A stretch of DNA of 64,000 bases, from the NCBI GenBank assembly GCA_947488655.1, contig CANKZZ010000006.1, forward strand, positions 62,001 through 126,000, read 5' to 3'. This document shows, one piece after another, positions 1-64,000 of the stretch. The notes below the pieces were generated by a model. That model ran no database searches and was not told where the DNA came from. It saw nothing but the letters and a program-made list of their open reading frames with translations. Each line of letters opens with the position of its first letter. Within the stretch, counting starts at the first letter, position 1. This stretch comes from an uncultured Psychroserpens sp. GTDB taxonomy: Bacteria > Bacteroidota > Bacteroidia > Flavobacteriales > Flavobacteriaceae. The position numbers and the translations under genes are program-made.

Positions 1-222
1 AGCAAAACCAACAATAAAATTATTAATTTCGGCTACAATAAAATAAGCATTTTCAATGCGCTCTTCCCAAACGTCAATATCATCTGCACCAGATGACCAT
101 ATGTTAATTTGTTTTTCGGAATAATCTTTACCATTAACAGCCCTTACCGTATCTCTAAATAGTGATGTAATTTCTGGAATATCATCTAAAACAGCTTCTC
201 TAATCTCTATATTTTTTACCAT
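1..222 (-). CDS. GNAT-family N-acetyltransferase, N-terminal part (runs off the left edge)
   Basis: The first 74 codons of a leftward gene are visible, starting at the ATG at 222-220 and still open at base 1. The protein begins MVKNIEIREAVLDDIPEI, the usual first strand and helix of a GNAT acetyltransferase (I-R-x-A-x-x-x-D-x-x-x-I). Around residues 60-74 comes FIVAEINNFIVGFA, the strand pair that precedes the acetyl-CoA-binding segment. The acetyl-CoA loop itself lies outside the window, so the substrate cannot be judged. It is transcribed in the same direction as kdsA, 41 bases downstream of it, and may be read from the same transcript. Confidence 0.75.
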   Translation of the reverse strand, partial: MVKNIEIREAVLDDIPEITSLFRDTVRAVNGKDYSEKQINIWSSGADDIDVWEERIENAYFIVAEINNFIVGFA

Positions 223-263
223 AATACAATGCTATGTTTAGCAAGTTAAACTTATAAAAATTA

Positions 264-1082
264 TTAAAATTGATTTATGGTTTTTCTAATGGCTACTAAG
301 TTTGTTAGCAGTTGCTCTAAATTATCTAAGTGTAGCATATTTGCGCCATCACTTTTAGCATTTGCAGGATCAAAATGAGTTTCAATAAATAATCCGTCTA
401 CATTATTTACAACACCAGCTCTTGCAATTGTTTCTATCATATCTGGTCTTCCTCCTGTAACGCCAACACTTTGATTAGGTTGTTGTAGAGAGTGGGTGAC
501 GTCTAGAACTGTAGGAGCATATTTACGCATTGTTGGTATACCTCTAAAATCTACAATCATATCCTGGTATCCAAACATAGTACCTCTGTCTGTAATCCAG
601 GCATTGTCGCTTCCTGAGTCTTTAACCTTTTGTACTGCATGTTTCATGGCCTCAGGACTCATAAATTGCCCTTTTTTTAGATTCACAATTTTACCAGTTT
701 TTGCTGCAGCAACAACTAAATCTGTTTGACGCACCAAAAATGCAGGTATTTGTAGTACATCTACGTAAGCTGCAGCCATTTCAGCATCAGAAACTTCATG
801 AATATCGGTAACCGTTGGTATATCAAAAGTTTGAGAAACTTTTTGAAGAATTTTAAGTGCTTTTTCATCACCAATACCAGTAAAACTATCAATTCTACTT
901 CGGTTAGCCTTTTTAAAACTACCTTTAAAAACATAAGGGATTTCTAGCTTATCAGTAATTGCTACAACTTTTTCTGCAATACGTAAAGCCATATCTTCAC
1001 CCTCAATGGCACAAGGGCCACAGAGTAAAAAGAAATTATTAGACTTGGTGTGGTTTAATTTAGGTACGTTAGATAATTGCAT
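264..1082 (-). CDS. kdsA: 3-deoxy-8-phosphooctulonate (Kdo-8-P) synthase
   Basis: This enzyme condenses phosphoenolpyruvate with arabinose-5-phosphate to Kdo-8-phosphate, the first committed step of the inner-core LPS sugar Kdo, in the cytosol. The 272-residue length is normal for the family. Visible blocks are LLCGPCAIEGED (residues 19-30), KGSFKKANRSR, TVTDIHE, LQIPAFLVRQTDLV and NLKKGQFMSPEAM. The Cys in GPCAIE (about residue 24) sits where metal-independent KdsA proteins such as that of E. coli have Asn. The later DVTHS, FIETH and KSDG motifs supply the other His, Glu and Asp ligands, so this should be the metal-dependent type. A TATCTTTG promoter box lies 26 bases upstream of the start. 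Confidence 0.95.
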   Translation of the reverse strand: MQLSNVPKLNHTKSNNFFLLCGPCAIEGEDMALRIAEKVVAITDKLEIPYVFKGSFKKANRSRIDSFTGIGDEKALKILQKVSQTFDIPTVTDIHEVSDAEMAAAYVDVLQIPAFLVRQTDLVVAAAKTGKIVNLKKGQFMSPEAMKHAVQKVKDSGSDNAWITDRGTMFGYQDMIVDFRGIPTMRKYAPTVLDVTHSLQQPNQSVGVTGGRPDMIETIARAGVVNNVDGLFIETHFDPANAKSDGANMLHLDNLEQLLTNLVAIRKTINQF

Positions 1083-1108
1083 GTGCTTAAAATTTCAAAT
1101 TTCAGCAG

Positions 1109-1116
1109 CAAAGATA
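1109..1116 (-). promoter_or_regulatory. Bacteroidota-type -7 promoter box for kdsA
   Basis: On the minus strand the bases read TATCTTTG, a full match to the TAnnTTTG box. This would start a kdsA transcript with a leader of about 20 bases. No clear -33 TTG is seen at the expected spacing. Confidence 0.5.
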
Positions 1117-1120
1117 CATA

Positions 1121-1480
1121 TTAAAAGCTTCTATTGAGACTATTTCTAATCATCCATAATGCCATAACAAAATTCGCAATCACAAATATGCCACCATAAA
1201 CCATAAATTGTTTAACATTATTAGACATATTTATGATATTAAACACATCAGAGAGGTATGCGACTATTAAATATGATGATAGGCATACAAAGGTGATACC
1301 TAATGTAAAGTTGAGTTTTTTATTAGGTTTAAAAATTTGCCATAAAAACGGGATACCAAATAAAAGTATAGGGTAAGCTGTTAAACCATTACTCTGGTTA
1401 ACATCTGTAAACCAATATACGATTACCGCTAAAAAATAGAGGTAAGGCACAAATTTTGAATATTTACTTATTGTTTCCAT
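1121..1480 (-). CDS. Small membrane protein of unknown function
   Basis: A 119-residue protein that I cannot assign to a named family. It shows about four hydrophobic stretches: YLYFLAVIVYWF near residue 15, ILLFGIPFLW near 40, LGITFVCLSSYLIVAYL near 60-75 and FVIANFVMALWMI near 95-110. It should therefore be a small inner-membrane protein with short loops. It lies upstream of kdsA in the same direction, but a kdsA promoter box falls between the two genes, so co-transcription is uncertain. No promoter is obvious in front of it. Confidence 0.6.
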   Translation of the reverse strand: METISKYSKFVPYLYFLAVIVYWFTDVNQSNGLTAYPILLFGIPFLWQIFKPNKKLNFTLGITFVCLSSYLIVAYLSDVFNIINMSNNVKQFMVYGGIFVIANFVMALWMIRNSLNRSF

Positions 1481-1804
1481 CTGTTCTGAGTTTCAGATGT
1501 AAATCGCCTAAAAATGGTTGGTTTCTAGGAGGCTATTTACTATTAATCTTTATTAGAACGAAAGATAATACCAGAAATTACATTAATTGTACTGTATAAC
1601 ATTTTATTAACTAAAGCTTCTGAAATTTTAACACTTCAAGATTTTAGCTACAAATAGTTTAATTATCAGTTCATTAGCCTGTAGGTGTGCTGTGGTGCCA
1701 TTTTCCGAAGAACTAGAAAAATCGACAATTTTAATAATTTTATAAGTATAATAATTTATACAGAAATTAACGTACCTTTGCACGCTTAAAACAAGGCATC
1801 TATT
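1481..1804. other. Intergenic region between the divergent small membrane gene and typA
   Basis: This 324-base gap holds the typA promoter near its right end and one copy of the over-represented octamer TTCCGAAG at 1703-1710. The left part has a short coding-like stretch on the minus strand (about 1543-1634) without a usable start; I do not call it a gene. No RNA gene or repeat was recognised. Confidence 0.5.
1773..1780 (+). promoter_or_regulatory. -7 promoter box of typA
   Basis: TACCTTTG matches TAnnTTTG exactly and lies 24 bases before the typA start, giving a leader of about 20 bases. The -33 TTG element is not clear. Confidence 0.6.
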
Positions 1805-3604
1805 ATGGCTAATATTAAAAACATTGCAATTATTGCACACGTTGATCACGGTAAAACCACGTTGGTTGATAAAATTATGTATCACTGTCAGTTATTTCGT
1901 GAAAACGAAAATACAGGAGATTTAATTCTTGATAATAACGATTTAGAGCGTGAAAGAGGAATTACAATTACATCTAAAAATGTATCTGTAATTTATAAAG
2001 ACACAAAAATTAACATTATTGATACACCAGGTCACGCCGATTTTGGAGGAGAAGTAGAGCGTGTATTAAATATGGCAGATGGTGTTTTGTTATTAGTAGA
2101 TGCGTTTGAAGGCCCTATGCCTCAAACACGTTTTGTCTTACAAAAGGCTATTGATTTAGGTTTAAAACCATGTGTAGTTATCAATAAAGTTGATAAAGAA
2201 AACTGTACACCAGATGAGGTACATGAGAAGGTTTTTGACTTAATGTTTGAGCTTGGAGCAGAGGAGTGGCAATTAGATTTTCCAACTGTATATGGCTCTG
2301 CCAAGAACAACTGGATGAGTGATGATTGGAAAGATGAGACTGAGAATATTGAGCCATTATTAGATATGGTTATAGAACATATTCCTGCACCAAAAATTCC
2401 TGAAGGAAACACACAAATGCTAATTACATCTTTAGATTTCTCTTCATTTACAGGACGTATCGCTATTGGTCGTTTAACACGTGGAGAACTTAAAGTTGGT
2501 CAAAATATATCTTTAGTAAAAAGAGATAAAAGTGTTGTTAAATCTAAAATTAAAGAACTTCATGTTTTTGAAGGTCTTGGTCGTTTAAAAGTAGACGAAG
2601 TACAAACTGGAGACATTTGTGCAATTGTTGGATTAGAAGGTTTTGAAATTGGAGATACCGTTGCAGATTGGGAGTCACCAGAAGGTTTAAAGACTATTAA
2701 TATTGATGAGCCAACAATGAGTATGTTGTTTACAATTAATGATTCTCCTTTCTTTGGAAAGGATGGAAAGTTTGTAACATCTCGTCATATTAAAGATAGA
2801 TTAACTAAAGAATTAGAAAAAAACTTAGCACTAAGAGTTGAAGAAACTGATAGTGCAGATAAATTTATGGTTTTTGGACGTGGTGTATTACACTTATCTG
2901 TTTTAATTGAAACAATGCGTCGTGAAGGTTATGAATTACAAATTGGACAACCACAGGTAATCATTAAAGAAATTGATGGTGTAAAATGTGAGCCAGTTGA
3001 AGAAATGACTATTGATTTACCTGAAACTGTTTCTGGTAAAGCTATAGAAATGGTAACTATGCGTAAAGGAGAAATGTTAAGCATGGTGGCTAAAGGAGAC
3101 CGTATGGTTTGTGAATTTATAGTACCATCAAGAGGTATTATTGGTTTACGTAATCAATTATTAACAGCAACAGCTGGTGAGGCTATTATGGCTCACCGTT
3201 TTAAAGAATACCAACCGTTAAAAGGTGGAATTCCTGAGCGTCAAAATGGTTCTTTAGTTTCTATGGAAAAAGGTCAGGCTATACCTTACTCAATTGATAA
3301 ATTACAAGATAGAGGTAAGTTTTTTGTTGATCCAGGAGAAGATATTTACGAAGGTCAGGTTATTGGAGAGAATTCTCGTGGAGATGATATGGCTGTAAAC
3401 GTAACTAAAACTAAAAAACTAAGTAACGTACGTAGTTCTGGAGCAGATGATAAGGCTAAGATTGTACCTGCAATTAAATTTTCATTAGAAGAAGCATTAG
3501 AATATATTCAAAAAGATGAGTACGTAGAAGTAACACCTAATTTTTTAAGACTTCGTAAAATATATCTTACAGAGGTTGAGCGTAAGCGTAATAAGAATAT
3601 TTAA
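1805..3604 (+). CDS. typA: Ribosome-associated translational GTPase TypA/BipA
   Basis: TypA/BipA is an EF-G-like GTPase that binds ribosomes and helps 50S assembly and translation under stress or cold. The 599-residue length is typical. Domain I carries the GTPase motifs: AHVDHGKTT (P-loop, residues about 10-18), the RERGITI switch I segment, DTPGHADFGGEV (switch II) and NKVD. Beta-barrel domain II follows, then two EF-G III/V-like domains (FGRGVLHLSVLIE; the RGIIGLRNQLLT block) and the TypA-specific C-terminal domain ending near RKIYLTEVERKR. The gene stands alone, with its own promoter and a strong intrinsic terminator directly after it. Confidence 0.97.
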   Translation: MANIKNIAIIAHVDHGKTTLVDKIMYHCQLFRENENTGDLILDNNDLERERGITITSKNVSVIYKDTKINIIDTPGHADFGGEVERVLNMADGVLLLVDAFEGPMPQTRFVLQKAIDLGLKPCVVINKVDKENCTPDEVHEKVFDLMFELGAEEWQLDFPTVYGSAKNNWMSDDWKDETENIEPLLDMVIEHIPAPKIPEGNTQMLITSLDFSSFTGRIAIGRLTRGELKVGQNISLVKRDKSVVKSKIKELHVFEGLGRLKVDEVQTGDICAIVGLEGFEIGDTVADWESPEGLKTINIDEPTMSMLFTINDSPFFGKDGKFVTSRHIKDRLTKELEKNLALRVEETDSADKFMVFGRGVLHLSVLIETMRREGYELQIGQPQVIIKEIDGVKCEPVEEMTIDLPETVSGKAIEMVTMRKGEMLSMVAKGDRMVCEFIVPSRGIIGLRNQLLTATAGEAIMAHRFKEYQPLKGGIPERQNGSLVSMEKGQAIPYSIDKLQDRGKFFVDPGEDIYEGQVIGENSRGDDMAVNVTKTKKLSNVRSSGADDKAKIVPAIKFSLEEALEYIQKDEYVEVTPNFLRLRKIYLTEVERKRNKNI

Positions 3605-3623
3605 TTTATTTTATATATACTAG

Positions 3624-3656
3624 AAAAAAGGAATCCTTATTAGGATTCCTTTTTTT
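3624..3656 (+). terminator. Intrinsic terminator after typA
   Basis: GGAATCC (3630-3636) and GGATTCC (3643-3649) pair around a 6-base loop. The stem is extended by an A-run on the left and a run of seven T on the right. It is symmetrical enough to act in both directions, and it separates typA from the polysaccharide locus. Confidence 0.9.
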
Positions 3657-3684
3657 GTTTTCTATATTTACAAAAAAGTTATAA

Positions 3685-3897
3685 ATGATACATTTACTTT
3701 ATTTTGATCCTGGTTTAGGGGCAATGATTATACAAGCTATAGTTGCTGCAGTGGCTGGCGTTTTACTTTTTTCTAAAAATTTGTTGTATAAAATTAAATT
3801 GTTTTTAGGAATTTCTAAGCCAAATGATGATGTATTTGATGACATCGATGTAAAAGATTCTGATATAGAAAGCAAATCTAATAGTGACAAGCAGTAG
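3685..3897 (+). CDS. Small single-span membrane protein opening the polysaccharide locus
   Basis: A 70-residue protein. A short N-terminus (MIHLLYFDPGLG) leads into one hydrophobic segment (MIIQAIVAAVAGVLLF, residues about 14-29), then a basic stretch (KNLLYKIKLF) and a very acidic tail (residues 46-70: DDVFDDIDVKDSDIES). Short proteins starting FDPG-x-G-x-x-I-I-Q with one membrane helix are familiar to me next to LPS-modification genes, but no function is established. A near-match promoter box, TATATTTA, lies at 3663-3670. The 3' end overlaps the next gene by 14 bases, so the two are probably translationally coupled. Confidence 0.7.
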   Translation: MIHLLYFDPGLGAMIIQAIVAAVAGVLLFSKNLLYKIKLFLGISKPNDDVFDDIDVKDSDIESKSNSDKQ

Positions 3898-5263
3898 TAG
3901 ACATTCTTCATCGTTTAGAGATCCTTCTGGATTTATTTTTGTAGATCAAGGTATCATTAAACGTTCTATTTCTCCCCTTTATTTTAAACAGTATAATGCA
4001 TTAAAAACAACCGATTTTTATAAAAAGTTGCAGCATGCAGGATTATTAATTTCTCATAAAGAGTTAAGTGTATCAAAGGAGGAAATTATTATAGAACCAG
4101 AGCAAGTTTCATTTATTAATTATCCTTACGAGTGGAGTTTTAATCAATATAAGGAAGCAGCTCTACTAACCTTAAAAATTCAAAAATTTGCTCTAGAGAA
4201 TGGATTTTCTCTTAAAGATGCCTCGGCTTTTAACGTTACTTTTTATAAAGGTAAAATGATTTTTATAGATACATTATCATTTGATTTTTACCAAGACAAT
4301 TCTCCTTGGAGAGCCTATAAACAATTTATATCTCATTTTTTTGGACCTTTATTATTAGCAAAATATAATGGGTTAGAATCATTAAAATTAATGAATAGCT
4401 TTATTGATGGTGTGCCAATAAAAATGGTAGCATCAATGTTGCCATTTAAAACTAAATTAAATCCTTTTTTATATTCTAACATACATTTATTGGCAAAATT
4501 TGAGGATAAGCACAATGAAGATTATAAAGGCAATTCTAAAGCGAGTTCATTATCAAAAAAGGCACAATTAAATATTATAAAAGGGCTTTATGATTTTATA
4601 AAAAAGATGTCTATAGAAAGGTCTAGTGAATGGGGTAATTACTATGATAAAACCAATTACGCAAATGATGCTTTTGATCAAAAGGCTTCTATTATAGATG
4701 GTTGGATTAATAATCTAGATGCTAAAACAGTAATAGATGTTGGAGGTAACGATGGTACGTTTGTTAGAAAAATTAAACAAGAACTTAAAGAGGCCTTGGT
4801 TTGTGATATAGATTATAATGCTGTAGATGCTAACCATAAGTATGTAAAACAGCATAAAGAATCTTATATGCTACCCTTTGTTTTTGATGTTTTAAACCCA
4901 TCTGCAAATATTGGGTTCAATAATAAAGAACGCGATTCTTTTTTAAAGCGAATAGAGGCTTATGAGCCAGATGTAACAATGGCTTTAGCTGTTATTCATC
5001 ACATGACTTTGAGTGGTAACATTCCTTTTGAGATGTCTGCGGAATTTTTCTCAAAATTTTCAAAACATCTTATTATAGAATTTCCGAAGCGAAATGACTC
5101 ATGGGTACAACGCTTATTAAATACCAAAGGTGAGTTTAAAGCTCATTTTGATTTTTATAATATCAACAATTTTGAGTCGAGTTATTCTAACTATTTTCAG
5201 TTAATAGAGAAGGTGTCAATTGATAATTCTGAAAGAGTGATGTACGCCTATAAAGCTCTGTAA
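3884..5263 (+). CDS. Class I SAM-dependent methyltransferase, polysaccharide-locus type
   Basis: A 459-residue soluble protein. The C-terminal half has a Rossmann methyltransferase fold: VIDVGGNDGTFVRKI (motif I, residues about 284-298), then the acidic motif ALVCDID and the motif-IV region MALAVIHHMTL. The N-terminal part (SGFIFVDQGIIKRSISP onward, with FIDTLSFDFY) is typical of the long methyltransferases related to nodulation protein NoeA found in surface-polysaccharide clusters. Acceptor and product are unknown. The start is a GTG inside the preceding small gene (14-base overlap). The following membrane enzyme starts 16 bases after the stop, which indicates one operon. Confidence 0.8.
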   Translation: MTSSSRHSSSFRDPSGFIFVDQGIIKRSISPLYFKQYNALKTTDFYKKLQHAGLLISHKELSVSKEEIIIEPEQVSFINYPYEWSFNQYKEAALLTLKIQKFALENGFSLKDASAFNVTFYKGKMIFIDTLSFDFYQDNSPWRAYKQFISHFFGPLLLAKYNGLESLKLMNSFIDGVPIKMVASMLPFKTKLNPFLYSNIHLLAKFEDKHNEDYKGNSKASSLSKKAQLNIIKGLYDFIKKMSIERSSEWGNYYDKTNYANDAFDQKASIIDGWINNLDAKTVIDVGGNDGTFVRKIKQELKEALVCDIDYNAVDANHKYVKQHKESYMLPFVFDVLNPSANIGFNNKERDSFLKRIEAYEPDVTMALAVIHHMTLSGNIPFEMSAEFFSKFSKHLIIEFPKRNDSWVQRLLNTKGEFKAHFDFYNINNFESSYSNYFQLIEKVSIDNSERVMYAYKAL

Positions 5264-5279
5264 TTTGAGACAATCTATC

Positions 5280-6746
5280 ATGAAATTTATTAACTCTAAC
5301 AAAAGTTATGCACTCCTCGCAGGATTTGCATCTGGGTGTTATGCGTTACTCTATTTATATGATAGAAATTTTACGCTGGTCAATTCTTGGAGTCAGTTTT
5401 TATTCTTTTTATTATGCTTTTGTATTGCACCTGCAGTAATAACTTTTATTCTACATTGGATTTTTAAAAATACCTCATCATTTAAAACGTTTAGTAAGTA
5501 TATTGTATCTATTTTAAACTGTGCTTTTTTTGCTGTTTTTATAATGGCTGTTACTCAAGGCTTTGAAGCTGGTCTAGTGTTATTTATTGCTTGTTTAACA
5601 GGTGCTATTGTAGGTGCATTGGTTTATAAACATATTAATAAAATAATTGTGTTTCAGTTATTATTATCTGTTTTTATGGTTGCAAAATTAGTACCTAATG
5701 TGTATAGAGCAGTAAGTTACTCCTACGATTGGCAAAAACAAGATGACGATATTTTAAATGCTAGTTTTGTTAAAACACCTAATATTTATTATTTACAGCC
5801 AGATGGTTATGTAGATTTTGAGGATATTAAATTAGGACACTATAAATCTACTAATGATGATTTTAAGAGTTTTTTATTGCAAAAGGATTTTGTAACCTAT
5901 AGTAGTTTTAGAAGTAATTATAGATCTACATTATCTTCTAACACGTCTATTTTCTCAATGTCACATCATTATTATAATCATAAGAAAAGCTTCCAGGAAT
6001 TTACGAATGCACGAGAAATAATAACGGTTAACAATCCAGTTTTAGATATTTTTAAGTCTAATAAATATAAGACAAATCTTATATTAGATAATCCGTATTT
6101 GGTAGTAAATAGGCCTAAATTAACTTATGACTATTGCAATATTAATTATAATGATATTCCTTATTTGTCAAAAGGTAATAGCTTTAAGGCAGATAATAAA
6201 AAAGATTTGTTGAGTGCTATTGATCGTAATAGAGCGTTTAATAATTTTTATTTTGTTCGCTACCCAATACCTGGGCATATTCATTCAAACAAATCAACTT
6301 CAAAAGGTAAAGTAGAAGAAAGAGAACAATACTTTAAAGATCTTAAATTGTCAAATGTTTGGTTAAAGGATGTTGTTGACTCGATAATAGCCAAAGATAA
6401 AAATGCCTTAATTATAATTTCATCAGACCATGGAGGCTATGTAGGTTATGATTATACCGCACAGCATAAAATAAAGTCTATAGATCCTGATTTAACCCGA
6501 TCTATTTTTTCTACCGTTTTAGCTATAAGATGGCCAGAAAATGAAACGCCTGAGTATCACGAACAGTTAAAGACTTCTGTAAATTTATTTAGAGTACTTT
6601 TTTCGTATTTAAGTGAAAATGAAGCCTATCTAGACCACTTGGCGCCAGATAAGAGTTTTGACGTAATATCAGAAAATGCACCATTTGGAGTTTATGAAGT
6701 TATAAATGAAAAAGACGAAGTAGTTTTTGAGAAAGTAGAGAAATAG
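5280..6746 (+). CDS. Membrane enzyme of the alkaline phosphatase/sulfatase fold, copy 1
   Basis: About 488 residues. Roughly five membrane helices fill residues 10-150, followed by a catalytic domain. PDGYVDF holds the first metal Asp (about residue 175), STLSSNTS the probable Ser/Thr nucleophile, PGHIH a metal His, and SSDHGGYVGYD the second Asp-His pair (about 383-384). This layout resembles phosphoglycerol- and phosphoethanolamine-transferases that modify envelope glycans, so a periplasmic modification of the polysaccharide made here is likely. An in-frame TTG at 5265 could be the start, but the ATG at 5280 gives the natural N-terminus before the first helix. The next gene is a diverged copy. 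Confidence 0.75.
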   Translation: MKFINSNKSYALLAGFASGCYALLYLYDRNFTLVNSWSQFLFFLLCFCIAPAVITFILHWIFKNTSSFKTFSKYIVSILNCAFFAVFIMAVTQGFEAGLVLFIACLTGAIVGALVYKHINKIIVFQLLLSVFMVAKLVPNVYRAVSYSYDWQKQDDDILNASFVKTPNIYYLQPDGYVDFEDIKLGHYKSTNDDFKSFLLQKDFVTYSSFRSNYRSTLSSNTSIFSMSHHYYNHKKSFQEFTNAREIITVNNPVLDIFKSNKYKTNLILDNPYLVVNRPKLTYDYCNINYNDIPYLSKGNSFKADNKKDLLSAIDRNRAFNNFYFVRYPIPGHIHSNKSTSKGKVEEREQYFKDLKLSNVWLKDVVDSIIAKDKNALIIISSDHGGYVGYDYTAQHKIKSIDPDLTRSIFSTVLAIRWPENETPEYHEQLKTSVNLFRVLFSYLSENEAYLDHLAPDKSFDVISENAPFGVYEVINEKDEVVFEKVEK

Positions 6747-6772
6747 CGTGCGCTTTTTTGTAAATTAACACA

Positions 6773-8272
6773 ATGAAATTATTAGGTAAACTAAAAGAAA
6801 CTATAAGTAGATTTAATTCTAATAGTAAATCATTTCCATTAGTTGCAGCAGTTGCAGCAGGACTTTACCCTTTATTATATGTTTATTATTCTAATTTTAC
6901 TTTAGTCTGTTCTTGGAGTCAATTTGCATTTTATGTCATTACATTTTTAATTTTTCCTATAGTGGTGTTTTCTCTAGCGAGTATAGCTCATAAGCGCATC
7001 AATCTCTTTAAAAAATATCATAAATATATATTTCCTGTGTTAAATCTGTGCTATTTCGCCTTCTTTATGGTGTTAGTTACCTATGGTTTTAAAAAGAAAA
7101 TTTTGGCTGTAGTATTATTACTAACTTTTATATTAGCAATAGCCTTATATAAGCATATTAAAAAGGTTGTAATTCTTCAGCTTTTAATGGCAATTATAGC
7201 TTTTATAATGCTTATTCCAGTATTGTTTTTGCCTTTTAAAACCTCAACGGTTTGGATGGAACAACCAGATCGTATAGAGCAAGTAAAATTTGTAAAGAAA
7301 CCCAATGTTTATATCATTCAGCCTGATGGATATGCTAATTTTTCAGAGTTAAAAAAAGCACCATATAATTACGATAATTCAGATTTTGAGTCATTTCTAG
7401 AAGTCAATAATTTTAAAATGTATGATAATTTTAGAAGTAATTATTTTTCGACATTAAGTTCTAATACCTCAATGTTTACAATGAAACATCATTATTACAA
7501 TAATGTAAAAGGGTCTGTACATGAATTTTATAATGCCAGAAAAATTATAATTGGTGATAATCCTGTTGTATCTATTTTTAAAAACAACGATTATAAGACT
7601 TTTTTAATGCTTCAAAAATCGTATTTACTTGTAAATCGTTCAAAAATATTATATGATTATTGTAATATAGATTATAGCGAAGTCCCTTATTTTACAAGAG
7701 GATTTGGAGTTAAAAAAGATTTGGTAGAAGATTTAGAGAAAGCAATTAAAAACAATGCCAAAACCAATAACTTCTATTTTTTAGAACAAATTTCACCAGG
7801 TCATATTAGCACCTTTAAAAAAAATAGTGAGGGCAAGGATAAAGAGCGAGAAGATTATTTAAATCAACTTACTGAGGCAAATACTTGGCTTAAACGTATT
7901 ATTAGCATCATAAATAAAAATGACGATAATGCGTTAGTAGTTGTTGTTGCAGACCATGGAGGATTTGTTGGATTTGATTATACCTTAGAGTCTCAAACAA
8001 AACAAGAAGATGATACGCTAATAAAATCGTCATTTTCGACAGCATTAGCTATTAAATGGCCAAATAATGATGCGCCAAGTTATGATGACAAATTAAAATC
8101 TAATGTTAACCTGTTTAGAGTTTTGTTTTCTTATCTAGAAGATAATAAGGCTTATTTAAATAATCTAGAAGTAGATAAGAGTTATTTAATGATATATAAA
8201 GGCGCACCAAATGGTGTTTATGAGGTTATTGATGAAAATAACAAAGTTGTATTTAAAGAGACGGTAAATTAG
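6773..8272 (+). CDS. Membrane enzyme of the alkaline phosphatase/sulfatase fold, copy 2
   Basis: This 499-residue protein is a tandem paralogue of the preceding gene, with the same five-helix N-terminus and the same catalytic landmarks: QPDGYANF (Asp about 185), STLSSNTSMFTMKHHYYN, SPGHIS and ADHGGFVGFDYT (Asp-His about 394-395). All metal-ligand positions are kept in both copies, so both are probably active. The helices and the middle of the protein have diverged more than the active site, which points to an old duplication and perhaps different donors or acceptors. It starts 26 bases after copy 1 in the same operon. Confidence 0.75.
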   Translation: MKLLGKLKETISRFNSNSKSFPLVAAVAAGLYPLLYVYYSNFTLVCSWSQFAFYVITFLIFPIVVFSLASIAHKRINLFKKYHKYIFPVLNLCYFAFFMVLVTYGFKKKILAVVLLLTFILAIALYKHIKKVVILQLLMAIIAFIMLIPVLFLPFKTSTVWMEQPDRIEQVKFVKKPNVYIIQPDGYANFSELKKAPYNYDNSDFESFLEVNNFKMYDNFRSNYFSTLSSNTSMFTMKHHYYNNVKGSVHEFYNARKIIIGDNPVVSIFKNNDYKTFLMLQKSYLLVNRSKILYDYCNIDYSEVPYFTRGFGVKKDLVEDLEKAIKNNAKTNNFYFLEQISPGHISTFKKNSEGKDKEREDYLNQLTEANTWLKRIISIINKNDDNALVVVVADHGGFVGFDYTLESQTKQEDDTLIKSSFSTALAIKWPNNDAPSYDDKLKSNVNLFRVLFSYLEDNKAYLNNLEVDKSYLMIYKGAPNGVYEVIDENNKVVFKETVN

Positions 8273-8331
8273 TTTATCTATTATTGAGTTAATACATTAG
8301 CAGTACAAGAAATACTAAGTTTATTTATAAA

Positions 8332-9273
8332 ATTATAAGATATCAGCCAAGTAAAAAAGTAGAGTGGAACAAGCTTGTTGCCAATTCTAAAAATGCTACA
8401 TTTTTATTTCATCGCGATTTTATGGAGTATCATCAAGATCGGTTTGAGGATTATTCTTTAATGATTTATTATGCACAGCAATTACTGGCAGTGTTTCCTG
8501 CAAATATTGTAAATGCGACTGTCTATTCGCATCAAGGCCTAACTTATGGAGGTTTAGTTTTTGATGATGTAATAGAAGATATAGATTTAACAATCTTACG
8601 TGATGAGTTGATAAACTACTTAATACAAAAAGGTTTTAAAAATTTAATAGTAAAACCGCTACCTATTTTTTATAATTTTAGAAAAGAAAAGACTCTCAAT
8701 TTATGGGAAATGGCAAAAAATAATACTGTGATTAAACAGTTAATAATTTTAGCAATAGACTATAATGCAGCATATAAAATTCATAAAACCAAAATTAAAC
8801 GTTATAAAAAAATAGAGAAAAACGGTTTCATAATTAAAGAGGGCCAAATAGAGTTAGAGAAATTTTGGGATTCGATATTAATAAAGCGATTAGAAGAAAA
8901 ACATAATTCTAAACCCGTACATAGTTTGCAAGAAATTAAGGATTTACAAAATAAGTTCGAGCATGAAATAAATCAGTATACAATTTATTTAAATGATCAA
9001 CTTCTGGCAGGCATTACACTATTTAAAAAAGGTTTAGTTGTAAAGTCTCAATACGCTATGGCTACTCTAAAAGGTGAGAATCTAAATGCTTTAGACATGC
9101 TTTTTGTACATTTAATAAAAAAATTTAAAGACGAAGGCATGCACTTTTTCTCAATGGGTACAGTTAACGACGACTCTACCTTAGGTTTTAGCGAAGGGAT
9201 GTTAAAACAAAAGCAAGAATTAGGTTGTAGTACCTATTTACAAGACATTATTAAGATACATCTCAATGATTAA
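8332..9273 (+). CDS. FemAB/GNAT-like acyltransferase with a non-standard start
   Basis: Probably a sugar-amine or peptide acyltransferase of the cluster. The C-terminal part ([25 protein letters not shown], then [18 protein letters not shown]) matches GNAT/FemAB-type proteins common in flavobacterial polysaccharide loci. The first ATG is at 8422, but the same frame is open back to 8293 and encodes what looks like the true N-terminus ([15 protein letters not shown], then [16 protein letters not shown]). No ATG, GTG or TTG occurs in that extension, so I place the start at the ATT at 8332 (ATA at 8335 is the alternative). A sequence error is also possible. The stop overlaps the aminotransferase gene by 8 bases. 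An annotation starting at 8422 would lose about 30 residues. Confidence 0.65.
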
Positions 9274-10369
9274 ATTTTTAGACTTAAATAAAATTAATTC
9301 AAAGTACGAGAGTGCATTTGCATTGGGTTTTACATCATTTTTAAAATCTGGATATTATATTAAAGGATTAGAAGTAGAGCAATTTGAAACTAATTTTGCA
9401 GCCTATTGTGGCACCAAGCATTGTATTGGTGTAGCAAATGGTTTAGATGCATTGACTCTTATATTTAAAGGGTATTTAGAATTAGGTAAATTGCAAGCAG
9501 GAGATGAAGTAATGGTACCTGCAAATACGTATATTGCGACGCTTCTATCTGTACTCAATACGGGATTGAAACCAATTTTTATAGAACCAGATATTGAGAC
9601 TTTTAATATCTCTCCTTCGGAAATTGAAAAACACCTAAAACCATCTGTTAAAGCTATATTAGTCGTTCATTTATATGGTCAATTAGCTAATATGACTGCC
9701 ATAAATCAAATAGCAAAAGCAAATAATTTATTAGTCATTGAAGATGCAGCTCAAGCACATGGAGCGTTATCTGTTTCCGAAGAAAAAAAAGCTGGAAACT
9801 TGTCTAATGCATCAGGGTTTAGTTTTTATCCAACAAAAAATTTAGGTGCCTTAGGAGATGCTGGTGCAGTTACAACTAATGATGATGAGTTAGCAGCTTG
9901 CATTAAATTATTACACAATTACGGAAGTTCTAAAAAATACGTCAACCAAAAAATTGGTATAAATAGTAGGTTAGATGAGTTACAAGCTACATTTTTAAAT
10001 GTAAAACTTAAAGATTTAGATACTGATAATGCCAAACGACGAGATATTGCTAATAAATATTTAAACGGTATCAAAAATTCAAAAATAAAGCTGCCATACT
10101 ATGATGGTTCGAGTAACCATGTATTTCATGTATTCGTTGTTAGAGTAGACGATAGATCTCGTTTTATAAAGCATTTGGAGCAAAATGAAATAGGTTATCT
10201 AATACATTATCCAATTGCTCCTCATCAACAAGAGGCATTATCACATTATAAATCTCTATATTTGCCTGTTACAGAACGTATACATGAAACAGTGGTAAGT
10301 ATACCTTTACATCCCGAATTAACAACTGTTGAGGTAAAAACAATTATTAATGCCCTAAACCTTTATTAA
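9266..10369 (+). CDS. DegT/DnrJ/EryC1/StrS-family sugar aminotransferase
   Basis: A PLP-dependent enzyme (367 residues, normal length) that aminates a nucleotide-activated keto-sugar. Visible features are GVANGLDAL (phosphate-binding), [27 protein letters not shown] (the Asp holding the PLP ring nitrogen) and [18 protein letters not shown], in which Lys191 is the Schiff-base lysine. With the FdtA/QdtA-type ketoisomerase at 17697 it fits the FdtB/QdtB role: making dTDP-3-amino-3,6-dideoxyhexose from the 3-keto sugar. That substrate is inferred from context. It overlaps the preceding acyltransferase by 8 bases and the next gene starts on the following base, so the three are tightly coupled. Confidence 0.88.
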
Positions 10370-11677
10370 TTGAAACACTTAATTAAATACATTAATACCA
10401 ATGTATTATATAAAGTTGCCCATCTTAACTCTGCAACTATAATTACAAGAATTATTGCTGGCATATTAACATCAAAGGCAATAGCTATTTTTATTGGTGT
10501 TGAGGGTATGGCACTAATAGGTAATCTTAGAAATTTTTTAAGTGCAACACAATCTATTTCAATTCTAGGGTTTTACAAAGGCGTTGTAAAAACGATATCT
10601 AAATTTAAAAATGACAGTGTTAATTTGAGTAAAACGCTCTCTACCGCGTATTATTTATGTTTTTTCTCTACTATTCTGGTCGCTTTTTTATGTTATTATA
10701 ATGCACAAGACATCAATAATTTTCTGTTTTCAACATATTATGATTTTACGTACGTCATTAAAATTATGTCATTTGCGTTACCCTTTTATGCTTTGAATAT
10801 GCTAAGCTTTTCTATTATGAATGGCTTCTCTAACTACAAAATGCTACTTATAATTAATATTATAGGTCAAATTTTAGGGTTGTTAGTAACCTTGCTCTTA
10901 ATTTATCAAAACCATATAGATGGTGCTTTAATTGCAGCAGTTTTAACACCTTCGTTAATGTTTCTTATTACACTAGTTGGTATCATAAATAGAAGAAATT
11001 TGATGACTTATATTAAAATAGATCATATAAGTTTTAATATTTTAAAATCATTTGGACCGTACGCAGCAATGGCTTTAGTATCTGCAATTGCACTGCCTCT
11101 AATTTCTATTGGTATTAGAAATTATCTCATAGCCGAAATAGGAATTAAAGAAGCTGGTTATTGGGAGGCTATGAATAGAATTTCTAGTTATTATTTAATG
11201 TTCATCACCTCAATAATAACATTATATATAGTGCCAAAATTTGGAAAAATTCATACTAAAAAAGAGTTCAAAAAAGAGATTCTAGCGTTTTATAAATCTG
11301 TTATGCCCAAATTTGGTCTAGGGTTAATTCTACTTTATTTTTTACGATCTTTTATTGTGCCAATTATCTTTTCCGAAGCATTTAAACCTACTCAAGATTT
11401 GTTTTTGTGGCAACTCATTGGCGATTTTGTAAAGGTTTTAGCTCTTGTGATTTCTTATCAATTTTTAGCTAAAAAAATGTTTACTCATTTTATTATCATA
11501 GAATTGTTTTTAGTTATAACACTTTATTTTTCTAGTATTTATCTCATTGATATTTACGGTGTTGAAGGCGCTGTAATTGGACATTTTTTAACATATATCA
11601 TGTATTATGGTATCGTGTTACTTATTTTTGGTACATCGCTGTTTGGAAGTAACCCAAAAACGATAGAAAACCCATAA
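10370..11677 (+). CDS. Polysaccharide flippase, Wzx-like, first of two
   Basis: A 435-residue inner-membrane protein of the MOP superfamily (about 12 helices) predicted to flip lipid-linked repeat units to the periplasm. The N-terminus KVAHLNSATIITRIIAGILT followed by SKAIAIFIGVEGMALIGNLRN is characteristic of O-antigen translocases, where the helix 1-2 region reads K-x-x-A-x-x-x-G-x-x-G-x-x-x-x-L. The start is a TTG directly after the aminotransferase stop; the next in-frame Met is too far inside. A second flippase follows 15 bases later, and the two are only distantly related. Confidence 0.82.
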   Translation: MKHLIKYINTNVLYKVAHLNSATIITRIIAGILTSKAIAIFIGVEGMALIGNLRNFLSATQSISILGFYKGVVKTISKFKNDSVNLSKTLSTAYYLCFFSTILVAFLCYYNAQDINNFLFSTYYDFTYVIKIMSFALPFYALNMLSFSIMNGFSNYKMLLIINIIGQILGLLVTLLLIYQNHIDGALIAAVLTPSLMFLITLVGIINRRNLMTYIKIDHISFNILKSFGPYAAMALVSAIALPLISIGIRNYLIAEIGIKEAGYWEAMNRISSYYLMFITSIITLYIVPKFGKIHTKKEFKKEILAFYKSVMPKFGLGLILLYFLRSFIVPIIFSEAFKPTQDLFLWQLIGDFVKVLALVISYQFLAKKMFTHFIIIELFLVITLYFSSIYLIDIYGVEGAVIGHFLTYIMYYGIVLLIFGTSLFGSNPKTIENP

Positions 11678-11692
11678 TTAGATAACTGGTTA

Positions 11693-13180
11693 ATGCCAAA
11701 ACAAAATAACGATTATACGAGTATTTTTAAATCTACATCTCTTTTTGGAGGCGTACAGGTTTTTAATATTTTAATTTCGGTTATTAGATCAAAAGTTATT
11801 GCCTTGTGGATAGGACCCACAGGTATGGGTATTTTAGGGCTTTTAACTTCTACACTAAAAGTTGTTGGAGAATTTACCAAATTAGGATTAAGCACTACAG
11901 CAGTTAGGGAAATTGCGCAAACACAAAGTAAAGGCGATACTAAAGAAACCAACTTAATATTAGCAACCATTAAAAAAGTGGTTTGGTTTACTGGGCTATT
12001 TGGCGTTATTGCTACACTCGTTTTGTCTCCCGTTTTAAGCTATCTTGCTTTTGATGATTATGATTATACTTTAGCCTTTATTTGGGTCTCAATATCATTA
12101 CTTTTTAATCAATTATCTGCTGGGCAACTGGCAATTTTACAAGGGTTTAGAAAACTTAAATTATTAGCTAAAGCTAATCTTCTTGGCAATTTACTTGGGT
12201 TAATTATAAGTTTGCCTTTGTATTACTTTTATAGATTAGATGCTATTGTGCCAGTGATTATATTATCTTCTTTTGTGGCATTAATTGTTAGCTGGATCTA
12301 TTCTAAAAAAGTAAAAATCACAACACCTAAGTTAACAAATATAGAGGCTTTTAATAAGGCTAAAGGTATGCTTAATCTTGGATTAATGTTAAGTCTTAGA
12401 GGGTCTATAACGTTAGTTGCTGCCTATGCATTTCAATTGTATTTGAGTCATGTTGGAGGTGTAGATCTAGTAGGATATTTTGTTGCAGGATTTATGATTA
12501 TAAACTCTTATGTTGGGATGGTTTTTAATGCTATGAGAACAGATTATTTTCCTAAGTTATCTGGTGTTATAGACGATCGTAAAGAGGTTAATATCATTGT
12601 AACCAATCAATCTATAGTTGGCATCTTAATAATTGGGCCTTTGGTTGTAGCGTTTTTATCGTTTTTACCAGTTATTGTAAGGTTATTATATACTCCAGCA
12701 TTTCTGGTAATTATCTCATTTGTTTCCTGGGCTATTTTAGGAGTGTTATTTAAAACGCTATCATTTTCTATGGGTTATGTTATTTTAGCAAAAGGAGACT
12801 CTAAACTATTTATTAAAACTGCATTGTTTTTTAATGCTTTAATGTTGATCTTTAATATTTTAGGATATCATTTTTACGGTTTGGAAGGTTTAGGTATCAG
12901 TTTCTTTATCTACTATATAGTTCACTTTTTTGGTATCAAAATTATTACAGCAAAACATTATAACCTTAAATTAGATAAAGATTTAATTGGTATTTTCTTA
13001 GTGCTTTTTGGATTATCTACAGCTACTTTACTAGCAACTTATATCAATCAAATTGCTTTAAAAAATGTAATTTGCTCTTTAATATTTATCGTGACGTTAA
13101 TATATTCTTATCGTCAATTAGATAAAAGGATTAACTTTAAAATGTTGATACGACGTATTTTTAAAAAAAGTAATGAGTAA
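11693..13180 (+). CDS. Polysaccharide flippase, Wzx/O-antigen translocase, second of two
   Basis: A 495-residue multi-pass protein of the same MOP superfamily. The N-terminus (SLFGGVQVFNILISVIRSK, then VIALWIGPTGMGILGLL) is the classical start of O-antigen translocases, and about 12 helices can be followed to residue 475. A basic tail (KMLIRRIFKKSNE) ends the protein. The last 8 bases overlap the next acyltransferase gene. Two complete flippases in a row suggest either two glycan products or a division of substrates. Confidence 0.85.
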   Translation: MPKQNNDYTSIFKSTSLFGGVQVFNILISVIRSKVIALWIGPTGMGILGLLTSTLKVVGEFTKLGLSTTAVREIAQTQSKGDTKETNLILATIKKVVWFTGLFGVIATLVLSPVLSYLAFDDYDYTLAFIWVSISLLFNQLSAGQLAILQGFRKLKLLAKANLLGNLLGLIISLPLYYFYRLDAIVPVIILSSFVALIVSWIYSKKVKITTPKLTNIEAFNKAKGMLNLGLMLSLRGSITLVAAYAFQLYLSHVGGVDLVGYFVAGFMIINSYVGMVFNAMRTDYFPKLSGVIDDRKEVNIIVTNQSIVGILIIGPLVVAFLSFLPVIVRLLYTPAFLVIISFVSWAILGVLFKTLSFSMGYVILAKGDSKLFIKTALFFNALMLIFNILGYHFYGLEGLGISFFIYYIVHFFGIKIITAKHYNLKLDKDLIGIFLVLFGLSTATLLATYINQIALKNVICSLIFIVTLIYSYRQLDKRINFKMLIRRIFKKSNE

Positions 13181-13928
13181 CCATAACACGCATAAACCAA
13201 ATCATTTAGGAATTAAAAAAAGAGTAAAGCTTTTTTTTACGGTTAATTGGTATAAGACATTATATTTTAATTTTAAAATGCTCCCGTTTGCACAAGCAAA
13301 GAAGTTGCCTTTTTATTTCTACGGAAAAGTAAAATTTTCTAGTCTAAACGGAACCGTTAAAATAGATGCTCCTATAAAACGAGCTATGATTGGTTTTGGA
13401 CAAAAATTTGAACAAATGTCTGTTGCCAAAGGTATAGCAGAATTCACTCTAGATGGAACGCTGGTATTTAAAGGTCATGCACATTTTGGTAAGGACGTTT
13501 TTTTATGTGTTAAAAAAGATGCCTATTGCGAGTTTGGTTTTATGGGATGTCTTGGCTCTGATGTTAAGTTGCTATGTACTAACCGTATTATTATTGGTAA
13601 GTGGACAGGAATTGGTTATGAATCACAAGTAATAGATACAAATTCTCATACTATGATTAATACCAAAACGGGAGAAAAACATCCAATATCTGCACCCATA
13701 GAACTTGGAGACTATAATGCTATTTCTAATAGAGTTTCTATTATGTCTAATACCAAAACACCAAATAATTGTGTTATAGCTTCAAACAGTTTATGTAATA
13801 AAGACTATAGAGATTTAGGGTCTGAAATTTTATTAGGAGGAGTTCCTGCTAAACTTATTAAAAGAAATTTTGTGAGAGATTGGGAGACCGAAAAAGAAAA
13901 TCTATTACGTTATAAGCGCGTTAAGTAA
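13173..13928 (+). CDS. Hexapeptide-repeat (left-handed beta-helix) acyltransferase-like protein
   Basis: 251 residues. The N-terminal 60 residues form a basic, partly hydrophobic segment (IKKRVKLFFTVNWYKTLYFN), followed by short repeats of the left-handed beta-helix type (LNGTVKIDAPIKRAMIGFG; GTLVFKGHAHFGKDVFLCVK; NRIIIGKWTGIGYESQV). The C-terminal LGGVPAKLIKR is the usual end of sugar O- or N-acetyltransferases of this fold. A DTNSH segment near residue 150 may carry the catalytic His. It likely acetylates a sugar of the glycan. The stop shares one base with the following lipoprotein start. Confidence 0.72.
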   Translation: MSNHNTHKPNHLGIKKRVKLFFTVNWYKTLYFNFKMLPFAQAKKLPFYFYGKVKFSSLNGTVKIDAPIKRAMIGFGQKFEQMSVAKGIAEFTLDGTLVFKGHAHFGKDVFLCVKKDAYCEFGFMGCLGSDVKLLCTNRIIIGKWTGIGYESQVIDTNSHTMINTKTGEKHPISAPIELGDYNAISNRVSIMSNTKTPNNCVIASNSLCNKDYRDLGSEILLGGVPAKLIKRNFVRDWETEKENLLRYKRVK

Positions 13929-14656
13929 TGCAAAAGCTAATGCGAAACTATCATGTAATCTTTTTAGCAGTTTTACTTTTTAGTTGTTCGACTAAAAAAA
14001 ATTATACAACAGATTTAGAAAAAATGGGTCTAAATGGTAAAATTAAAAGTCTAAAATTTGACCATGATAGAAGTAATGTAGAAAGAGAAAACGAAGATTC
14101 TTACTTCATTGAAAACGAATTTAACTTCAATAGAAAGGGATTTATTTCAGAGCAAAGACAATATTCAATAAAAGGTTTAATACATGTTCATGAGTTTAAT
14201 TATGATAAAAACAACCTATTGATTTCTAAAATATATTTAGATAGTTCTAGAGAATTTATGAATAAATCAAAAATTGAAAACATATTAAATCAAAAGGGTA
14301 AATTAATTAAACAGTCTGAATATATGGCTTTAGGCAACTATTTAACAGATTCGTTAAATCTAAGGTATAGTGTATTTCCTGATCAAATAATAGAGTTTAT
14401 TTATGATATTAATGAGAATTTGACTCAATACAATAACTATGATAGAGCATCTTCATATATGAAAGAGGTAACCATATTGGATGATGGTGAATTAGCCAAA
14501 ATCTCAACAATAATAATTCCTGATGGCGAGATATTTGCCGAAACTAATTATAATTGTGTTAAATACGATTCAAACAAAAACTGTCGAAGATACAGAGTAA
14601 TAGAAAAGGACTCAACTACCTCTTATTTTAACTTAAATATTGAGTACTATAAATAA
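13928..14656 (+). CDS. Predicted lipoprotein of unknown function
   Basis: 242 residues. A signal peptide with the lipobox LLFSC (Cys about residue 20) predicts a lipid-anchored envelope protein. The mature part begins with DLEKMGLNGKIKSLKFD and continues with short beta-rich units such as FNFNRKGFISEQRQY, FNYDKNNLLISKIY and EFIYDINENLTQY. These resemble the degenerate YD-type repeats of Bacteroidota lipoproteins that begin with a L-x-G-K-V/I-K-S motif. It is the last gene of the rightward operon; gene 14702 converges on it. A second ATG at 13940 is a possible alternative start. Confidence 0.65.
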   Translation: MQKLMRNYHVIFLAVLLFSCSTKKNYTTDLEKMGLNGKIKSLKFDHDRSNVERENEDSYFIENEFNFNRKGFISEQRQYSIKGLIHVHEFNYDKNNLLISKIYLDSSREFMNKSKIENILNQKGKLIKQSEYMALGNYLTDSLNLRYSVFPDQIIEFIYDINENLTQYNNYDRASSYMKEVTILDDGELAKISTIIIPDGEIFAETNYNCVKYDSNKNCRRYRVIEKDSTTSYFNLNIEYYK

Positions 14657-14701
14657 TATTACCGTAACACGTAATGAAATCATACCAAAAGTAGTTAGAC
14701 T

Positions 14702-15178
14702 CTAAACCTTTCTTTGAAACTTTGCTGGATTTCCAAACCAAACTTCACCACTATCAATATTTTTATTAATATAAGATAGTGCTCCTAAAATACAGTTATC
14801 ACCAATAGTTATACCATGGTGTAAAACGCAATTTGTGCCAATAAACACATTTTTTCCAATATGCGCTCCACCAATTTGTTCTTTGTTGGTATTTAAATTA
14901 TTAGTCATTACTCTTGGGCAGATATAACTGTTGTCTCCAATTTTTAATCCTCGAGCTAAAATACTATCATATCGTATAATAACATGGTCTCCAATAACAC
15001 AATCTCCAGATGAACTCACTCTAGAATCAATTAAGCAATTTTTTCCTATAACAGTACCTTTTCTTAACTCTACATAATTTTTAATGACAGTATTGTCTCC
15101 AATTATAACGTCGTCTTCAATAACACAATAGGAACCTATTTGTACATTTTTTCCAATAGTTGCTTTGTCCGATACCAT
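14702..15178 (-). CDS. Hexapeptide-repeat sugar acyltransferase (WbbJ/FdtC-like)
   Basis: 158 residues made almost entirely of left-handed beta-helix hexapeptides: ATIGKNVQIGSYCVI, VIIGDNTVIKNYVEL, AHIGKNVFIGTNCVLHHGI, TIGDNCILGALSYI. The protein ends with VWFGNPAKFQRKV, the usual C-terminal loop of nucleotide-sugar N-acetyltransferases. The NTNKEQIGGAHIG segment matches the loop of enzymes that acylate 3-amino-sugars next to FdtA/FdtB homologues, so it is a good candidate for acetylating the amino group made by the aminotransferase at 9266. That pairing is inference from context. It is transcribed against the main operon and lies 127 bases from the next leftward gene. Confidence 0.82.
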   Translation of the reverse strand: MVSDKATIGKNVQIGSYCVIEDDVIIGDNTVIKNYVELRKGTVIGKNCLIDSRVSSSGDCVIGDHVIIRYDSILARGLKIGDNSYICPRVMTNNLNTNKEQIGGAHIGKNVFIGTNCVLHHGITIGDNCILGALSYINKNIDSGEVWFGNPAKFQRKV

Positions 15179-15305
15179 TTATATTATTTGCTTAGTTATA
15201 TATTAAACCTGTGTAGTGCGTTATTATTAAACAATAATAACATAAAATTTACTTTTTTATAAGTCTAGATTTAATTTTCTGCATTTTAATTACATAATGC
15301 ATTTG

Positions 15306-16451
15306 CTATGATACCTTCTTGGTCCATGTATCTAAATAGTGCTGAGTAATTTTAATATAATTATGCTCTTGCTCTATAAACTGTCTAGCGCTAGAACCTA
15401 TTTTTTCGATAGTCTCAGGATGTTCTATTAACCAGCTCAATTTGTTTACTAAGTTATTAACATCAGGTAGTGCATTTATTACAACAGTATCTTCTTTTAT
15501 ATTATAATATTCTAGCCATTCGTTTTCTGCTCCAGTAAATACTACTTTTCCTTTTGCCATAGCCTCTAAAGCATTATAGCCTTGATCATATGCATACACC
15601 ATATCTAGTAAAATATGAGCTTTATTATAAATATTGATATAATCATGATAAGGGATATCTGTCGTAGAAATTATGTCAACTTTATCTTTATAAGTACTTC
15701 TAATAGTTTCTAGTGCTTTTTCAAAAAGATCATTTCCTTTTTTATAATAGTTTTGCGCATTAATACCATGAAATATAACAATCTTATCTTCTATAACATT
15801 TTTAGTGTATGTAATAGTTTTGGTATTTATTGGGTTAGGTATTAATCCTAAATATTTAGAATGACCAATTAAGGGAAGATGATAGTCTATATCTGTAGCA
15901 ATAACACCTTTAATATTGTTATAAACATATTTATGTAAATCAATAAACGAAGGTTTTAGATATTTTAAAACATGCTCAAATGCTTTTTTAGAAACTTTCT
16001 GTTCAAAATAAGGCGTCAAAACCGAATATCTAAATTTCATTTTCATCGCATAATCTACACTTGGATAATCACAACCACATGAGAGTAAAAACACATTTTT
16101 ATTGTTTTCAAAAATATATTCTAAAAGTTTTTTTTCTGTTTTTACTAAAGTTTTAAAAGGTTTCTCATTTATAAATTGAACAACATCAAAACCTCTTAAC
16201 TGTGGTTTATAAGAATTAAATTGCTTCTCCTTAGAGATAGACCTCAAATCTATTTTAAACAAACGATATAAAAGTTTTCTAATAACATTTAAAAACCCCT
16301 TTGTATAGTTGTTTTTTAGTTCAATATCAATTGGGTAATTTTTAAAACCATCGCCATCACCTAAAATAACCACTTCATGTCCTAAAGTAGTTAAACCCTC
16401 TTTTAAAGAGTTGTGTAACCTGCTATATTCTCCAATTAATAAAATCTTCAT
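15306..16451 (-). CDS. Glycosyltransferase, GT-B fold (GT4-like)
   Basis: 381 residues. The N-terminus MKILLIGEYSRLHNSLKEGL begins the first Rossmann domain of a GT-B enzyme. The C-terminal domain has IVFHGINAQNYYKKGND, then HILLDMVYAYDQGYNALEAMAKGKVVFTG, where the GYNALEAMAKG segment takes the place of the E-x(7)-E donor-binding motif of GT4 enzymes. It lacks membrane helices and should act at the cytosolic face of the inner membrane, adding a sugar to a lipid-linked glycan. Donor unknown. It has its own promoter box and is divergent from the next glycosyltransferase. Confidence 0.8.
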   Translation of the reverse strand: MKILLIGEYSRLHNSLKEGLTTLGHEVVILGDGDGFKNYPIDIELKNNYTKGFLNVIRKLLYRLFKIDLRSISKEKQFNSYKPQLRGFDVVQFINEKPFKTLVKTEKKLLEYIFENNKNVFLLSCGCDYPSVDYAMKMKFRYSVLTPYFEQKVSKKAFEHVLKYLKPSFIDLHKYVYNNIKGVIATDIDYHLPLIGHSKYLGLIPNPINTKTITYTKNVIEDKIVIFHGINAQNYYKKGNDLFEKALETIRSTYKDKVDIISTTDIPYHDYINIYNKAHILLDMVYAYDQGYNALEAMAKGKVVFTGAENEWLEYYNIKEDTVVINALPDVNNLVNKLSWLIEHPETIEKIGSSARQFIEQEHNYIKITQHYLDTWTKKVS

Positions 16452-16471
16452 TTATATTAGTACATTTGTTT

Positions 16472-16479
16472 CAAAGATA
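16472..16479 (-). promoter_or_regulatory. -7 promoter box for the leftward glycosyltransferase
   Basis: The minus strand reads TATCTTTG, a full match to TAnnTTTG, 20 bases before the start codon at 16451. The same divergent gap has TACATTTG on the plus strand at 16461-16468, a weaker candidate for the rightward gene because it would give a leader of more than 100 bases. Confidence 0.5.
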
Positions 16480-16593
16480 GCTTTTAAACCTGAGTTCGAT
16501 CCAAAATATAGTTTTTAGAAACTTAACAAAAGGTGAGATTTGAAATGTAAAATTATCAAAATATAAACAAATGTGAGATCTAACTCAGATTTT

Positions 16594-17700
16594 ATGCTAA
16601 AAACTGATAAAAAGAGAATTTGTATTGTTGCATCGTCGCTTTCAAAAGGTGGTGCACAGCGCTCAAGTGCTAATTTATCTCACATGTTGGCAAGTTTAGG
16701 TCACGACATTTTTATAGTTACGGTTTTACCAGGAGTGGAATATGACTATTCTGGTGATTTGTTTAATTTAGGAGAGGTTAAAAAGAAAAACGATTCTTTT
16801 TTAGGTAGAATTAACAGATTACGACTTTTTAAAAACTATCTAAAAACTCACAATATTGATGTAATAATAGATAATAGAGCTCGTGTTCAAGGTTATAGAG
16901 AATTCTTAATTTCAAAATTCATCTATAAAAAACCGGTTATCTATGTTATACATAATTTTAAGACAACAAAGGCATTCACAAAATATACATGGTTAAACAC
17001 CCATTTATATAAAAATCAATACATGACAGCTGTATCTCAAGCTGCAAGTGATAAGTTTAAAAAGCTATTTAATTTAAACAAAATTAGAACGCTCTACAAC
17101 GGTTTTGATTTTGATAAAATTCAAAAACAAGCTCAAGAACATATTCCATTAGATTTGCCAAATCAATTTATTATTTTCTTCGGAAGAATAGATGATTCGC
17201 ATAAAAATCTCAAGCTACTTATTGATGCTTATTGCACTTCTAGTTTAGCAAAACATAATGTAAAACTTTTAATTTTAGGAGAAGGTGAAGATCTAGTGAT
17301 GATAAAAGAGTATGCTTCAAGCTTTAATATTTCCGAAGATATAATTTTTAAAGGCTTTATTAAGAACCCTTATCCTTATGTTAAAAAAGCTAAATTTACA
17401 GTACTAACAAGTAGGTTTGAAGGGTTTCCTATGGTAATACCAGAAAGTTTGTGCTTAGGAGTACCTGTGGTTGCGGTAGATTGTAAATCTGGTCCTAGGG
17501 AAATTATTAAAACTGGTTATAATGGGATTTTGATAGAAAATGATAATGCTCAAAAATTAGCAAATGCTTTTGAAACGATGATGTTTGATAATGAATTTTA
17601 CAATAGCTGTTTGTCTAATACTGTAGCTAGTGTTGAGTCATTTTCTGTAGAAAATATCAAACAATCTTGGGATATATTAATAAAAGAAGTAATAGAATGA
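16594..17700 (+). CDS. Glycosyltransferase, GT4 family
   Basis: About 368 residues. The N-terminal domain starts RICIVASSLSKGGAQRSSAN, with the GGA-x-R motif typical of GT4 enzymes. The C-terminal domain has FIIFFGRIDDSHKNLKLLI, LLILGEGEDL and RFEGFPMVIPESLCLGVPVV, the last being the E-x(7)-E-type donor-site motif. It likely extends the lipid-linked repeat unit. A GTG at 16573 would add seven residues; the ATG at 16594 gives the usual N-terminus. The stop codon overlaps the start of the ketoisomerase gene (ATGA). Confidence 0.87.
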   Translation: MLKTDKKRICIVASSLSKGGAQRSSANLSHMLASLGHDIFIVTVLPGVEYDYSGDLFNLGEVKKKNDSFLGRINRLRLFKNYLKTHNIDVIIDNRARVQGYREFLISKFIYKKPVIYVIHNFKTTKAFTKYTWLNTHLYKNQYMTAVSQAASDKFKKLFNLNKIRTLYNGFDFDKIQKQAQEHIPLDLPNQFIIFFGRIDDSHKNLKLLIDAYCTSSLAKHNVKLLILGEGEDLVMIKEYASSFNISEDIIFKGFIKNPYPYVKKAKFTVLTSRFEGFPMVIPESLCLGVPVVAVDCKSGPREIIKTGYNGILIENDNAQKLANAFETMMFDNEFYNSCLSNTVASVESFSVENIKQSWDILIKEVIE

Positions 17701-18104
17701 TAGATTTAAAAGGCGTTGAGATAATAGAAATTCCGAAAATTACAGACCCAAGAGGTAATCTGGCAGTTATAGAAAAAGACTGTTTGCCATATGCCATAAA
17801 ACGCGTTTATTATTTGTATGATGTGCCAAGTGATGCTTTTAGAGGAGGACATGCACACAAAGAACAATTAGAGTTTTTAATTGCTCTTAGTGGGAGTTTT
17901 GAAGTGGTGCTAGATGATGGCAAAACGAAACAACGCGTAATGCTCAACAAACCTAATAAAGGATTACTTATACCAACTGGTATGTGGAGAGAGCTAGATA
18001 ATTTCTCATCTGGTGCAGTTTGTTTGGTATTAGCCTCAGATGTTTATGAAGAGGAGGATTATATTAGAGACTATAATCAATTTTTATTATCTAAAAGCCG
18101 ATAA
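17697..18104 (+). CDS. dTDP-4-oxo-6-deoxyhexose 3,4-ketoisomerase, FdtA/QdtA-type cupin
   Basis: 135 residues, a one-domain cupin of the WxcM/FdtA/QdtA group. These enzymes move the keto group of dTDP-4-keto-6-deoxyglucose to C3 so that an aminotransferase can act. Visible are ITDPRGNLAVIEK at the N-terminus, RVYYLYDVPSDAFRGGHAHK with the conserved His pair, and LLIPTGMWRELDNFSSGAV. Whether the product is the galacto (FdtA) or gluco (QdtA) isomer cannot be read from the sequence by eye. The ATG at 17697 forms an ATGA overlap with the upstream glycosyltransferase; an in-frame TTG at 17667 is not needed. The 3' end overlaps the convergent gene by 18 bases. Confidence 0.87.
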   Translation: MIDLKGVEIIEIPKITDPRGNLAVIEKDCLPYAIKRVYYLYDVPSDAFRGGHAHKEQLEFLIALSGSFEVVLDDGKTKQRVMLNKPNKGLLIPTGMWRELDNFSSGAVCLVLASDVYEEEDYIRDYNQFLLSKSR

Positions 18105-19028
18105 ATACAAGTTGTTCTTAATTAAAAAACGCTGTAATTTTTTAAAGCTTGTTATTATAAACCGAGGCGACTTTAGTAAAATTTTCTGTTTTGTATTTAA
18201 TGATGTCAAATCTATATCGTCTACTAGATTTTTATAAGCTATTAAATCGCCATTAATTTTTCTTTCAAGTGCAATAGAATATCTGTTAAGATCTAAATAA
18301 CGTTTTAAACTTTTATGTTGTTGCTCTAAATGTTGATAACGGTCTATGAGTTGTACTCTTTGCTTGACGTTAACAGATTGAGATAAATGATTATTTGATG
18401 TAGTAATTACTCTAGTTGCAGATATAGCGTTAGAAAACACCACAGGTTCTTTAAGAGCAATCCTTATCCATAAGTCTGTGTCTTGTCCAGATTTTAAAGA
18501 CATATCAAAATCTCCATAGGTATTAAATATACTTTTAGGTATTGCGACTGCCGACGTCCACGCAATACTATCTATAATACTGTTATTAAAATAATCTGGT
18601 ACAATACCTTCAAAATTATGAGCAATACCATTATAGCTCGCCTTTACCGTAAGTTTATCAAAATATGATTTCTCGTATGCTTTACAATACATACCACATT
18701 TTGGGTAAGTAGTAGTAAGATGTTTTAAATCGTTTAAGTGATGCGGTTTCCATAAATCGTCTGCATCTAAAAAGGCAATAAAAGCAGCTTTAGAGTTTTT
18801 TATCCCATAGTTTCTAGCATGAGACACACCTTTGTTTTCTGTAGAAAAAACTTTAATGCGTTGATCATTAAATTTTTGCACTTGGGTTAAACTGTCATCT
18901 GTTGAGCCATCATTAATAACTAAAACTTCAAAATCTGTAAATGTTTGGGCCAAGACGCTAGTAAGAGTCTCAGAGATTTCTTGAGCTTTATTGTAAAGAG
19001 GAATAACGACCGAAAAATAAGGGCTCAT
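18087..19028 (-). CDS. Glycosyltransferase, GT2 family
   Basis: 313 residues. A GT-A nucleotidyl-binding start (FSVVIPLYNKAQEISETLTS) is followed by LVINDGSTDDSL, GVSHARNYGIKNS and AFLDADDLWKPHHL, where DADD is the metal- and nucleotide-binding D-x-D. GQDTDLWIRIAL holds the acceptor-side acidic motif. It should be a cytosolic, membrane-associated transferase for the surface glycan. The ATG at 19028 overlaps the stop of the upstream GT2 gene as ATGA, so both are translated from one leftward mRNA. Seven extra upstream codons are open but unnecessary. Confidence 0.88.
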   Translation of the reverse strand: MSPYFSVVIPLYNKAQEISETLTSVLAQTFTDFEVLVINDGSTDDSLTQVQKFNDQRIKVFSTENKGVSHARNYGIKNSKAAFIAFLDADDLWKPHHLNDLKHLTTTYPKCGMYCKAYEKSYFDKLTVKASYNGIAHNFEGIVPDYFNNSIIDSIAWTSAVAIPKSIFNTYGDFDMSLKSGQDTDLWIRIALKEPVVFSNAISATRVITTSNNHLSQSVNVKQRVQLIDRYQHLEQQHKSLKRYLDLNRYSIALERKINGDLIAYKNLVDDIDLTSLNTKQKILLKSPRFIITSFKKLQRFLIKNNLYLSAFR

Positions 19029-19915
19029 GCGTGTAAATCTTGATAACAAATGTAACTTAATTTATAAAACTGAAGTACGGTAATGTTTGGCTTAGCACTC
19101 AATAGATTTTTTTTCAAACGGTTTTTAAATACTTTGTAAAACCATGCAAATAAATAATTAAGTTTTATTTTTTTTAAAAATTGATACGTATTAAAAAGTG
19201 AATTTTGGCTGTCTAGAGTTTCTTTTTTTAATTCTAATTTTAAAAGTGTTTCTACAGATTGCTCAATTTTACTGAGGTAAGTTTCGTTGGCCTCTAAGCC
19301 TAAATGATAAACTTCATTATCTATATGAAAAACGCGGTATTGCTTGTGTTTTAATAATGCGCCAAAATAATTGTCATACCCATAACCTCGTTGCGTTATT
19401 TGAGAATTAAGTTCTAAAAACACTTCTTTTTTAATCATAAAATTAGCAGAGATTACAATTTTGTATGGTGTTTTGTTTCTGTTTATTGCAGTTACTTGTT
19501 CTTTAGATTTTCCGTAGGTCCATCTTAGAATAAAATGATCCTTTGGAGGTTTAGGTTTATATGCAAAGCCACCATAGATAGCATCTTTTTCCGAAGAAAT
19601 TAAAGCTATATAATTTGAGATGTAATTATTAGTTTTTGGTACAACATCTGCATCTAAAAATAAAAGCCAGTTATATTTTGCCTGTTGAGCTAAGGTTTGT
19701 CTGGTGGCTACTCTACCATTATTTGCATTGGAGATTTGATAAGATGTATTTTTAAGATTTTCTATTTCGGTATTTAAATCCCTGTAATTTTCTTGAGAAT
19801 AATCGTCTAAACAATTAATTTCAAAGTCTATGTTATGAGATGATAATTGCTCATGAAGAATTTTCACGAGAGCTCTAATATCATAATTATAAACAGGAAT
19901 AAGTACAGACAGCAT
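19025..19915 (-). CDS. Glycosyltransferase, GT2 family
   Basis: 296 residues. LSVLIPVYNYDIRALVKIL, NCLDDYSQENY, ISNANNGRVATRQTLAQQA and WLLFLDADVVPK (D-x-D) define a GT-A inverting transferase. GYGYDNYFGALLK near residue 180 matches the catalytic-base region of these enzymes (E/D-D at the acceptor site). It resembles GT2 proteins that add one sugar to lipid-linked oligosaccharides. It is first in a two-gene leftward operon with the next GT2. A good promoter box is 18 bases upstream of its start. Confidence 0.85.
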   Translation of the reverse strand: MLSVLIPVYNYDIRALVKILHEQLSSHNIDFEINCLDDYSQENYRDLNTEIENLKNTSYQISNANNGRVATRQTLAQQAKYNWLLFLDADVVPKTNNYISNYIALISSEKDAIYGGFAYKPKPPKDHFILRWTYGKSKEQVTAINRNKTPYKIVISANFMIKKEVFLELNSQITQRGYGYDNYFGALLKHKQYRVFHIDNEVYHLGLEANETYLSKIEQSVETLLKLELKKETLDSQNSLFNTYQFLKKIKLNYLFAWFYKVFKNRLKKNLLSAKPNITVLQFYKLSYICYQDLHA

Positions 19916-19932
19916 ATAGACGACTAATTATT

Positions 19933-19940
19933 CAAAAATA
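19933..19940 (-). promoter_or_regulatory. -7 promoter box for the leftward GT2 pair
   Basis: The minus strand reads TATTTTTG, a full match, 17 bases before the start codon at 19915. Together with the box at 19973 it forms a compact divergent promoter region. Confidence 0.55.
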
Positions 19941-19972
19941 CACTTTTTATGGTATTAACTATTTCTATTAGT

Positions 19973-19980
19973 TATTTTTG
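19973..19980 (+). promoter_or_regulatory. -7 promoter box for the beta-helix gene
   Basis: TATTTTTG on the plus strand, 25 bases before the ATG at 20006, gives a leader of about 20 bases. Confidence 0.55.
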
Positions 19981-20005
19981 GTATAGTAATTGAAATTACT
20001 AGGCT

Positions 20006-21631
20006 ATGGTAAAAAAAATGCTTCATATCTTATGTTTTATTATTGCATTAAGCGTTAGTGCTCAGCAAGAATTTCATGTATATCCTGTAGATGATTTAGA
20101 AACTCCAGGAAGCATAGAAGGTGATGGTACATTAGCAAAACCATGGGATTTGCAAACTGCCTTAAGTCAAAAGTCTACTGTTGTAAAAGCTGGAGATATT
20201 ATATGGATTCATCAAGGTACATATAATGGTAGATATGTGAGTACACTACAAAGTAATACACCAAATAAATACATAACAGTTTCTAGTTTTAAAGATGATA
20301 AGGTCGTTATTAATGGTAATGTCGATTCACATTTAGGCTCTGTTTTGGTTATAAAAAGTAAACAGGTAATATTTAAAAACTTTCAAATTACGTGGCTTGG
20401 TGATTTCTCTAGAGATGAAAAAGAAACTGGATTTAAATCATGTATTGGTGTAGAACATCTTACGGGAGAAAATTGTAAATTTTATAATTTAATTATACAT
20501 AATGTACCAGGTTTAGGTTTTGGTTCTTGGAAAAATACAGCAGGAACTGTCATAGAGAATTGCATGATTTTTAACAACGGTTACATTGCAAAAAATGGCA
20601 ATGGAATAGGAGAAGGCATGTATATTCAAAATAAATCTGATGAAGTGAGATTAATTAAAAATAATATCATTTTTAATAACTACTACAAAGGTATTGAGGT
20701 TTGGTCTGCAGGAAAAAGAGCCAATTACGAGTTTGTTAAAAATATTACGCTAGAAAATAATATTGTTTTTAATAGTGGGTCTCCTGCAGGAAGGTTTAGA
20801 GATAATTTAATTATCGCTTCAAATGATAGAAACGGTATTAATATGGCAAAAAATATTACCGTTTTAAACAATGTGTTTTATCACAATACAAGTGGAGCTA
20901 ATGGCTCAATTTTGGGAGATGCACCATCATTAACCTTAGGTTTTAGTAAGTTTGCACCAATAGAAAATGTAGTAATTGATGGCAATATCATAACGGGTGG
21001 TTATAATGCACTTAGAATTTTATTGGCGAAATCTATGCATTTTAGAAATAACACCGTTTATACAGGTAATATACAAGTTGACCCTACAATTTCAAAATAT
21101 TTTAAGACCTGGCAGTTTAGTTCTAATACATTTTATAGTAATCTTAAAAAACCTTTTAGAGTAACAAAAGTAAAGGATTATGCACTTCAAAATTGGAATA
21201 ATGATTTTAAATTAGATGATAGAAGTACACATTTAAAACTTTCAAATTTTGACCTCCCAAAAATTTTACATCTTTCACAACATAGCCAAAATAATAACAA
21301 TTTTACGCTCGCACTTTTCGATGTAAATAATAATGATGTAACTGTAGATTTTAGTAACTATAACTTCGGAAATGAGCTTACTTATAAAATTTACGATGTA
21401 GAAAATCCAGATGTTATTTTAAATACAGGTAAATTATCTAATGATAATAAAGTTGTGTTTGCTATGAATAATAAAGTTATTGAGAGACCACGACACAATA
21501 CAAAAGCAGAAAAAACACTTTCTAATTTTGGTGTATTTATTATAAAATTTGAAGAATATGTTGCTGTAGAAACGACTACTGAAAAAAAAGAAAATGCTGT
21601 TAAAAGATTTTTTAAGTGGTTAGGCTTTTAA
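20006..21631 (+). CDS. Secreted right-handed beta-helix protein
   Basis: 541 residues. The signal peptide (MLHILCFIIALSVSAQ; the second Met at residue 5 is an alternative start) exports it. The mature part opens like pectate-lyase/chondroitinase-type beta-helix proteins: YPVDDLETPGSIEGDGTLAKP, then AGDIIWIHQGTYNG. It continues with many Asn-rich turns of the parallel beta-helix kind (ITLENNIVFNSG, ITVLNNVFYHNTSG, NVVIDGNIITGGYN). Polysaccharide lyases, epimerases or non-enzymatic adhesins all use this fold. I see no motif that fixes the chemistry. Next to a glycan locus, processing or binding of the exported polysaccharide is plausible. Its 3' end overlaps the convergent ftsE by 4 bases. Confidence 0.75.
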   Translation: MVKKMLHILCFIIALSVSAQQEFHVYPVDDLETPGSIEGDGTLAKPWDLQTALSQKSTVVKAGDIIWIHQGTYNGRYVSTLQSNTPNKYITVSSFKDDKVVINGNVDSHLGSVLVIKSKQVIFKNFQITWLGDFSRDEKETGFKSCIGVEHLTGENCKFYNLIIHNVPGLGFGSWKNTAGTVIENCMIFNNGYIAKNGNGIGEGMYIQNKSDEVRLIKNNIIFNNYYKGIEVWSAGKRANYEFVKNITLENNIVFNSGSPAGRFRDNLIIASNDRNGINMAKNITVLNNVFYHNTSGANGSILGDAPSLTLGFSKFAPIENVVIDGNIITGGYNALRILLAKSMHFRNNTVYTGNIQVDPTISKYFKTWQFSSNTFYSNLKKPFRVTKVKDYALQNWNNDFKLDDRSTHLKLSNFDLPKILHLSQHSQNNNNFTLALFDVNNNDVTVDFSNYNFGNELTYKIYDVENPDVILNTGKLSNDNKVVFAMNNKVIERPRHNTKAEKTLSNFGVFIIKFEEYVAVETTTEKKENAVKRFFKWLGF

Positions 21632-22311
21632 CTCTTACGTTGTACAACTTCAAACACCTTATTCTCGTCACATTTTAATGTTTTACTCGGGTATTTTAAA
21701 AGTAAAGCATAATCGTGAGTTGCCATTAAAATAGTATTTCCATTATTGTTAATGTCACGCAGTACTTCCATAACTTCGATACTCGTTTGAGGGTCTAAGT
21801 TACCAGTAGGCTCATCTGCCAGGATAAGTTCAGGGTCATTTAATAATGCTCTGGCAATAGCAATACGTTGTTGTTCTCCTCCAGACAACTCATGAGGAAA
21901 TTTAAAACCTTTAGTTTTCATATCAACCTTATCCAATACAGATTCTATACGCTCCTTAATTTTGGTTTTATCTTTCCAGCCTGTTGCTTTTAAAACAAAT
22001 TCTAAATTGCTATTTATTGTTCTGTCTGGTAATAATTTAAAATCCTGAAAAACAATACCTAGTTTTCGTCTCAAAAACGGAATGTCTTTTTCCTTCATGG
22101 TACGTAGATTATAATCTACAATATGACCTTCACCTTTTGTAAGTTGCAAATCGCCATAAAGCGTTTTCATAAAACTACTTTTACCACTTCCTGTTTTACC
22201 AATGAGATAAACAAAATCGCCTTTATTCATTTCAAAATTAACATCAGCTAATACCATACTATCTCCTTGATAGATTGATGCATTTTTGAGTTGTAAAACA
22301 GTTTCAGACAT
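21628..22311 (-). CDS. ftsE: FtsE-type ABC transporter ATP-binding protein
   Basis: 227 residues, a single ABC ATPase domain. Walker [10 protein letters not shown] (residues about 37-45), Q-loop [12 protein letters not shown], signature [16 protein letters not shown], Walker [13 protein letters not shown] and switch His ATHD are all present. FQDFKLL and the stand-alone short domain are typical of FtsE, which with FtsX controls peptidoglycan hydrolysis at the division site. No ftsX gene is adjacent, which is usual in flavobacteria. A MacB/LolD-type ATPase is the alternative reading. Confidence 0.85.
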
Positions 22312-22467
22312 ATTAATATGAAGATTTTAATAGAATTGTAAATGTATTATAAAAACTAGCAATTACCAATTTGCTAAATCTAAAATCTATGTATAAAACC
22401 AAAACTGTAACGTAATCTCACCAATTGCATCTTTTTAATAACCTTGTGTATAATTATAGCACGATTA

Positions 22468-22500
22468 TTGCGTTATAGAATTGGAGATAAATTATCTTTG
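22468..22500 (+). promoter_or_regulatory. Promoter of the TPR protein/outer-membrane barrel operon
   Basis: A -33 TTG (22468-22470) and a -7 box TATCTTTG (22493-22500) are 22 bases apart, within the range for the Bacteroidota primary sigma factor. The predicted start gives a leader of about 19 bases before 22524. It is the only two-box match I found in the window. Confidence 0.65.
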
Positions 22501-22523
22501 ACATCAATTAAAAATCGAACTTA

Positions 22524-25500
22524 ATGACTTTTAGAAAAATAAGTTTTTTACTTGGCTTTTTACTGTTTGTTTTGCAAATGCAAGCACAACAGTCTGCAAC
22601 ATATACCAGTGATTTGGTAGAGTATCAAAAAGCACTCACACTTTATAATAATCAACAATACCAAGCTGCTCAATCGTTATTTGAATCTATTAAAGAAGAG
22701 GCACCTAATGAAACTTTAGAGTCTGATTGTGCTTATTATATTGCCAATTGTGCGGTACGTCTTAATCAACAAAACGCAGATGATTTAATTCAAGATTTTG
22801 TTGAAAATTATCCAACCAGTACAAAAAGAAATACTGCGTTTTTAGATGTAGGTGATTACTATTTTATCAATGGTAAATATGCGTATGCTAGAAAATGGTA
22901 TGACAAAGTTGACGAGACAAGTATGGCTAGGACAGAGCGCGATAAATTCAACTTTAATTACGGTTATACGTTATATTCTACAGGAGATGAGAATGGCGCT
23001 AATAAATATTTAAATAAAGTTGTTACCTCAAAAGAATATGGCTCACAAGCTAAATATTATATTGGTTTTATGGCTTATGAAGGTGATGATTATGATAAAG
23101 CCAATGAGTATTTTGACCAAGTAAGTGATGAGGAAAAATACAAAGAGAAGTTATCTTATTATCAAGCAGATTTAAATTTTAAACTAGGGAAGTTTGAAAA
23201 AGCAATTGAACTTGCCAAAGAACAATTAGATAATAGTAGTGCACAAGAGAGATCTCAATTAGCAAAAATTATTGGAGAGAGTTATTTTAATCTAGAAAAG
23301 TACCCAGAGGCAATTCCTTATCTAAAAGATTATAAAGGTACTCGTGGTAAGTGGAACAATGTAGATTACTACCAGCTTGGTTATGCTTATTACAAACAAA
23401 ATGATTTTGAAGCTGCAATTTCAGAATTTAATAAAATTATAGGTGGAGATAATAGTGTCGCTCAAAATGCTTACTATCATCTAGGAGAGAGTTATATCAA
23501 TTTAGATAAAAAACAAGAAGCATTAAATGCATTTAGAAATGCTTCTCAAATGGATTACGATTTAAAAATCCAAGAAGATGCGTGGTTAAACTATGCAAAG
23601 ATTAGTTACGAGATAGGTAATCCTTACCAATCTGTACCTCAAGTGCTAACAAGTTATTTAGATAAATATCCAGATACAAGTTATAAAGAAGAAGTAGAAA
23701 CCTTATTGATTGACTCGTATATCACATCTAAAAATTACAAAGAGGCGATAAAATTATTAGACGGTAAAAAGAGTTTTGAAAATCGAGTAGCATATCAAAA
23801 AGTAGCTTTCTATAGAGGTATTGAAGTATATAATGAAGGAAATTACACTAATGCTAAAGACTTATTTAACAAATCTATTAAAGAAGCAAAAGAGCCTGTA
23901 TTTACCGCTAGAGCAACATTTTGGAAAGCGGAAACAGATTACCATCTAAACAATTTTGACGATGCATTAATTGGCTTTAAGCAATTTGAACAGCAAGGCG
24001 AAGCTTCCGCAGTAAAAGAAATAAATAATCTAGATTACAATATTGCCTATACCTACTTCAAACTTAAAAATTATGCTAAGGCAACAGAGCATTTTAATAC
24101 GTTTGTTAAAAATCATAAAGAAGATAAGTTGCGTTTAAATGATGCGTATTTAAGACTTGGTGATGGATTTTTTGTGTCAAGTGATTATAATAATGCTATT
24201 GCAGCTTATGATAAAGCAATTGCTATAAATGAGATTGAAGGAGATTATGCCAACTTTCAAAAAACGATGAGTTATGGTTATAGTGGTCAAAATTCTAAAA
24301 AAATTCAAGGTTTACGTTCTTTTATAGACGATTTTCCTAGATCGTCACTGCGTGACGATGCGATGTACGAATTGGCAAATTCTTATATAAAAATAAATGA
24401 AACAGATAAAGCGATGGCAATGTATGATCGCTTAAATTCTGAGTATAAAAACAGTGTATTCATCTCAAAAGCTTTATTACGTCAAGGATTGTCGTATTAC
24501 AATGCTAATGATAACGAACGTGCTTTAAGTAAATTTAAAAAAGTGGCAAATGATTACCCATCTACCGAAGAGGCTAATCAAGCAGTTGCAACAGCACGAT
24601 TAATTTATATAGATTTAGGTCGTGTTGATGATTATGCAGCTTGGGTAAAAACCTTAGATTATATAGACGTCACAGATGCAGAGCTCGATAATACAACGTA
24701 TTTAGCTGCCGAGAAACAATATTTAGATAACAATACAGATGGTGCTATACGTCAATTTAATAACTACCTAAATGAGTTTCCTAACGGAATACATGCACTT
24801 AAATCTCATTTTTATTTAGCTGAAATGTACTCACAAAAAGATTTTTCAGATAATGCAAAACCGCATTATGAATATGTTGTCAATAAGCAAAAAGGCGAAT
24901 TTACTGAGCAAGCAATTGTTAAATTATCCGAAATATATTTAGGAAATAAAAATTGGGATAAAGCCATACCATTATTAAAGCGATTGGAAAACGAAGCCGA
25001 TTATCCGCAGAACATTACTTACGCGCAATCAAATTTAATGAATGCTTATTATCAAAAAGAAAATTATACCGAAGCTGTAAACTATGCTGAAAAGTCACTT
25101 CAAAATTCAAAAATTGATAATAAAGTAAAAAGTGATGCACAGATTATTATTGCGCGTTCTGCAATAAAAACAGGCAACGAAAGTAAAGCTAAAACAGCTT
25201 ATGCTGATGTTGAGAAAATTGCAACAGGAGCTCTCGCTGCAGAAGCTTTGTATTATAACGCCTACTTTGAAAATAAAGAAGGTAAGCATGAATCTTCAAA
25301 CACTACAGTTCAAAAATTAGCCAGAGATTACAGTAGTTATAAATACTATAGCGCAAAAGGATTAGTTCTCATGGCAAAAAATTATGATGCTTTAGGTGAT
25401 GCCTTTCAAGCCACTTATATTTTAGAAAGTGTAGTTAATAATTTTCCTGAGTTTGATGAAGTTGTTACAGAAGCGCAACAAGAACTTAAAAGAATTAAGA

Positions 25501-25547
25501 CTAATGAAGCTAAAACGAACTCTTCAATCGTACCTGACGGAAATTAA
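22524..25547 (+). CDS. Large periplasmic tetratricopeptide-repeat protein
   Basis: 1007 residues. A signal peptide (ISFLLGFLLFVLQMQAQ) is followed by TPR-like helix pairs across nearly the whole length, for example YQKALTLYNNQQYQAAQSLF, YYQLGYAYYKQNDFEAAISE, YLRLGDGFFVSSDYNNAIAA and ALLRQGLSYYNANDNERALS. About twenty or more repeats are visible. Such proteins act as scaffolds rather than enzymes. It is first in a two-gene operon with an outer-membrane barrel protein 74 bases downstream. This gene order is familiar in flavobacteria, so a shared envelope complex is likely, but no function is established here. Confidence 0.85.
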   Translation: MTFRKISFLLGFLLFVLQMQAQQSATYTSDLVEYQKALTLYNNQQYQAAQSLFESIKEEAPNETLESDCAYYIANCAVRLNQQNADDLIQDFVENYPTSTKRNTAFLDVGDYYFINGKYAYARKWYDKVDETSMARTERDKFNFNYGYTLYSTGDENGANKYLNKVVTSKEYGSQAKYYIGFMAYEGDDYDKANEYFDQVSDEEKYKEKLSYYQADLNFKLGKFEKAIELAKEQLDNSSAQERSQLAKIIGESYFNLEKYPEAIPYLKDYKGTRGKWNNVDYYQLGYAYYKQNDFEAAISEFNKIIGGDNSVAQNAYYHLGESYINLDKKQEALNAFRNASQMDYDLKIQEDAWLNYAKISYEIGNPYQSVPQVLTSYLDKYPDTSYKEEVETLLIDSYITSKNYKEAIKLLDGKKSFENRVAYQKVAFYRGIEVYNEGNYTNAKDLFNKSIKEAKEPVFTARATFWKAETDYHLNNFDDALIGFKQFEQQGEASAVKEINNLDYNIAYTYFKLKNYAKATEHFNTFVKNHKEDKLRLNDAYLRLGDGFFVSSDYNNAIAAYDKAIAINEIEGDYANFQKTMSYGYSGQNSKKIQGLRSFIDDFPRSSLRDDAMYELANSYIKINETDKAMAMYDRLNSEYKNSVFISKALLRQGLSYYNANDNERALSKFKKVANDYPSTEEANQAVATARLIYIDLGRVDDYAAWVKTLDYIDVTDAELDNTTYLAAEKQYLDNNTDGAIRQFNNYLNEFPNGIHALKSHFYLAEMYSQKDFSDNAKPHYEYVVNKQKGEFTEQAIVKLSEIYLGNKNWDKAIPLLKRLENEADYPQNITYAQSNLMNAYYQKENYTEAVNYAEKSLQNSKIDNKVKSDAQIIIARSAIKTGNESKAKTAYADVEKIATGALAAEALYYNAYFENKEGKHESSNTTVQKLARDYSSYKYYSAKGLVLMAKNYDALGDAFQATYILESVVNNFPEFDEVVTEAQQELKRIKTNEAKTNSSIVPDGN

Positions 25548-25621
25548 AAAAAGTATTTATAAGCCTTATCTATTTCTCTTAGCGATACATTTTAAGGATA
25601 GAGTAGGCAAAAACTAAAAAT

Positions 25622-27340
25622 ATGAAAAACAATCTCAAATATATAATCCTAGCAATAATAACCTTTAACGTTGCCATCACATTCGCTCAAGAACGTGAAA
25701 ACGATAGTATTGAAGGTGGTACAGTAAATGTTGTAAAACCATACACACCAACAATTAGTGATGCGTTTAAAATTAAAGAAATCCCAACTTTAAATGACTC
25801 TACAACCATCAAGAAAAAAGAGATTAAATACAATATTTTCTCAATTCCTGTAGCGTCGACATTTACACCTGCAAAAGGAAGGGCAGCAACGGTAGATAAG
25901 GAAAAACCTGTAAAATTGTATGACAATTATGCGTCCTTAGGAGTTGGAACTTACACCACAATTTTAGGAGAAGTCTATCTCAATCATGCCATTAGTAGAA
26001 CAGAACGTGTTGGTGGTTATTTTAGTCATCACTCCTCTGCAGGAGATCTTGAAGATGTTAATTTTGATAACAATTTTTCTGAAACAGGACTCAATGCACA
26101 TTACAGTCAAAAATTGAGAGATTATGCTTGGAAAGTAGAAGGAGGCTTTCAATTACAACGTTTTAATTGGTATGGTGTGCCAGATCAAGAAATTTCTACT
26201 TTTGATGTTGGTCATTCATTTTACACTGCCAATATTGGAGGAAACATAAAATTTGACGATGCTATTTTTAAAAAGGGAAGTGTGTTGTTTAGACGTTTTG
26301 GAGATGATCAAGATTCTGGAGAGAATCGTTTTGTATTAAAAACAGGTTTTGATGTTCCCGTATCAGATGAGATTATTAGCACCAACGTCACTATTGATTA
26401 TCTAGGTGGCTCGTTTGATAAAAATTATTTTATAGATGACGAACTTAACTATAGTAATATAATTTTTGGTCTTGCACCAAGCTACCAAATAAAACAAGAT
26501 GATTTAACACTTAACCTAGGTGTTAACCTTGTGTATTTAAATGATACCGAAGCTAGTGATGGTAAGTTTTTTATCTACCCAAATATTACAGCAAGTTACC
26601 GTTTAGTAGACGAATTATTAATTGCCTACGGAAGTATAGAAGGTGGTTTAAATCAAAACTCATATTACGATTTTGCCCAAGAGAACCCATTTGTGTCTCC
26701 AACTTTATTTATAGTTCCTACAGATCAAGCCTACAATGCCACTGTAGGTATAAAAGGTAAACTCTCTAATAGTATGAGTTACAATGTAAATGGTCGTTAT
26801 TTTGCAGATAACAATAGAGCATTATTTAAATCTAATCCAGATGCAGGAGAAAACCGTGAGAACTATCAATTTGGTAACTCTTTTGGTATTGCTTACGATG
26901 ATGTTAAAACCTTCTCTATTGGAGGCGAATTAAATGTTGATGTCAACCGAAATTTTAAACTAGGCTTAAAGGCAGATTATTTTGCATATAGTACAGATAA
27001 CGAAGCCGAAGCTTGGAACTTGCCAGATATTGAAGCCTCTGCGTTTTTAGATGTTCAAATTGACGAGCATTGGTTTGCAGGAGCCAATTTATTTTATGTA
27101 GGAGAACGTAAAGATTTTCAATCAGGAATTGGAGGTCCATTAGTATTACCTTTTGCAACAGAGGTTACTTTAAAAAGCTATTTTGATGCAAATGCACATG
27201 TAGGTTATAAAATTACAGACCAGCTCTCTGCGTTCGCAAAAGTTAATAACATCGCTAATCAGGATTATAACCGTTGGTTAAATTACCAAGTTCAAGGTAT
27301 TCAGTTTTTAGCTGGCGCTACCTATCAATTTGATTTTTGA
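25622..27340 (+). CDS. Outer-membrane beta-barrel protein (TonB-receptor-like barrel without a plug)
   Basis: 572 residues. The signal peptide (YIILAIITFNVAITFAQ) is followed by VNVVKPYTPTISDAFKIKE, a segment I associate with a group of Bacteroidota proteins often annotated as TonB-dependent receptors. From about residue 90 to the end it alternates amphipathic strands such as YASLGVGTYTTILGEVYLN and WFAGANLFYVGERKDF, and it ends in aromatic YQFDF, the normal C-terminal barrel signal. The length allows only a barrel; the roughly 130-residue plug domain of real TonB receptors is absent. It probably works with the TPR protein upstream. A strong terminator lies downstream. Confidence 0.75.
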   Translation: MKNNLKYIILAIITFNVAITFAQERENDSIEGGTVNVVKPYTPTISDAFKIKEIPTLNDSTTIKKKEIKYNIFSIPVASTFTPAKGRAATVDKEKPVKLYDNYASLGVGTYTTILGEVYLNHAISRTERVGGYFSHHSSAGDLEDVNFDNNFSETGLNAHYSQKLRDYAWKVEGGFQLQRFNWYGVPDQEISTFDVGHSFYTANIGGNIKFDDAIFKKGSVLFRRFGDDQDSGENRFVLKTGFDVPVSDEIISTNVTIDYLGGSFDKNYFIDDELNYSNIIFGLAPSYQIKQDDLTLNLGVNLVYLNDTEASDGKFFIYPNITASYRLVDELLIAYGSIEGGLNQNSYYDFAQENPFVSPTLFIVPTDQAYNATVGIKGKLSNSMSYNVNGRYFADNNRALFKSNPDAGENRENYQFGNSFGIAYDDVKTFSIGGELNVDVNRNFKLGLKADYFAYSTDNEAEAWNLPDIEASAFLDVQIDEHWFAGANLFYVGERKDFQSGIGGPLVLPFATEVTLKSYFDANAHVGYKITDQLSAFAKVNNIANQDYNRWLNYQVQGIQFLAGATYQFDF

Positions 27341-27349
27341 TACGAAGCG

Positions 27350-27425
27350 TCAGCCTGAACTCGTTTCAGGATCTCATAACATCTTTAAATGTGCTATTGT
27401 GAGCAAAGTGAAACAATCTGTTAAA
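27350..27425. repeat. Degenerate flavobacterial intergenic repeat
   Basis: The region holds the hairpin CCTGAA-CTCGT-TTCAGG (27354-27370) followed by ATCTCATAA, then TTGTGAGCAAAGTGAAACAA, close in plan to the GTCATTGCGAG...GAAGCAATCT type of short palindromic element. Such elements are familiar to me between genes of flavobacteria and are non-coding. They probably form RNA or DNA hairpins. Confidence 0.5.
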
Positions 27426-27472
27426 TCAGTCTATTTAATAAAGAATTAGTTTCAGGGTTTTATAATATTTTT

Positions 27473-27512
27473 AAAAGCATTCATTCTTAAATTTATAGAA
27501 TGAATGCTTTTT
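27473..27512 (+). terminator. Intrinsic terminator after the TPR/barrel operon
   Basis: GCATTCATTCT (27477-27487) pairs perfectly with AGAATGAATGC (27497-27507) over a 9-base loop, flanked by AAAA and a T-run. With 11 base pairs it is the longest perfect terminator-type stem I found here. Confidence 0.9.
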
Positions 27513-27544
27513 GTATTTTTACTTCTCTTAAATAAAACTAACCA

Positions 27545-29161
27545 ATGAAAAAATTATCTATCCTTATCGTATTATTAGCAATATTCTCTTGTTCCGAAGA
27601 AAAAAAACAAGTCGATTCTATAGTTTTTAACGCAAACATCTATACGGTTAATGATTCCTTCGGAAAAGCAGAAGCATTCGCTATAAAAGATGGTAAGTTC
27701 TTAGAGGTTGGTTCTTCCGAAGAAATCAAAACAAAATACTCATCAGATAATATCATCGATGCCAACGGAAAAACAATCGCACCAGGATTAATAGATGCGC
27801 ATTGTCATTTTTTAGGCTTAGGTTTTAACCAACAAGCAGTAGATTTGGTAGGTACTAAAAGTTTTGAAGATGTTGTAAAACGTGTATCTACGTTTCAAAA
27901 TAAAAATAAGGCTTCGTTTATTATAGGTCGTGGTTGGGATCAAAATGATTGGGAGGAAAAAGAATTTCCGAAGAAAACATTATTAGACAAACTATTTCCT
28001 AATACACCAATTGCATTAACGAGAGTAGATGGTCATGCTATTTTATGTAATCAAGCAGCATTAGACTTGGGTAATGTTACTGTAGATAGTAAAGTAGAAG
28101 GAGGCGAAGTAGTTGTAGAAAATGGAGAGCTTACAGGTGTTTTAGTTGATAATGCAGAGTTTTTAGTAATGGAGCATTGGCCTCAGCCAACTAGAAATGA
28201 AGCCATAAAAGCTTTACTTAATGCCCAAGATATTTGTTTTGATTTAGGGTTAACTACTGTTGATGATGCTGGTTTAGGACAACAAGAAATTGAGCTTATT
28301 GACAGCTTACAACAATCTGGCGATTTAAAAATGAGAGTGTATGCAATGGTCTCGTTTACACCAAAAAATGTTGACTATTATTTAAACAAAGGGATTATAA
28401 AAACCGATAGATTAAATGTACGCTCATTTAAATTTTACGCAGATGGTGCGTTAGGATCTAGAGGAGCAATGCTACGTGAGCCATACAGTGATAAGGCTAA
28501 TCATTTTGGATTGTTAGTAACCGATTTAAAAACATTTAACCAACAGGCGCAAAAAATCGCAAACTCTGAATACCAAATGAATACGCATGCTATTGGAGAT
28601 AGTGCTAATCATGCAGTTTTAAGAACTTATAATAAAGTATTAACTGGTAAAACAGATAGACGTTGGCGAGTAGAGCATGCGCAAGTGGTTTCTCCTGAAG
28701 ATTTTGATTTGTACAAAAACGTTATGCCATCTATCCAGCCAACGCATGCAACTAGTGATATGTATTGGGCAGAAGATAGGTTAGGAGCAGAGCGAGTAAA
28801 GGGAGCTTATGCATATAAGGAGTTGCTTAATGCCTACGGAAAAGTTGCGTTAGGGACAGATTTCCCTGTAGAACAAGTGAGTCCGTTTTTGACGTTTTAT
28901 GCAGCTGTAGCACGACAAGATTTAGAGCAGTATCCTGAAGGTGGCTTTCAAAAAGAAAACGGATTATCTCGTGAAGAAACCTTAAAAGGAATGACCATTT
29001 GGGCTGCCTATTCTAATTTCGAGGAAAACGAAAAGGGTAGTATTGAGTCTGGTAAATTTGCAGATTTTATCATTTTAGATCAAGATATTATGACGATTGA
29101 TCAAAATGAAATTCCTAACATTAAAGTGGAGCAAACATTCGTTGGAGGTGAGGCACAGTAG
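27545..29161 (+). CDS. Exported metal-dependent amidohydrolase lipoprotein (YtcJ-like)
   Basis: 538 residues. A lipoprotein signal (ILIVLLAIFSC, Cys about residue 16) anchors it in the envelope. The enzyme belongs to the amidohydrolase superfamily: APGLIDAHCHFLGLG carries the H-x-H metal motif, SFKFYADGALGSRGA the region of the bridging residue, THAIGDSAN a metal His, RVEHAQVVSP another His, and ALGTDFPVEQVSP the catalytic Asp. The YtcJ group includes deacylases and amidases of uncertain substrates. It is transcribed alone; a near-match promoter box TATTTTTA is at 27514-27521. Confidence 0.85.
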   Translation: MKKLSILIVLLAIFSCSEEKKQVDSIVFNANIYTVNDSFGKAEAFAIKDGKFLEVGSSEEIKTKYSSDNIIDANGKTIAPGLIDAHCHFLGLGFNQQAVDLVGTKSFEDVVKRVSTFQNKNKASFIIGRGWDQNDWEEKEFPKKTLLDKLFPNTPIALTRVDGHAILCNQAALDLGNVTVDSKVEGGEVVVENGELTGVLVDNAEFLVMEHWPQPTRNEAIKALLNAQDICFDLGLTTVDDAGLGQQEIELIDSLQQSGDLKMRVYAMVSFTPKNVDYYLNKGIIKTDRLNVRSFKFYADGALGSRGAMLREPYSDKANHFGLLVTDLKTFNQQAQKIANSEYQMNTHAIGDSANHAVLRTYNKVLTGKTDRRWRVEHAQVVSPEDFDLYKNVMPSIQPTHATSDMYWAEDRLGAERVKGAYAYKELLNAYGKVALGTDFPVEQVSPFLTFYAAVARQDLEQYPEGGFQKENGLSREETLKGMTIWAAYSNFEENEKGSIESGKFADFIILDQDIMTIDQNEIPNIKVEQTFVGGEAQ

Positions 29162-29184
29162 TTTTGATTTTTAAAATTTAATAG

Positions 29185-29339
29185 GTCATTCAGAGCGCAG
29201 CGAAGAATCTTTACTTAAATTGAGATAATACATATAAGATTCTTCAGTCGTTCCTCCTTCTGAATAACAACGTGAACTTCTATTTTAAATAGATAATTGT
29301 TAAAAAGCGATATGTCATTCAGAGCGCAGCGAAGAATCT
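29185..29339. repeat. Intergenic repeat: two direct copies plus an inverted arm
   Basis: GTCATTCAGAGCGCAGCGAA followed by GAATCT occurs identically at 29185-29210 and 29314-29339. Between them, 29237-29268 holds a diverged inverted arm (AGATTCTTCAGTCGTTCC, then TCTGAATAAC) that can pair with either copy. It lies between two convergent genes. The layout matches short palindromic repeats scattered in flavobacterial intergenic DNA; it has no coding potential. Alternative pairing could help end transcription from both sides. Confidence 0.75.
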
Positions 29340-29357
29340 ATCACAAAAAAAATGGTC

Positions 29358-30053
29358 TTAGCTAATTCGTACCAAAAAATCAAAATGCTCGCCATCCATG
29401 ATTTTTTCACATTGTAAACCAACAATATCACAAGATATTTGTAAACGCTCAAAATCTATATACAACCATTTCATTTTTTCTTCTTCCTCACCCTTATAAC
29501 TCAAAAAATAATCTAATTCACCGTAATAATTAGCGTTGGTGTCTATCCAAAGTCCGCCATCATCATCTTCGTACATATATTTAATATCTGACGAATCTAT
29601 TAAAATTTGTCCGCCAGGATTTAATAGCAATTTTAAATGATTAAGATATGTAGACACTTGTGCTACCTCTTGGAAAATTCCGGTTCCATTCATTAATAAA
29701 AGAATAGTATCAAAAGTATTGGTCTCTTCAAGGATATCTTTTTGCTCAACATGTGCAACACCTCTTTGCTTAGCAACTTTTACAGCACCTTCGCTAATAT
29801 CAATTGCTTTCACTTTAAAACCTTTTTCTTGTAAATAAAGACTATGACTTCCAGAGCCACATCCCACATCTAAAACGGTTCCTTTAGCTAATTGTAACGC
29901 CTTTTGTTCTAGTTTAGGCATTTCAGAAAAACTTCTAAACAAATAAGGTAATGGTAACTCATCCTCACCAGAGATATTAGTTGAGGTCATTAGGTCTTCG
30001 GTATAATTATTGTTGTAATAATCTTGTAAGGCTTTCCCGAAAAGGTCTTTCAT
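29358..30053 (-). CDS. Class I SAM-dependent methyltransferase
   Basis: 231 residues. Motif I is GTVLDVGCGSGSHSLYL (residues about 59-75), followed by KVKAIDISEGAVKVAKQRG (acidic loop) and TILLLMNGTGIFQEV (motif IV area). The N-terminal LFGKALQDYYNNNY segment is frequent in small-molecule methyltransferases of flavobacteria. The acceptor is unknown. It is divergent from the YkgJ-type gene with only 20 bases between the start codons, so the two promoters must overlap. Confidence 0.85.
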   Translation of the reverse strand: MKDLFGKALQDYYNNNYTEDLMTSTNISGEDELPLPYLFRSFSEMPKLEQKALQLAKGTVLDVGCGSGSHSLYLQEKGFKVKAIDISEGAVKVAKQRGVAHVEQKDILEETNTFDTILLLMNGTGIFQEVAQVSTYLNHLKLLLNPGGQILIDSSDIKYMYEDDDGGLWIDTNANYYGELDYFLSYKGEEEEKMKWLYIDFERLQISCDIVGLQCEKIMDGEHFDFLVRIS

Positions 30054-30061
30054 AAAAGTAG

Positions 30062-30069
30062 TATTTTTG
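30062..30069 (+). promoter_or_regulatory. -7 box placed for a leaderless transcript of the Cys-cluster gene
   Basis: TATTTTTG is followed by only 4 bases (TGTT) and then the ATG at 30074. With the usual distance from this box to the start point, transcription would begin at or next to the start codon. Confidence 0.5.
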
Positions 30070-30073
30070 TGTT

Positions 30074-30568
30074 ATGCAAGACTTCATAAATAATCTTCCA
30101 AAGCTCGCCAAAGATAAGCATAAGGAAAACAAAACCTTCTTTACAAAGCTTAAAAAAAAGCCACCAAAAAAGCTTGATTACATTATGCAGGAGTTGCATG
30201 AAGAAGAGTTTGAGCGTACAGATTGCTTAGATTGTGCCAATTGCTGTAAAACAACAGGACCTCTGTTTACGTCAAAAGATATTGAGCGTATAGCCAAATT
30301 TTTCAAAATGAAACAGCAACAGTTTATTGATACCTATTTAAGGTTAGATGAGGAGAATGATTACGTACTACAATCTGTTCCTTGTACTTTTTTAGGTGCA
30401 GATAACTATTGCTCTATCTATGAGGTTAGACCTAAAGCGTGTAGAGAGTTTCCTCATACAGATAGGAAGAAATTTCAGCAAATATCAAATCTAACCTTAA
30501 AAAATGTTGCTATATGTCCAGCTGCATTTAATATAGTAGAGAACATGAAAAAAAATATTAATCTTTAA
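30074..30568 (+). CDS. YkgJ-family cysteine-cluster protein
   Basis: 164 residues. DCLDCANCCKTTGP (residues about 53-66) is the C-x2-C-x2-CC cluster of the YkgJ/UPF0153 family. Later Cys residues in SVPCTFLGADNYCSIYEVRP and KACREFPH complete a probable metal site (zinc or Fe-S). The biochemical role of the family is not well established. The N-terminus is strongly basic (KLAKDKHKENKTFFTKLKKK). It is first in a four-gene operon; the next start is 6 bases after its stop. Confidence 0.85.
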   Translation: MQDFINNLPKLAKDKHKENKTFFTKLKKKPPKKLDYIMQELHEEEFERTDCLDCANCCKTTGPLFTSKDIERIAKFFKMKQQQFIDTYLRLDEENDYVLQSVPCTFLGADNYCSIYEVRPKACREFPHTDRKKFQQISNLTLKNVAICPAAFNIVENMKKNINL

Positions 30569-30574
30569 GATGTT

Positions 30575-31477
30575 ATGAAAAAAATTATTCTAGTATTAAT
30601 ATTATTAACATCCATAACTGGTTTTTCTCAAATTAGAGAATGGAATACATCTTTAGAAGCAGCCAAGCGATTGGCAACTATTCAAAATAAAATGATATTG
30701 ATGATGTGGGAAGAATCTACCCTTACACCAATGCCAATAACAATAAATACAGATAATGGTAAACAGGTTTTTATTGAAGACCTATTTACTAACGAGTATG
30801 TTACTACGTTAATTTGGGATTATTTTATACCTTTAAAGGTGAGCGAATCTAATTACCCAGAATTATACAAAGAAATTAAAGACTCAAGAAGTACTGCCTA
30901 CATTAATAAGTTTAATGATGACTCAATTAAAATTATGGATGTTAACGGTAATATCTTAAATACTAACACTAGCTACAGTGACAATTTCTTAAATATCACC
31001 GATTTTATTTTAAAATACGCTCTAAATACTGCTCTTATAAAAGGAGAATATTTAGCGTATAGGGAAGAAGAAAATTTTTATTCGGCTTATTGGTTAGGAG
31101 CAGGTTATGTAGATATGACCTCTTTTGTTTTGCCAAAAGTTAGAACAGAAATGATAAAACTTTCTAATATTTATTTTGAAGAGGCGCTAACCTTTTTAGA
31201 CCAAAATACAACCGAAGATGCACAATTATATATGCAAAAAATTGAGTTTCAAAAAATTAAACAAGAATTAGTGCTTAACAATGCTAAGAAGGCTTTAAGA
31301 CAATTAAAACGGTTAGACCCAGAAACCGTTCATATAAGTAGTGAGTCAGAAATTGCATTTTTATATTTTACAGCTCACCTTTTATTAAGAGATGAAAAAA
31401 GTGCTAGTGAGTGGAGAAGTAAACTTTCTTTAGTAAATTTGAAAAAAGCAAGTCAAATAATAACTGCAAATCAATAA
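30575..31477 (+). CDS. Exported thioredoxin-fold-like protein lacking the CxxC pair
   Basis: 300 residues. A signal peptide (IILVLILLTSITGFSQ) exports it. The segment IREWNTSLEAAKRLATIQNK, then MILMMWEES resembles the start of thioredoxin-like domains (DUF255/thioredoxin_7), where helix 1 is followed by the strand leading to the active site. Here WEESTLTPM replaces W-C-x-x-C, so redox activity is unlikely. The C-terminal half is helical (LSNIYFEEALTFLDQ; AKKALRQLKRLDPE) and may be TPR-like. The specific role is unknown. It lies between the YkgJ-type gene and the hydroxylase with gaps of 5-6 bases. Confidence 0.65.
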   Translation: MKKIILVLILLTSITGFSQIREWNTSLEAAKRLATIQNKMILMMWEESTLTPMPITINTDNGKQVFIEDLFTNEYVTTLIWDYFIPLKVSESNYPELYKEIKDSRSTAYINKFNDDSIKIMDVNGNILNTNTSYSDNFLNITDFILKYALNTALIKGEYLAYREEENFYSAYWLGAGYVDMTSFVLPKVRTEMIKLSNIYFEEALTFLDQNTTEDAQLYMQKIEFQKIKQELVLNNAKKALRQLKRLDPETVHISSESEIAFLYFTAHLLLRDEKSASEWRSKLSLVNLKKASQIITANQ

Positions 31478-31482
31478 ATGTA

Positions 31483-32325
31483 ATGGAAGCAATTTTTAAC
31501 TACTTTGAAACCATCCCGTCATTGCATAGAAGTTTAATTCTAGTTGGCGGACTTACATTATTTTGGTTACTAGAAGGTACATTGCCATTGTTTAATTTTA
31601 CATATAAAAAATGGTCACATGCATTACCTAACTTATTTTTTACTTTTACTACAATTATTGTAAATTTTGGTTTGGCGTTTCTATTACTTGCAACCGCAAA
31701 TTGGGTAGAGCAAAATAATTTCGGGATAATTAACTGGATACCCAACTTACCACTTTGGGCTTACATTTTATTAGGTGTTTTACTTTTAGACTTTTTTGGC
31801 GCTTATTTAGCACATTATGTAGAGCACAAAGTAAAACCTTTGTGGATGGTACATTTGGTGCATCATACAGATCATAATGTAGATACAACAACAGCAAATA
31901 GACATCATCCTTTAGAAAGTTTAATACGATTTACTTTTACTCTATTTGGTGTTTTTATTGTTGGCGCTCCAATTGCATTAGTTTTTTTATACCAATCATT
32001 ATCACTAATAGCAACCCAGTTTACACATGCAAATATTAAGCTGCCAAAAAAGTTAGATACAATTATAAGTTATGTATTAGTATCTCCAGATATGCACAAA
32101 GTACACCATCATTACATGCTACCTTATACAGATTCTAACTACGGTAATATTTTCTCTATTTATGATCGTCTCTTTGGCACATTTATGACCTTAGACAGAG
32201 AATCAATAATTTATGGTGTAGATACATTTCCAGATGAAGTTGCAAATGGTAAAATAGGAGAACTGCTTAAACAACCATTTCATAAATATAGACATCCAAC
32301 AAGCAGTAAACCGGTAGAACGATGA
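31483..32325 (+). CDS. Sterol desaturase/fatty-acid hydroxylase superfamily membrane protein
   Basis: 280 residues with about four membrane helices in the first 170 residues. The di-iron His boxes of this superfamily are visible: HYVEHK, HLVHHTDHNVD, NRHHPLES and MHKVHHHYM. These enzymes hydroxylate or desaturate lipids using di-iron and oxygen at the membrane face. The exact lipid cannot be told. It is third in the operon, and its last codons overlap the GDPD gene (ATGA). Pairing with a glycerophosphodiesterase suggests lipid remodelling, which is inference. Confidence 0.87.
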   Translation: MEAIFNYFETIPSLHRSLILVGGLTLFWLLEGTLPLFNFTYKKWSHALPNLFFTFTTIIVNFGLAFLLLATANWVEQNNFGIINWIPNLPLWAYILLGVLLLDFFGAYLAHYVEHKVKPLWMVHLVHHTDHNVDTTTANRHHPLESLIRFTFTLFGVFIVGAPIALVFLYQSLSLIATQFTHANIKLPKKLDTIISYVLVSPDMHKVHHHYMLPYTDSNYGNIFSIYDRLFGTFMTLDRESIIYGVDTFPDEVANGKIGELLKQPFHKYRHPTSSKPVER

Positions 32326-33194
32326 GATATTTTTATGTAATAATGCTATGCGTTTTATGTAGTTGTAATGAGGACAAGTCATTAGATGTACAAGGTCATA
32401 GAGGGTTTAGAGGGTTGTATCCAGAAAATTCTCTACCAGCATTTAAAGCAGCACTAGATCTTAAGGTAACAACCTTAGAGCTAGATGTTGTTATTTCTAA
32501 AGACCGTAAAGTCGTTGTGTCGCACGAGCCCTTTATGAATCATGAAATTGCTTTAGATGTCTTCGGAAATGAGATAACTCCAAAATTGGAGAAAGCATAC
32601 AATTTATTCGCCATGCCATATGATAGTATTAAATTATATGATTGCGGAAGCAAGAAACATCCACGTTTCCCATTTCAGAAAAATGAGAGCGTTTATAAGC
32701 CATTATTATCACAAGTTATTGATTTAGCCGAAGATGCATCGCAAAATGCTATTTTTTATAATATAGAAATTAAGAGTAAAGATACTTACGATACAATTTA
32801 CACGCCTCAATTAAAAGAATATGTGAGTTTAGTGTTAGACGTCATAAAATCTAAAAATGTAAGTGACAGAGCGATTATTCAATCTTTTGATTTGAGAGCT
32901 TTAGAGGAAGTTAAAATTCAAAATCCTGACGTAATCACTGCGCTTCTAGTAGATGAGAATGAATCAATAGACTCAAAACTCGCTCAATTGTCTTATTCGC
33001 CACAAATTATAAGTCCTTATTTTAAACTTTTAAACCAAAATAACGTTTTAAAATATCAAAACGACTCTTATAAAGTTATACCATGGACAGTAAATCAAAT
33101 TGGAGATATTAACCTCATGTTAGACTTTAAGGTTGATGGTATTATTTCAGATTTTCCAGATAGAGTTCTTCAAGTTAAAAATCTTAAAAAATAA
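32322..33194 (+). CDS. Glycerophosphodiester phosphodiesterase, lipoprotein
   Basis: 290 residues. A lipoprotein signal (VIMLCVLCSC, Cys about 15) is followed by a GDPD TIM barrel: VQGHRGFRGLYPENSLPAF (the HRG and ENS motifs), TLELDVVISKDRKVVVSHE (E-x-D and the second catalytic His), YNIEIKS, and WTVNQIGDINLML near the end. The enzyme should hydrolyse glycerophosphodiesters to glycerol-3-phosphate plus an alcohol in the envelope. It is the last gene of the four-gene operon. A hairpin with a weak T-run follows. Confidence 0.9.
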   Translation: MRYFYVIMLCVLCSCNEDKSLDVQGHRGFRGLYPENSLPAFKAALDLKVTTLELDVVISKDRKVVVSHEPFMNHEIALDVFGNEITPKLEKAYNLFAMPYDSIKLYDCGSKKHPRFPFQKNESVYKPLLSQVIDLAEDASQNAIFYNIEIKSKDTYDTIYTPQLKEYVSLVLDVIKSKNVSDRAIIQSFDLRALEEVKIQNPDVITALLVDENESIDSKLAQLSYSPQIISPYFKLLNQNNVLKYQNDSYKVIPWTVNQIGDINLMLDFKVDGIISDFPDRVLQVKNLKK

Positions 33195-33231
33195 TTTTTT
33201 ATCGTTTAAGTGTTCGTTTTTAGCGACTTAT

Positions 33232-33264
33232 GTAATTTATTTTTCGATTGAAAAATCGAATTAC
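33232..33264 (+). other. Hairpin downstream of the GDPD operon
   Basis: TTCGATT (33243-33249) and AATCGAA (33254-33260) pair over a GAAA loop, with an outer GTAATT/AATTAC arm. No T-run follows directly (a T-run begins some 18 bases later), so it may be a weak terminator or an RNA-stabilising stem. Confidence 0.4.
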
Positions 33265-33481
33265 GTGTTGTTAATCTATTTTTTTTGTAAGTAATTTCCG
33301 TTCATCGTTTCTTTTCATTAATACATCTAAGATATTAATTAGGCACAATATTTGCCTTTAAATTTGTGGTGTACTATAGTTGATTTTCCGCTAAAAACTA
33401 AAAGTCAATTTTGGTACAAAACATAAATTAATCCATTCCCTCAAAACAAGAGGTTGGAAGTATTTTTAGTTTAATCTTTAA

Positions 33482-34144
33482 ATGACCCCAATCATGAACA
33501 AGTTAACTATCCTTGGCGTGCCAATAACTCGCCTATGCGTTATAGTGATTTTTCTACTTATGAGTAATAGCAAAGCTTTTGCTCAAGAAGAAACGTACAC
33601 TACCATTAGAAAAAACATTAATCCGCTGGCTTTTGAGCTCAATCATAATCTATCAGATTCTCAAGATTCTTTACTTTTAGAAAATAAGTTTCTATTTAAG
33701 AAAGTACGTTTTTTAAATAAAACCACAGAAAAAGTCTTTGACTTTAAACCTGCAGTTAGAAAAGCTAAAATTTCTCTAAAAGAATTGCCTTTAGGCAAAT
33801 ACACTGTGATGTTTTATCAAGCAGATAAAATAATTGTTTTTCAAGTAGATAGATTGTTACCGTTTGATAATCAGCCTAGTTTAGAAACCGATGTTGCTGT
33901 TGCAGATTTTGATGATGTGACATTAGATGATGATGTTGCAAGTATCTCTACAGATGTTGATGTTGACTTAGATAGCGCAACGACCAGTATTGCTAATGTA
34001 AACTCAGATAAAGAATATGAAGCTTTTGAAGAAAAGGTTAGCATAACCTACAATCTCTCAGAGAAAGACCGCACAAAAGTGCAAACCAGAGCAGAGTATA
34101 GGAGCACACATTTGAGACCAAATGGTAAACCTTACAACGATTAA
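33482..34144 (+). CDS. Secreted protein of unknown function, paralogue of the next gene
   Basis: 220 residues; the second Met (33494) may be the real start. A signal peptide (LCVIVIFLLMSNSKAFAQ) exports it. Residues about 40-130 form a small beta-rich domain: RKNINPLAFELNHNL, ENKFLFKKVRFLNKTTE, then ISLKELPLGKYTVMFYQADK. The domain aligns by eye with the whole mature part of the protein at 34299. The remaining 90 residues are Asp/Ser/Thr-rich and probably disordered (VAVADFDDVTLDDDVASIST), with a basic end. The domain recalls the folded part of sorting-type or cohesin-like modules but lacks a clear motif. No family recognised. Confidence 0.6.
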   Translation: MTPIMNKLTILGVPITRLCVIVIFLLMSNSKAFAQEETYTTIRKNINPLAFELNHNLSDSQDSLLLENKFLFKKVRFLNKTTEKVFDFKPAVRKAKISLKELPLGKYTVMFYQADKIIVFQVDRLLPFDNQPSLETDVAVADFDDVTLDDDVASISTDVDVDLDSATTSIANVNSDKEYEAFEEKVSITYNLSEKDRTKVQTRAEYRSTHLRPNGKPYND

Positions 34145-34298
34145 TTTTTATTCAAATTACTAAGATTTAGCTTTACTTCGGTTTTATTAACCGTTCATAG
34201 ATTATTTTGCTCAATAACCAATAAAGACTTTAGTTTTAAGGTTAGGGATTATAAAAAAAGCTATTAGTTCATTTGTTGACGTTATTAAACGTTTATAC

Positions 34299-34691
34299 AT
34301 GAAACCATTATTTTTTGTAATCTTTTTTTGTTTAATTACTTCATTAAACTCTACTACGCACGCGCAAAACGATTTTGCCAAACTTGAGAGAAATGTCAAT
34401 GTTAGAGCCAAAGGTTTGCTGCAAAAACTTAATATAACCAAAGACACTTTAATACTACAAAGTAAATCACTTATACAAAAGGTATACTCGGTTAATTATC
34501 AAAATGTGAGAGAAGTAGATGTTAATGTAGGCGCAAACGCAATTAAAATCCCCTTAACTAAATTATCAAAAGGAAAACATGTGTTTGTTGCTGTACAACA
34601 ATCATTACGTATAGTCTTTGTAGTTAGGCTCTTTGAAGAAGACGATATTTTATTGGCAATGAATGATCAAGCCTTAGTGCCTAAAAATTAA
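34299..34691 (+). CDS. Small secreted protein, paralogue of the preceding gene
   Basis: 130 residues. A signal peptide (FFVIFFCLITSLNSTTHAQ) is followed by one domain: LERNVNVRAKGLLQKLNI, LQSKSLIQKVYSVNYQNV, IKIPLTKLSKGKHVFVAVQ and RIVFVVRLFEEDD. The order of blocks and their spacing match residues 40-130 of the protein at 33482, but without the acidic tail. A box one base from consensus (TTCATTTG, 34268-34275) may drive it. The function is unknown; the pair probably arose by tandem duplication. Confidence 0.6.
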   Translation: MKPLFFVIFFCLITSLNSTTHAQNDFAKLERNVNVRAKGLLQKLNITKDTLILQSKSLIQKVYSVNYQNVREVDVNVGANAIKIPLTKLSKGKHVFVAVQQSLRIVFVVRLFEEDDILLAMNDQALVPKN

Positions 34692-34699
34692 TACAGTAA

Positions 34700-35983
34700 T
34701 TATTTATAAATAAGGTATTTATCTCTCTTATGCTTAAATTGTAGTAATCCATCTGCCCAGGTTTCTCTAATTTCTTTTTCAGAAACACCAGCCTCTATTT
34801 GCATTCTTAATGCTTTGGTGCCAGCAAGCTTGGTAAAGAAATCATTAAAAAACACTTTTTTATCAATTGAGTTTTGATATGCTTTTATCAAGTAACTTAA
34901 ATCAATTTGTTTTAGATTTTCTCGCTTAGTTAAATCCTCACCATAACACAAAACGCCATCATGTTTAGGGTATTTAGCACCTTCATTTGGCATAGGTATA
35001 TATTTAAAACTGTATACAGTTTTATCTAAATATGGACTTCCATAAATCTGAAACTGCTTAGACGTGCCACGACCTGCATTTACATTTGTGCCTTCAAAAA
35101 AGCAAAGACTTGGATATAGATTGATTGATTTGTCGTTAGGTAAGTTTGGTGAAGGTTTTATGGGTAAATTATAAGGCTTATCATGCGTGTAATTTTGCAT
35201 TTCAATAACCGTAAGAGCACAAGTTGTTTTGCCTTCTAACCAATTTTCACCATTTATCATTTTAGCGTATTCTCCAATTGTCATACCGTGAACAATAGGT
35301 ATGGGATGCATACCTACAAAACTTTTATGTGCTGGTTCTAAAATTGGGCCATCAACATAATTTCCATTTGGATTAGGTCTGTCTAAAATAATTACAGGAA
35401 TTTTAGCTTCAGCACAAGCTTCCATGACATAATGCAAGCTAGAAATATAGGTGTAAAAACGAGCACCAACATCTTGTATGTCAAAAATAACAACATCTAA
35501 ATTTGCCAATTGCTCGGGAGATGGCTTTTTGTTATTTCCGTAGAGAGAAACAATAGGTATATTCGTTTTGGTATCAATACCATCTTTAACTAATTCTCCA
35601 GCATCTGCTTTGCCTCTAAAACCATGTTCTGGAGCAAATACTTTTTTTATGTTGACATCTCGTTGTAATAGGCTATCTACGATATGGCTATAATTAGATG
35701 TACTTAAAGATTTTGAAGAGCTTATTCCTTTAAAAATAACACTAGTTTGATTAGCAACTATTCCTACACGTTTGTCTTTGAGTAGAGGTAAATAAACGTC
35801 TGTTAGATTTGCAGCAACTATAATATCATCGTTAAAATTTGAGTTATTATCATCAATTACTTGTTTAACGGTATCATTATTTTGTGCAGAATCATTCTTA
35901 GATTTTGATCCACATGAAATCAACACTAAAACTAATCCTATAATTATCGGGAAAACCCTATTTTTGACCTTAGATAAACGCAT
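34700..35983 (-). CDS. NamZ-like (DUF1343) exo-acting muramidase-family lipoprotein
   Basis: 427 residues. The lipoprotein signal ends at LVLISC (Cys about 24), then a Ser/Asn/Asp-rich linker. The folded part has RVGIVANQTSVIFKG, KKVFAPEHGFRGKADAGE, VIFDIQDVGARFYTYISSLH and DRPNPNGNYVDGPIL, all signatures of DUF1343. NamZ of Bacillus, in this family, releases N-acetylmuramic acid from peptidoglycan ends. A role in peptidoglycan turnover is therefore likely, in the periplasm and attached to a membrane. It is divergent from the permease at 35993 with 9 bases between the start codons. Confidence 0.87.
   Translation of the reverse strand: MRLSKVKNRVFPIIIGLVLVLISCGSKSKNDSAQNNDTVKQVIDDNNSNFNDDIIVAANLTDVYLPLLKDKRVGIVANQTSVIFKGISSSKSLSTSNYSHIVDSLLQRDVNIKKVFAPEHGFRGKADAGELVKDGIDTKTNIPIVSLYGNNKKPSPEQLANLDVVIFDIQDVGARFYTYISSLHYVMEACAEAKIPVIILDRPNPNGNYVDGPILEPAHKSFVGMHPIPIVHGMTIGEYAKMINGENWLEGKTTCALTVIEMQNYTHDKPYNLPIKPSPNLPNDKSINLYPSLCFFEGTNVNAGRGTSKQFQIYGSPYLDKTVYSFKYIPMPNEGAKYPKHDGVLCYGEDLTKRENLKQIDLSYLIKAYQNSIDKKVFFNDFFTKLAGTKALRMQIEAGVSEKEIRETWADGLLQFKHKRDKYLIYK
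35959..35966 (+). promoter_or_regulatory. -7 promoter box for the LolC/E-type permease, inside the neighbouring gene
   Basis: TATTTTTG lies within the first codons of the divergent lipoprotein gene and 26 bases before the TTG start at 35993. Transcription of the permease would begin near 35971, opposite the signal peptide of its neighbour. Confidence 0.5.
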
Positions 35984-35992
35984 ATAATAATT

Positions 35993-37231
35993 TTGAATTA
36001 CGAGTTTTTTATAGCTAAACGCATTATTGGTAGTAAAGCGTATAAAAGTAGTGTATCGGCACCAATAATAAAAATTGGTATTGCTGCAATTGCTATCGGT
36101 ATAGTCGTTATGCTTATTGCGATTGCTACAGGTTTAGGACTTCAAAAAAAAGTGCGAGAAAAAGTCGTTGCCTTCAATGGTCATATCACAATTAACAATT
36201 ATGACACTAATGAATCTAACGAATCTATTGTACCAATAACAACAGATCAAAAGTTTTATCCACAATTTAACTCTGTAGAGGGTATAAAGCATATCCAAGG
36301 TGTCGCAACTAAGTTTGGTATTATTCGTACCGAAACAGATTTTGAAGGCATCGTTGTAAAAGGTGTAGGTAGCGATTATGATTGGTCATATCTCAAAAAT
36401 TTTATTGTAGACGGTAATTTGCCAGTTTACGAAGGTAAACTTAGTAATGAAGTTGTAATCTCTAGCTACTTGGCCAATAGATTACAATTTAAAGTAGGAG
36501 ATAAGTTTCAAACAGTATTTAGTAAAGGTAGTGTAGAGGAGTTACCGTTTCAACGAACATTTAAAGTAGTTGGTATTTTTAACTCAGGCTTTCAAGAAAT
36601 AGATAAAAATTTCATGATAGGAGATATAAGTCATATTCAGCGCATGAATAAGTGGGAAAAGACAGATGTTGGCAACTTTGAGATTTACCTAAATGACTTT
36701 TCTCAACTCTTAGAAAAAGAACAACAAATTAGAGCTAAAACACCGTCTTTTTTAGATACACAAACCATAGAAGAAAAATTTTCAACAACCTTTGAGTGGA
36801 TTAAAATTTTTGATAATAACACCTATGGTATAATTGCTATAATGATCATCGTAGCAGGCATAAATATGATTACAGCTTTGCTAGTTCTCATTCTAGAACG
36901 TACCCAAATGATAGGTATTTTAAAAGCATTAGGCAGTAGCAACTGGAGTATTAGAAAAGTATTCTTGTACAATGCAACCTATTTAATTGGATTAGGCTTA
37001 CTCTGGGGAAATGTAATAGGCTTAGGATTATTATTTGCTCAGCAACAATTTGGATTATTAAAATTTCCAAATCCTGAGCAATATTATGTATCCATCATAC
37101 CTGTATACATAGGTTTAGATTATATCATAATGCTAAATATAGGCACATTTGTAGCCTGTTTTTTAATGCTGTTAATTCCGTCCATTATAATCACAAAAAT
37201 TTCTCCGGTCAAAGCAATACGTTTTGATTAA
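35993..37231 (+). CDS. ABC transporter permease, LolC/LolE (FtsX-like) type
   Basis: 412 residues. One N-terminal membrane helix (IGIAAIAIGIVVMLIAIATG, residues about 26-45) is followed by a periplasmic MacB/Lol-type domain, then three C-terminal helices (IIAIMIIVAGINMITALLVL; LIGLGLLWGNVIGLGLLFA; IIMLNIGTFVACFLMLLIP). LKALGSSNWSIRKVFLYNA is the coupling segment to the ATPase. The family moves lipoproteins from the inner membrane to LolA. The start is TTG; the N-terminus NYEFFIAKRIIG is the normal beginning of this family and no in-frame ATG precedes helix 1. The partner ATPase is not adjacent. Confidence 0.87.
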   Translation: MNYEFFIAKRIIGSKAYKSSVSAPIIKIGIAAIAIGIVVMLIAIATGLGLQKKVREKVVAFNGHITINNYDTNESNESIVPITTDQKFYPQFNSVEGIKHIQGVATKFGIIRTETDFEGIVVKGVGSDYDWSYLKNFIVDGNLPVYEGKLSNEVVISSYLANRLQFKVGDKFQTVFSKGSVEELPFQRTFKVVGIFNSGFQEIDKNFMIGDISHIQRMNKWEKTDVGNFEIYLNDFSQLLEKEQQIRAKTPSFLDTQTIEEKFSTTFEWIKIFDNNTYGIIAIMIIVAGINMITALLVLILERTQMIGILKALGSSNWSIRKVFLYNATYLIGLGLLWGNVIGLGLLFAQQQFGLLKFPNPEQYYVSIIPVYIGLDYIIMLNIGTFVACFLMLLIPSIIITKISPVKAIRFD

Positions 37232-37245
37232 TTTCAAGACGCTAA

Positions 37246-37370
37246 GTTGGGCGTTACCCTTTATCACTTTACTGTGATAAAGCGTCAGGCTGTACGTTAA
37301 ATCTTTTTTTCGGCTTCATTTCGCAAGCTCAATCATCTTCAAAAAAGGATACCACTTCCATCCTTAACGC
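37246..37370. repeat. Degenerate GGGCGTTACCC-type intergenic repeat
   Basis: The stretch starts with GTTGGGCGTTACCC, has a perfect hairpin TTTATCAC-TTTACT-GTGATAAA (37260-37281), continues with GCGTCAGGCTGTACGTT and CATTTCGCAAGCTC, and ends with CTTCCATCCTTAACGC. The order of these words is that of a longer interspersed element I know from flavobacterial intergenic DNA. It carries no reading frame of note and lies between two rightward genes. Confidence 0.55.
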
Positions 37371-37410
37371 GAAAACCAATTAATTTTCGTGTTAAACACC
37401 AATAATTCTC

Positions 37411-37418
37411 TATTTTTG
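37411..37418 (+). promoter_or_regulatory. -7 promoter box of the cysteine/cystathionine synthase gene
   Basis: TATTTTTG, followed by CA, lies 18 bases before the ATG at 37437. Because it falls inside the longer open frame that starts at 37389, it supports the inner ATG as the true start. Confidence 0.65.
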
Positions 37419-37436
37419 CATAGTAAAATTTTGACT

Positions 37437-38417
37437 ATGCAATACGCAAAAAACATTCTAGAAACTATAGGTAACACACCTTTAGTAAAACTTAATAAAT
37501 TAACAAAAGATTTACCTTGCTTGGTACTCTCAAAATACGAAACCTTTAACCCAGGAAACTCAACAAAAGACCGTATGGCTCTTAAAATGATTGAGGATGC
37601 AGAGGCTGACGGTCGCTTAAAACCAGGAGGAACCATTATTGAAGGTACCTCAGGTAATACTGGTATGGGATTAGCTTTAGCAGCTATCGTAAAAGGTTAT
37701 AAATGTATATTTGTAATTAGCGATAAGCAGTCTAAAGAAAAAATGGATATTCTGCGAGCAGTTGGAGCAGAGGTTGTTGTTTGCCCAACAGATGTAGAGC
37801 CTACAGATCCTCGTAGTTACTATTCGGTATCAAAACGATTGGGAGCAGAGACACCAAATTCTTGGTACGTAAATCAATACGATAACCCTAGTAACGCTAA
37901 AGCGCATTACGAAAGTACAGGTCCAGAAATTTGGAAACAAACCGATGGTAAAATTACACATTTTGTTGTTGGAGTAGGTACAGGAGGTACAATCTCTGGT
38001 GTGGGTAAATATTTAAAAGAACAAAATCCAGACGTGAAAATTTGGGGAATAGATACTTACGGTAGTGTATTTAAAAAATACCATGAGACAGGTGAGTTTG
38101 ACGAAAATGAAATCTATCCTTACGTTACAGAAGGTATTGGAGAAGATATCTTACCAGAAAATGTAGACTTTTCTCTTATAGATGGTTTCACAAAAGTAAC
38201 CGATAAAGACGCTGCAGTGTACACGCAATTGCTTGCCAAAGAAGAAGGTATGTTTCTAGGAAACAGTGCTGGTGCTGCAATAAAAGGTGTATTACAATTA
38301 AAAGAACATTTCACAAAAGACGATGTTGTTGTTGTTCTATTTCATGACCACGGAAGTCGATACGTAGGTAAAATGTTTAATAACGAATGGATGCGAGAGA
38401 TGGGATATATCGAGTAA
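37437..38417 (+). CDS. PLP-dependent cysteine synthase/cystathionine beta-synthase family enzyme
   Basis: 326 residues, fold-type II PLP enzyme. NILETIGNTPLVKLNKL opens the protein. FNPGNSTKDRMAL carries the PLP lysine (Lys44), EGTSGNTGMGLA is the substrate-binding loop, VGVGTGGTISGVGKYLKE the phosphate-binding loop, and GNSAGAAIKG the region around the pyridine-nitrogen Ser. It makes cysteine from O-acetylserine and sulfide, or cystathionine from serine and homocysteine; the length without CBS domains allows either. It is transcribed alone, with a promoter box just upstream and a terminator just downstream. Confidence 0.9.
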   Translation: MQYAKNILETIGNTPLVKLNKLTKDLPCLVLSKYETFNPGNSTKDRMALKMIEDAEADGRLKPGGTIIEGTSGNTGMGLALAAIVKGYKCIFVISDKQSKEKMDILRAVGAEVVVCPTDVEPTDPRSYYSVSKRLGAETPNSWYVNQYDNPSNAKAHYESTGPEIWKQTDGKITHFVVGVGTGGTISGVGKYLKEQNPDVKIWGIDTYGSVFKKYHETGEFDENEIYPYVTEGIGEDILPENVDFSLIDGFTKVTDKDAAVYTQLLAKEEGMFLGNSAGAAIKGVLQLKEHFTKDDVVVVLFHDHGSRYVGKMFNNEWMREMGYIE

Positions 38418-38440
38418 TCTTATTCTAAAAAAAATTTAAT

Positions 38441-38472
38441 AAAGAGCAATTCACAAGATTGCTCTTTTTTTT
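38441..38472 (+). terminator. Intrinsic terminator after the cysteine/cystathionine synthase gene
   Basis: AAAGAGCAAT (38441-38450) pairs with ATTGCTCTTT (38458-38467) over a 7-base loop and is followed by a T-run to 38472. Confidence 0.9.
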
Positions 38473-38502
38473 ATTCCAACATCTCATGATATAAGATAAT
38501 TA

Positions 38503-39021
38503 TTAAGTCATGCGATCGGCAATTAGTTTTAATAAAAAAGTTTCTCGCTCAATAGACATACCTTTTTTATGACTTGTAGTCATTGTATGTATATTATGAT
38601 TTATGGCGTCGTGTATATTAATCCAAACAGCTTTCATACCATTATTAATTTCATAAAGTTCTAATTGTGAGTCTCCAAGTTCTCTGTCTACATCACAAGT
38701 GTAGCAATACGATATCATGTGTTGTATATCAAATTCTGGTTTATACCATGGCCTATACTCTTCATAAATACCAAAAGGTTTAATGTTCTTAATAGATTTA
38801 GCTCCAGTTTCCTCAATGAGCTCACGCATCATTCCTTCAATTTTATCTTCTCCTAAATCTAATCCTCCACCTGGCAAACTATAATCCTCATATCTATCTG
38901 TATACATTAATAAAATACTTTGACCACTAATTGCAATACTTCTTGTAGCTAACCTGGTAACTATAGATTTATTCTCTAAAGTGCTTATTTCAGGATGAAA
39001 ATGAATTTTTAATTTTTGCAT
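38503..39021 (-). CDS. NUDIX hydrolase
   Basis: 172 residues. The NUDIX box is complete: GGGLDLGEDKIEGMMREL followed by IEETGAK (about residues 50-74), with the R-E-L-x-E-E-x-G core that binds magnesium. The substrate, a nucleoside diphosphate derivative, cannot be identified. A TAACTTTG box on the minus strand at 39056-39063 gives a leader of about 30 bases. Confidence 0.88.
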   Translation of the reverse strand: MQKLKIHFHPEISTLENKSIVTRLATRSIAISGQSILLMYTDRYEDYSLPGGGLDLGEDKIEGMMRELIEETGAKSIKNIKPFGIYEEYRPWYKPEFDIQHMISYCYTCDVDRELGDSQLELYEINNGMKAVWINIHDAINHNIHTMTTSHKKGMSIERETFLLKLIADRMT

Positions 39022-39055
39022 TAAAAAGGTTTAAAATACGATTTGAAAGAAAAGA

Positions 39056-39063
39056 CAAAGTTA
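39056..39063 (-). promoter_or_regulatory. -7 promoter box for the NUDIX gene
   Basis: The minus strand reads TAACTTTG, a full match to TAnnTTTG, 34 bases before the start codon. The -33 element is not clear. Confidence 0.45.
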
Positions 39064-39132
39064 CTCTGTTTTTCTCATATTTTAATTACATAAATTAGGT
39101 GTATGTAACCTTTAGTTGTTGTATTCAATTAG

Positions 39133-39140
39133 TAAATTTG
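39133..39140 (+). promoter_or_regulatory. Possible -7 box for the large secreted fusion protein
   Basis: TAAATTTG matches the consensus, 60 bases before the GTG start at 39201. A TTG lies upstream but at a spacing (14 bases) shorter than usual. Confidence 0.35.
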
Positions 39141-39200
39141 TAACCATAGTTTAACTATACTATTTAGCTATGATTCATTATATTTATAAAAAAAAATTAA

Positions 39201-42200
39201 GTGATTAAAAGATTACCAACCTTCAATTTATATGGTGTTATTCTTCTATTAATTTTAGTAGTGGTTCCACCTTCATATGCTCAAATATTTGAGCAGGCAC
39301 AAAATATCTCTGGGTTAGGAGGCTTAGAAAAAAATAATGGAGTTGCAGTTGCAGATTACGACAATGATAATGATTTAGATATATTCGTTGTGGCTTGGGC
39401 GCAAGATGTAGCTGGCGATGAGACCACACAAAGCAAATTGTATAGAAACAATAATGATGGTTCTTTTACAGATGTTACTGCTCAAGTTGGTTTAACAAAT
39501 TTGCATCCTGTTATTGAAGAAATAGATGATTTTTTTGGGCTTAAAGGCTTCAAACATGGCGTGTCTTGGGGAGATTATAATAATGATGGATTTCCAGATT
39601 TGGTTTTTACTCACTCTAATAAACTTCAACTATTTATTAACCAAGACGGAATTTTCACAGAAGTCACAGAAGGCGCTGGATTAACACAAATTAGTGATTG
39701 CAGACATACTGGAGCAACATGGTTTGATTATAATAACGATGGTTTTTTAGATTTATACGTTAGCGATTGGGACTTTTGCGAAACTAATTCACTTTATCTT
39801 AATAACACCAACGGAACATTCTCTAACGTTACTGTAGAAACTAACATGCAAGACACAGGTGTTAATGCTAGTTATATGGCAGTTCCTTTTGATTTTAATA
39901 ATGATGGTTGGATGGATTTATATGTGTCTAATGATTTAACTAAGCCTAATAGTTTATTTATAAATCAAAACGGAAATTCCTTTACCGAAGAAGCTGCAAG
40001 TTATGGGCTAGATAACATGATTGATGATATGGCTATTGCCATTAACGATTTTAACTTAGATGGTGCTTTTGATTTTTTAATTACAGGAAGAGAAGACAAC
40101 GATCTTTTTGTAAATAATGGAAATAATAATTTTTTAGATCAAACTTCAGCCTTCAATATCTCTGGTACAGGTTGGGCCTGGGGAGCAAAATTTGCAGACT
40201 TTGATCTCGATAGTGATGAAGATTTAATTATAGTTAATGGTTTTGAATTTCAGGATATTAGTGCGCAAAATAATGTGTATTACAAAAATCTGTTTGCAGA
40301 GAATTCATCTGGTTTTGAAGATATTTCCGAAGCATTAAACCTTAACGCGCTTACACAAAGTGTAGAAGCGATAGATTGGGATTATGATAACGATGGCGAT
40401 TTAGATATTTATGTTACCAACTCAGACCAACAATCTATACTCTACGAAAATAAACTTCTAAACTTTGATGAAGACAATACGTTGCAATGGTTTAAAGTTA
40501 ACTTACAAGGTACAATTTCTAATAGAGATGCCATTGGTTCAACGCTAACGTTAAGAACTAATGAGCGTACGTATGTTAGACATTATACAGGAGTTGGGTT
40601 TCTATCTCAAAGTCTCCAAGCTGTCCACTTTGGATTATCAGAAAATATTCAAATTCAGGAATTAGAAATTAAATGGCCTTCAGGATTAATAGAGATTCAT
40701 CAAAATTTAGATGAGAACACAACTATTTTAGCAGTTGAAGGGGAAGGGTTCTCGGTATTAAATATAGAAGCTAGTCAAAAAATTTATGGCTGTACAGATC
40801 CTTTTTCATGTAATTATAACCCTAATGCAACCTTAGAAGATGGTACGTGTACTTATTTAGAACCTAATTCAATAATTGGAGCAACCAGTTCGGGATTTTT
40901 GGCTATTGAAGAATACACTTATCCAATAGCAAATGGTTCTACAGCAAACTGGACAGTATCTGGAGGAGAAATTTTAGAAGGTCAAAATACAAACACAGTT
41001 TCTATAAAATGGGGATTAAATGAGACTGGTATTATAAGCGTTAGAGAAAATAATGGTGATTGTTTTAGTCAACCGCAAGAATTAAATGTGGCTCTAAGTG
41101 CTGCAGATATTCCAGATGATGTATCTATTGCGAGACTCTGGAATGAGGTCTTACTCGAAGCTATTAGAAATGATTTTGCTAGGCCAACAATACATGCCAG
41201 AAACTTGTTTCATACAAGTGTTGCCATGTACGATATTTGGGCAATTTATGATGATGAAGCAAAACCTTTTCTAATAGGAAATACGGTGAACAACTTCTCA
41301 ACCGAATTACTAGATTTTATGCCTTTAGAAAGTATAGAGGCATCTAGAAAAAAAGCTATTAGTTATGCTATGTATCGTTTGTTAACTTATCGTTTTCAAA
41401 ATTCTCCAAATGCCGAAGAATCTCAGCGTTTATTTGATTTAGTAATGGAGCAATTAGGGTATGAAACCACATTTGCTGTTACTACATTGTATCAATTTGG
41501 CAATGCAGCGGCATTAGGGAATTTTGTAGCCCAAAGTATTATTACTTATGGTAACAGTGATGGTTCTAGAGAACTGGATGCATTTACTAATGAATATTAT
41601 GCACCAGTTAATTCATCATTAGGACCAGCTATTCCTACCGTAGATTTAATGTTTGATCCTAATAGATGGCAACCGTTAAGTTTAGATACCTTTATAGATC
41701 AAAGTGGTAATTTAATTTCTGGTTCTACGATAGAGTTTTTAAGTCCAGAATGGGGAAATGTATATCCGTTTGCAATGTCTGCAAATGATCAGGTCACTTA
41801 TTCTAGAGAAGGAAATTCATTTAAGGTTTTTAACGACCCAAGTGATCCACCTTATCTAAATTTAGCTGTTGAGGATGCCTCTAGTGCAGCTTATAAATTA
41901 GGATTTTCTATGGTTTCAATTTGGGGTTCTCATTTAGATCCTAGCGATAATGTGCTTTGGGATATTTCTCCAGGTGCAATTGGCAATACAAATATTTCAC
42001 AGTTTCCTACCAATTATAGCGATTATCCAAATTTTTACAATGTTATTGAGGGAGGAGATATAGGTCAAGGTCATGATGTAAATCCAATTACAGGTCAGCC
42101 TTATGAGTCACAAGTTGTACCAAGAGGAGATTACACCAGAGTGTTAGCAGAGTTTTGGGCAGATGGTCCAGACTCAGAAACACCACCAGGTCATTGGTTT

Positions 42201-43235
42201 ACCATATTAAACTATGTAAATGAACACGAGCAACTAGAGAAAAGATTTGAAGGTGAAGGAGCAGTACTCGATGATTTAGAATGGGATGTGAAATCGTATT
42301 TTATTTTAGGTGGAGCAATGCATGATGCTGCAATTTCTGCATGGAGTATAAAAGGCTGGTATGATTATGTAAGGCCAATTTCAGCAATAAGAAATATGGC
42401 ATTATTGGGTCAAAGTACAGATGAATCATTAAATAATTATCATATTGGAGGCATACCATTAGTAGATGGTTTTGTTGAGGTTGTAGAGGAAAATGATCCT
42501 TTGGTTGGAGAAGAAGGTGTAAATTTTGGTAAAATTAAATTATATACTTGGAGAGGACCAGATTATATAGATGATGAATCTACAGATATTGCAGGTGTTG
42601 GATGGATACTTGCCGAAAATTGGTGGCCATATCAAAGACCTACGTTTGTGACACCTCCATTTGCAGGTTATGTATCTGGACATTCTACTTATTCTCGTGC
42701 AGCCTCAGAAGTCTTAACAAAAATTACAGGAAGTGAATATTTTCCTGGCGGATTAGGAGAATTTACAGCAAAACAAAATGAGTTTTTAGTTTTTGAACAA
42801 GGACCATCGGTTGATGTGAAATTACAATGGGCAACATATAGAGATGCATCAGACCAAACGAGTTTATCAAGAATTTGGGGAGGCATTCATCCGCCTGCCG
42901 ATGATATTCCAGGTAGATTAATTGGCGAAAAAGTGGGTAATCAAGCTTTTGATTTTGCAGTTCCTTATTTCTTCGGAAATGTAACACTTACAGACAATGC
43001 AGAGCAAATAATATATCCAAATCCTGTTATAAATAATGAAGTGTTTATTACACAAACCCAACAAGGTGATAACATAACTGTTTTTGATATTAGAGGCAGA
43101 CAAGTAAATATTCTTAGTACAGACTTTAATGAGTTTGGAAGCGTTACAAAACTTGTTTTTCCTAAAGGCACTGCTACAGGTATGTATTTTCTAAATATAA
43201 ATGAGTCGTCTCAACTGTTAATTATTAAGGATTAA
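39201..43235 (+). CDS. Secreted fusion: FG-GAP/UnbV domain, vanadium-haloperoxidase-like domain and T9SS sorting domain
   Basis: 1344 residues with a GTG start and a signal peptide (LILVVVPPSYAQ). Residues about 30-430 are FG-GAP/VCBS-type repeats with Ca-binding D-x-D-x-D-G loops (DYDNDNDLDI, DYNNDGFPDL, DFNNDGWMDL). An ASPIC/UnbV domain follows at about 440-510, then a short Cys motif (GCTDPFSCNYNPNA). Residues about 630-1265 form a PAP2/vanadium-haloperoxidase-like domain with every active-site element: K-x6-RP (Lys1051), SGH (1159-1161) and R-x5-H (Arg1224, His1230). The last 75 residues (IIYPNPV...GMYFLNI) are a type A sorting domain for type IX secretion. Halogenation or phosphate-ester chemistry outside the cell is likely. 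Confidence 0.85.
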   Translation: MIKRLPTFNLYGVILLLILVVVPPSYAQIFEQAQNISGLGGLEKNNGVAVADYDNDNDLDIFVVAWAQDVAGDETTQSKLYRNNNDGSFTDVTAQVGLTNLHPVIEEIDDFFGLKGFKHGVSWGDYNNDGFPDLVFTHSNKLQLFINQDGIFTEVTEGAGLTQISDCRHTGATWFDYNNDGFLDLYVSDWDFCETNSLYLNNTNGTFSNVTVETNMQDTGVNASYMAVPFDFNNDGWMDLYVSNDLTKPNSLFINQNGNSFTEEAASYGLDNMIDDMAIAINDFNLDGAFDFLITGREDNDLFVNNGNNNFLDQTSAFNISGTGWAWGAKFADFDLDSDEDLIIVNGFEFQDISAQNNVYYKNLFAENSSGFEDISEALNLNALTQSVEAIDWDYDNDGDLDIYVTNSDQQSILYENKLLNFDEDNTLQWFKVNLQGTISNRDAIGSTLTLRTNERTYVRHYTGVGFLSQSLQAVHFGLSENIQIQELEIKWPSGLIEIHQNLDENTTILAVEGEGFSVLNIEASQKIYGCTDPFSCNYNPNATLEDGTCTYLEPNSIIGATSSGFLAIEEYTYPIANGSTANWTVSGGEILEGQNTNTVSIKWGLNETGIISVRENNGDCFSQPQELNVALSAADIPDDVSIARLWNEVLLEAIRNDFARPTIHARNLFHTSVAMYDIWAIYDDEAKPFLIGNTVNNFSTELLDFMPLESIEASRKKAISYAMYRLLTYRFQNSPNAEESQRLFDLVMEQLGYETTFAVTTLYQFGNAAALGNFVAQSIITYGNSDGSRELDAFTNEYYAPVNSSLGPAIPTVDLMFDPNRWQPLSLDTFIDQSGNLISGSTIEFLSPEWGNVYPFAMSANDQVTYSREGNSFKVFNDPSDPPYLNLAVEDASSAAYKLGFSMVSIWGSHLDPSDNVLWDISPGAIGNTNISQFPTNYSDYPNFYNVIEGGDIGQGHDVNPITGQPYESQVVPRGDYTRVLAEFWADGPDSETPPGHWFTILNYVNEHEQLEKRFEGEGAVLDDLEWDVKSYFILGGAMHDAAISAWSIKGWYDYVRPISAIRNMALLGQSTDESLNNYHIGGIPLVDGFVEVVEENDPLVGEEGVNFGKIKLYTWRGPDYIDDESTDIAGVGWILAENWWPYQRPTFVTPPFAGYVSGHSTYSRAASEVLTKITGSEYFPGGLGEFTAKQNEFLVFEQGPSVDVKLQWATYRDASDQTSLSRIWGGIHPPADDIPGRLIGEKVGNQAFDFAVPYFFGNVTLTDNAEQIIYPNPVINNEVFITQTQQGDNITVFDIRGRQVNILSTDFNEFGSVTKLVFPKGTATGMYFLNINESSQLLIIKD

Positions 43236-43237
43236 AT

Positions 43238-43858
43238 ATGATAATGCAAGACGATTTGAGACCTTTTATGCCTGAGCAAGCAATTGCTCATATTGCCACA
43301 TTACTCAACCATGATAAGTTAAGTGTAAAGGTTAAAAAGGAGCGCAAAACAAGACATGGAGATTATAAACGATTGCCAAACGGTCATCATCAAATCACTG
43401 TAAATTCTAACTTAAACGCATATAGATTTTTAATAACGCTTATTCATGAAATAGCACATTTTGAAGCTTATAAAAACTACGGAAGAGTAATAAAACCTCA
43501 TGGCATAGAGTGGAAGCGCACGTTTCAGCATTTAATGTTGCCTTTTATAAATCCAGAAATTTTTCCTTTAGAATTATTACCGTTGCTTGCAAAACATTTT
43601 AAAAACCCTAAAGCAAGTAGCGATACAGATGTAAATTTGGCATATGCTTTAAAACAATATGATGAACCTAACGATAAAACTTATATTTTTGAAGTCCCAA
43701 AAGGAACAAATTTTAAACTATACAACGGTAGAGTATTTAAAAAAGGAGAAAAACGAGTAAAGCGTTATGAGTGTTTAGAGATAAAAACAGGTAAACTGTA
43801 TTTATTTAATCCAAATGCAGAGGTAGAAATTATTGCTGCTAACGCAGAGGTATCTTAA
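43238..43858 (+). CDS. SprT-like zinc metalloprotease-fold protein
   Basis: 206 residues. LIHEIAHFEAYKNYG (His70, Glu71, His74) and KPHGIEWKRTFQHLM form the H-E-x-x-H metal site and the following helix of SprT-like proteins. The C-terminal part (YIFEVPKGTNFKLYNGRVFK, then KRVKRYECLEIKTGKLY) is the beta-rich extension of bacterial members. The cellular role is poorly known; SprT-like domains in eukaryotes cut DNA-protein crosslinks. It starts 3 bases after the large secreted protein and is probably co-transcribed, although it has no signal peptide itself. Confidence 0.85.
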   Translation: MIMQDDLRPFMPEQAIAHIATLLNHDKLSVKVKKERKTRHGDYKRLPNGHHQITVNSNLNAYRFLITLIHEIAHFEAYKNYGRVIKPHGIEWKRTFQHLMLPFINPEIFPLELLPLLAKHFKNPKASSDTDVNLAYALKQYDEPNDKTYIFEVPKGTNFKLYNGRVFKKGEKRVKRYECLEIKTGKLYLFNPNAEVEIIAANAEVS

Positions 43859-44011
43859 TTAGTGACGGGTTTTTAGCTATTGGTTTTGTAGTAACAACGA
43901 TTTAAAATTTGTTTTTTAATATTAGTTTTTAATTATTTGAGTAGATTTATAAAAAGACAGTATTAGCAATATAAAATAAGGAGATTTTTGCGTTTGCAAG
44001 AATAGATATAT

Positions 44012-45091
44012 ATGAATAAAAATTATTACGCCATATTAATGGCAGGTGGAGTAGGATCTAGATTTTGGCCTGTAAGTACACAGGATTTTCCAAAACAATT
44101 TCATGATATGCTGGGTACAGGAGATACATTGATACAAAAGACCTTTAATAGACTTGCAAATTTAATCCCAAAAGAGAACATTTTTATTTTAACTAATGAG
44201 CGTTATAATGATTTGGTGTTTGAACAATTGCCAGAGGTTACTAAAAGACAAGTAGTATTAGAGCCTGCAATGAGAAATACTGCACCTTGTATATTGTATG
44301 CAGCATTAAAAATTCAAAAGGAAAACAAAGATGCTGTAATGATTGTTGCACCTAGTGATCATTGGATAGAAGATGAAAAAGCATTTAGCGATAATGTACA
44401 GCAAGCTTTTAATTTTTGTTCAAATAATGATGCTTTAATGACGTTAGGTATACAGCCAACATTTCCTAATACGGGTTATGGTTATATTGAGTTTGATAAA
44501 TCTTCCGAAGAAAATATTAAGCCAGTTAATCAATTTAGAGAAAAACCAGATTATGAAACTGCAAAGTCATTTATTGCACAAGGCAATTTTTTATGGAATG
44601 CGGGAATTTTTATGTGGAGCGCAAGTAGCGTTTTAAAAGCTTTTAAAACAAATCAGCCTAAATTATATGAGCTGTTTAAGTCTGGCTATGAGATTTATAA
44701 TACAGATTTTGAGGATGATTTTATTAGAGATAATTATGCAAAGGCAGAAAACATATCTGTAGATTACGCGCTTATGGAGCAATCTAATAATGTTTTTGTG
44801 ATTCCTGCAACTTTTGATTGGAATGATTTAGGTACATGGGGAAGTTTGTACGATAAATTAGATAAAGATATAGATGGTAATGCGGTTGTTAATGCACAAA
44901 CTTTAACCGAAGACGCATCTGGTAATATGATACGAACTAAAAACAATAAAGTTGTTGTTGTTGATGGTTTGCAAGATTATATTATTGTAGATAAAGATGA
45001 GGTTTTACTTATCTTTCCGAAGACAAAAGAACAGGATATTAAAAAAGTGCTCCAAAACGTAAAAGGCAAGTTTGGAGAACATTACGGTTAG
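44012..45091 (+). CDS. manC: Mannose-1-phosphate guanylyltransferase
   Basis: 359 residues. LMAGGVGSRFWPVSTQDFPK is the nucleotide-binding start of GDP-mannose pyrophosphorylases; VAPSDHWI, NTGYGYIEF, FREKPDY and NFLWNAGIFMW are further family motifs. It makes GDP-mannose from mannose-1-phosphate and GTP, feeding surface glycans and GDP-sugar routes. It is the short form: the phosphomannose-isomerase domain found in bifunctional ManC is absent. It is followed 3 bases later by a DUF389 gene and is not part of the large polysaccharide locus 22 kb away. Confidence 0.92.
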   Translation: MNKNYYAILMAGGVGSRFWPVSTQDFPKQFHDMLGTGDTLIQKTFNRLANLIPKENIFILTNERYNDLVFEQLPEVTKRQVVLEPAMRNTAPCILYAALKIQKENKDAVMIVAPSDHWIEDEKAFSDNVQQAFNFCSNNDALMTLGIQPTFPNTGYGYIEFDKSSEENIKPVNQFREKPDYETAKSFIAQGNFLWNAGIFMWSASSVLKAFKTNQPKLYELFKSGYEIYNTDFEDDFIRDNYAKAENISVDYALMEQSNNVFVIPATFDWNDLGTWGSLYDKLDKDIDGNAVVNAQTLTEDASGNMIRTKNNKVVVVDGLQDYIIVDKDEVLLIFPKTKEQDIKKVLQNVKGKFGEHYG

Positions 45092-45094
45092 AAT

Positions 45095-46594
45095 ATGAGT
45101 GAGGAAAATAAATTTAATTTTTCTGAAGAAGAACAGCGTCAAAGTCAGCAGACTAATGAAATGAACAAAGAGAATGCTGTCGAAGAAAAAAAAGAGGCAG
45201 TAAAAAAAGATGCTCAAGGTTTATGGAAGAGTATTACTACTTTTTTACATGAGCTTTTAGATTTTAGGGATGATACTGATCGTGACGAAACTATATTAGC
45301 AATTAAAGGAGATATACCTTTTAAAGGTGCTACTGCCTGGATTTTGGTATGTTCTATAATGGTGGCTTCGGTTGGTTTAAATGCCAATTCACCTGCTGTA
45401 GTTATTGGAGCCATGTTAATATCTCCATTAATGGGACCAATTTTAGGCGTTGGATTATCTTTAGCTATTAACGATATTGATACTTTAAAACGCTCTTTAA
45501 TTAATTTGGCTACAATGATTGTGCTAAGTTTATTAACAGCATTTTTGTTTTTCTATTTTTTTCCATTAAGTGAAGATACCTCTGAGCTTTTAGGTCGTGT
45601 TAGTCCAGATATTAGAGATGTTTTAATTGCATTTTTTGGTGGTTTAGCGCTTATTATAGCGAGAACAAAGAAAGGAACCATCGCATCTGTGATATTTGGA
45701 GTAGCAATTGCTACTGCTTTAATGCCACCTTTATGTACTGCTGGTTATGGCTTAGCAAAAGGTAATTGGGCTTACTTTCTAGGTGCAATGAATTTGTTTA
45801 CTATTAACACCATATTTATTGCATTAGCAACTTTTATTGTTTTAAAAGTATTGCGTTTTCCTATGCTTAAATACGCCAATTCGGCTAAAAGAAGAAGAAC
45901 TGCTAGGTTTGCAGCTTTGGTAGCAATTTTAGTGATGGTTTATCCTACAATAACGTTTTTAAACGTACTTAAAGAGAGTGGTTTGAAGAACGATTATAAT
46001 AGCTTTATAAAAGAAGAGGTAGAATCTAATCGAGAACTTTGGTATCAAAACGGAATCCCACATTGGGAGGATAAATCCATTGATTTATATTTTAATGGTG
46101 AAATCTCAAATCAAATTGTTGAGAATTTGGAGAATAAAATCAAAAACTACGATAAGATTAAAGATTTTAAATTATCTATTAAAGGCAACGAATCACGTAG
46201 TTTTGATAAAATTTCAGACGCTTATGATAGAGCTATTAGAGATTTAGATCAAAAGGATTATATCATAGATGGCTTACAGAAACAGGTAGAAGAGCTTAAA
46301 TCTAGTATTACGAATTTAAATAAGCAGTTAGAGTCTAAAACAGCATCTGTTGGTAATGTGTCTTTTACAAATCTTTCTCGAGATGCCAAAGTTAGATTTA
46401 ATGATTTAGAGTATTTTGGCTATTCTAAGATGCTAGAATCTAGAGATTTTATAAATATTGATACGGTTAATGTTGCAAATGTTAGATGGAAGTTGTCCTT
46501 GAATGATAGTGTTGTTGTTGTTAGAGAAAAAGCTCTACAGCAATGGCTTAAAAAAGAGCTAAAGGCAGATACTATAATGATAAGAAGAAATTAA
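45095..46594 (+). CDS. DUF389 (TIGR00341-type) membrane protein
   Basis: 499 residues. A charged N-terminus (residues 1-60) is followed by about six membrane helices between residues 75 and 300: TAWILVCSIMVASVGLNANS, VVIGAMLISPLMGPILGVGL, NLATMIVLSLLTAFLFFYFF, VLIAFFGGLALIIA, and the later MPPLCTAGYGLAKG. The GLNANSPAVVIGAMLISPLM block is the DUF389 signature. The C-terminal 200 residues are soluble with a coiled-coil segment (LQKQVEELKSSITNLNKQLE). The function is not established. It lies 3 bases after manC and its last 4 bases overlap the convergent mlaF. Confidence 0.87.
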   Translation: MSEENKFNFSEEEQRQSQQTNEMNKENAVEEKKEAVKKDAQGLWKSITTFLHELLDFRDDTDRDETILAIKGDIPFKGATAWILVCSIMVASVGLNANSPAVVIGAMLISPLMGPILGVGLSLAINDIDTLKRSLINLATMIVLSLLTAFLFFYFFPLSEDTSELLGRVSPDIRDVLIAFFGGLALIIARTKKGTIASVIFGVAIATALMPPLCTAGYGLAKGNWAYFLGAMNLFTINTIFIALATFIVLKVLRFPMLKYANSAKRRRTARFAALVAILVMVYPTITFLNVLKESGLKNDYNSFIKEEVESNRELWYQNGIPHWEDKSIDLYFNGEISNQIVENLENKIKNYDKIKDFKLSIKGNESRSFDKISDAYDRAIRDLDQKDYIIDGLQKQVEELKSSITNLNKQLESKTASVGNVSFTNLSRDAKVRFNDLEYFGYSKMLESRDFINIDTVNVANVRWKLSLNDSVVVVREKALQQWLKKELKADTIMIRRN

Positions 46595-47358
46595 CCTTTC
46601 TCTTCTAAATACATTTGACGTACTTTTTTAAATAGATTAGAAGAGTACACAAAATCTGTTACCACTTCATTATCTGTTTTAAAAATGTTTTCTTTAGAGC
46701 CTTCCCATGCTTTTAGTCCATCTTTTAGAAAAACAATTTTCTCACCAATCTCCATTACAGAGTTCATATCATGAGAGTTAATTATAGTTGTAATATTATA
46801 TTCTTCTGTAATTTCTTTAATTAGGTTGTCAATAACTATTGCTGTTTTAGGATCTAAACCAGAGTTAGGTTCATCACAAAACAAATACTTAGGCTTATTT
46901 ACTATAGCTCTTGCAATTGCTACACGCTTTTGCATACCACCAGAAGCTTCGCTAGGCATTTTATTATGAGCATTTTCTAAGTTTACACGATTTAAAACAA
47001 AATCTGCTCGGTCTTGCATTTCACTTTTACTTTGCTTGGTAAACATGCGTAACGGGAACATTACATTTTCTAAAATGGTCATAGAATCAAAAAGGGCACT
47101 TCCTTGAAAAACCATACCCATTTTGGCTCTTAAATTACGTTTTTCATCATCGGTAAGATTTGCATATATTTTGCCATCATATTCTATACCACCTTCCTCG
47201 GGAGTAAAAAGTCCAAGGAGACATTTTAAAAATACTGTTTTACCAGAGCCACTTTGCCCTATAACTAAACTGGTTTTTCCTTTTTCAAAAGTTGTAGATA
47301 TACCTTTTAATATATGTGCATCTCCAAATGACTTATGTATATTTTTGACTTCTATCAT
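46591..47358 (-). CDS. mlaF: Phospholipid-transport ABC ATPase, MlaF type
   Basis: 255 residues. Walker A GQSGSGKTVFLKCLLG, signature ASGGMQKRVAIARAIV, Walker B KYLFCDEPNSGLDPKTA and switch INSHDMNSV are present. The SGGM-x-K-R signature and PNSGLDP Walker B are specific for the MlaF/TrgD group of MCE-associated ATPases, which move phospholipids between the membranes. It overlaps mlaE upstream by 4 bases (ATGA). No MCE (MlaD) gene is next to it in the window. Confidence 0.9.
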   Translation of the reverse strand: MIEVKNIHKSFGDAHILKGISTTFEKGKTSLVIGQSGSGKTVFLKCLLGLFTPEEGGIEYDGKIYANLTDDEKRNLRAKMGMVFQGSALFDSMTILENVMFPLRMFTKQSKSEMQDRADFVLNRVNLENAHNKMPSEASGGMQKRVAIARAIVNKPKYLFCDEPNSGLDPKTAIVIDNLIKEITEEYNITTIINSHDMNSVMEIGEKIVFLKDGLKAWEGSKENIFKTDNEVVTDFVYSSNLFKKVRQMYLEEKG

Positions 47359-48095
47359 GTGCTTAGTAGGAGTTGAGTTAATATGTAATTAAGAAGTATT
47401 ATAGCGACACTCGTCCAAACAAATGACGTTGTACTAGCTTTACCAACTTCTAAGGCACCACCTTTCATGTAAAACCCATAATATGAAGGTATGGTTGCTA
47501 AAAGAAAAGCAAAAACAAAAGTCTTTATAAATGCATATATAATATGAAAAGGAATAAAATCGATTTGAATACCTGTGATAAAATCTTCTAGCGTGCCAAA
47601 TCCACCAAAAATAACAGCTGCCATACCACCTAAAATTCCTAAAAACATAGCAATAGATATAACAAAAGGATATAGCATTAACGCAATAAATTTTGGAAAC
47701 ACTAAATAGTTTAAAGCATTTATACCCATTACTTCTAAAGCGTCAATTTGTTCTGTAACTCTCATTGTACCTATACTAGAGGTAATAAAAGACCCAACTT
47801 TACCAGCCATAATTATAGAAATAAAAGTAGGAGCAAACTCTAATATAATAGACTGTCTTGTTGCAAAACCAATAAGATATTTGGGAATTAAAGGATTACT
47901 TATGTTTAGAGCTGTTTGTATTGTTACAACACCTCCAACAAAGAATGAAATAAAAGCGACGATTCCTAATGATCCTATGATCAAATCGTCAATATCCTTT
48001 AAGATTAATGTACGCATAACCGACCATTTGGTTGGCTTGCGAAACATTTCGGCAATCATTAAAAAATAAGAACCAATATTATGAAGGTATGACAT
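47355..48095 (-). CDS. mlaE: Phospholipid-transport ABC permease, MlaE type
   Basis: 246 residues with about five membrane helices. VGGVVTIQTALNISNPLIPK, APTFISIIMAGKVGSFITSS, IGTMRVTEQIDALEVMGINA and FPKFIALMLYPFVI are the conserved MlaE/YrbE blocks; the E-Q-I-D-A-L segment contacts the ATPase. It is translated just ahead of mlaF. The pair keeps outer-membrane lipid asymmetry or supplies MCE-type lipid transport. Confidence 0.92.
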   Translation of the reverse strand: MSYLHNIGSYFLMIAEMFRKPTKWSVMRTLILKDIDDLIIGSLGIVAFISFFVGGVVTIQTALNISNPLIPKYLIGFATRQSIILEFAPTFISIIMAGKVGSFITSSIGTMRVTEQIDALEVMGINALNYLVFPKFIALMLYPFVISIAMFLGILGGMAAVIFGGFGTLEDFITGIQIDFIPFHIIYAFIKTFVFAFLLATIPSYYGFYMKGGALEVGKASTTSFVWTSVAIILLNYILTQLLLST

Positions 48096-48175
48096 AGTAA
48101 AATTTGTTACGGTAAAAGTAAAAAATTAAGATGAGTTCTTAACCTTTAGTTTAAAAGATGATGAATTAAAATCTG

Positions 48176-48183
48176 TATTTTTG
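48176..48183 (+). promoter_or_regulatory. Possible -7 box for the alkaline phosphatase gene
   Basis: TATTTTTG is a full match but lies 112 bases before the ATG at 48296, so the leader would be unusually long for this window. Confidence 0.35.
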
Positions 48184-48295
48184 AATTTAGAAAATATAAC
48201 ATTAAAAATTGTGCACCATAAAAGTATTAGTATTTCGTAAAAAATAGTACTTATTGCATGCAGACTTAAATTGAAAAACAAATAAAAAAAATCAA

Positions 48296-49960
48296 ATGAA
48301 AGTTATCTTTAATCTTCTATTAGTTATGTTGTTTATTACTGCATGTAATGCTCAGCAGCCAATTTCCGAAGTAAAAAGCACTCAAAATCAAATTAACACA
48401 AATAGCCCTAAATTGGTAGTAGGTATTGTAGTAGATCAAATGCGTTATGATTATCTCACGAGGTTTGAGAGTAAGTATGGAGCAGGTGGTTTTATGCGTA
48501 TGATTAACGAAGGCTTTAATTGCAAGAATAATCATTTTAATTATATCCCAACATATACTGGTCCTGGTCACGCATCGGTTTATACAGGTACAACACCTAA
48601 ATATCATGGTATAATAGGTAATAATTGGTACGACAAAGTAATTAAAGAAATGGTGTACTGTGCTCAAGATGATAATGTACAATCTGTTGGTACTAGTCAT
48701 GATGCAGGTAAAATGTCACCTAATAGAATGAAAACCACAACTTTTGGTGATGAGAACAGATTATTTACGCAAATGCAAGGTAAAACTATTGGTATTTCTT
48801 TAAAAGATAGAGGTGCGATTTTGCCAGCAGGTCATACAGCAAATGCAGCATATTGGTTTCATGGTCGAGATGAAGGAGCATGGATTTCGAGTACGTTTTA
48901 CATGAGTGAACTCCCAAAATGGGTTTTTAACTTTAATATCTCAGATAAAGCAGAATCTTATTTAAAAGTTTGGGATACCTATTATGATATTTCTACATAT
49001 ACTGAGAGTGGAAGTGACGACAACACATTTGAAGGTGGCTTTAAAGGTAAAGAAAAGGCTACATTTCCTTATGATTTAGCAAAACTTAAAGATGGTAATC
49101 GTGGGTTTGATATCCTTAAAGCAACTCCCTACGGAAATTCTCTAACTACAGATTTTGCTATAGAAGCCATAAAAGGAGAACAATTGGGACAAGATGATAT
49201 TACAGATGTTTTAACTGTAAGTTTTTCGGCAACCGATTATGTAGGTCATAATTTTGGAGTAAGTTCTAAAGAGATTGAAGACACTTATATTAGATTAGAT
49301 AAAGATTTAGAACGCTTTTTTAAATTTCTAGATCAAAACGTTGGTGAAGGTAATTATACCGTTTTTTTAACTGCAGATCATGGCGCAGTAGAAGTACCTT
49401 CATATTTGCAGAGTATGAAAATCCCGTCGGGATATTTAAATAATAAAGAAACGAGAACACGTTTTACAGATTATTTAAATGCAAGATTTAAAGACTCTAA
49501 TTTTATAGAAAATATAAGTAATGATCAAATATTTTTAAATAGAAAACGCATAGATAGTCTTGGGCTTAATATTAACCAAGTGCAAGAATCTATGGTAAAT
49601 GAGCTTATAAATTATCCACATGTAGAAAAAGTGTTTTCGGCACATACAATGACCACTTCTAATTTTACAACAGGTATAGAATCTTTATTGCAAAATGGTT
49701 ACAACCAAAAACGATCTGGAGACATTATTTTAGTAGCAGATCCTGCATACATTTCTTATGGTAAAACAGGCTCTACACATGGTAGCGGATTAAATTATGA
49801 TACACACGTACCTCTACTTTTCTTTGGGAAAGGGATAAATCATGGAGAAACGTATGATAAAACGGTAATACCAGATATTGCACCAACCATGTCTGCACTT
49901 TTAGGTATTAGTTTTCCTAACGCAGCAACCGGTAAACCATTAGGATTTATAATTGAATAA
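48296..49960 (+). CDS. PafA-like alkaline phosphatase lipoprotein
   Basis: 554 residues. The lipobox FITAC (Cys about 17) predicts an envelope lipoprotein. The catalytic domain starts KLVVGIVVDQMRYDYL, with the first metal Asp. TYTGPGHASVYTG holds the Thr nucleophile expected in PafA-type monoesterases, SFSATDYVGHNFG a metal Asp and His, and FLTADHGAVEVP another Asp-His pair. SGDIILVADPAY, GSTHGSGLNYDTHVP and LFFGKGI complete the family pattern. It should release phosphate from organic monoesters in the periplasm or at the surface. The nuclease gene follows 10 bases later, so phosphate scavenging from nucleic acids is a reasonable joint role. Confidence 0.88.
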   Translation: MKVIFNLLLVMLFITACNAQQPISEVKSTQNQINTNSPKLVVGIVVDQMRYDYLTRFESKYGAGGFMRMINEGFNCKNNHFNYIPTYTGPGHASVYTGTTPKYHGIIGNNWYDKVIKEMVYCAQDDNVQSVGTSHDAGKMSPNRMKTTTFGDENRLFTQMQGKTIGISLKDRGAILPAGHTANAAYWFHGRDEGAWISSTFYMSELPKWVFNFNISDKAESYLKVWDTYYDISTYTESGSDDNTFEGGFKGKEKATFPYDLAKLKDGNRGFDILKATPYGNSLTTDFAIEAIKGEQLGQDDITDVLTVSFSATDYVGHNFGVSSKEIEDTYIRLDKDLERFFKFLDQNVGEGNYTVFLTADHGAVEVPSYLQSMKIPSGYLNNKETRTRFTDYLNARFKDSNFIENISNDQIFLNRKRIDSLGLNINQVQESMVNELINYPHVEKVFSAHTMTTSNFTTGIESLLQNGYNQKRSGDIILVADPAYISYGKTGSTHGSGLNYDTHVPLLFFGKGINHGETYDKTVIPDIAPTMSALLGISFPNAATGKPLGFIIE

Positions 49961-49970
49961 ACTTTAATAA

Positions 49971-50780
49971 ATGACTAAAAAAACAATCTATTCTATAGTA
50001 GCTGTTTTAATAATTATTGGAGTTTATGGTTATGAGCATTTTTTAACCGAAAAACAAACTGCCGAAGTTGTTAAAGAAGGAAAAAGTGTAAAGAATAATA
50101 CCAATGAATATTTTCTCCCAACGAGTACTACTGGGGAAATTGTGCACCACGAAGGGTATTCATTATCTTATAGCGAACCTCATGAACAAGCAGAGTGGGT
50201 TGCCTATGAATTAAAAAAATCTCATTTAACTAATACCAATTTTAAAAGACCATATTTTGAAATTGACGATGCAGTAAAAACAGGAGCTGCACATTGGAAA
50301 AACTATAAAAAGTCTGGATATGATAGAGGACATTTATGTCCTGCAGGAGATAGAAAGTACAGTCAATTTGCACACGATGAAACTTTTTTAACAAGTAATA
50401 TAAGTCCGCAAGAACATGATTTCAATGCAGGCGTTTGGAATACACTGGAGCAAAAAGTACGCTATTGGGCAAGTAAATATGATGGTGTTTTTGTTGTTAC
50501 AGGAGGAGTTTTAAGTGGTAATATGAAAACTATAGGAGATGAAAAGGTAAGTGTGCCAAATCAATTCTATAAAGTGCTCATTGATAACAATACTGGTAAA
50601 ACAAAAATGATAGCTTTTTTATTACCTCATAAAAATTCTAACCAGTCTTTGTATAAATTTGTAGTATCTGTAGATGAGATTGAAAAGCTAACAGGAATTG
50701 ATTTTTTTGCTGAATTAGATGACACTGTAGAAAATAGTCTAGAAGCCTCTAGTAGCTATAAAGATTGGAGTTTTAATTAA
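49971..50780 (+). CDS. DNA/RNA non-specific endonuclease (NUC1 family), exported
   Basis: 269 residues. A single N-terminal hydrophobic segment (TIYSIVAVLIIIGVYGYEHF) anchors or exports it. The beta-beta-alpha metal motif is YDRGHLCPAGDRK, with the catalytic His in DRGH. SNISPQEHDFNAGVWNTLEQ supplies the metal-binding Asn. VFVVTGGVLSG and VPNQFYKVLID follow as in other family members. It should cut DNA and RNA outside the cytoplasm. It stands 10 bases after the phosphatase gene and is probably in the same operon. Confidence 0.9.
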   Translation: MTKKTIYSIVAVLIIIGVYGYEHFLTEKQTAEVVKEGKSVKNNTNEYFLPTSTTGEIVHHEGYSLSYSEPHEQAEWVAYELKKSHLTNTNFKRPYFEIDDAVKTGAAHWKNYKKSGYDRGHLCPAGDRKYSQFAHDETFLTSNISPQEHDFNAGVWNTLEQKVRYWASKYDGVFVVTGGVLSGNMKTIGDEKVSVPNQFYKVLIDNNTGKTKMIAFLLPHKNSNQSLYKFVVSVDEIEKLTGIDFFAELDDTVENSLEASSSYKDWSFN

Positions 50781-50828
50781 TTAAAATTCCTCAACTTATC
50801 TAGCACTCATTATTTACATTAATTAAAA

Positions 50829-51683
50829 TCAAAATTGCTTTAATTTACCTTTCATCCCTTCCCAACGCAATTTTCTAATAAATTGACCTTGCTCTGCGCT
50901 AACTAAAGGTTCTAAGCTTTTTTGCTTAGCCTTAAAGTAGCCAATCATATAATCTTTAAAAAGTGTGAAGCTTTTTTTCTTTAGTGCTAGTTTTACTGCC
51001 GAAATGAGCGTTATTAAAAAGCCATAACGCATTTTATACATAGCTTCACCTTGTAGATGTTTAGATGCTTTATTGTAACTAATTCCCGTTGGTTTTAGAT
51101 GCTTTACATGCAAAGAGTCATCTGTTATTAAATCCCAACCGTAGTATTTTGCAAGAAGTTCATCAACCGTATCCCAGCCCATTGACGGTTTCAATTTCCC
51201 GATGTCTAAAAAACATTGTTTTCTGTACGCTTTTAATGCACCTCTAATATGGTCTTTACGTGTGAGATTTTCTAAGATCCAATGGTTATTTTTCTTTATG
51301 TAGCAAAATCCAGCAACCATTCCTAAACGCTCATTGTTATTATAATGAGTTGCTAATTGCTCTAAATAATGCTTCGGAAATATTAAATCTGCATCAAATT
51401 TGCAAATGACATCATAATCTTGGTCAAGGGTTTCAAAACCTTTATAAAAGGCGTTGATAATTTTAGAACCAGGTAGATGCGCATTGGATGACACTGTATT
51501 TACAATTGAAATATTTGAATGCTCACTATTATATTTCTCTATAATGTGTTGTGTACCATCAGTAGAATTGTCATTCACAACCACAATTTGTTTAGCAGGT
51601 AACGTTTGATTTACTAATGACTCAAGAGTTTGAGCAATAGAATCTTCTTCGTTGTGCGCAGGAATTATGATATAGAAGTTCAA
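50829..51683 (-). CDS. Glycosyltransferase, GT2 family
   Basis: 284 residues. FYIIIPAHNEEDSIAQTLES, VVVNDNSTDGTQHII, CKFDADLIFPKHYL (D-x-D) and GWDTVDELLAKYYGW (acceptor-side acidic residues) define a GT-A family 2 enzyme. Two short hydrophobic segments near the end may associate it with the membrane. It is last in a leftward operon with an FkbM methyltransferase and a ketoacyl-synthase-III homologue, 5 bases after the FkbM stop. Confidence 0.87.
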   Translation of the reverse strand: MNFYIIIPAHNEEDSIAQTLESLVNQTLPAKQIVVVNDNSTDGTQHIIEKYNSEHSNISIVNTVSSNAHLPGSKIINAFYKGFETLDQDYDVICKFDADLIFPKHYLEQLATHYNNNERLGMVAGFCYIKKNNHWILENLTRKDHIRGALKAYRKQCFLDIGKLKPSMGWDTVDELLAKYYGWDLITDDSLHVKHLKPTGISYNKASKHLQGEAMYKMRYGFLITLISAVKLALKKKSFTLFKDYMIGYFKAKQKSLEPLVSAEQGQFIRKLRWEGMKGKLKQF

Positions 51684-51688
51684 GAGTT

Positions 51689-52588
51689 TTAGTTTTGAAC
51701 AAATTTAGATATTAATTTTGTTTTAGATTTAGGAACAAAAAAACAATTGCGTATACCATCATCTTCAACACGTGTAATGGTGCTAACTTTATGAAGTCCA
51801 TGACTCGTATGGTTGTAGAAATCGTAATTAAGGTCTAAGAAAAAATTTTCTAACTCTATTTCTATTGTATCAAAGAGTGTTTCGCAAATAACTATTGGTT
51901 GGTATTGTTTTATAATGTCTTTTCCAGATTTTAAGATGTCAACTTCGGTGCCTTCAGTATCCATTTTTATTAAATCAATTTGATTGATAGCGTGCTGCTC
52001 AACAAAGTTTTTAAGTGTATTAGAGTTAACGGTATTTTTTATAAAATTTCTAGAAGTTTTTTTTGTACCAGCATTTCCTTCTCCTGCTAAATTATGGGAT
52101 ATATATTGGTATTTTAAGCTTTCTACCTCATAAAAATCTATTGAGCCAATAGTATTAGATAATGCCACATCTACTGCCTGTATTTGGTTAGAGAAGTTAT
52201 TAAGTGCTATATTTTTATTCAAAAAGTGTTTAGGTCCAAAGGCAGGTTCAAACGCGAAAACTTTCATCTTTGGATTAGATTGTACACCAAGCAGTGAGTA
52301 ATAACCAATATTTGAACCAATATCTAAAAACGTATTAATGTCTTTAGATAAAGTTTCGAACAGCTTAGAATATTCAAAACTTTTATAACCATTCCAAAAT
52401 AAAAGTTGAGTTAAATAACTAGTTTGGTTGGTAGCAATTTTTAATAGACCAGAGTCTGTCTTTAGATTAAGAGTTCCTGATGGAGGAAGTTTAATTTTAT
52501 TGGGTAAGAGTGGAGCTAAAATTTCATTTAAATTCCGAAGAAAAAAATTAATACGTGGTTGATAGATAAGTTTATATATGAGTTGCAA
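51689..52588 (-). CDS. FkbM-family SAM-dependent methyltransferase
   Basis: 299 residues. NTFLDIGSNIGYYSLLGV is motif I with the N-I-G-Y pattern of the FkbM family. KVFAFEPAFGPKHFLNKNI follows, then INQIDLIKMDTEGTEVDIL, whose D-x-E-G segment is also family-typical, and QPIVICETL. These enzymes O-methylate sugars or polyketides. It lies between the ketoacyl-synthase and the glycosyltransferase with gaps of 11 and 5 bases. Confidence 0.88.
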   Translation of the reverse strand: MQLIYKLIYQPRINFFLRNLNEILAPLLPNKIKLPPSGTLNLKTDSGLLKIATNQTSYLTQLLFWNGYKSFEYSKLFETLSKDINTFLDIGSNIGYYSLLGVQSNPKMKVFAFEPAFGPKHFLNKNIALNNFSNQIQAVDVALSNTIGSIDFYEVESLKYQYISHNLAGEGNAGTKKTSRNFIKNTVNSNTLKNFVEQHAINQIDLIKMDTEGTEVDILKSGKDIIKQYQPIVICETLFDTIEIELENFFLDLNYDFYNHTSHGLHKVSTITRVEDDGIRNCFFVPKSKTKLISKFVQN

Positions 52589-52599
52589 ATGCTTTAAAT

Positions 52600-53658
52600 T
52601 TATTGTTTGTAAACAATGGCATTTATATTCATACCAGCACCTACACTAGCAAATATAACAACATCCCCTTTATTGATTTCTTGATTTTTAAGTTGGCCTT
52701 TTAAAATCATATCGTATAGCGTTGGTACTGTTGCAACACTAGAATTACCCAATAAATTAATGGTCATTGGCATTACGCCTTCTGGCATTGCCATATCATG
52801 AAGTTTGTAAAAGCGCTTTACAATAGCCTCATCCATTTTTTCATTGGCTTGATGAATTAATATTTTTTTGACATCTTTAATAGAATACTCACTTTTATCT
52901 AAACAAGATTTTAGTGCCAAGGGTACATTGGTTAATGCAAATTCATAAATTTTACGACCGTACATTTTAATATATCGTCGTTGATCTGTAATTTCTGGGT
53001 GGTTAGTTTCTCCAAAAAAGATAAAATGAGCTTCATCTAAGGCAAATGTGGCTGTTTCGTGGGTTATAATACCACCTTCATCTGTAGATTCTTCGACAAT
53101 TACTGCTCCAGCACCATCACTATAAATCATTGAGTCACGATCATGTTTGTCTACAACACGAGATAGGGTCTCTGTACCAATGACCAAACATCGTTTTGCT
53201 AAACCAGATGCAATAAATGCTTTTGCTTGGATAACACCTTCTATCCAACCTGGACAGCCAAATAGTAGATCATATCCTACACATTTTGGATTAGCAATTT
53301 TTAATAAGTGCTTTACTCTAGAAGCAATACTTGGTACAGTATCACTTTGCTCTGCATCATGTTTAACATCTCCATAATTATGAGCAACTATAATGTAATC
53401 TAATGATTCTTTATCAATATTTGCATCTTCAATTGCCTTTTCGGCAGCATAAAATGCTATATCTGAGTTTAACAACTCGGGCTTTATATAGCGTCGCTCT
53501 TGTATACCAGTAATTGCTTTAAATTTTTCAACAATAACTTCATTAGGGCTATTAATAGTAGAACCGTCGGCATTTAAAAACTCATGATTGAAAAAATCTT
53601 CGTTTTTTTCTATACGACTAGGAATAAAGCTTCCTGTTCCAGTTATTTTAATACTCAT
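52600..53658 (-). CDS. 3-ketoacyl-ACP synthase III-family (FabH-like) thiolase-fold enzyme
   Basis: 352 residues. The full catalytic triad is visible: Cys135 in LLFGCPGWIEG, His269 in LIHQANEKMDE and Asn305 in INLLGNSSVATVP. The N-terminus IKITGTGSFIPSRIEKNEDF and VEKFKAITGIQERRY match FabH-type proteins. GCPGW instead of ACAGF/ACSG around the Cys points away from the housekeeping FabH and toward a specialised condensing enzyme for another acyl-CoA or ACP substrate. It is first in the operon with the FkbM and GT2 genes. Confidence 0.87.
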   Translation of the reverse strand: MSIKITGTGSFIPSRIEKNEDFFNHEFLNADGSTINSPNEVIVEKFKAITGIQERRYIKPELLNSDIAFYAAEKAIEDANIDKESLDYIIVAHNYGDVKHDAEQSDTVPSIASRVKHLLKIANPKCVGYDLLFGCPGWIEGVIQAKAFIASGLAKRCLVIGTETLSRVVDKHDRDSMIYSDGAGAVIVEESTDEGGIITHETATFALDEAHFIFFGETNHPEITDQRRYIKMYGRKIYEFALTNVPLALKSCLDKSEYSIKDVKKILIHQANEKMDEAIVKRFYKLHDMAMPEGVMPMTINLLGNSSVATVPTLYDMILKGQLKNQEINKGDVVIFASVGAGMNINAIVYKQ

Positions 53659-53764
53659 AAATTAGGGTTTCCTTTTAGATATAAACAAACATGGCAATAT
53701 ACTAACATTTAATTAAATGTCATTTTTCAAATTATAAATTATACGATGTTCAAATCACGTAAAA

Positions 53765-56617
53765 TTAAGCTTCTTCCATGTAAGCTTCAATTGGAGCACA
53801 AGTACAGATAAGGTTTCTATCTCCATAGGCATCATCTACACGACGTACGCTAGGCCAAAATTTATTATCTCTAACGTATTCTAATGGAAATGCAGCTTCT
53901 TGACGCGTATATGGTAAATCCCAATCATTGGCAGTAATCATAGCCAATGTATGAGGTGCGTTTTTGAGCATATTATTGTCATCTTCTTTAGAAACTAAAT
54001 CAATCTCTTGTTTAATAGAAATCATGGCATCACAAAAACGATCCATTTCTTGTTTGCTTTCACTTTCTGTTGGCTCTATCATCATTGTTCCTGCTACAGG
54101 AAATGATACTGTTGGTGCATGAAAACCATAGTCCATTAAACGTTTTGCGATATCGACAACTTCTATTCCGTGAGCTTTAAAATTACGACAGTCAATAATC
54201 ATCTCGTGCGCTGCTCTTCCTTTTTCTCCAGAATATAATGTTGGATAATGATCTTTTAGACGTTCTTTAATATAGTTTGCGTTTAAAATGGCAATTTCAG
54301 TAGCTTTTTTAAGTCCTCTATAGCCTAACATTTTTATGTAACCATAAGAAATTAAACATGCTAAAGCAGAGCCATAAGGTGCTGCTGAAATAGCTGAAAT
54401 AGATTGGTGACCACCCGTTTTTATAATAGGGTTGCCAGGTAAAAAAGGTACTAATTGCTCAGCAACGCAAATTGGACCAACTCCAGGTCCACCGCCTCCA
54501 TGAGGAATAGCAAAGGTTTTATGTAAATTTAAATGACATACATCTGCACCAATGTTTCCAGGATTGGTTAAACCAACCTGTGCATTCATGTTGGCTCCAT
54601 CCATGTAAACTTGTCCACCATTATCATGAATAATTTTGGTTATATCTTTAATAGCAGACTCATAAACTCCATGTGTAGATGGATAGGTTACCATTAAAGC
54701 AGATAAATTATCTTTATGTAATTCTGCCTTTTCTCGTAAATCATCAACGTCTATATTTCCATTTTCTGATGCTTTTGTAACTACGACTTTCATACCTGCC
54801 ATTACAGCACTTGCAGGATTTGTTCCGTGAGCAGATGATGGGATTAAGCAAATGTTTCTATGGTGATCTCCACGAGATTCATGATACGCTTTTATAACCA
54901 TTAATCCAGCAAACTCACCTTGAGCTCCAGAATTAGGTTGCAAAGATGTTGCAGCAAATCCTGTGATTTCGGTTAGTTGATTTTCTAATGCATTAAGCAT
55001 TAATTTATAACCTATTGGTTGATCAACAGGAACAAAGGGATGAATATTTCCCCAATTTGGTGTACTTAATGGCAACATTTCTGCTGCTGCATTTAATTTC
55101 ATAGTACACGATCCTAATGAAATCATCGAGTGATTTAATGCTAAATCTTTACGTTCTAAAGATTTTATGTATCGCATCAATTCAGTTTCAGAATGATATG
55201 TATTAAAAACATCGACAGTTAAAAATTCTGACTCACGTTTTAAATGTTCTGGTATTGTTGTATTTGTTAATCTTGATTCAATTCTATCTGTAGTGTTTTC
55301 TGTAACACTTTCAAAAATGTCTATAATTTCATTTAAATCTGAAATTGAAGTCGTTTCATTTATAGAAATTGTAACGGTATTTGTATCTGGATAATGAAAA
55401 TTAACTTCTCTCTTTTCTGCCTCATACTTTGTTTTTACAGCATCTGCTTTAATTTGAATGGTGTCAAAGTAATGTGAATTTACTTGCTCTAATTCTAATT
55501 TTTCTAAAGCATTTGCTAGAGTAGTAGTAGAATCTTTTATTGTATCAGCTATATGATTTAAACCTTTAGGTCCATGATAGACTGCATACATTCCTGCCAT
55601 AACTGCCAAAAGTACCTGTGCTGTACAAATATTAGAGGTTGCTTTATCTCTTTTAATATGCTGCTCACGTGTTTGTAATGCCATACGTAAGGCACGATTG
55701 TCATTCATGTCTTTTGTAACACCAATAATACGTCCTGGTACATCACGTTTATAGGCTTCTTTTGTTGCAAAATAAGCTGCGTGAGGTCCACCGTAACCCA
55801 TTGGGATTCCAAAACGTTGTGTCGTACCCACTACAACATCTGCACCAAATTTACCAGGAGCCTCGAGTTTAACTAAACTTAAAATATCTGCTGCGACAGC
55901 TACTTTTATGTTTTCAGCATTGGCTTTTTCTATGAACGATTTAATATCTGTTATTTGTCCGTTTTTACCAGGATATTGTAATAATGCGCCAAAGTATTCG
56001 TCACTCAGGTTATACTCAGCTTCGTTTCCAATGATGAGTTCAATACCAATTGGATTTGCTCTAGTTTCTAAAAGATCAATAGTTTGAGGTAACACTAAAT
56101 CTGAAACAAAAAACTTATTTACATTTCCTTTCTTTTGATCACGAGATCTAACAGAAAAAAGCATTCCCATAGCCTCAGCAGCAGCAGTACTTTCATCTAA
56201 AAGCGAAGCGTTTGCAATTTCCATTCCTGTAAGGTCAATTACCATGGTTTGAAAATTTAATAACGCTTCTAAACGACCTTGAGCAATTTCTGCTTGATAA
56301 GGTGTATAAGCTGTGTACCAACCTGGATTTTCTAATATGTTACGTTGAATTACAGCAGGTAATATAGTTGGGTGATAGCCAAGACCAATATATGTTTTGT
56401 ATATTTTATTAAGCTTAGATAACTCGTTAATATGAGATGAATACTCAAACTCACTCATAGCTGCTTCTAAATCTAAATCGTTATGCAAACGAATATCATC
56501 AGGAATAGTTTCAGATATAAGTTGCTCTATATTATCAACACCAATGGCATCAAGCATTAATTTTTGGTCCGCTGCTCTAGGACCTATATGACGTAGTGAA
56601 AAATCTGATGTATTCAT
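53765..56617 (-). CDS. gcvP: Glycine dehydrogenase (decarboxylating), P-protein of the glycine cleavage system
   Basis: 950 residues, the usual length of the fused homodimer form. The N-terminus FSLRHIGPRAADQKLMLDAI, then LGYHPTILPAVI and YQAEIAQGRLEALLNFQ, is typical. The PLP lysine is Lys700 in LNLHKTFAIPHGGGGPGVGP, and IMIEPTESESK-like MMIEPTESES near the end is conserved. It decarboxylates glycine and passes aminomethyl to the H-protein. The ATG at 56617 is chosen over one at 56647, because a TAATTTTG promoter box overlaps the upstream codon and would exclude it from the mRNA. The other gcv genes are not nearby, as is usual in flavobacteria. Confidence 0.95.
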   Translation of the reverse strand: MNTSDFSLRHIGPRAADQKLMLDAIGVDNIEQLISETIPDDIRLHNDLDLEAAMSEFEYSSHINELSKLNKIYKTYIGLGYHPTILPAVIQRNILENPGWYTAYTPYQAEIAQGRLEALLNFQTMVIDLTGMEIANASLLDESTAAAEAMGMLFSVRSRDQKKGNVNKFFVSDLVLPQTIDLLETRANPIGIELIIGNEAEYNLSDEYFGALLQYPGKNGQITDIKSFIEKANAENIKVAVAADILSLVKLEAPGKFGADVVVGTTQRFGIPMGYGGPHAAYFATKEAYKRDVPGRIIGVTKDMNDNRALRMALQTREQHIKRDKATSNICTAQVLLAVMAGMYAVYHGPKGLNHIADTIKDSTTTLANALEKLELEQVNSHYFDTIQIKADAVKTKYEAEKREVNFHYPDTNTVTISINETTSISDLNEIIDIFESVTENTTDRIESRLTNTTIPEHLKRESEFLTVDVFNTYHSETELMRYIKSLERKDLALNHSMISLGSCTMKLNAAAEMLPLSTPNWGNIHPFVPVDQPIGYKLMLNALENQLTEITGFAATSLQPNSGAQGEFAGLMVIKAYHESRGDHHRNICLIPSSAHGTNPASAVMAGMKVVVTKASENGNIDVDDLREKAELHKDNLSALMVTYPSTHGVYESAIKDITKIIHDNGGQVYMDGANMNAQVGLTNPGNIGADVCHLNLHKTFAIPHGGGGPGVGPICVAEQLVPFLPGNPIIKTGGHQSISAISAAPYGSALACLISYGYIKMLGYRGLKKATEIAILNANYIKERLKDHYPTLYSGEKGRAAHEMIIDCRNFKAHGIEVVDIAKRLMDYGFHAPTVSFPVAGTMMIEPTESESKQEMDRFCDAMISIKQEIDLVSKEDDNNMLKNAPHTLAMITANDWDLPYTRQEAAFPLEYVRDNKFWPSVRRVDDAYGDRNLICTCAPIEAYMEEA

Positions 56618-56644
56618 TAAGTTTTTGAGTTGTATTATGTTTTG

Positions 56645-56652
56645 CAAAATTA
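56645..56652 (-). promoter_or_regulatory. -7 promoter box of gcvP
   Basis: The minus strand reads TAATTTTG, 27 bases before the start codon at 56617. It supports the shorter reading of gcvP. Confidence 0.55.
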
Positions 56653-56726
56653 ATGATTTATTGAGCTTATTTTGTTAATGAAATTGAAACTTTTCAACCA
56701 AAATAAAGGGTTATTAACAGTTTGAT

Positions 56727-56734
56727 TATTTTTG
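56727..56734 (+). promoter_or_regulatory. -7 box placed for a leaderless transcript of the UbiA-like gene
   Basis: TATTTTTG is followed by 4 bases (TACA) and the ATG at 56739, the same arrangement as at 30062-30074. Confidence 0.5.
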
Positions 56735-56738
56735 TACA

Positions 56739-57572
56739 ATGCGTGTAGTTAAAACCATTTTAGATTTTTATCTCAACAGTAGTATCCACGTGGCTCTAGC
56801 GGTTTTTGCATTGTCGTGGTTAACCTTACTACAATTTGATATTTCTTATGATGAGAATGTGCTCTATTTTATTTTTTTTGCATCTATAACTGGATATAAT
56901 TTTGTAAAATATTTTGGTTTAGCAAAATTTCATCATCGTAGTTTAGCGCAGTGGCTTAAAACCATACAAGTGTTTTCTGGGTTATGTTTTTTTATAATGT
57001 GTTATTATGCACTCAAATTAGAGGTTAACACCTTAGTTTGTATTGGTGTGTTTGCACTGGCAACATTTCTTTATGCCATACCCATTATACCAAAAAAGAT
57101 ATTTTTAGATAAACAAAAAAATTTACGAAGTATTGGCGGACTCAAAATTTACATCATTGCAATTATATGGGCAGGTGTAACCGTTTTTTTGCCAGTTATA
57201 AATAATGATATTGATATAACAGAAGATGTGCTGATTACCGCTATACAGCGATTTATTTTTGTGTTGGTATTAATGTTACCGTTTGAGATTAGAGACTTAA
57301 ATTATGATAGCTTAAAATTGGCAACTATACCACAAAAAATTGGAGTAAAACAAACCAAATTAGTGGGCTTGTTATTACTAATTGTGTTTTGTCTTTTAAA
57401 TTACTTTAAAGATCAAATAGATGTGAAAACAACAATTAACACATTAATTATAGCGATAATCACCCTAGTATTTCTCGTCTTTGCAAAACAAAATCAGACT
57501 AAATACTATAGTGCATTTTTGGTAGAAAGTATTCCTATAATGTGGTTGGGAGTTTTATTGGTGTTTGGCTAA
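56739..57572 (+). CDS. UbiA-like prenyltransferase-fold membrane protein
   Basis: 277 residues with about eight to nine membrane helices. LPFEIRDLNYDSLK (about residues 178-191) corresponds to the second Asp-rich motif of the UbiA superfamily. The first motif is replaced by ITGYNFVKYFGLAK, which lacks the N-D-x-x-D residues. This is common in flavobacterial homologues annotated only as membrane proteins. Prenyl transfer is therefore uncertain. It is read from its own promoter, and its last 18 bases overlap the convergent zinc-finger gene. Confidence 0.72.
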   Translation: MRVVKTILDFYLNSSIHVALAVFALSWLTLLQFDISYDENVLYFIFFASITGYNFVKYFGLAKFHHRSLAQWLKTIQVFSGLCFFIMCYYALKLEVNTLVCIGVFALATFLYAIPIIPKKIFLDKQKNLRSIGGLKIYIIAIIWAGVTVFLPVINNDIDITEDVLITAIQRFIFVLVLMLPFEIRDLNYDSLKLATIPQKIGVKQTKLVGLLLLIVFCLLNYFKDQIDVKTTINTLIIAIITLVFLVFAKQNQTKYYSAFLVESIPIMWLGVLLVFG

Positions 57573-57806
57573 TTCTTTTTGAAAAGCAACGTTTAATTCC
57601 TCCTTAGCTGAGAGATCCATTGTTTCTACCTTAGAATTTTTTACCAATGTAGTTAATTTAGCATTTCTGCTTGAGTATTTACGACAAGCGCGACAATAAA
57701 TTAAATGTATAGTGAGTACCACCTTATCCCAAAAGTTTGCTTCTTTATACTGATTTTTGTCACAAATATGATTTGCTTCATGACAGTTTAATTTTATTCT
57801 ACTCAT
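57555..57806 (-). CDS. Small zinc-finger protein, probable anti-sigma partner
   Basis: 83 residues. LNCHEANHICDKNQYKEANF and HLIYCRACRKYSSRN form an H-x3-C / C-x2-C pattern like the zinc-binding anti-sigma domain. There is no membrane helix, so it would be a soluble, N-terminal-type anti-sigma protein. It starts 3 bases after the sigma factor gene ends, which is the normal order for an ECF sigma and its regulator. The 3' end overlaps the convergent UbiA-like gene by 18 bases. Confidence 0.75.
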   Translation of the reverse strand: MSRIKLNCHEANHICDKNQYKEANFWDKVVLTIHLIYCRACRKYSSRNAKLTTLVKNSKVETMDLSAKEELNVAFQKELAKHQ

Positions 57807-57809
57807 AAT

Positions 57810-58361
57810 TTAAAACCAATTTTTTTCCATGCAGGCAGCCATAGCGGTTCTAGCTCTATGTATGATTACCCAAAGGTTAGACGCAGTAATTTGTAATTCA
57901 TTACAAATGGCCTCAGTTTCATAATTTAATATTGTTTTCATTTTGAAAACTTGGGCTTGTTTTTCTGGTAATTTACCAATACAGTCATGGATGGCAATAC
58001 CTAACTCGGTATTTTCAATGGTGTCTTCAGCAGTTTTGTCAAAAGGATCTGCAACACGTTCTTCTAACCAATCACCTTCATTTTCATCACTATTGTAAGT
58101 CATTCTAACTTCGGCTTTTCCTTTGTTAGAATTAATTTTACGATAATGATCTATAATTTTTCTTTTTAAAATCGAAATGAGCCATGTACGCTCACTCGCT
58201 TCTCCTTTAAAATTTTTCATAGATTTTAAACCAGCTACAAAAGTGTCCTGAACTAAATCTTGAGCAATCTCTCTATCATTAACACGAGTAATAGTGTAAT
58301 TAAAAAGGTAATCGGAATATAATTTAATCCATTGATTAGGATCTATGACGTGTTTAGGCAT
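57810..58361 (-). CDS. ECF-type RNA polymerase sigma factor
   Basis: 183 residues. Region 2 reads YSDYLFNYTITRVNDREIAQ followed by DLVQDTFVAGLKSM, with the RTWLISILKRKIIDHYRK end of region 2.4. Region 4 is LPEKQAQVFKMKTILNYETE, then ICNELQITASNLWVIIHRAR, the helix-turn-helix that reads the -35 element. The short acidic linker between them is typical for ECF factors. It is co-transcribed with a small zinc-finger gene. A promoter box is 29 bases upstream of its start. Confidence 0.92.
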   Translation of the reverse strand: MPKHVIDPNQWIKLYSDYLFNYTITRVNDREIAQDLVQDTFVAGLKSMKNFKGEASERTWLISILKRKIIDHYRKINSNKGKAEVRMTYNSDENEGDWLEERVADPFDKTAEDTIENTELGIAIHDCIGKLPEKQAQVFKMKTILNYETEAICNELQITASNLWVIIHRARTAMAACMEKNWF

Positions 58362-58389
58362 TTATTGTTTTGAAAAAAAATGAATTCAT

Positions 58390-58397
58390 CAAAAATA
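58390..58397 (-). promoter_or_regulatory. -7 promoter box of the ECF sigma operon
   Basis: The minus strand reads TATTTTTG; the leader to 58361 would be about 24 bases. It suggests that the sigma pair is transcribed separately from the cluster to its right. Confidence 0.5.
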
Positions 58398-58424
58398 ATG
58401 TAAAAATGTGATTTATTCTAATAA

Positions 58425-59123
58425 TTACTTATGGATGGTTTTTTTGTTTTTTACACTTACTTTAGAACCTTCAGCAAGAATAATTGATGTTGGTTTAACA
58501 TTTTTTAGATGCTTAAATTGCGATCCGTAATTAGCTTCAAAATCTATATTAATAGTATGATTTTTTACTTTTAATTGTCGCCAAGAAGGGTGTACAACTT
58601 CATATTCAAAAGTTTTGTTTTTGTGTTTGGTGTATCCAAAATAGTGCTCTGTTATGAATTGCTCCTCAGAATTTTCTGGTATTGAGATAAACTCAGTTTC
58701 AGTTTCAACAGAAATAGATTGCCAACTATCTTTTAATTTCCATTGGTATTCAAAGCTTTTTGAAGTCTCACTATTTGTCCATTGGTGTTTCATTTCCGCA
58801 GTAAAATAATGCTCATGATATATAGAATTAGCGACTAAAGTAATTAACGGTTTAGGTACAATTTCTTTTATAAAAACAACACCACGTTCTCCATCTCTTT
58901 GAACATAGAATCTAAGGTTGACCTCTTCAAAATTTATGTGATAAGGTAATTTTATGCCCAATACCTTAGTGTCCATAAATAGAAAACCAACGATGCTTAC
59001 AAAGTATTTGCCATTGTAACTGTCTAACTCTGTTCCTAATGGTACAAAGGGTTCTAAGATTTTTGGGTCGACTTCATAATTAATAAGGATGAGGTTTTTC
59101 CAGTATGCTTTTAAAAATGTCAT
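58425..59123 (-). CDS. DUF2071 (YqjF-like) protein
   Basis: 232 residues, soluble. The N-terminus WKNLILINYEVDPKILEPFV and LDSYNGKYFVSIVGFLFMDT match DUF2071, a family with an acetoacetate-decarboxylase-like fold. NLRFYVQRDGERGVVFIKEI is the central block. The enzymatic role of DUF2071 is not known. It is the last gene of the leftward cluster, starting 2 bases after the stop of the TIGR01777 gene. Confidence 0.85.
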   Translation of the reverse strand: MTFLKAYWKNLILINYEVDPKILEPFVPLGTELDSYNGKYFVSIVGFLFMDTKVLGIKLPYHINFEEVNLRFYVQRDGERGVVFIKEIVPKPLITLVANSIYHEHYFTAEMKHQWTNSETSKSFEYQWKLKDSWQSISVETETEFISIPENSEEQFITEHYFGYTKHKNKTFEYEVVHPSWRQLKVKNHTINIDFEANYGSQFKHLKNVKPTSIILAEGSKVSVKNKKTIHK

Positions 59124-59125
59124 AA

Positions 59126-60028
59126 TTAATAATTTATAAGGTCATCTAATGCGATTTCAATATCTGAATGTAAGAAATTAAACCCATTTTTTAATAAACG
59201 GTCTGGTATGACATTTCTACTTTTTAAAACCAATTCTGGTTCTGTGCCAATGAGTTTAGCTCCAAGTTTAATGAGCCATTCTGGCTGAGGAATTCCAAAA
59301 GGGACATTCATTACTTTTCTAAAAGCGGTCATCAACGTTTTATTATTTGTTGGATTAGGTACTGCTAGGTTAAACGTGCCATCTAGCTCTTCGTTTTCTA
59401 TTAAAAACTCTATAGCTCTAGCAAAGTCTAACTCATGAATCCAACTAACTTTTTGTTGTCCTGAGGCTTGTTTTCCTCCTAAGCCAAACTTTACTAAGTT
59501 TTTTAAAGGCTCTGTTGCGCCACCGTGTTTTCCCATGACGATAGAAGTTCGTAAGGCTATTTTTCTCGTTTTTGGGTTGGTGATTGAGTAAAACGCTTTT
59601 TCCCAAGATTTGGCAATGTTCATAGAGAAGTCTTCACCAATCTCTCCAGCTGCCTCAGTCATTTGTTTATTTGTAGAATGTCTGTAAATTGTCGCAGTAG
59701 AAGAGTTAAACCACACTTTTGGCGGATTATCACAAAGATTTATAGCCAAACCTAATGCATGAGTTGAGTCTACACGAGAATCAAGAATTAGTTTTTTGTT
59801 AGCGTCTGTATATCTACAATCTACAGATTTCCCTGTAAGGTTTATGAGTACATCGGTTTGCTCCAAAATTTTTGTCCATGCTTCAAGGTCTTTTGCATTC
59901 CAATAGATATCGTTATCGCGTTTTACAGATCTTGTTAGTATGTAAACTGTATTGCCTTTTTTAGTAAAGTAGTCTTCTAGGACCTGTCCTAAAAATCCGC
60001 TACCACCAGCTATTGTTATTGTGTTCAT
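59126..60028 (-). CDS. TIGR01777-family epimerase-like (extended SDR) protein
   Basis: 300 residues. TITIAGGSGFLGQVLEDYF carries the G-x-x-G-x-x-G NAD(P)-binding loop, LINLTGKSVDCRYT and SRVDSTHAL are family motifs, and SWIHELDFARAIEFLIEN lies near the middle. LTNTTTNP-type PNPTNNKTLMTAFRKVMNVP and the C-terminal LLKNGFNFLH complete the pattern of YfcH-like proteins. Substrate unknown. The ATG at 60028 overlaps the stop of the DCC gene as ATGA; a longer open frame to 60079 starts inside that gene and is not needed. Confidence 0.88.
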   Translation of the reverse strand: MNTITIAGGSGFLGQVLEDYFTKKGNTVYILTRSVKRDNDIYWNAKDLEAWTKILEQTDVLINLTGKSVDCRYTDANKKLILDSRVDSTHALGLAINLCDNPPKVWFNSSTATIYRHSTNKQMTEAAGEIGEDFSMNIAKSWEKAFYSITNPKTRKIALRTSIVMGKHGGATEPLKNLVKFGLGGKQASGQQKVSWIHELDFARAIEFLIENEELDGTFNLAVPNPTNNKTLMTAFRKVMNVPFGIPQPEWLIKLGAKLIGTEPELVLKSRNVIPDRLLKNGFNFLHSDIEIALDDLINY

Positions 60029-60852
60029 AAGTTTAAAATTAGAATGATTAAAACAATGAGAATTCTGTACAGCACCCAAGTGTAACTTAGAAAACTCGGT
60101 AATTTGAGTAATTTAACACGTCTAAAATGCTCTATGAACATGATAAGGACGGTAATTCCAAATCCTATTAAAAAAATAGTTTCTGAAATTTCAACCATCA
60201 AATGTATTAGCAATAAAGGTACTAATAGCAAACTGCCCATAAGTGAAATGGTCATCACATTTCCGAAGTAATTAAGAATCGTTTTTTTATCTAATTTATA
60301 GATAAGCAACCCTTGAAATAACAACTGACCAATAGTGATAAAACCTTCTCTCATGAAAGAACCATGTGGAATTATTGAAAGGTTTTTAGAAAAATAATAC
60401 AAAGTAAACATGGTGATAATGCTCGAAAACAGGATAAAAAGTAATCGATATTTTACATTAAAACTTGGTACACATTGTAAACGATTTGTTGTGTTTTCTT
60501 CACTTGGTATAATCACTTTGCGATTATATGAAATAAATGAATAAAGTTTTTTTAATAGAAATTTCACAGGTTTTATATGCCCAATTTTTTCAATTATTGA
60601 AAATCTCACACCTATAACTTTCAATAAACTATCAATGCCATAAATGACCGTTTTATTTTTATTGTCTACCAAAGCAATTTCATTAGATGCACGCTCCAGG
60701 TTAATAAAATTTTGACTTTCTGGAGAAATTGTGCTGTATGGTTGTCTTCCGTTTTGATCTAACATTCCAGTTTTTATGAAACCAGAGGTGTAGACTTGAC
60801 ATAACGGACAATCCTCATCATAAAGCAACGTGTGGTGTTCTAGAGTTTTCAT
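60025..60852 (-). CDS. DCC-family (DUF393) thiol protein fused to a membrane domain
   Basis: 275 residues. The N-terminal part has TLLYDEDCPLCQVYTSGFIK, the D-x-D-C-P-x-C site of the DCC family, a thioredoxin-like group of presumed thiol-disulfide proteins. SLLKVIGVRFSIIEKIGHIKP also fits. Residues about 135-275 hold five to six membrane helices (YRLLFILFSSIITMFTLYYF; LMGSLLLVPLLLIHLMVEIS; YRILIVLIILILNL). So this is a two-part protein, longer than a plain DCC domain. The ATG at 60852 overlaps the upstream gene's stop as ATGA, excluding the longer frame. Confidence 0.8.
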   Translation of the reverse strand: MKTLEHHTLLYDEDCPLCQVYTSGFIKTGMLDQNGRQPYSTISPESQNFINLERASNEIALVDNKNKTVIYGIDSLLKVIGVRFSIIEKIGHIKPVKFLLKKLYSFISYNRKVIIPSEENTTNRLQCVPSFNVKYRLLFILFSSIITMFTLYYFSKNLSIIPHGSFMREGFITIGQLLFQGLLIYKLDKKTILNYFGNVMTISLMGSLLLVPLLLIHLMVEISETIFLIGFGITVLIMFIEHFRRVKLLKLPSFLSYTWVLYRILIVLIILILNL

Positions 60853-61196
60853 AGTTTTTGAATTAAATATGTGATGTAAACAAAGTAAGTTGCAATTGAC
60901 ATTGGTATAACACACACAAAAATAATTGTAATTACATGTGGAATATTAAGAGTTACGTTACTTACTAATAGTAGAATGACTAATACTATAAAAGTGAATA
61001 TTACACTTAGTTTATAACGTTTTAAGTGCTTTTTAAGACTTATAGCTTTTGCTCTATATCTGCATAATAGAAAATATAATAATTGAATTATCCCTAAGAA
61101 AAACTGACATAATAAGCCACTAATATTATCAATAAAGACATATGCTAAAAGCGTTGAGAGTAAAAAGATAAGATTGGTGTAAAATAGCGTTTTCAT
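60849..61196 (-). CDS. Small four-helix membrane protein, family A
   Basis: 115 residues with about four helices. FFLGIIQLLYFLLCRYRAKA lies near the middle and VIPMSIATYFVYITYLIQKL ends the protein. The latter matches VIPMVIATYFLYILNSIKHL at the end of the gene at 62038 and, more loosely, the pattern of the gene at 62428, so the three form one paralogous family. No known function. It follows the gene at 61244 by 47 bases, which include a hexamer repeat. Confidence 0.65.
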   Translation of the reverse strand: MKTLFYTNLIFLLSTLLAYVFIDNISGLLCQFFLGIIQLLYFLLCRYRAKAISLKKHLKRYKLSVIFTFIVLVILLLVSNVTLNIPHVITIIFVCVIPMSIATYFVYITYLIQKL

Positions 61197-61214
61197 ATTT
61201 TCAAGTTAAAATCC

Positions 61215-61244
61215 AGGTTAAGGTTCAGGTTCAAGTTCAGTTTC
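61215..61244. repeat. Degenerate hexamer tandem repeat
   Basis: AGGTTA-AGGTTC-AGGTTC-AAGTTC-AGTTTC, five units in the 47-base gap between two small membrane genes; the last base belongs to the stop codon of the upstream gene. Such tracts can change length by slippage. Confidence 0.55.
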
Positions 61245-61657
61245 TACTGTTCATCTCTAACATCATATAGAGGTGTTTTAACGACTTTTTTAAAGCTTTG
61301 TCTAGATTTACGACGACCTCTAAAAAAGAAGAATAAGTTGATAAAAAGCATCACACCTAAGTAGATGGAGAAGCCACCAATTTTCTTACTCAAAATCTCA
61401 ATTAGTGTTTGTGAGCTCATTTCCGCAGTGCTAGAATAACTAATTTTTAAGATGAGTAAAGCCCAACCAATATTGATGAGATAAAAACCAATTTCAAAAA
61501 GTTTATTGGTTGCAAGCGCAATATCTTCTTGACCTTTAAAAATGTCCAGCATAAAGTATTTACCGTTTTTAAAAAGCATTTTAGAAACATAAATCGTGAG
61601 TATGATTACGATTGGTAAATAGATGAGGTAACCGATGATGATTTTAGAATTTTCCAT
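61244..61657 (-). CDS. Small membrane protein, family B
   Basis: 137 residues with three to four helices. YLIYLPIVIILTIYVSKMLF and NKLFEIGFYLINIGWALLIL match the corresponding blocks of the gene at 61673 (CIYLPIIAVIMVKVGWMFY; NNLLLIGYYLTNLGYAIITL), so the two are paralogues. A charged C-terminal tail (FRGRRKSRQSFKKVVK) is on the cytoplasmic side by the positive-inside rule. The family is unnamed to me. It is 15 bases after the gene at 61673. Confidence 0.65.
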   Translation of the reverse strand: MENSKIIIGYLIYLPIVIILTIYVSKMLFKNGKYFMLDIFKGQEDIALATNKLFEIGFYLINIGWALLILKISYSSTAEMSSQTLIEILSKKIGGFSIYLGVMLFINLFFFFRGRRKSRQSFKKVVKTPLYDVRDEQ

Positions 61658-61672
61658 GATATAATATTTAGT

Positions 61673-62038
61673 TTATTGTTTTGAATTATTGTTTAAAGTT
61701 TTTGATTTTACGAGATAGTTAAGGCAGAGCACATTGTTGTAATGTAAAATGGCTAAGCCAATGATTATGACGCCTAAATGTTCGCTTAATGTGCTTAGCA
61801 TTTCGGTTAGATTATTAATTTTTTCCCAATAAGCAAGCGTGATAATTGCATAACCTAGATTTGTGAGATAGTAACCAATAAGCAAAAGGTTGTTAATTGG
61901 TTTTACAATGGTTTCATCTTGTTTGTATAAATGCAATAAAAATACTTCGCCATGGGTGTAAAACATCCACCCAACCTTTACCATAATCACAGCGATGATT
62001 GGTAAGTAAATGCAATATGTGAGGATGTTGTAGTTCAT
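61673..62038 (-). CDS. Small membrane protein, family B (paralogue)
   Basis: 121 residues, three to four helices. The N-terminal helix (CIYLPIIAVIMVKVGWMFY) and the segment IVKPINNLLLIGYYLTNLGY align with the protein at 61244. The last base of its upstream neighbour and its own first base coincide at 62038, so translation is coupled. Function unknown. Confidence 0.65.
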   Translation of the reverse strand: MNYNILTYCIYLPIIAVIMVKVGWMFYTHGEVFLLHLYKQDETIVKPINNLLLIGYYLTNLGYAIITLAYWEKINNLTEMLSTLSEHLGVIIIGLAILHYNNVLCLNYLVKSKTLNNNSKQ

Positions 62039-62382
62039 TACTTTAGGTGTTTAATTGAGTTAAGGATGTATAAAAAGTAAGTGGCAATTACCATTGGTAT
62101 AACCATTACAGTTGCAATTACTATTGCAAATTCATTAATTGTATCCCAGTTGTGTAACCAAAATATCCAGCAAATGCCATAAACACCAATGATAACCCAA
62201 TAGATACTTAAATGTTCTTTTGTTTTCTTTGAAAATTTCCCCCAGGACAATAACAAGATTATTGCACTTATAATTTGCAATGCACCAAGGATTACTTGTG
62301 AAAGCATGCCTCCAACAACTGTAAAGTATAATACTAGTGTTATTATGAATATGACTTTATTTATGTTATATATTATTTTCAT
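62038..62382 (-). CDS. Small four-helix membrane protein, family A (paralogue)
   Basis: 114 residues. IFIITLVLYFTVVGGMLSQV, then ILGALQIISAIILLLSWGKF, and VIPMVIATYFLYILNSIKHL at the end mark it as a relative of the proteins at 60849 and 62428. An operator-like palindrome lies 18 bases before its start codon. It heads the stretch of coupled genes down to DUF2071. Confidence 0.65.
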   Translation of the reverse strand: MKIIYNINKVIFIITLVLYFTVVGGMLSQVILGALQIISAIILLLSWGKFSKKTKEHLSIYWVIIGVYGICWIFWLHNWDTINEFAIVIATVMVIPMVIATYFLYILNSIKHLK

Positions 62383-62400
62383 GTCTATAGTAATTATTAA

Positions 62401-62422
62401 ACTTTCAGAAAATATTGAAAGT
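62401..62422 (-). promoter_or_regulatory. Operator-like palindrome, copy 1 (in front of the gene at 62038)
   Basis: ACTTTCA (62401-62407), 8 bases, TGAAAGT (62416-62422). The whole 22-base site is identical to copy 2 at 62724. It sits where RNA polymerase must bind to serve the downstream gene, which suggests repression by the GbsR-type regulator encoded nearby. Confidence 0.7.
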
Positions 62423-62427
62423 AACTG

Positions 62428-62706
62428 TTAAATTTTTTTTGTGTGAATGGTGCAGGTTAATAAAATCATTAAACCCAAGATTACTAAAAATTGCCATCCA
62501 AAAGGATTGCCTTCCCAAATCATAAAAAAGATTGCAACAACAGTGAAATAGATGTAGATTAATTTTTCCTTCGGAAATGCGATAAAAAACAAAACCGCAG
62601 CTAAAATTTGAAGAATTCCAGTGAGCATTAACCCGTAACCAAGCCAAATTAAGCAAAGTAGTGCGATGATATTTATAACTTTAGATATTTGTAGAATAGT
62701 TTTCAT
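62428..62706 (-). CDS. Small membrane protein, family A (shortest member)
   Basis: 92 residues with three to four helices: VINIIALLCLIWLGYGLMLT, GILQILAAVLFFIAFPKEKL, IYFTVVAIFFMIWEGNPFGW and FLVILGLMILLTCTI. The GILQILAAVLFFIAF block corresponds to LGALQIISAIILLLSW in the gene at 62038. Its start is preceded at 17 bases by operator copy 2. It lies between the regulator and the rest of the cluster and may be a separate transcript. Confidence 0.65.
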   Translation of the reverse strand: MKTILQISKVINIIALLCLIWLGYGLMLTGILQILAAVLFFIAFPKEKLIYIYFTVVAIFFMIWEGNPFGWQFLVILGLMILLTCTIHTKKI

Positions 62707-62723
62707 AATTTTAGTGTTATAGA

Positions 62724-62745
62724 ACTTTCAGAAAATATTGAAAGT
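62724..62745 (-). promoter_or_regulatory. Operator-like palindrome, copy 2 (in front of the gene at 62428)
   Basis: ACTTTCA (62724-62730), GAAAATAT, TGAAAGT (62739-62745), the same 22 bases and nearly the same distance to the start codon as copy 1. The flanking A/T-runs are also alike, so the promoter region was duplicated together with the gene. Confidence 0.7.
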
Positions 62746-62761
62746 AGTGTTTAAATTTTTT

Positions 62762-63265
62762 TTATTTTATTAGTTTAAGTAAAGACTTTGTAATCCAGTT
62801 TTGCTTTTGATTTACTAATTTGTTAATCATATCATCGGCTGTTTCGGTTAAATCATGTAATGCCTTAGTTTGTTTAATCAACTCTTTTGTCGCTTCGGTT
62901 CCGTCATCTTTAATAGAGGAGACTTCTTTTAATACTTTTATAACGGGCTGGATTTCTCTACGACTACGTTCTTTAGCAATCACTCTTGCCAATTCTTGTA
63001 CATCTTTTTCTGTCGTAAAATACTCTTTACGCTCTCCAGGAATAATCTCTTTAGTTACAATTCCCCAATCCATCAATTGACGTAAATTCATACTTGTATT
63101 ACCACGAGAAATTTGAAGATCTTCCATAATATCTTCCATAGACAAAGGTTTTGTAGAAATAAAAAGTAAGGCTTGTATTTGTGCCATTGCTTTATTAATT
63201 CCCCAAAGAGAACCTAAACTTCCCCAAGTACTTACAAATTTTATTTTAGCTTCGTCGTAATTCAT
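62762..63265 (-). CDS. GbsR/MarR-family transcriptional regulator
   Basis: 167 residues. KFVSTWGSLGSLWGINKAMA opens the winged-helix domain in the GbsR manner. STKPLSMEDIMEDLQISRGN and TSMNLRQLMDWGIVTKEIIP form the helix-turn-helix, with the wing at PGERKEYFTT. The C-terminal part is helical and probably dimerises. GbsR of Bacillus represses choline-uptake genes; here the ligand is unknown. The ATG at 63265 is preferred to an in-frame TTG at 63286, because that codon overlaps a promoter box. The gene heads the leftward cluster and has a palindrome in front of it. Confidence 0.9.
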   Translation of the reverse strand: MNYDEAKIKFVSTWGSLGSLWGINKAMAQIQALLFISTKPLSMEDIMEDLQISRGNTSMNLRQLMDWGIVTKEIIPGERKEYFTTEKDVQELARVIAKERSRREIQPVIKVLKEVSSIKDDGTEATKELIKQTKALHDLTETADDMINKLVNQKQNWITKSLLKLIK

Positions 63266-63283
63266 TTTTGTTGTTTTACATGA

Positions 63284-63291
63284 CAAATATA
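63284..63291 (-). promoter_or_regulatory. -7 promoter box of the GbsR-type regulator gene
   Basis: The minus strand reads TATATTTG, 18 bases before the ATG at 63265, with operator copy 3 starting 10 bases further upstream. A repressor bound there would cover the -33 region, consistent with autoregulation. Confidence 0.55.
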
Positions 63292-63301
63292 TTAAATATT
63301 T

Positions 63302-63329
63302 TAAACTTTCAATAATAATTGAAAGTTTA
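63302..63329 (-). promoter_or_regulatory. Operator-like palindrome, copy 3 (perfect 12-base arms)
   Basis: TAAACTTTCAAT (63302-63313), AATA, ATTGAAAGTTTA (63318-63329): a perfect inverted repeat containing the same ACTTTCA-N8-TGAAAGT core as copies 1 and 2. It lies between the regulator promoter and the terminator of the peptidase gene. Confidence 0.75.
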
Positions 63330-63333
63330 TTTT

Positions 63334-63363
63334 AAAATAAAAACCGAAGCTGTTAAACTTCGG
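63334..63363 (-). terminator. Intrinsic terminator after the M3 peptidase gene
   Basis: On the minus strand CCGAAG and CTTCGG (63358-63363 and 63344-63349 in plus coordinates) form a stem over an 8-base loop, followed by a T-rich run. It begins 8 bases after the peptidase stop. Confidence 0.75.
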
Positions 63364-63371
63364 CTTTAATT

Positions 63372-64000
63372 TTATAGCTTTTCTATTAATCCTGCACGCT
63401 TAAGCAACGCATCTGGTCTAGGCTCTTTACCTCTAAAACGTTTATATAAAATCATTGGGTCTTCAATACCACCTTGAGATAAGACATTATCTTTAAATTT
63501 TTTAGCAACGTCTTTACTAAAAACACCTTCTTCTAAGAAATACTCAAAGGCATCTGCATCTAAAACTTCTGCCCATTTATAACTATAATAGCCAGAGCTG
63601 TAACCTCCTTGAAAAATATGAGAAAATGCTGTACTCATACAATTTTCTGCTACATCAGGATAGAGTTTTGTGTTTGCAAAAGCTTGAGACTCGTGAGCTT
63701 TTACATTTGTAATAGCTGTTGGGTCTTGTCCATGCCAAGACATATCTAATAAGCCAAAACTAATTTGACGTAGTGTTTGTATCCCTTCATGAAAAGTTGC
63801 AGACGCCTTAATTTTTTCAATAAGTTCCATTGGGATAACCTCTCCAGTTTCATAATGCGTTGCAAATAACTCTAGCGCTTCTTTTTCGTAACACCAGTTT
63901 TCTAAGACTTGAGAAGGTAGCTCTACAAAATCCCAAAACACACTTGTACCAGATAAACTAGGGTAAGTTGTATTTGCCAACATACCATGTAACCCATGAC
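63372..64000 (-). CDS. M3-family metallopeptidase (Dcp/oligopeptidase A-like), C-terminal part
   Basis: About 208 residues are visible; the frame is open at the right edge of the window, so the gene begins outside it. The first visible codons read HGLHGMLANTTYPSLSGTSV, which in M3 peptidases directly follows the H-E-F-G-H zinc motif. FWDFVELPSQVLENWCYEKE, the segment with YSSGYYSYKWAEVLDADAF (Tyr and His/Tyr substrate contacts) and the end FRGKEPRPDALLKRAGLI are all family hallmarks. The enzyme removes dipeptides or cuts short peptides, in the cytosol or periplasm. A terminator follows. Confidence 0.92.
   Translation of the reverse strand, partial: HGLHGMLANTTYPSLSGTSVFWDFVELPSQVLENWCYEKEALELFATHYETGEVIPMELIEKIKASATFHEGIQTLRQISFGLLDMSWHGQDPTAITNVKAHESQAFANTKLYPDVAENCMSTAFSHIFQGGYSSGYYSYKWAEVLDADAFEYFLEEGVFSKDVAKKFKDNVLSQGGIEDPMILYKRFRGKEPRPDALLKRAGLIEKL

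Follow-up and report, generated by a model that had tools for sequence, protein, structure and literature searches.

What does a regulator control when the same operator-like palindrome occurs three times around its gene? The window analysed here, a whole stretch of 64,000 nt of Psychroserpens DNA, carries ACTTTCA-N8-TGAAAGT at 62401-62422, 62724-62745 and 63305-63326, beside a gene for a MarR-type regulator. An earlier description made from the letters alone, the sequence-only reading, had reported these three palindromes, and its details are borne out: the first two copies match each other at all 22 bases and stand 18 and 17 bp ahead of the ATGs at 62382 and 62706, and the third has perfect 12-base arms, TAAACTTTCAAT-AATA-ATTGAAAGTTTA, with the box TATATTTG downstream of it at 63284-63291. 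We refer to the copy upstream of the regulator gene as U, to the copy between the regulator stop and the next start as D, and to the remaining copy as D'. From the arrangement of these sites in the window genome and its relatives, we propose that the locus encodes an autoregulated repressor, with its promoter shut at U and read-through gated at D, and we put the probability of this whole reading at roughly 60%.

The regulator gene (62762..63265, (-) strand) encodes a protein of 167 aa that was placed by homology, Pfam and a structure model. Its best PDB sequence match is MJ223 of Methanocaldococcus jannaschii (PDB 1KU9; phmmer E 9.5e-20, residues 4-146 of 167), which is also the top structure match, since a monomer model with a pLDDT of 90 finds 1ku9 first in Foldseek (E 3.0e-10, TM 0.59/0.64). 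A Pfam MarR_2 match stands above its cut-off. On this sequence and model evidence, the regulator is a member of the GbsR/MJ223 branch of the MarR superfamily. The sequence-only reading had named it GbsR type, which is correct for the branch and not for a choline regulator, as the protein scores 51.6 bits against the NCBIfam CudC equivalog, below the cut-off of 218. Among the matches listed, the closest named relatives are from Psychroserpens, at 96% identity, and a search for a second copy in the genome returned no further match at E<=1. Across 36 diverse members, S53-R54-G55-N56 and R62 in the recognition region do not vary, and the palindromic operator suggests that the regulator is a dimer.

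Frequent occurrence of the motif elsewhere in the genome, which the sequence-only reading had named as evidence against itself, was not found. In the 3.6-Mb genome searched, ACTTTCA-N8-TGAAAGT has three exact copies, every one at the regulator locus, and no copy with one mismatch. Two mismatches add 29 copies per strand, giving 32 matches per strand at <=2 mismatches compared with 42 for the reversed control pattern, while the window itself holds four such matches against 0.81 expected, a number reached in 1 of 100 shuffles. For the bare core, TTTCA-N8-TGAAA, the genome count per strand is 21, against 15 for its control. Inspection of 15 of the 18 other core matches found none with a tract or promoter box, of the kinds described below, at the position typical of D or U. 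Local exact copies and other core matches without context thus give no support to a regulon scattered across the regulator's own genome.

The motif tracks the regulator through many families, as found in the comparison of relatives that the sequence-only reading had proposed. The family set comprises 199 genomes, 60 of them with a match at E<=0.001 and 39 counted as orthologues on the strength of a near full-length match with an identity of >=41%. The class set comprises 88 of 132 match rows (43-61% identity by tblastn), leaving out 42 weaker rows and the rows of G000 and G127, already in the family set, and the named set consists of the best 80 of at least 587 relatives, mostly Flavobacteriaceae, in part repeating the family set. 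Among the named relatives is the laboratory species Flavobacterium johnsoniae, whose genome has an orthologue (L314). At U, the core is present in 38/38 family loci, 75/88 class-level loci and 80/80 named loci (the best 80 of at least 587). Behind the regulator gene, at D, it is present in 39/39, 59/87 and 78/80 (again the best 80 of at least 587), one family locus (L106) being cut by a contig end so that its U is unreadable, hence 38 family U loci against 39 D loci. Shuffled class-level flanks gave a mean of 0.0 loci with a core at U and 0.1 at D. The motif is therefore not absent from relatives that keep the genes. Exceptions are found at class level, where 10 of the 88 loci have no exact core nearby, among them L162 with both sites at one mismatch each, and where D is missing behind the regulator in 28 of 87, with a D-type site further on in L135, L145, L150 and L178.

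How far the operator reaches beyond these sets can be read from more distant proteins. None of 20 weaker MarR relatives (20 of 30 weak match rows inspected) has the core beside its gene, and we reject the idea that MarR genes in general carry the motif. We also read 20 loci outside the class (L343-L362): in the four with the best model scores a core lies 39-52 bp upstream of the gene start, in one GC-rich locus it lies 187 bp upstream, and in 15 none is nearby. Presence in class-level loci, together with absence from weaker relatives and from most outside-class loci, makes the operator a property of one clade of the branch. The recognition helix does not account for this by itself, because it is similar in most outside-class loci although 15 of the 20 have no core. 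In 5 of the 10 class-level loci without a core, the helix has exactly the form that is most frequent in the remaining loci. We accordingly found no support for recognition helix and operator varying together.

These helix comparisons leave some room for the view that some other transcription factor binds the sites, the neighbouring regulator being a co-regulated bystander: a similar helix in distant relatives does not predict the core, and binding by the regulator is something we infer. What makes this view very unlikely is where the sites are found. The exact copies are confined to the locus, with the 15 of 18 other core matches inspected showing no context, and the sites follow the regulator while the genes behind them change. 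Moreover, an exact 22-mer stands beside the regulator gene in 32 of the 39 orthologue-bearing family genomes, whereas the 160 family genomes without an orthologue hold 7 stray copies, which is the control level: with 2 more strays in orthologue-bearing genomes, the 9 stray exact matches equal the 9 genomes with a reversed-control match in a hand tally of the 199 family genomes. Judged from this distribution, the candidate operator TTTCA-N8-TGAAA almost certainly belongs to this regulator. For the anatomy of the sites, the loci were pooled after removal of identical stretches, leaving 192 U and 176 D loci in which close relatives are still counted apart.

Operator U (63305..63326, (-) strand; core 63307-63324) lies upstream of the regulator gene and overlaps its -33 box, and its core is conserved in orthologous loci. 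The candidate -33 element is the TTG at 63310..63312 (-) in the right arm of U, 18 nt before TATATTTG, the Bacteroidota -7 box of the regulator promoter (63284..63291, (-) strand). Both parts are kept in relatives, with the first T of the TTG (offset 14) being T in 167/193 U sites and TANNTTTG standing at a fixed offset of 35-37 from U in 168/193 loci (74 at offset 35, 58 at 36 and 36 at 37). By the overlap with TTG and by this fixed offset of TANNTTTG, the sequence places an operator over the predicted promoter of the regulator's own gene, the arrangement looked for under autoregulation, and U very probably acts by blocking the regulator promoter.

The same promoter predicts an unusual transcript. 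In 144 of 192 loci, the -7 box ends 3-5 nt before the ATG (3 nt in 11, 4 nt in 131 and 5 nt in 2), the exact box being missing in 19 of the 192. Probable promoters of F. johnsoniae have 4 or 5 nt between the -7 element and the start site, according to the available part of PMC6847099. Taken together, the two distances predict a leaderless regulator mRNA, one that would begin at or beside the start codon in most relatives. In the Psychroserpens window, the ATG lies 39 bp behind U, which implies a longer leader there, as in some other genomes. If correct, the leaderless regulator mRNA is conserved in a phylum in which few leaderless mRNAs are reported, with 5.5% in F. psychrophilum and leaders of >10 nt in 87% of the predicted F. 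johnsoniae transcripts with a probable promoter, as given in the available parts of PMC9723704 and PMC6847099, respectively.

The two copies that the sequence-only reading had set before small membrane genes do stand there, yet they do not look like ordinary promoter operators, for they have no -7 box, are placed behind the regulator gene and have a phased A/T tract ahead of them. D (62724..62745, (-) strand), a candidate read-through gate whose core recurs in relatives, is preceded by an A8T3 tract (62753..62763, (-)) that ends 8 nt before it and overlaps the regulator stop codon. D' (62401..62422, (-)), the second internal gate candidate, follows a second A8T3 tract (62430..62440, (-)) placed over the last codons, K-K-I-stop, of a 92-aa gene. 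Within 60 bp of D, TANNTTTG occurs in 5 of 176 loci and is absent from the other 171, and upstream of D it was observed twice against 6.35 times in shuffles. Set against the 168 of 193 U sites that have it, this rejects a canonical promoter at D.

In place of the promoter box, the D sites have a tract in fixed register. For tracts of >=8, the end falls at -8 in 106 of the 176 D sites and at -9 in 14 more (120 together), and elsewhere between -60 and -3 of D only 7 such ends occur; at U, the same test finds one end at -8 and one at -9 among 193. The D tracts consist of A/T without a TpA step, mostly A6-8T3-4 or A0-3T6-9. At >=7, they precede the first D in 141/176 loci, 74 of them A7T3-like and 67 T7-like, at the same place in different genomes. 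The tract is independent of the preceding gene, since it covers the regulator stop codon at D and the K-K-I-stop of another gene at D'. Of the 35 D sites lacking a tract of >=7, 27 are preceded instead by a terminator-like hairpin and a short T-run (1.0 in shuffled sequence), so that 168 of 176 loci have either a tract or a hairpin immediately ahead of D. Such hairpins also accompany 13 of the 67 T-type tracts (shuffled 3.5) and none of the 74 A-type tracts (shuffled 0.6), making 40 of 176 overall. The A7T3-like tract is not an obvious termination signal, and there is no hairpin at any of its 74 sites.

The arrangement recurs within operons. In 13 loci, the window included, a secondary D-type site with its tract stands before a later gene, whereas a tract of >=7 is missing from all 15 remaining core matches of these stretches; the class-level stretches carry no gene annotation, and the position before a start codon was judged by eye. 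In the window, the likeness of D and D' extends over a 47-bp unit that includes the A8T3 tract and is 87% identical, and the proteins encoded behind the two sites have about 24% identity. One could read the 22-bp identity as a mere relic of a tandem duplication of small membrane genes, as the two proteins are distant paralogues and the unit is common to both copies. Of all the explanations considered, we hold this one to be the least probable, because the unit has been kept at 87% while the proteins have not, and because units built alike occur in 12 other loci.

D could also act as RNA: in the leader of the gene that follows, its palindrome would fold into a hairpin that controls translation or mRNA stability. 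Its position would suit this, as the distance from the end of D to the start codon is 14-18 nt in 118/176 loci, and its arms could pair. The pairing statistics do not bear it out: in 107 distinct D sites, the outer pair 1-20 is Watson-Crick in 36 against 31.3 expected under independence, and the pair 8-13 in 32 against 51.0, below expectation. Moreover, the same core is found at U, upstream of the predicted transcription start. We therefore reject an RNA hairpin as the main function of D and consider this explanation highly improbable.

A more serious rival would give the downstream genes their own promoter, one for which D serves as operator and which a sigma factor without need of TANNTTTG, perhaps the nearby ECF factor, reads. 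On this account, which we regard as doubtful though worth keeping, the hairpin or tract before D would be the end of the regulator transcription unit or an UP-like element. The terminator-like hairpins before D (40/176 in all, distributed as 13/67, 27/35 and 0/74) would then be natural. An ECF-type sigma factor gene lies in the window at 57810..58361 ((-) strand; nearest TIGR02943, below the cut-off with 134.4 bits against 162.2), and 33 of the 39 family loci have a relative of it inside the stretch read (encoded on the opposite strand in L107 and following opposite-strand ORFs in a few). Behind the ECF gene, family F4 (about 85 aa; 31 loci) has C and H residues and may, as judged by eye, be an anti-sigma factor. 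D is nevertheless present in L112 and L113, where the stretch read has no such sigma gene. The sequence TTTAAAA behind D is conserved, a point in favor of this rival, but it is present behind U too and so is not D-specific, which counts against a separate promoter. Besides the rarity of TANNTTTG near D (5/176), offset 14 is C in 131 of 176 D sites, which removes the TTG usable as a -33 element in U and breaks the palindrome. In L141, L183, L197 and L210, the apparent start codon follows D by 0 or 1 nt, leaving little room for a promoter there. From this balance of sequence features, we favor, with modest confidence, the interpretation that D gates read-through rather than having its own promoter.

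An autoregulated repressor with a gate behind its own gene could work as follows. The 167-aa protein, as a dimer, would repress its own operon through the operator TTTCA-N8-TGAAA, usually embedded in ACTTTCA-N8-TGAAAGT. Bound at U, the dimer would cover the -33 element of its own promoter and block initiation, giving negative feedback. A transcript from the regulator promoter would run through the regulator gene into the operon, and a dimer at D (and at D' in the window genome) would obstruct RNA polymerase where it has just passed an A/T tract or terminator-like hairpin, and stop read-through. Low-level synthesis of the regulator could thereby continue with the membrane-related genes behind it kept silent and more tightly closed, until a ligand releases the regulator from both kinds of site and the operon opens. 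Binding, repression, a roadblock or termination at D, and the ligand are each steps that we infer from the arrangement of the sites.

Both halves of this scheme have precedents in the same branch, to which the B. subtilis proteins are joined by homology to MJ223. In B. subtilis, GbsR is a roadblock downstream of the start site and OpcR covers the -35 region (available part of PMC7396694), which are the two modes proposed here for D and U. There, two proteins with different operators divide the modes and control choline/betaine genes, whereas here one protein with one operator would use both modes on its own operon. The operators differ as well: the half-sites of B. subtilis GbsR are described as lying 4 bp apart, compared with arms of 5-7 bp set 8 bp apart in the present operator. 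A scan of ten window proteins revealed no choline/betaine gene, and the 63 first genes behind D that were scanned match other families or none. For MJ223, the top match of our regulator, PMC7396694 in its available part calls function and operator unknown. CrtR of Corynebacterium glutamicum, a MarR-type protein likened to the regulator by its description, binds the DNA that separates its own gene from a carotenoid gene, but it has a long footprint in which its authors found no inverted repeat, according to the available part of PMC6739363. Roadblock and -35 cover are already known from B. subtilis, and what is new is the candidate operator for this regulator branch, widespread in Bacteroidota. 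We found no operator for Bacteroidota GbsR proteins described in the open-access literature, subscription journals lying largely outside that search.

The tract before D invites a further step. Tentatively, D may be a repressor-gated terminator, in which a bound MarR-type dimer halts the polymerase and makes a weak terminator efficient. By analogy, it might then do in bacteria, under ligand control, what the Reb1/TTF1 terminators do for RNA polymerase I, an equally uncertain idea. In those terminators, the polymerase is reported to pause in T-rich DNA, 15 bp before it reaches the roadblock site (available part of PMC12366685). The likeness would lie in a roadblock site after a T-rich stretch with a hairpin upstream, and at D the tract covers the position 15 bp ahead of the core. 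The differences are that Reb1/TTF1 terminators are eukaryotic, constitutive and unrelated in sequence, and that about half of the D tracts (74/141) are A7T3-like without a hairpin. The same part of PMC12366685 reports no quick RNA release from a roadblock plus T-rich stretch without a hairpin, and describes Lac repressor and LexA as poor substitutes as roadblocks for the RNA polymerase I terminator, both of which weaken the gated-terminator reading. Possibly, though we would not lean on it, the tract, 7-nt gap and operator form a portable part that recurs within operons and has been kept together with the leaderless regulator mRNA in many Bacteroidota families. In open-access literature, some of it available only in part, we found no description of a bacterial roadblock combined with a U-tract or terminator. 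If the D gate is real, it would be a compact natural read-through switch without a promoter and a possible genetic part for Bacteroidota.

What the switch controls varies. In the window, the first gene behind D (62428..62706; this and all the following genes are on the (-) strand) encodes a small protein of 92 aa without a Pfam match, its membrane nature being judged by eye. The first gene behind D' (62038..62382) encodes a small membrane protein of 114 aa, and further ones of 121 aa (family F6, 61673..62038), 137 aa (F6, 61244..61657) and 115 aa (F11, 60849..61196) follow. These five consecutive small membrane-type genes, at 60849-62706, form two groups of distant paralogues with no Pfam match above cut-off. 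None of the small membrane families found a convincing Pfam name, and families F19 and F26 likewise had no convincing match. Behind them come a DCC1-like protein (60025..60855; 26.5 bits against a Pfam cut-off of 27.8), an epimerase-like oxidoreductase of the TIGR01777 family (59126..60028) and a DUF2071 protein (58425..59123).

In the 39 family loci, the genes behind D include a TIGR01777-type oxidoreductase in 23, methyltransferases of families F14 in 13 and F16 in 9, DUF2071 in 12, a DoxX-like protein (F18) in 8, a DCC1-like protein (F21) in 5 and several small membrane families, assignments that are rough as they rest on longest-ORF calls. Of 121 first genes, 63 were scanned, with matches to methyltransferases in 10 (9 also CMAS), DCC1-like proteins in 8, the epimerase plus DUF1731 (TIGR01777) type in 3, fatty-acid desaturase in 2, DoxX_3 in 2, DUF2071 in 1 and transpeptidase in 1, many of the rest being unnamed. 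These 63 were picked for variety, so that the counts are not frequencies, and some first ORFs are open or doubtful. Since the first gene behind D differs between relatives (methyltransferase, DCC1-like, TIGR01777-type, DoxX-like, DUF2071 or small membrane protein), the regulated unit is probably the operon. To this extent the sequence-only reading needs amendment: comparative evidence points to the autoregulated repressor with a local regulon that it had proposed, and the unit under control is probably an operon rather than two particular genes.

The pattern that emerges may be described as a constant switch with a variable cargo, with a membrane or lipid theme. The cargo, including cyclopropane-synthase-type SAM methyltransferases, fatty-acid desaturase, DoxX-like, DCC1-like and TIGR01777-type proteins, suggests membrane functions. 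A 2018 survey of GbsR proteins obtained no consistent picture for the Bacteroidetes group from gene neighbourhoods, as stated in the available part of PMC6207618. The candidate operator makes the role of this Bacteroidetes branch testable, with the regulator's own operon as the likely target. Elsewhere in the window, at 39201-43235, lies a gene for a 1344-aa protein that appears secreted by the look of its start and has repeated D-x-D-x-D motifs, FG-GAP-like as judged by eye.
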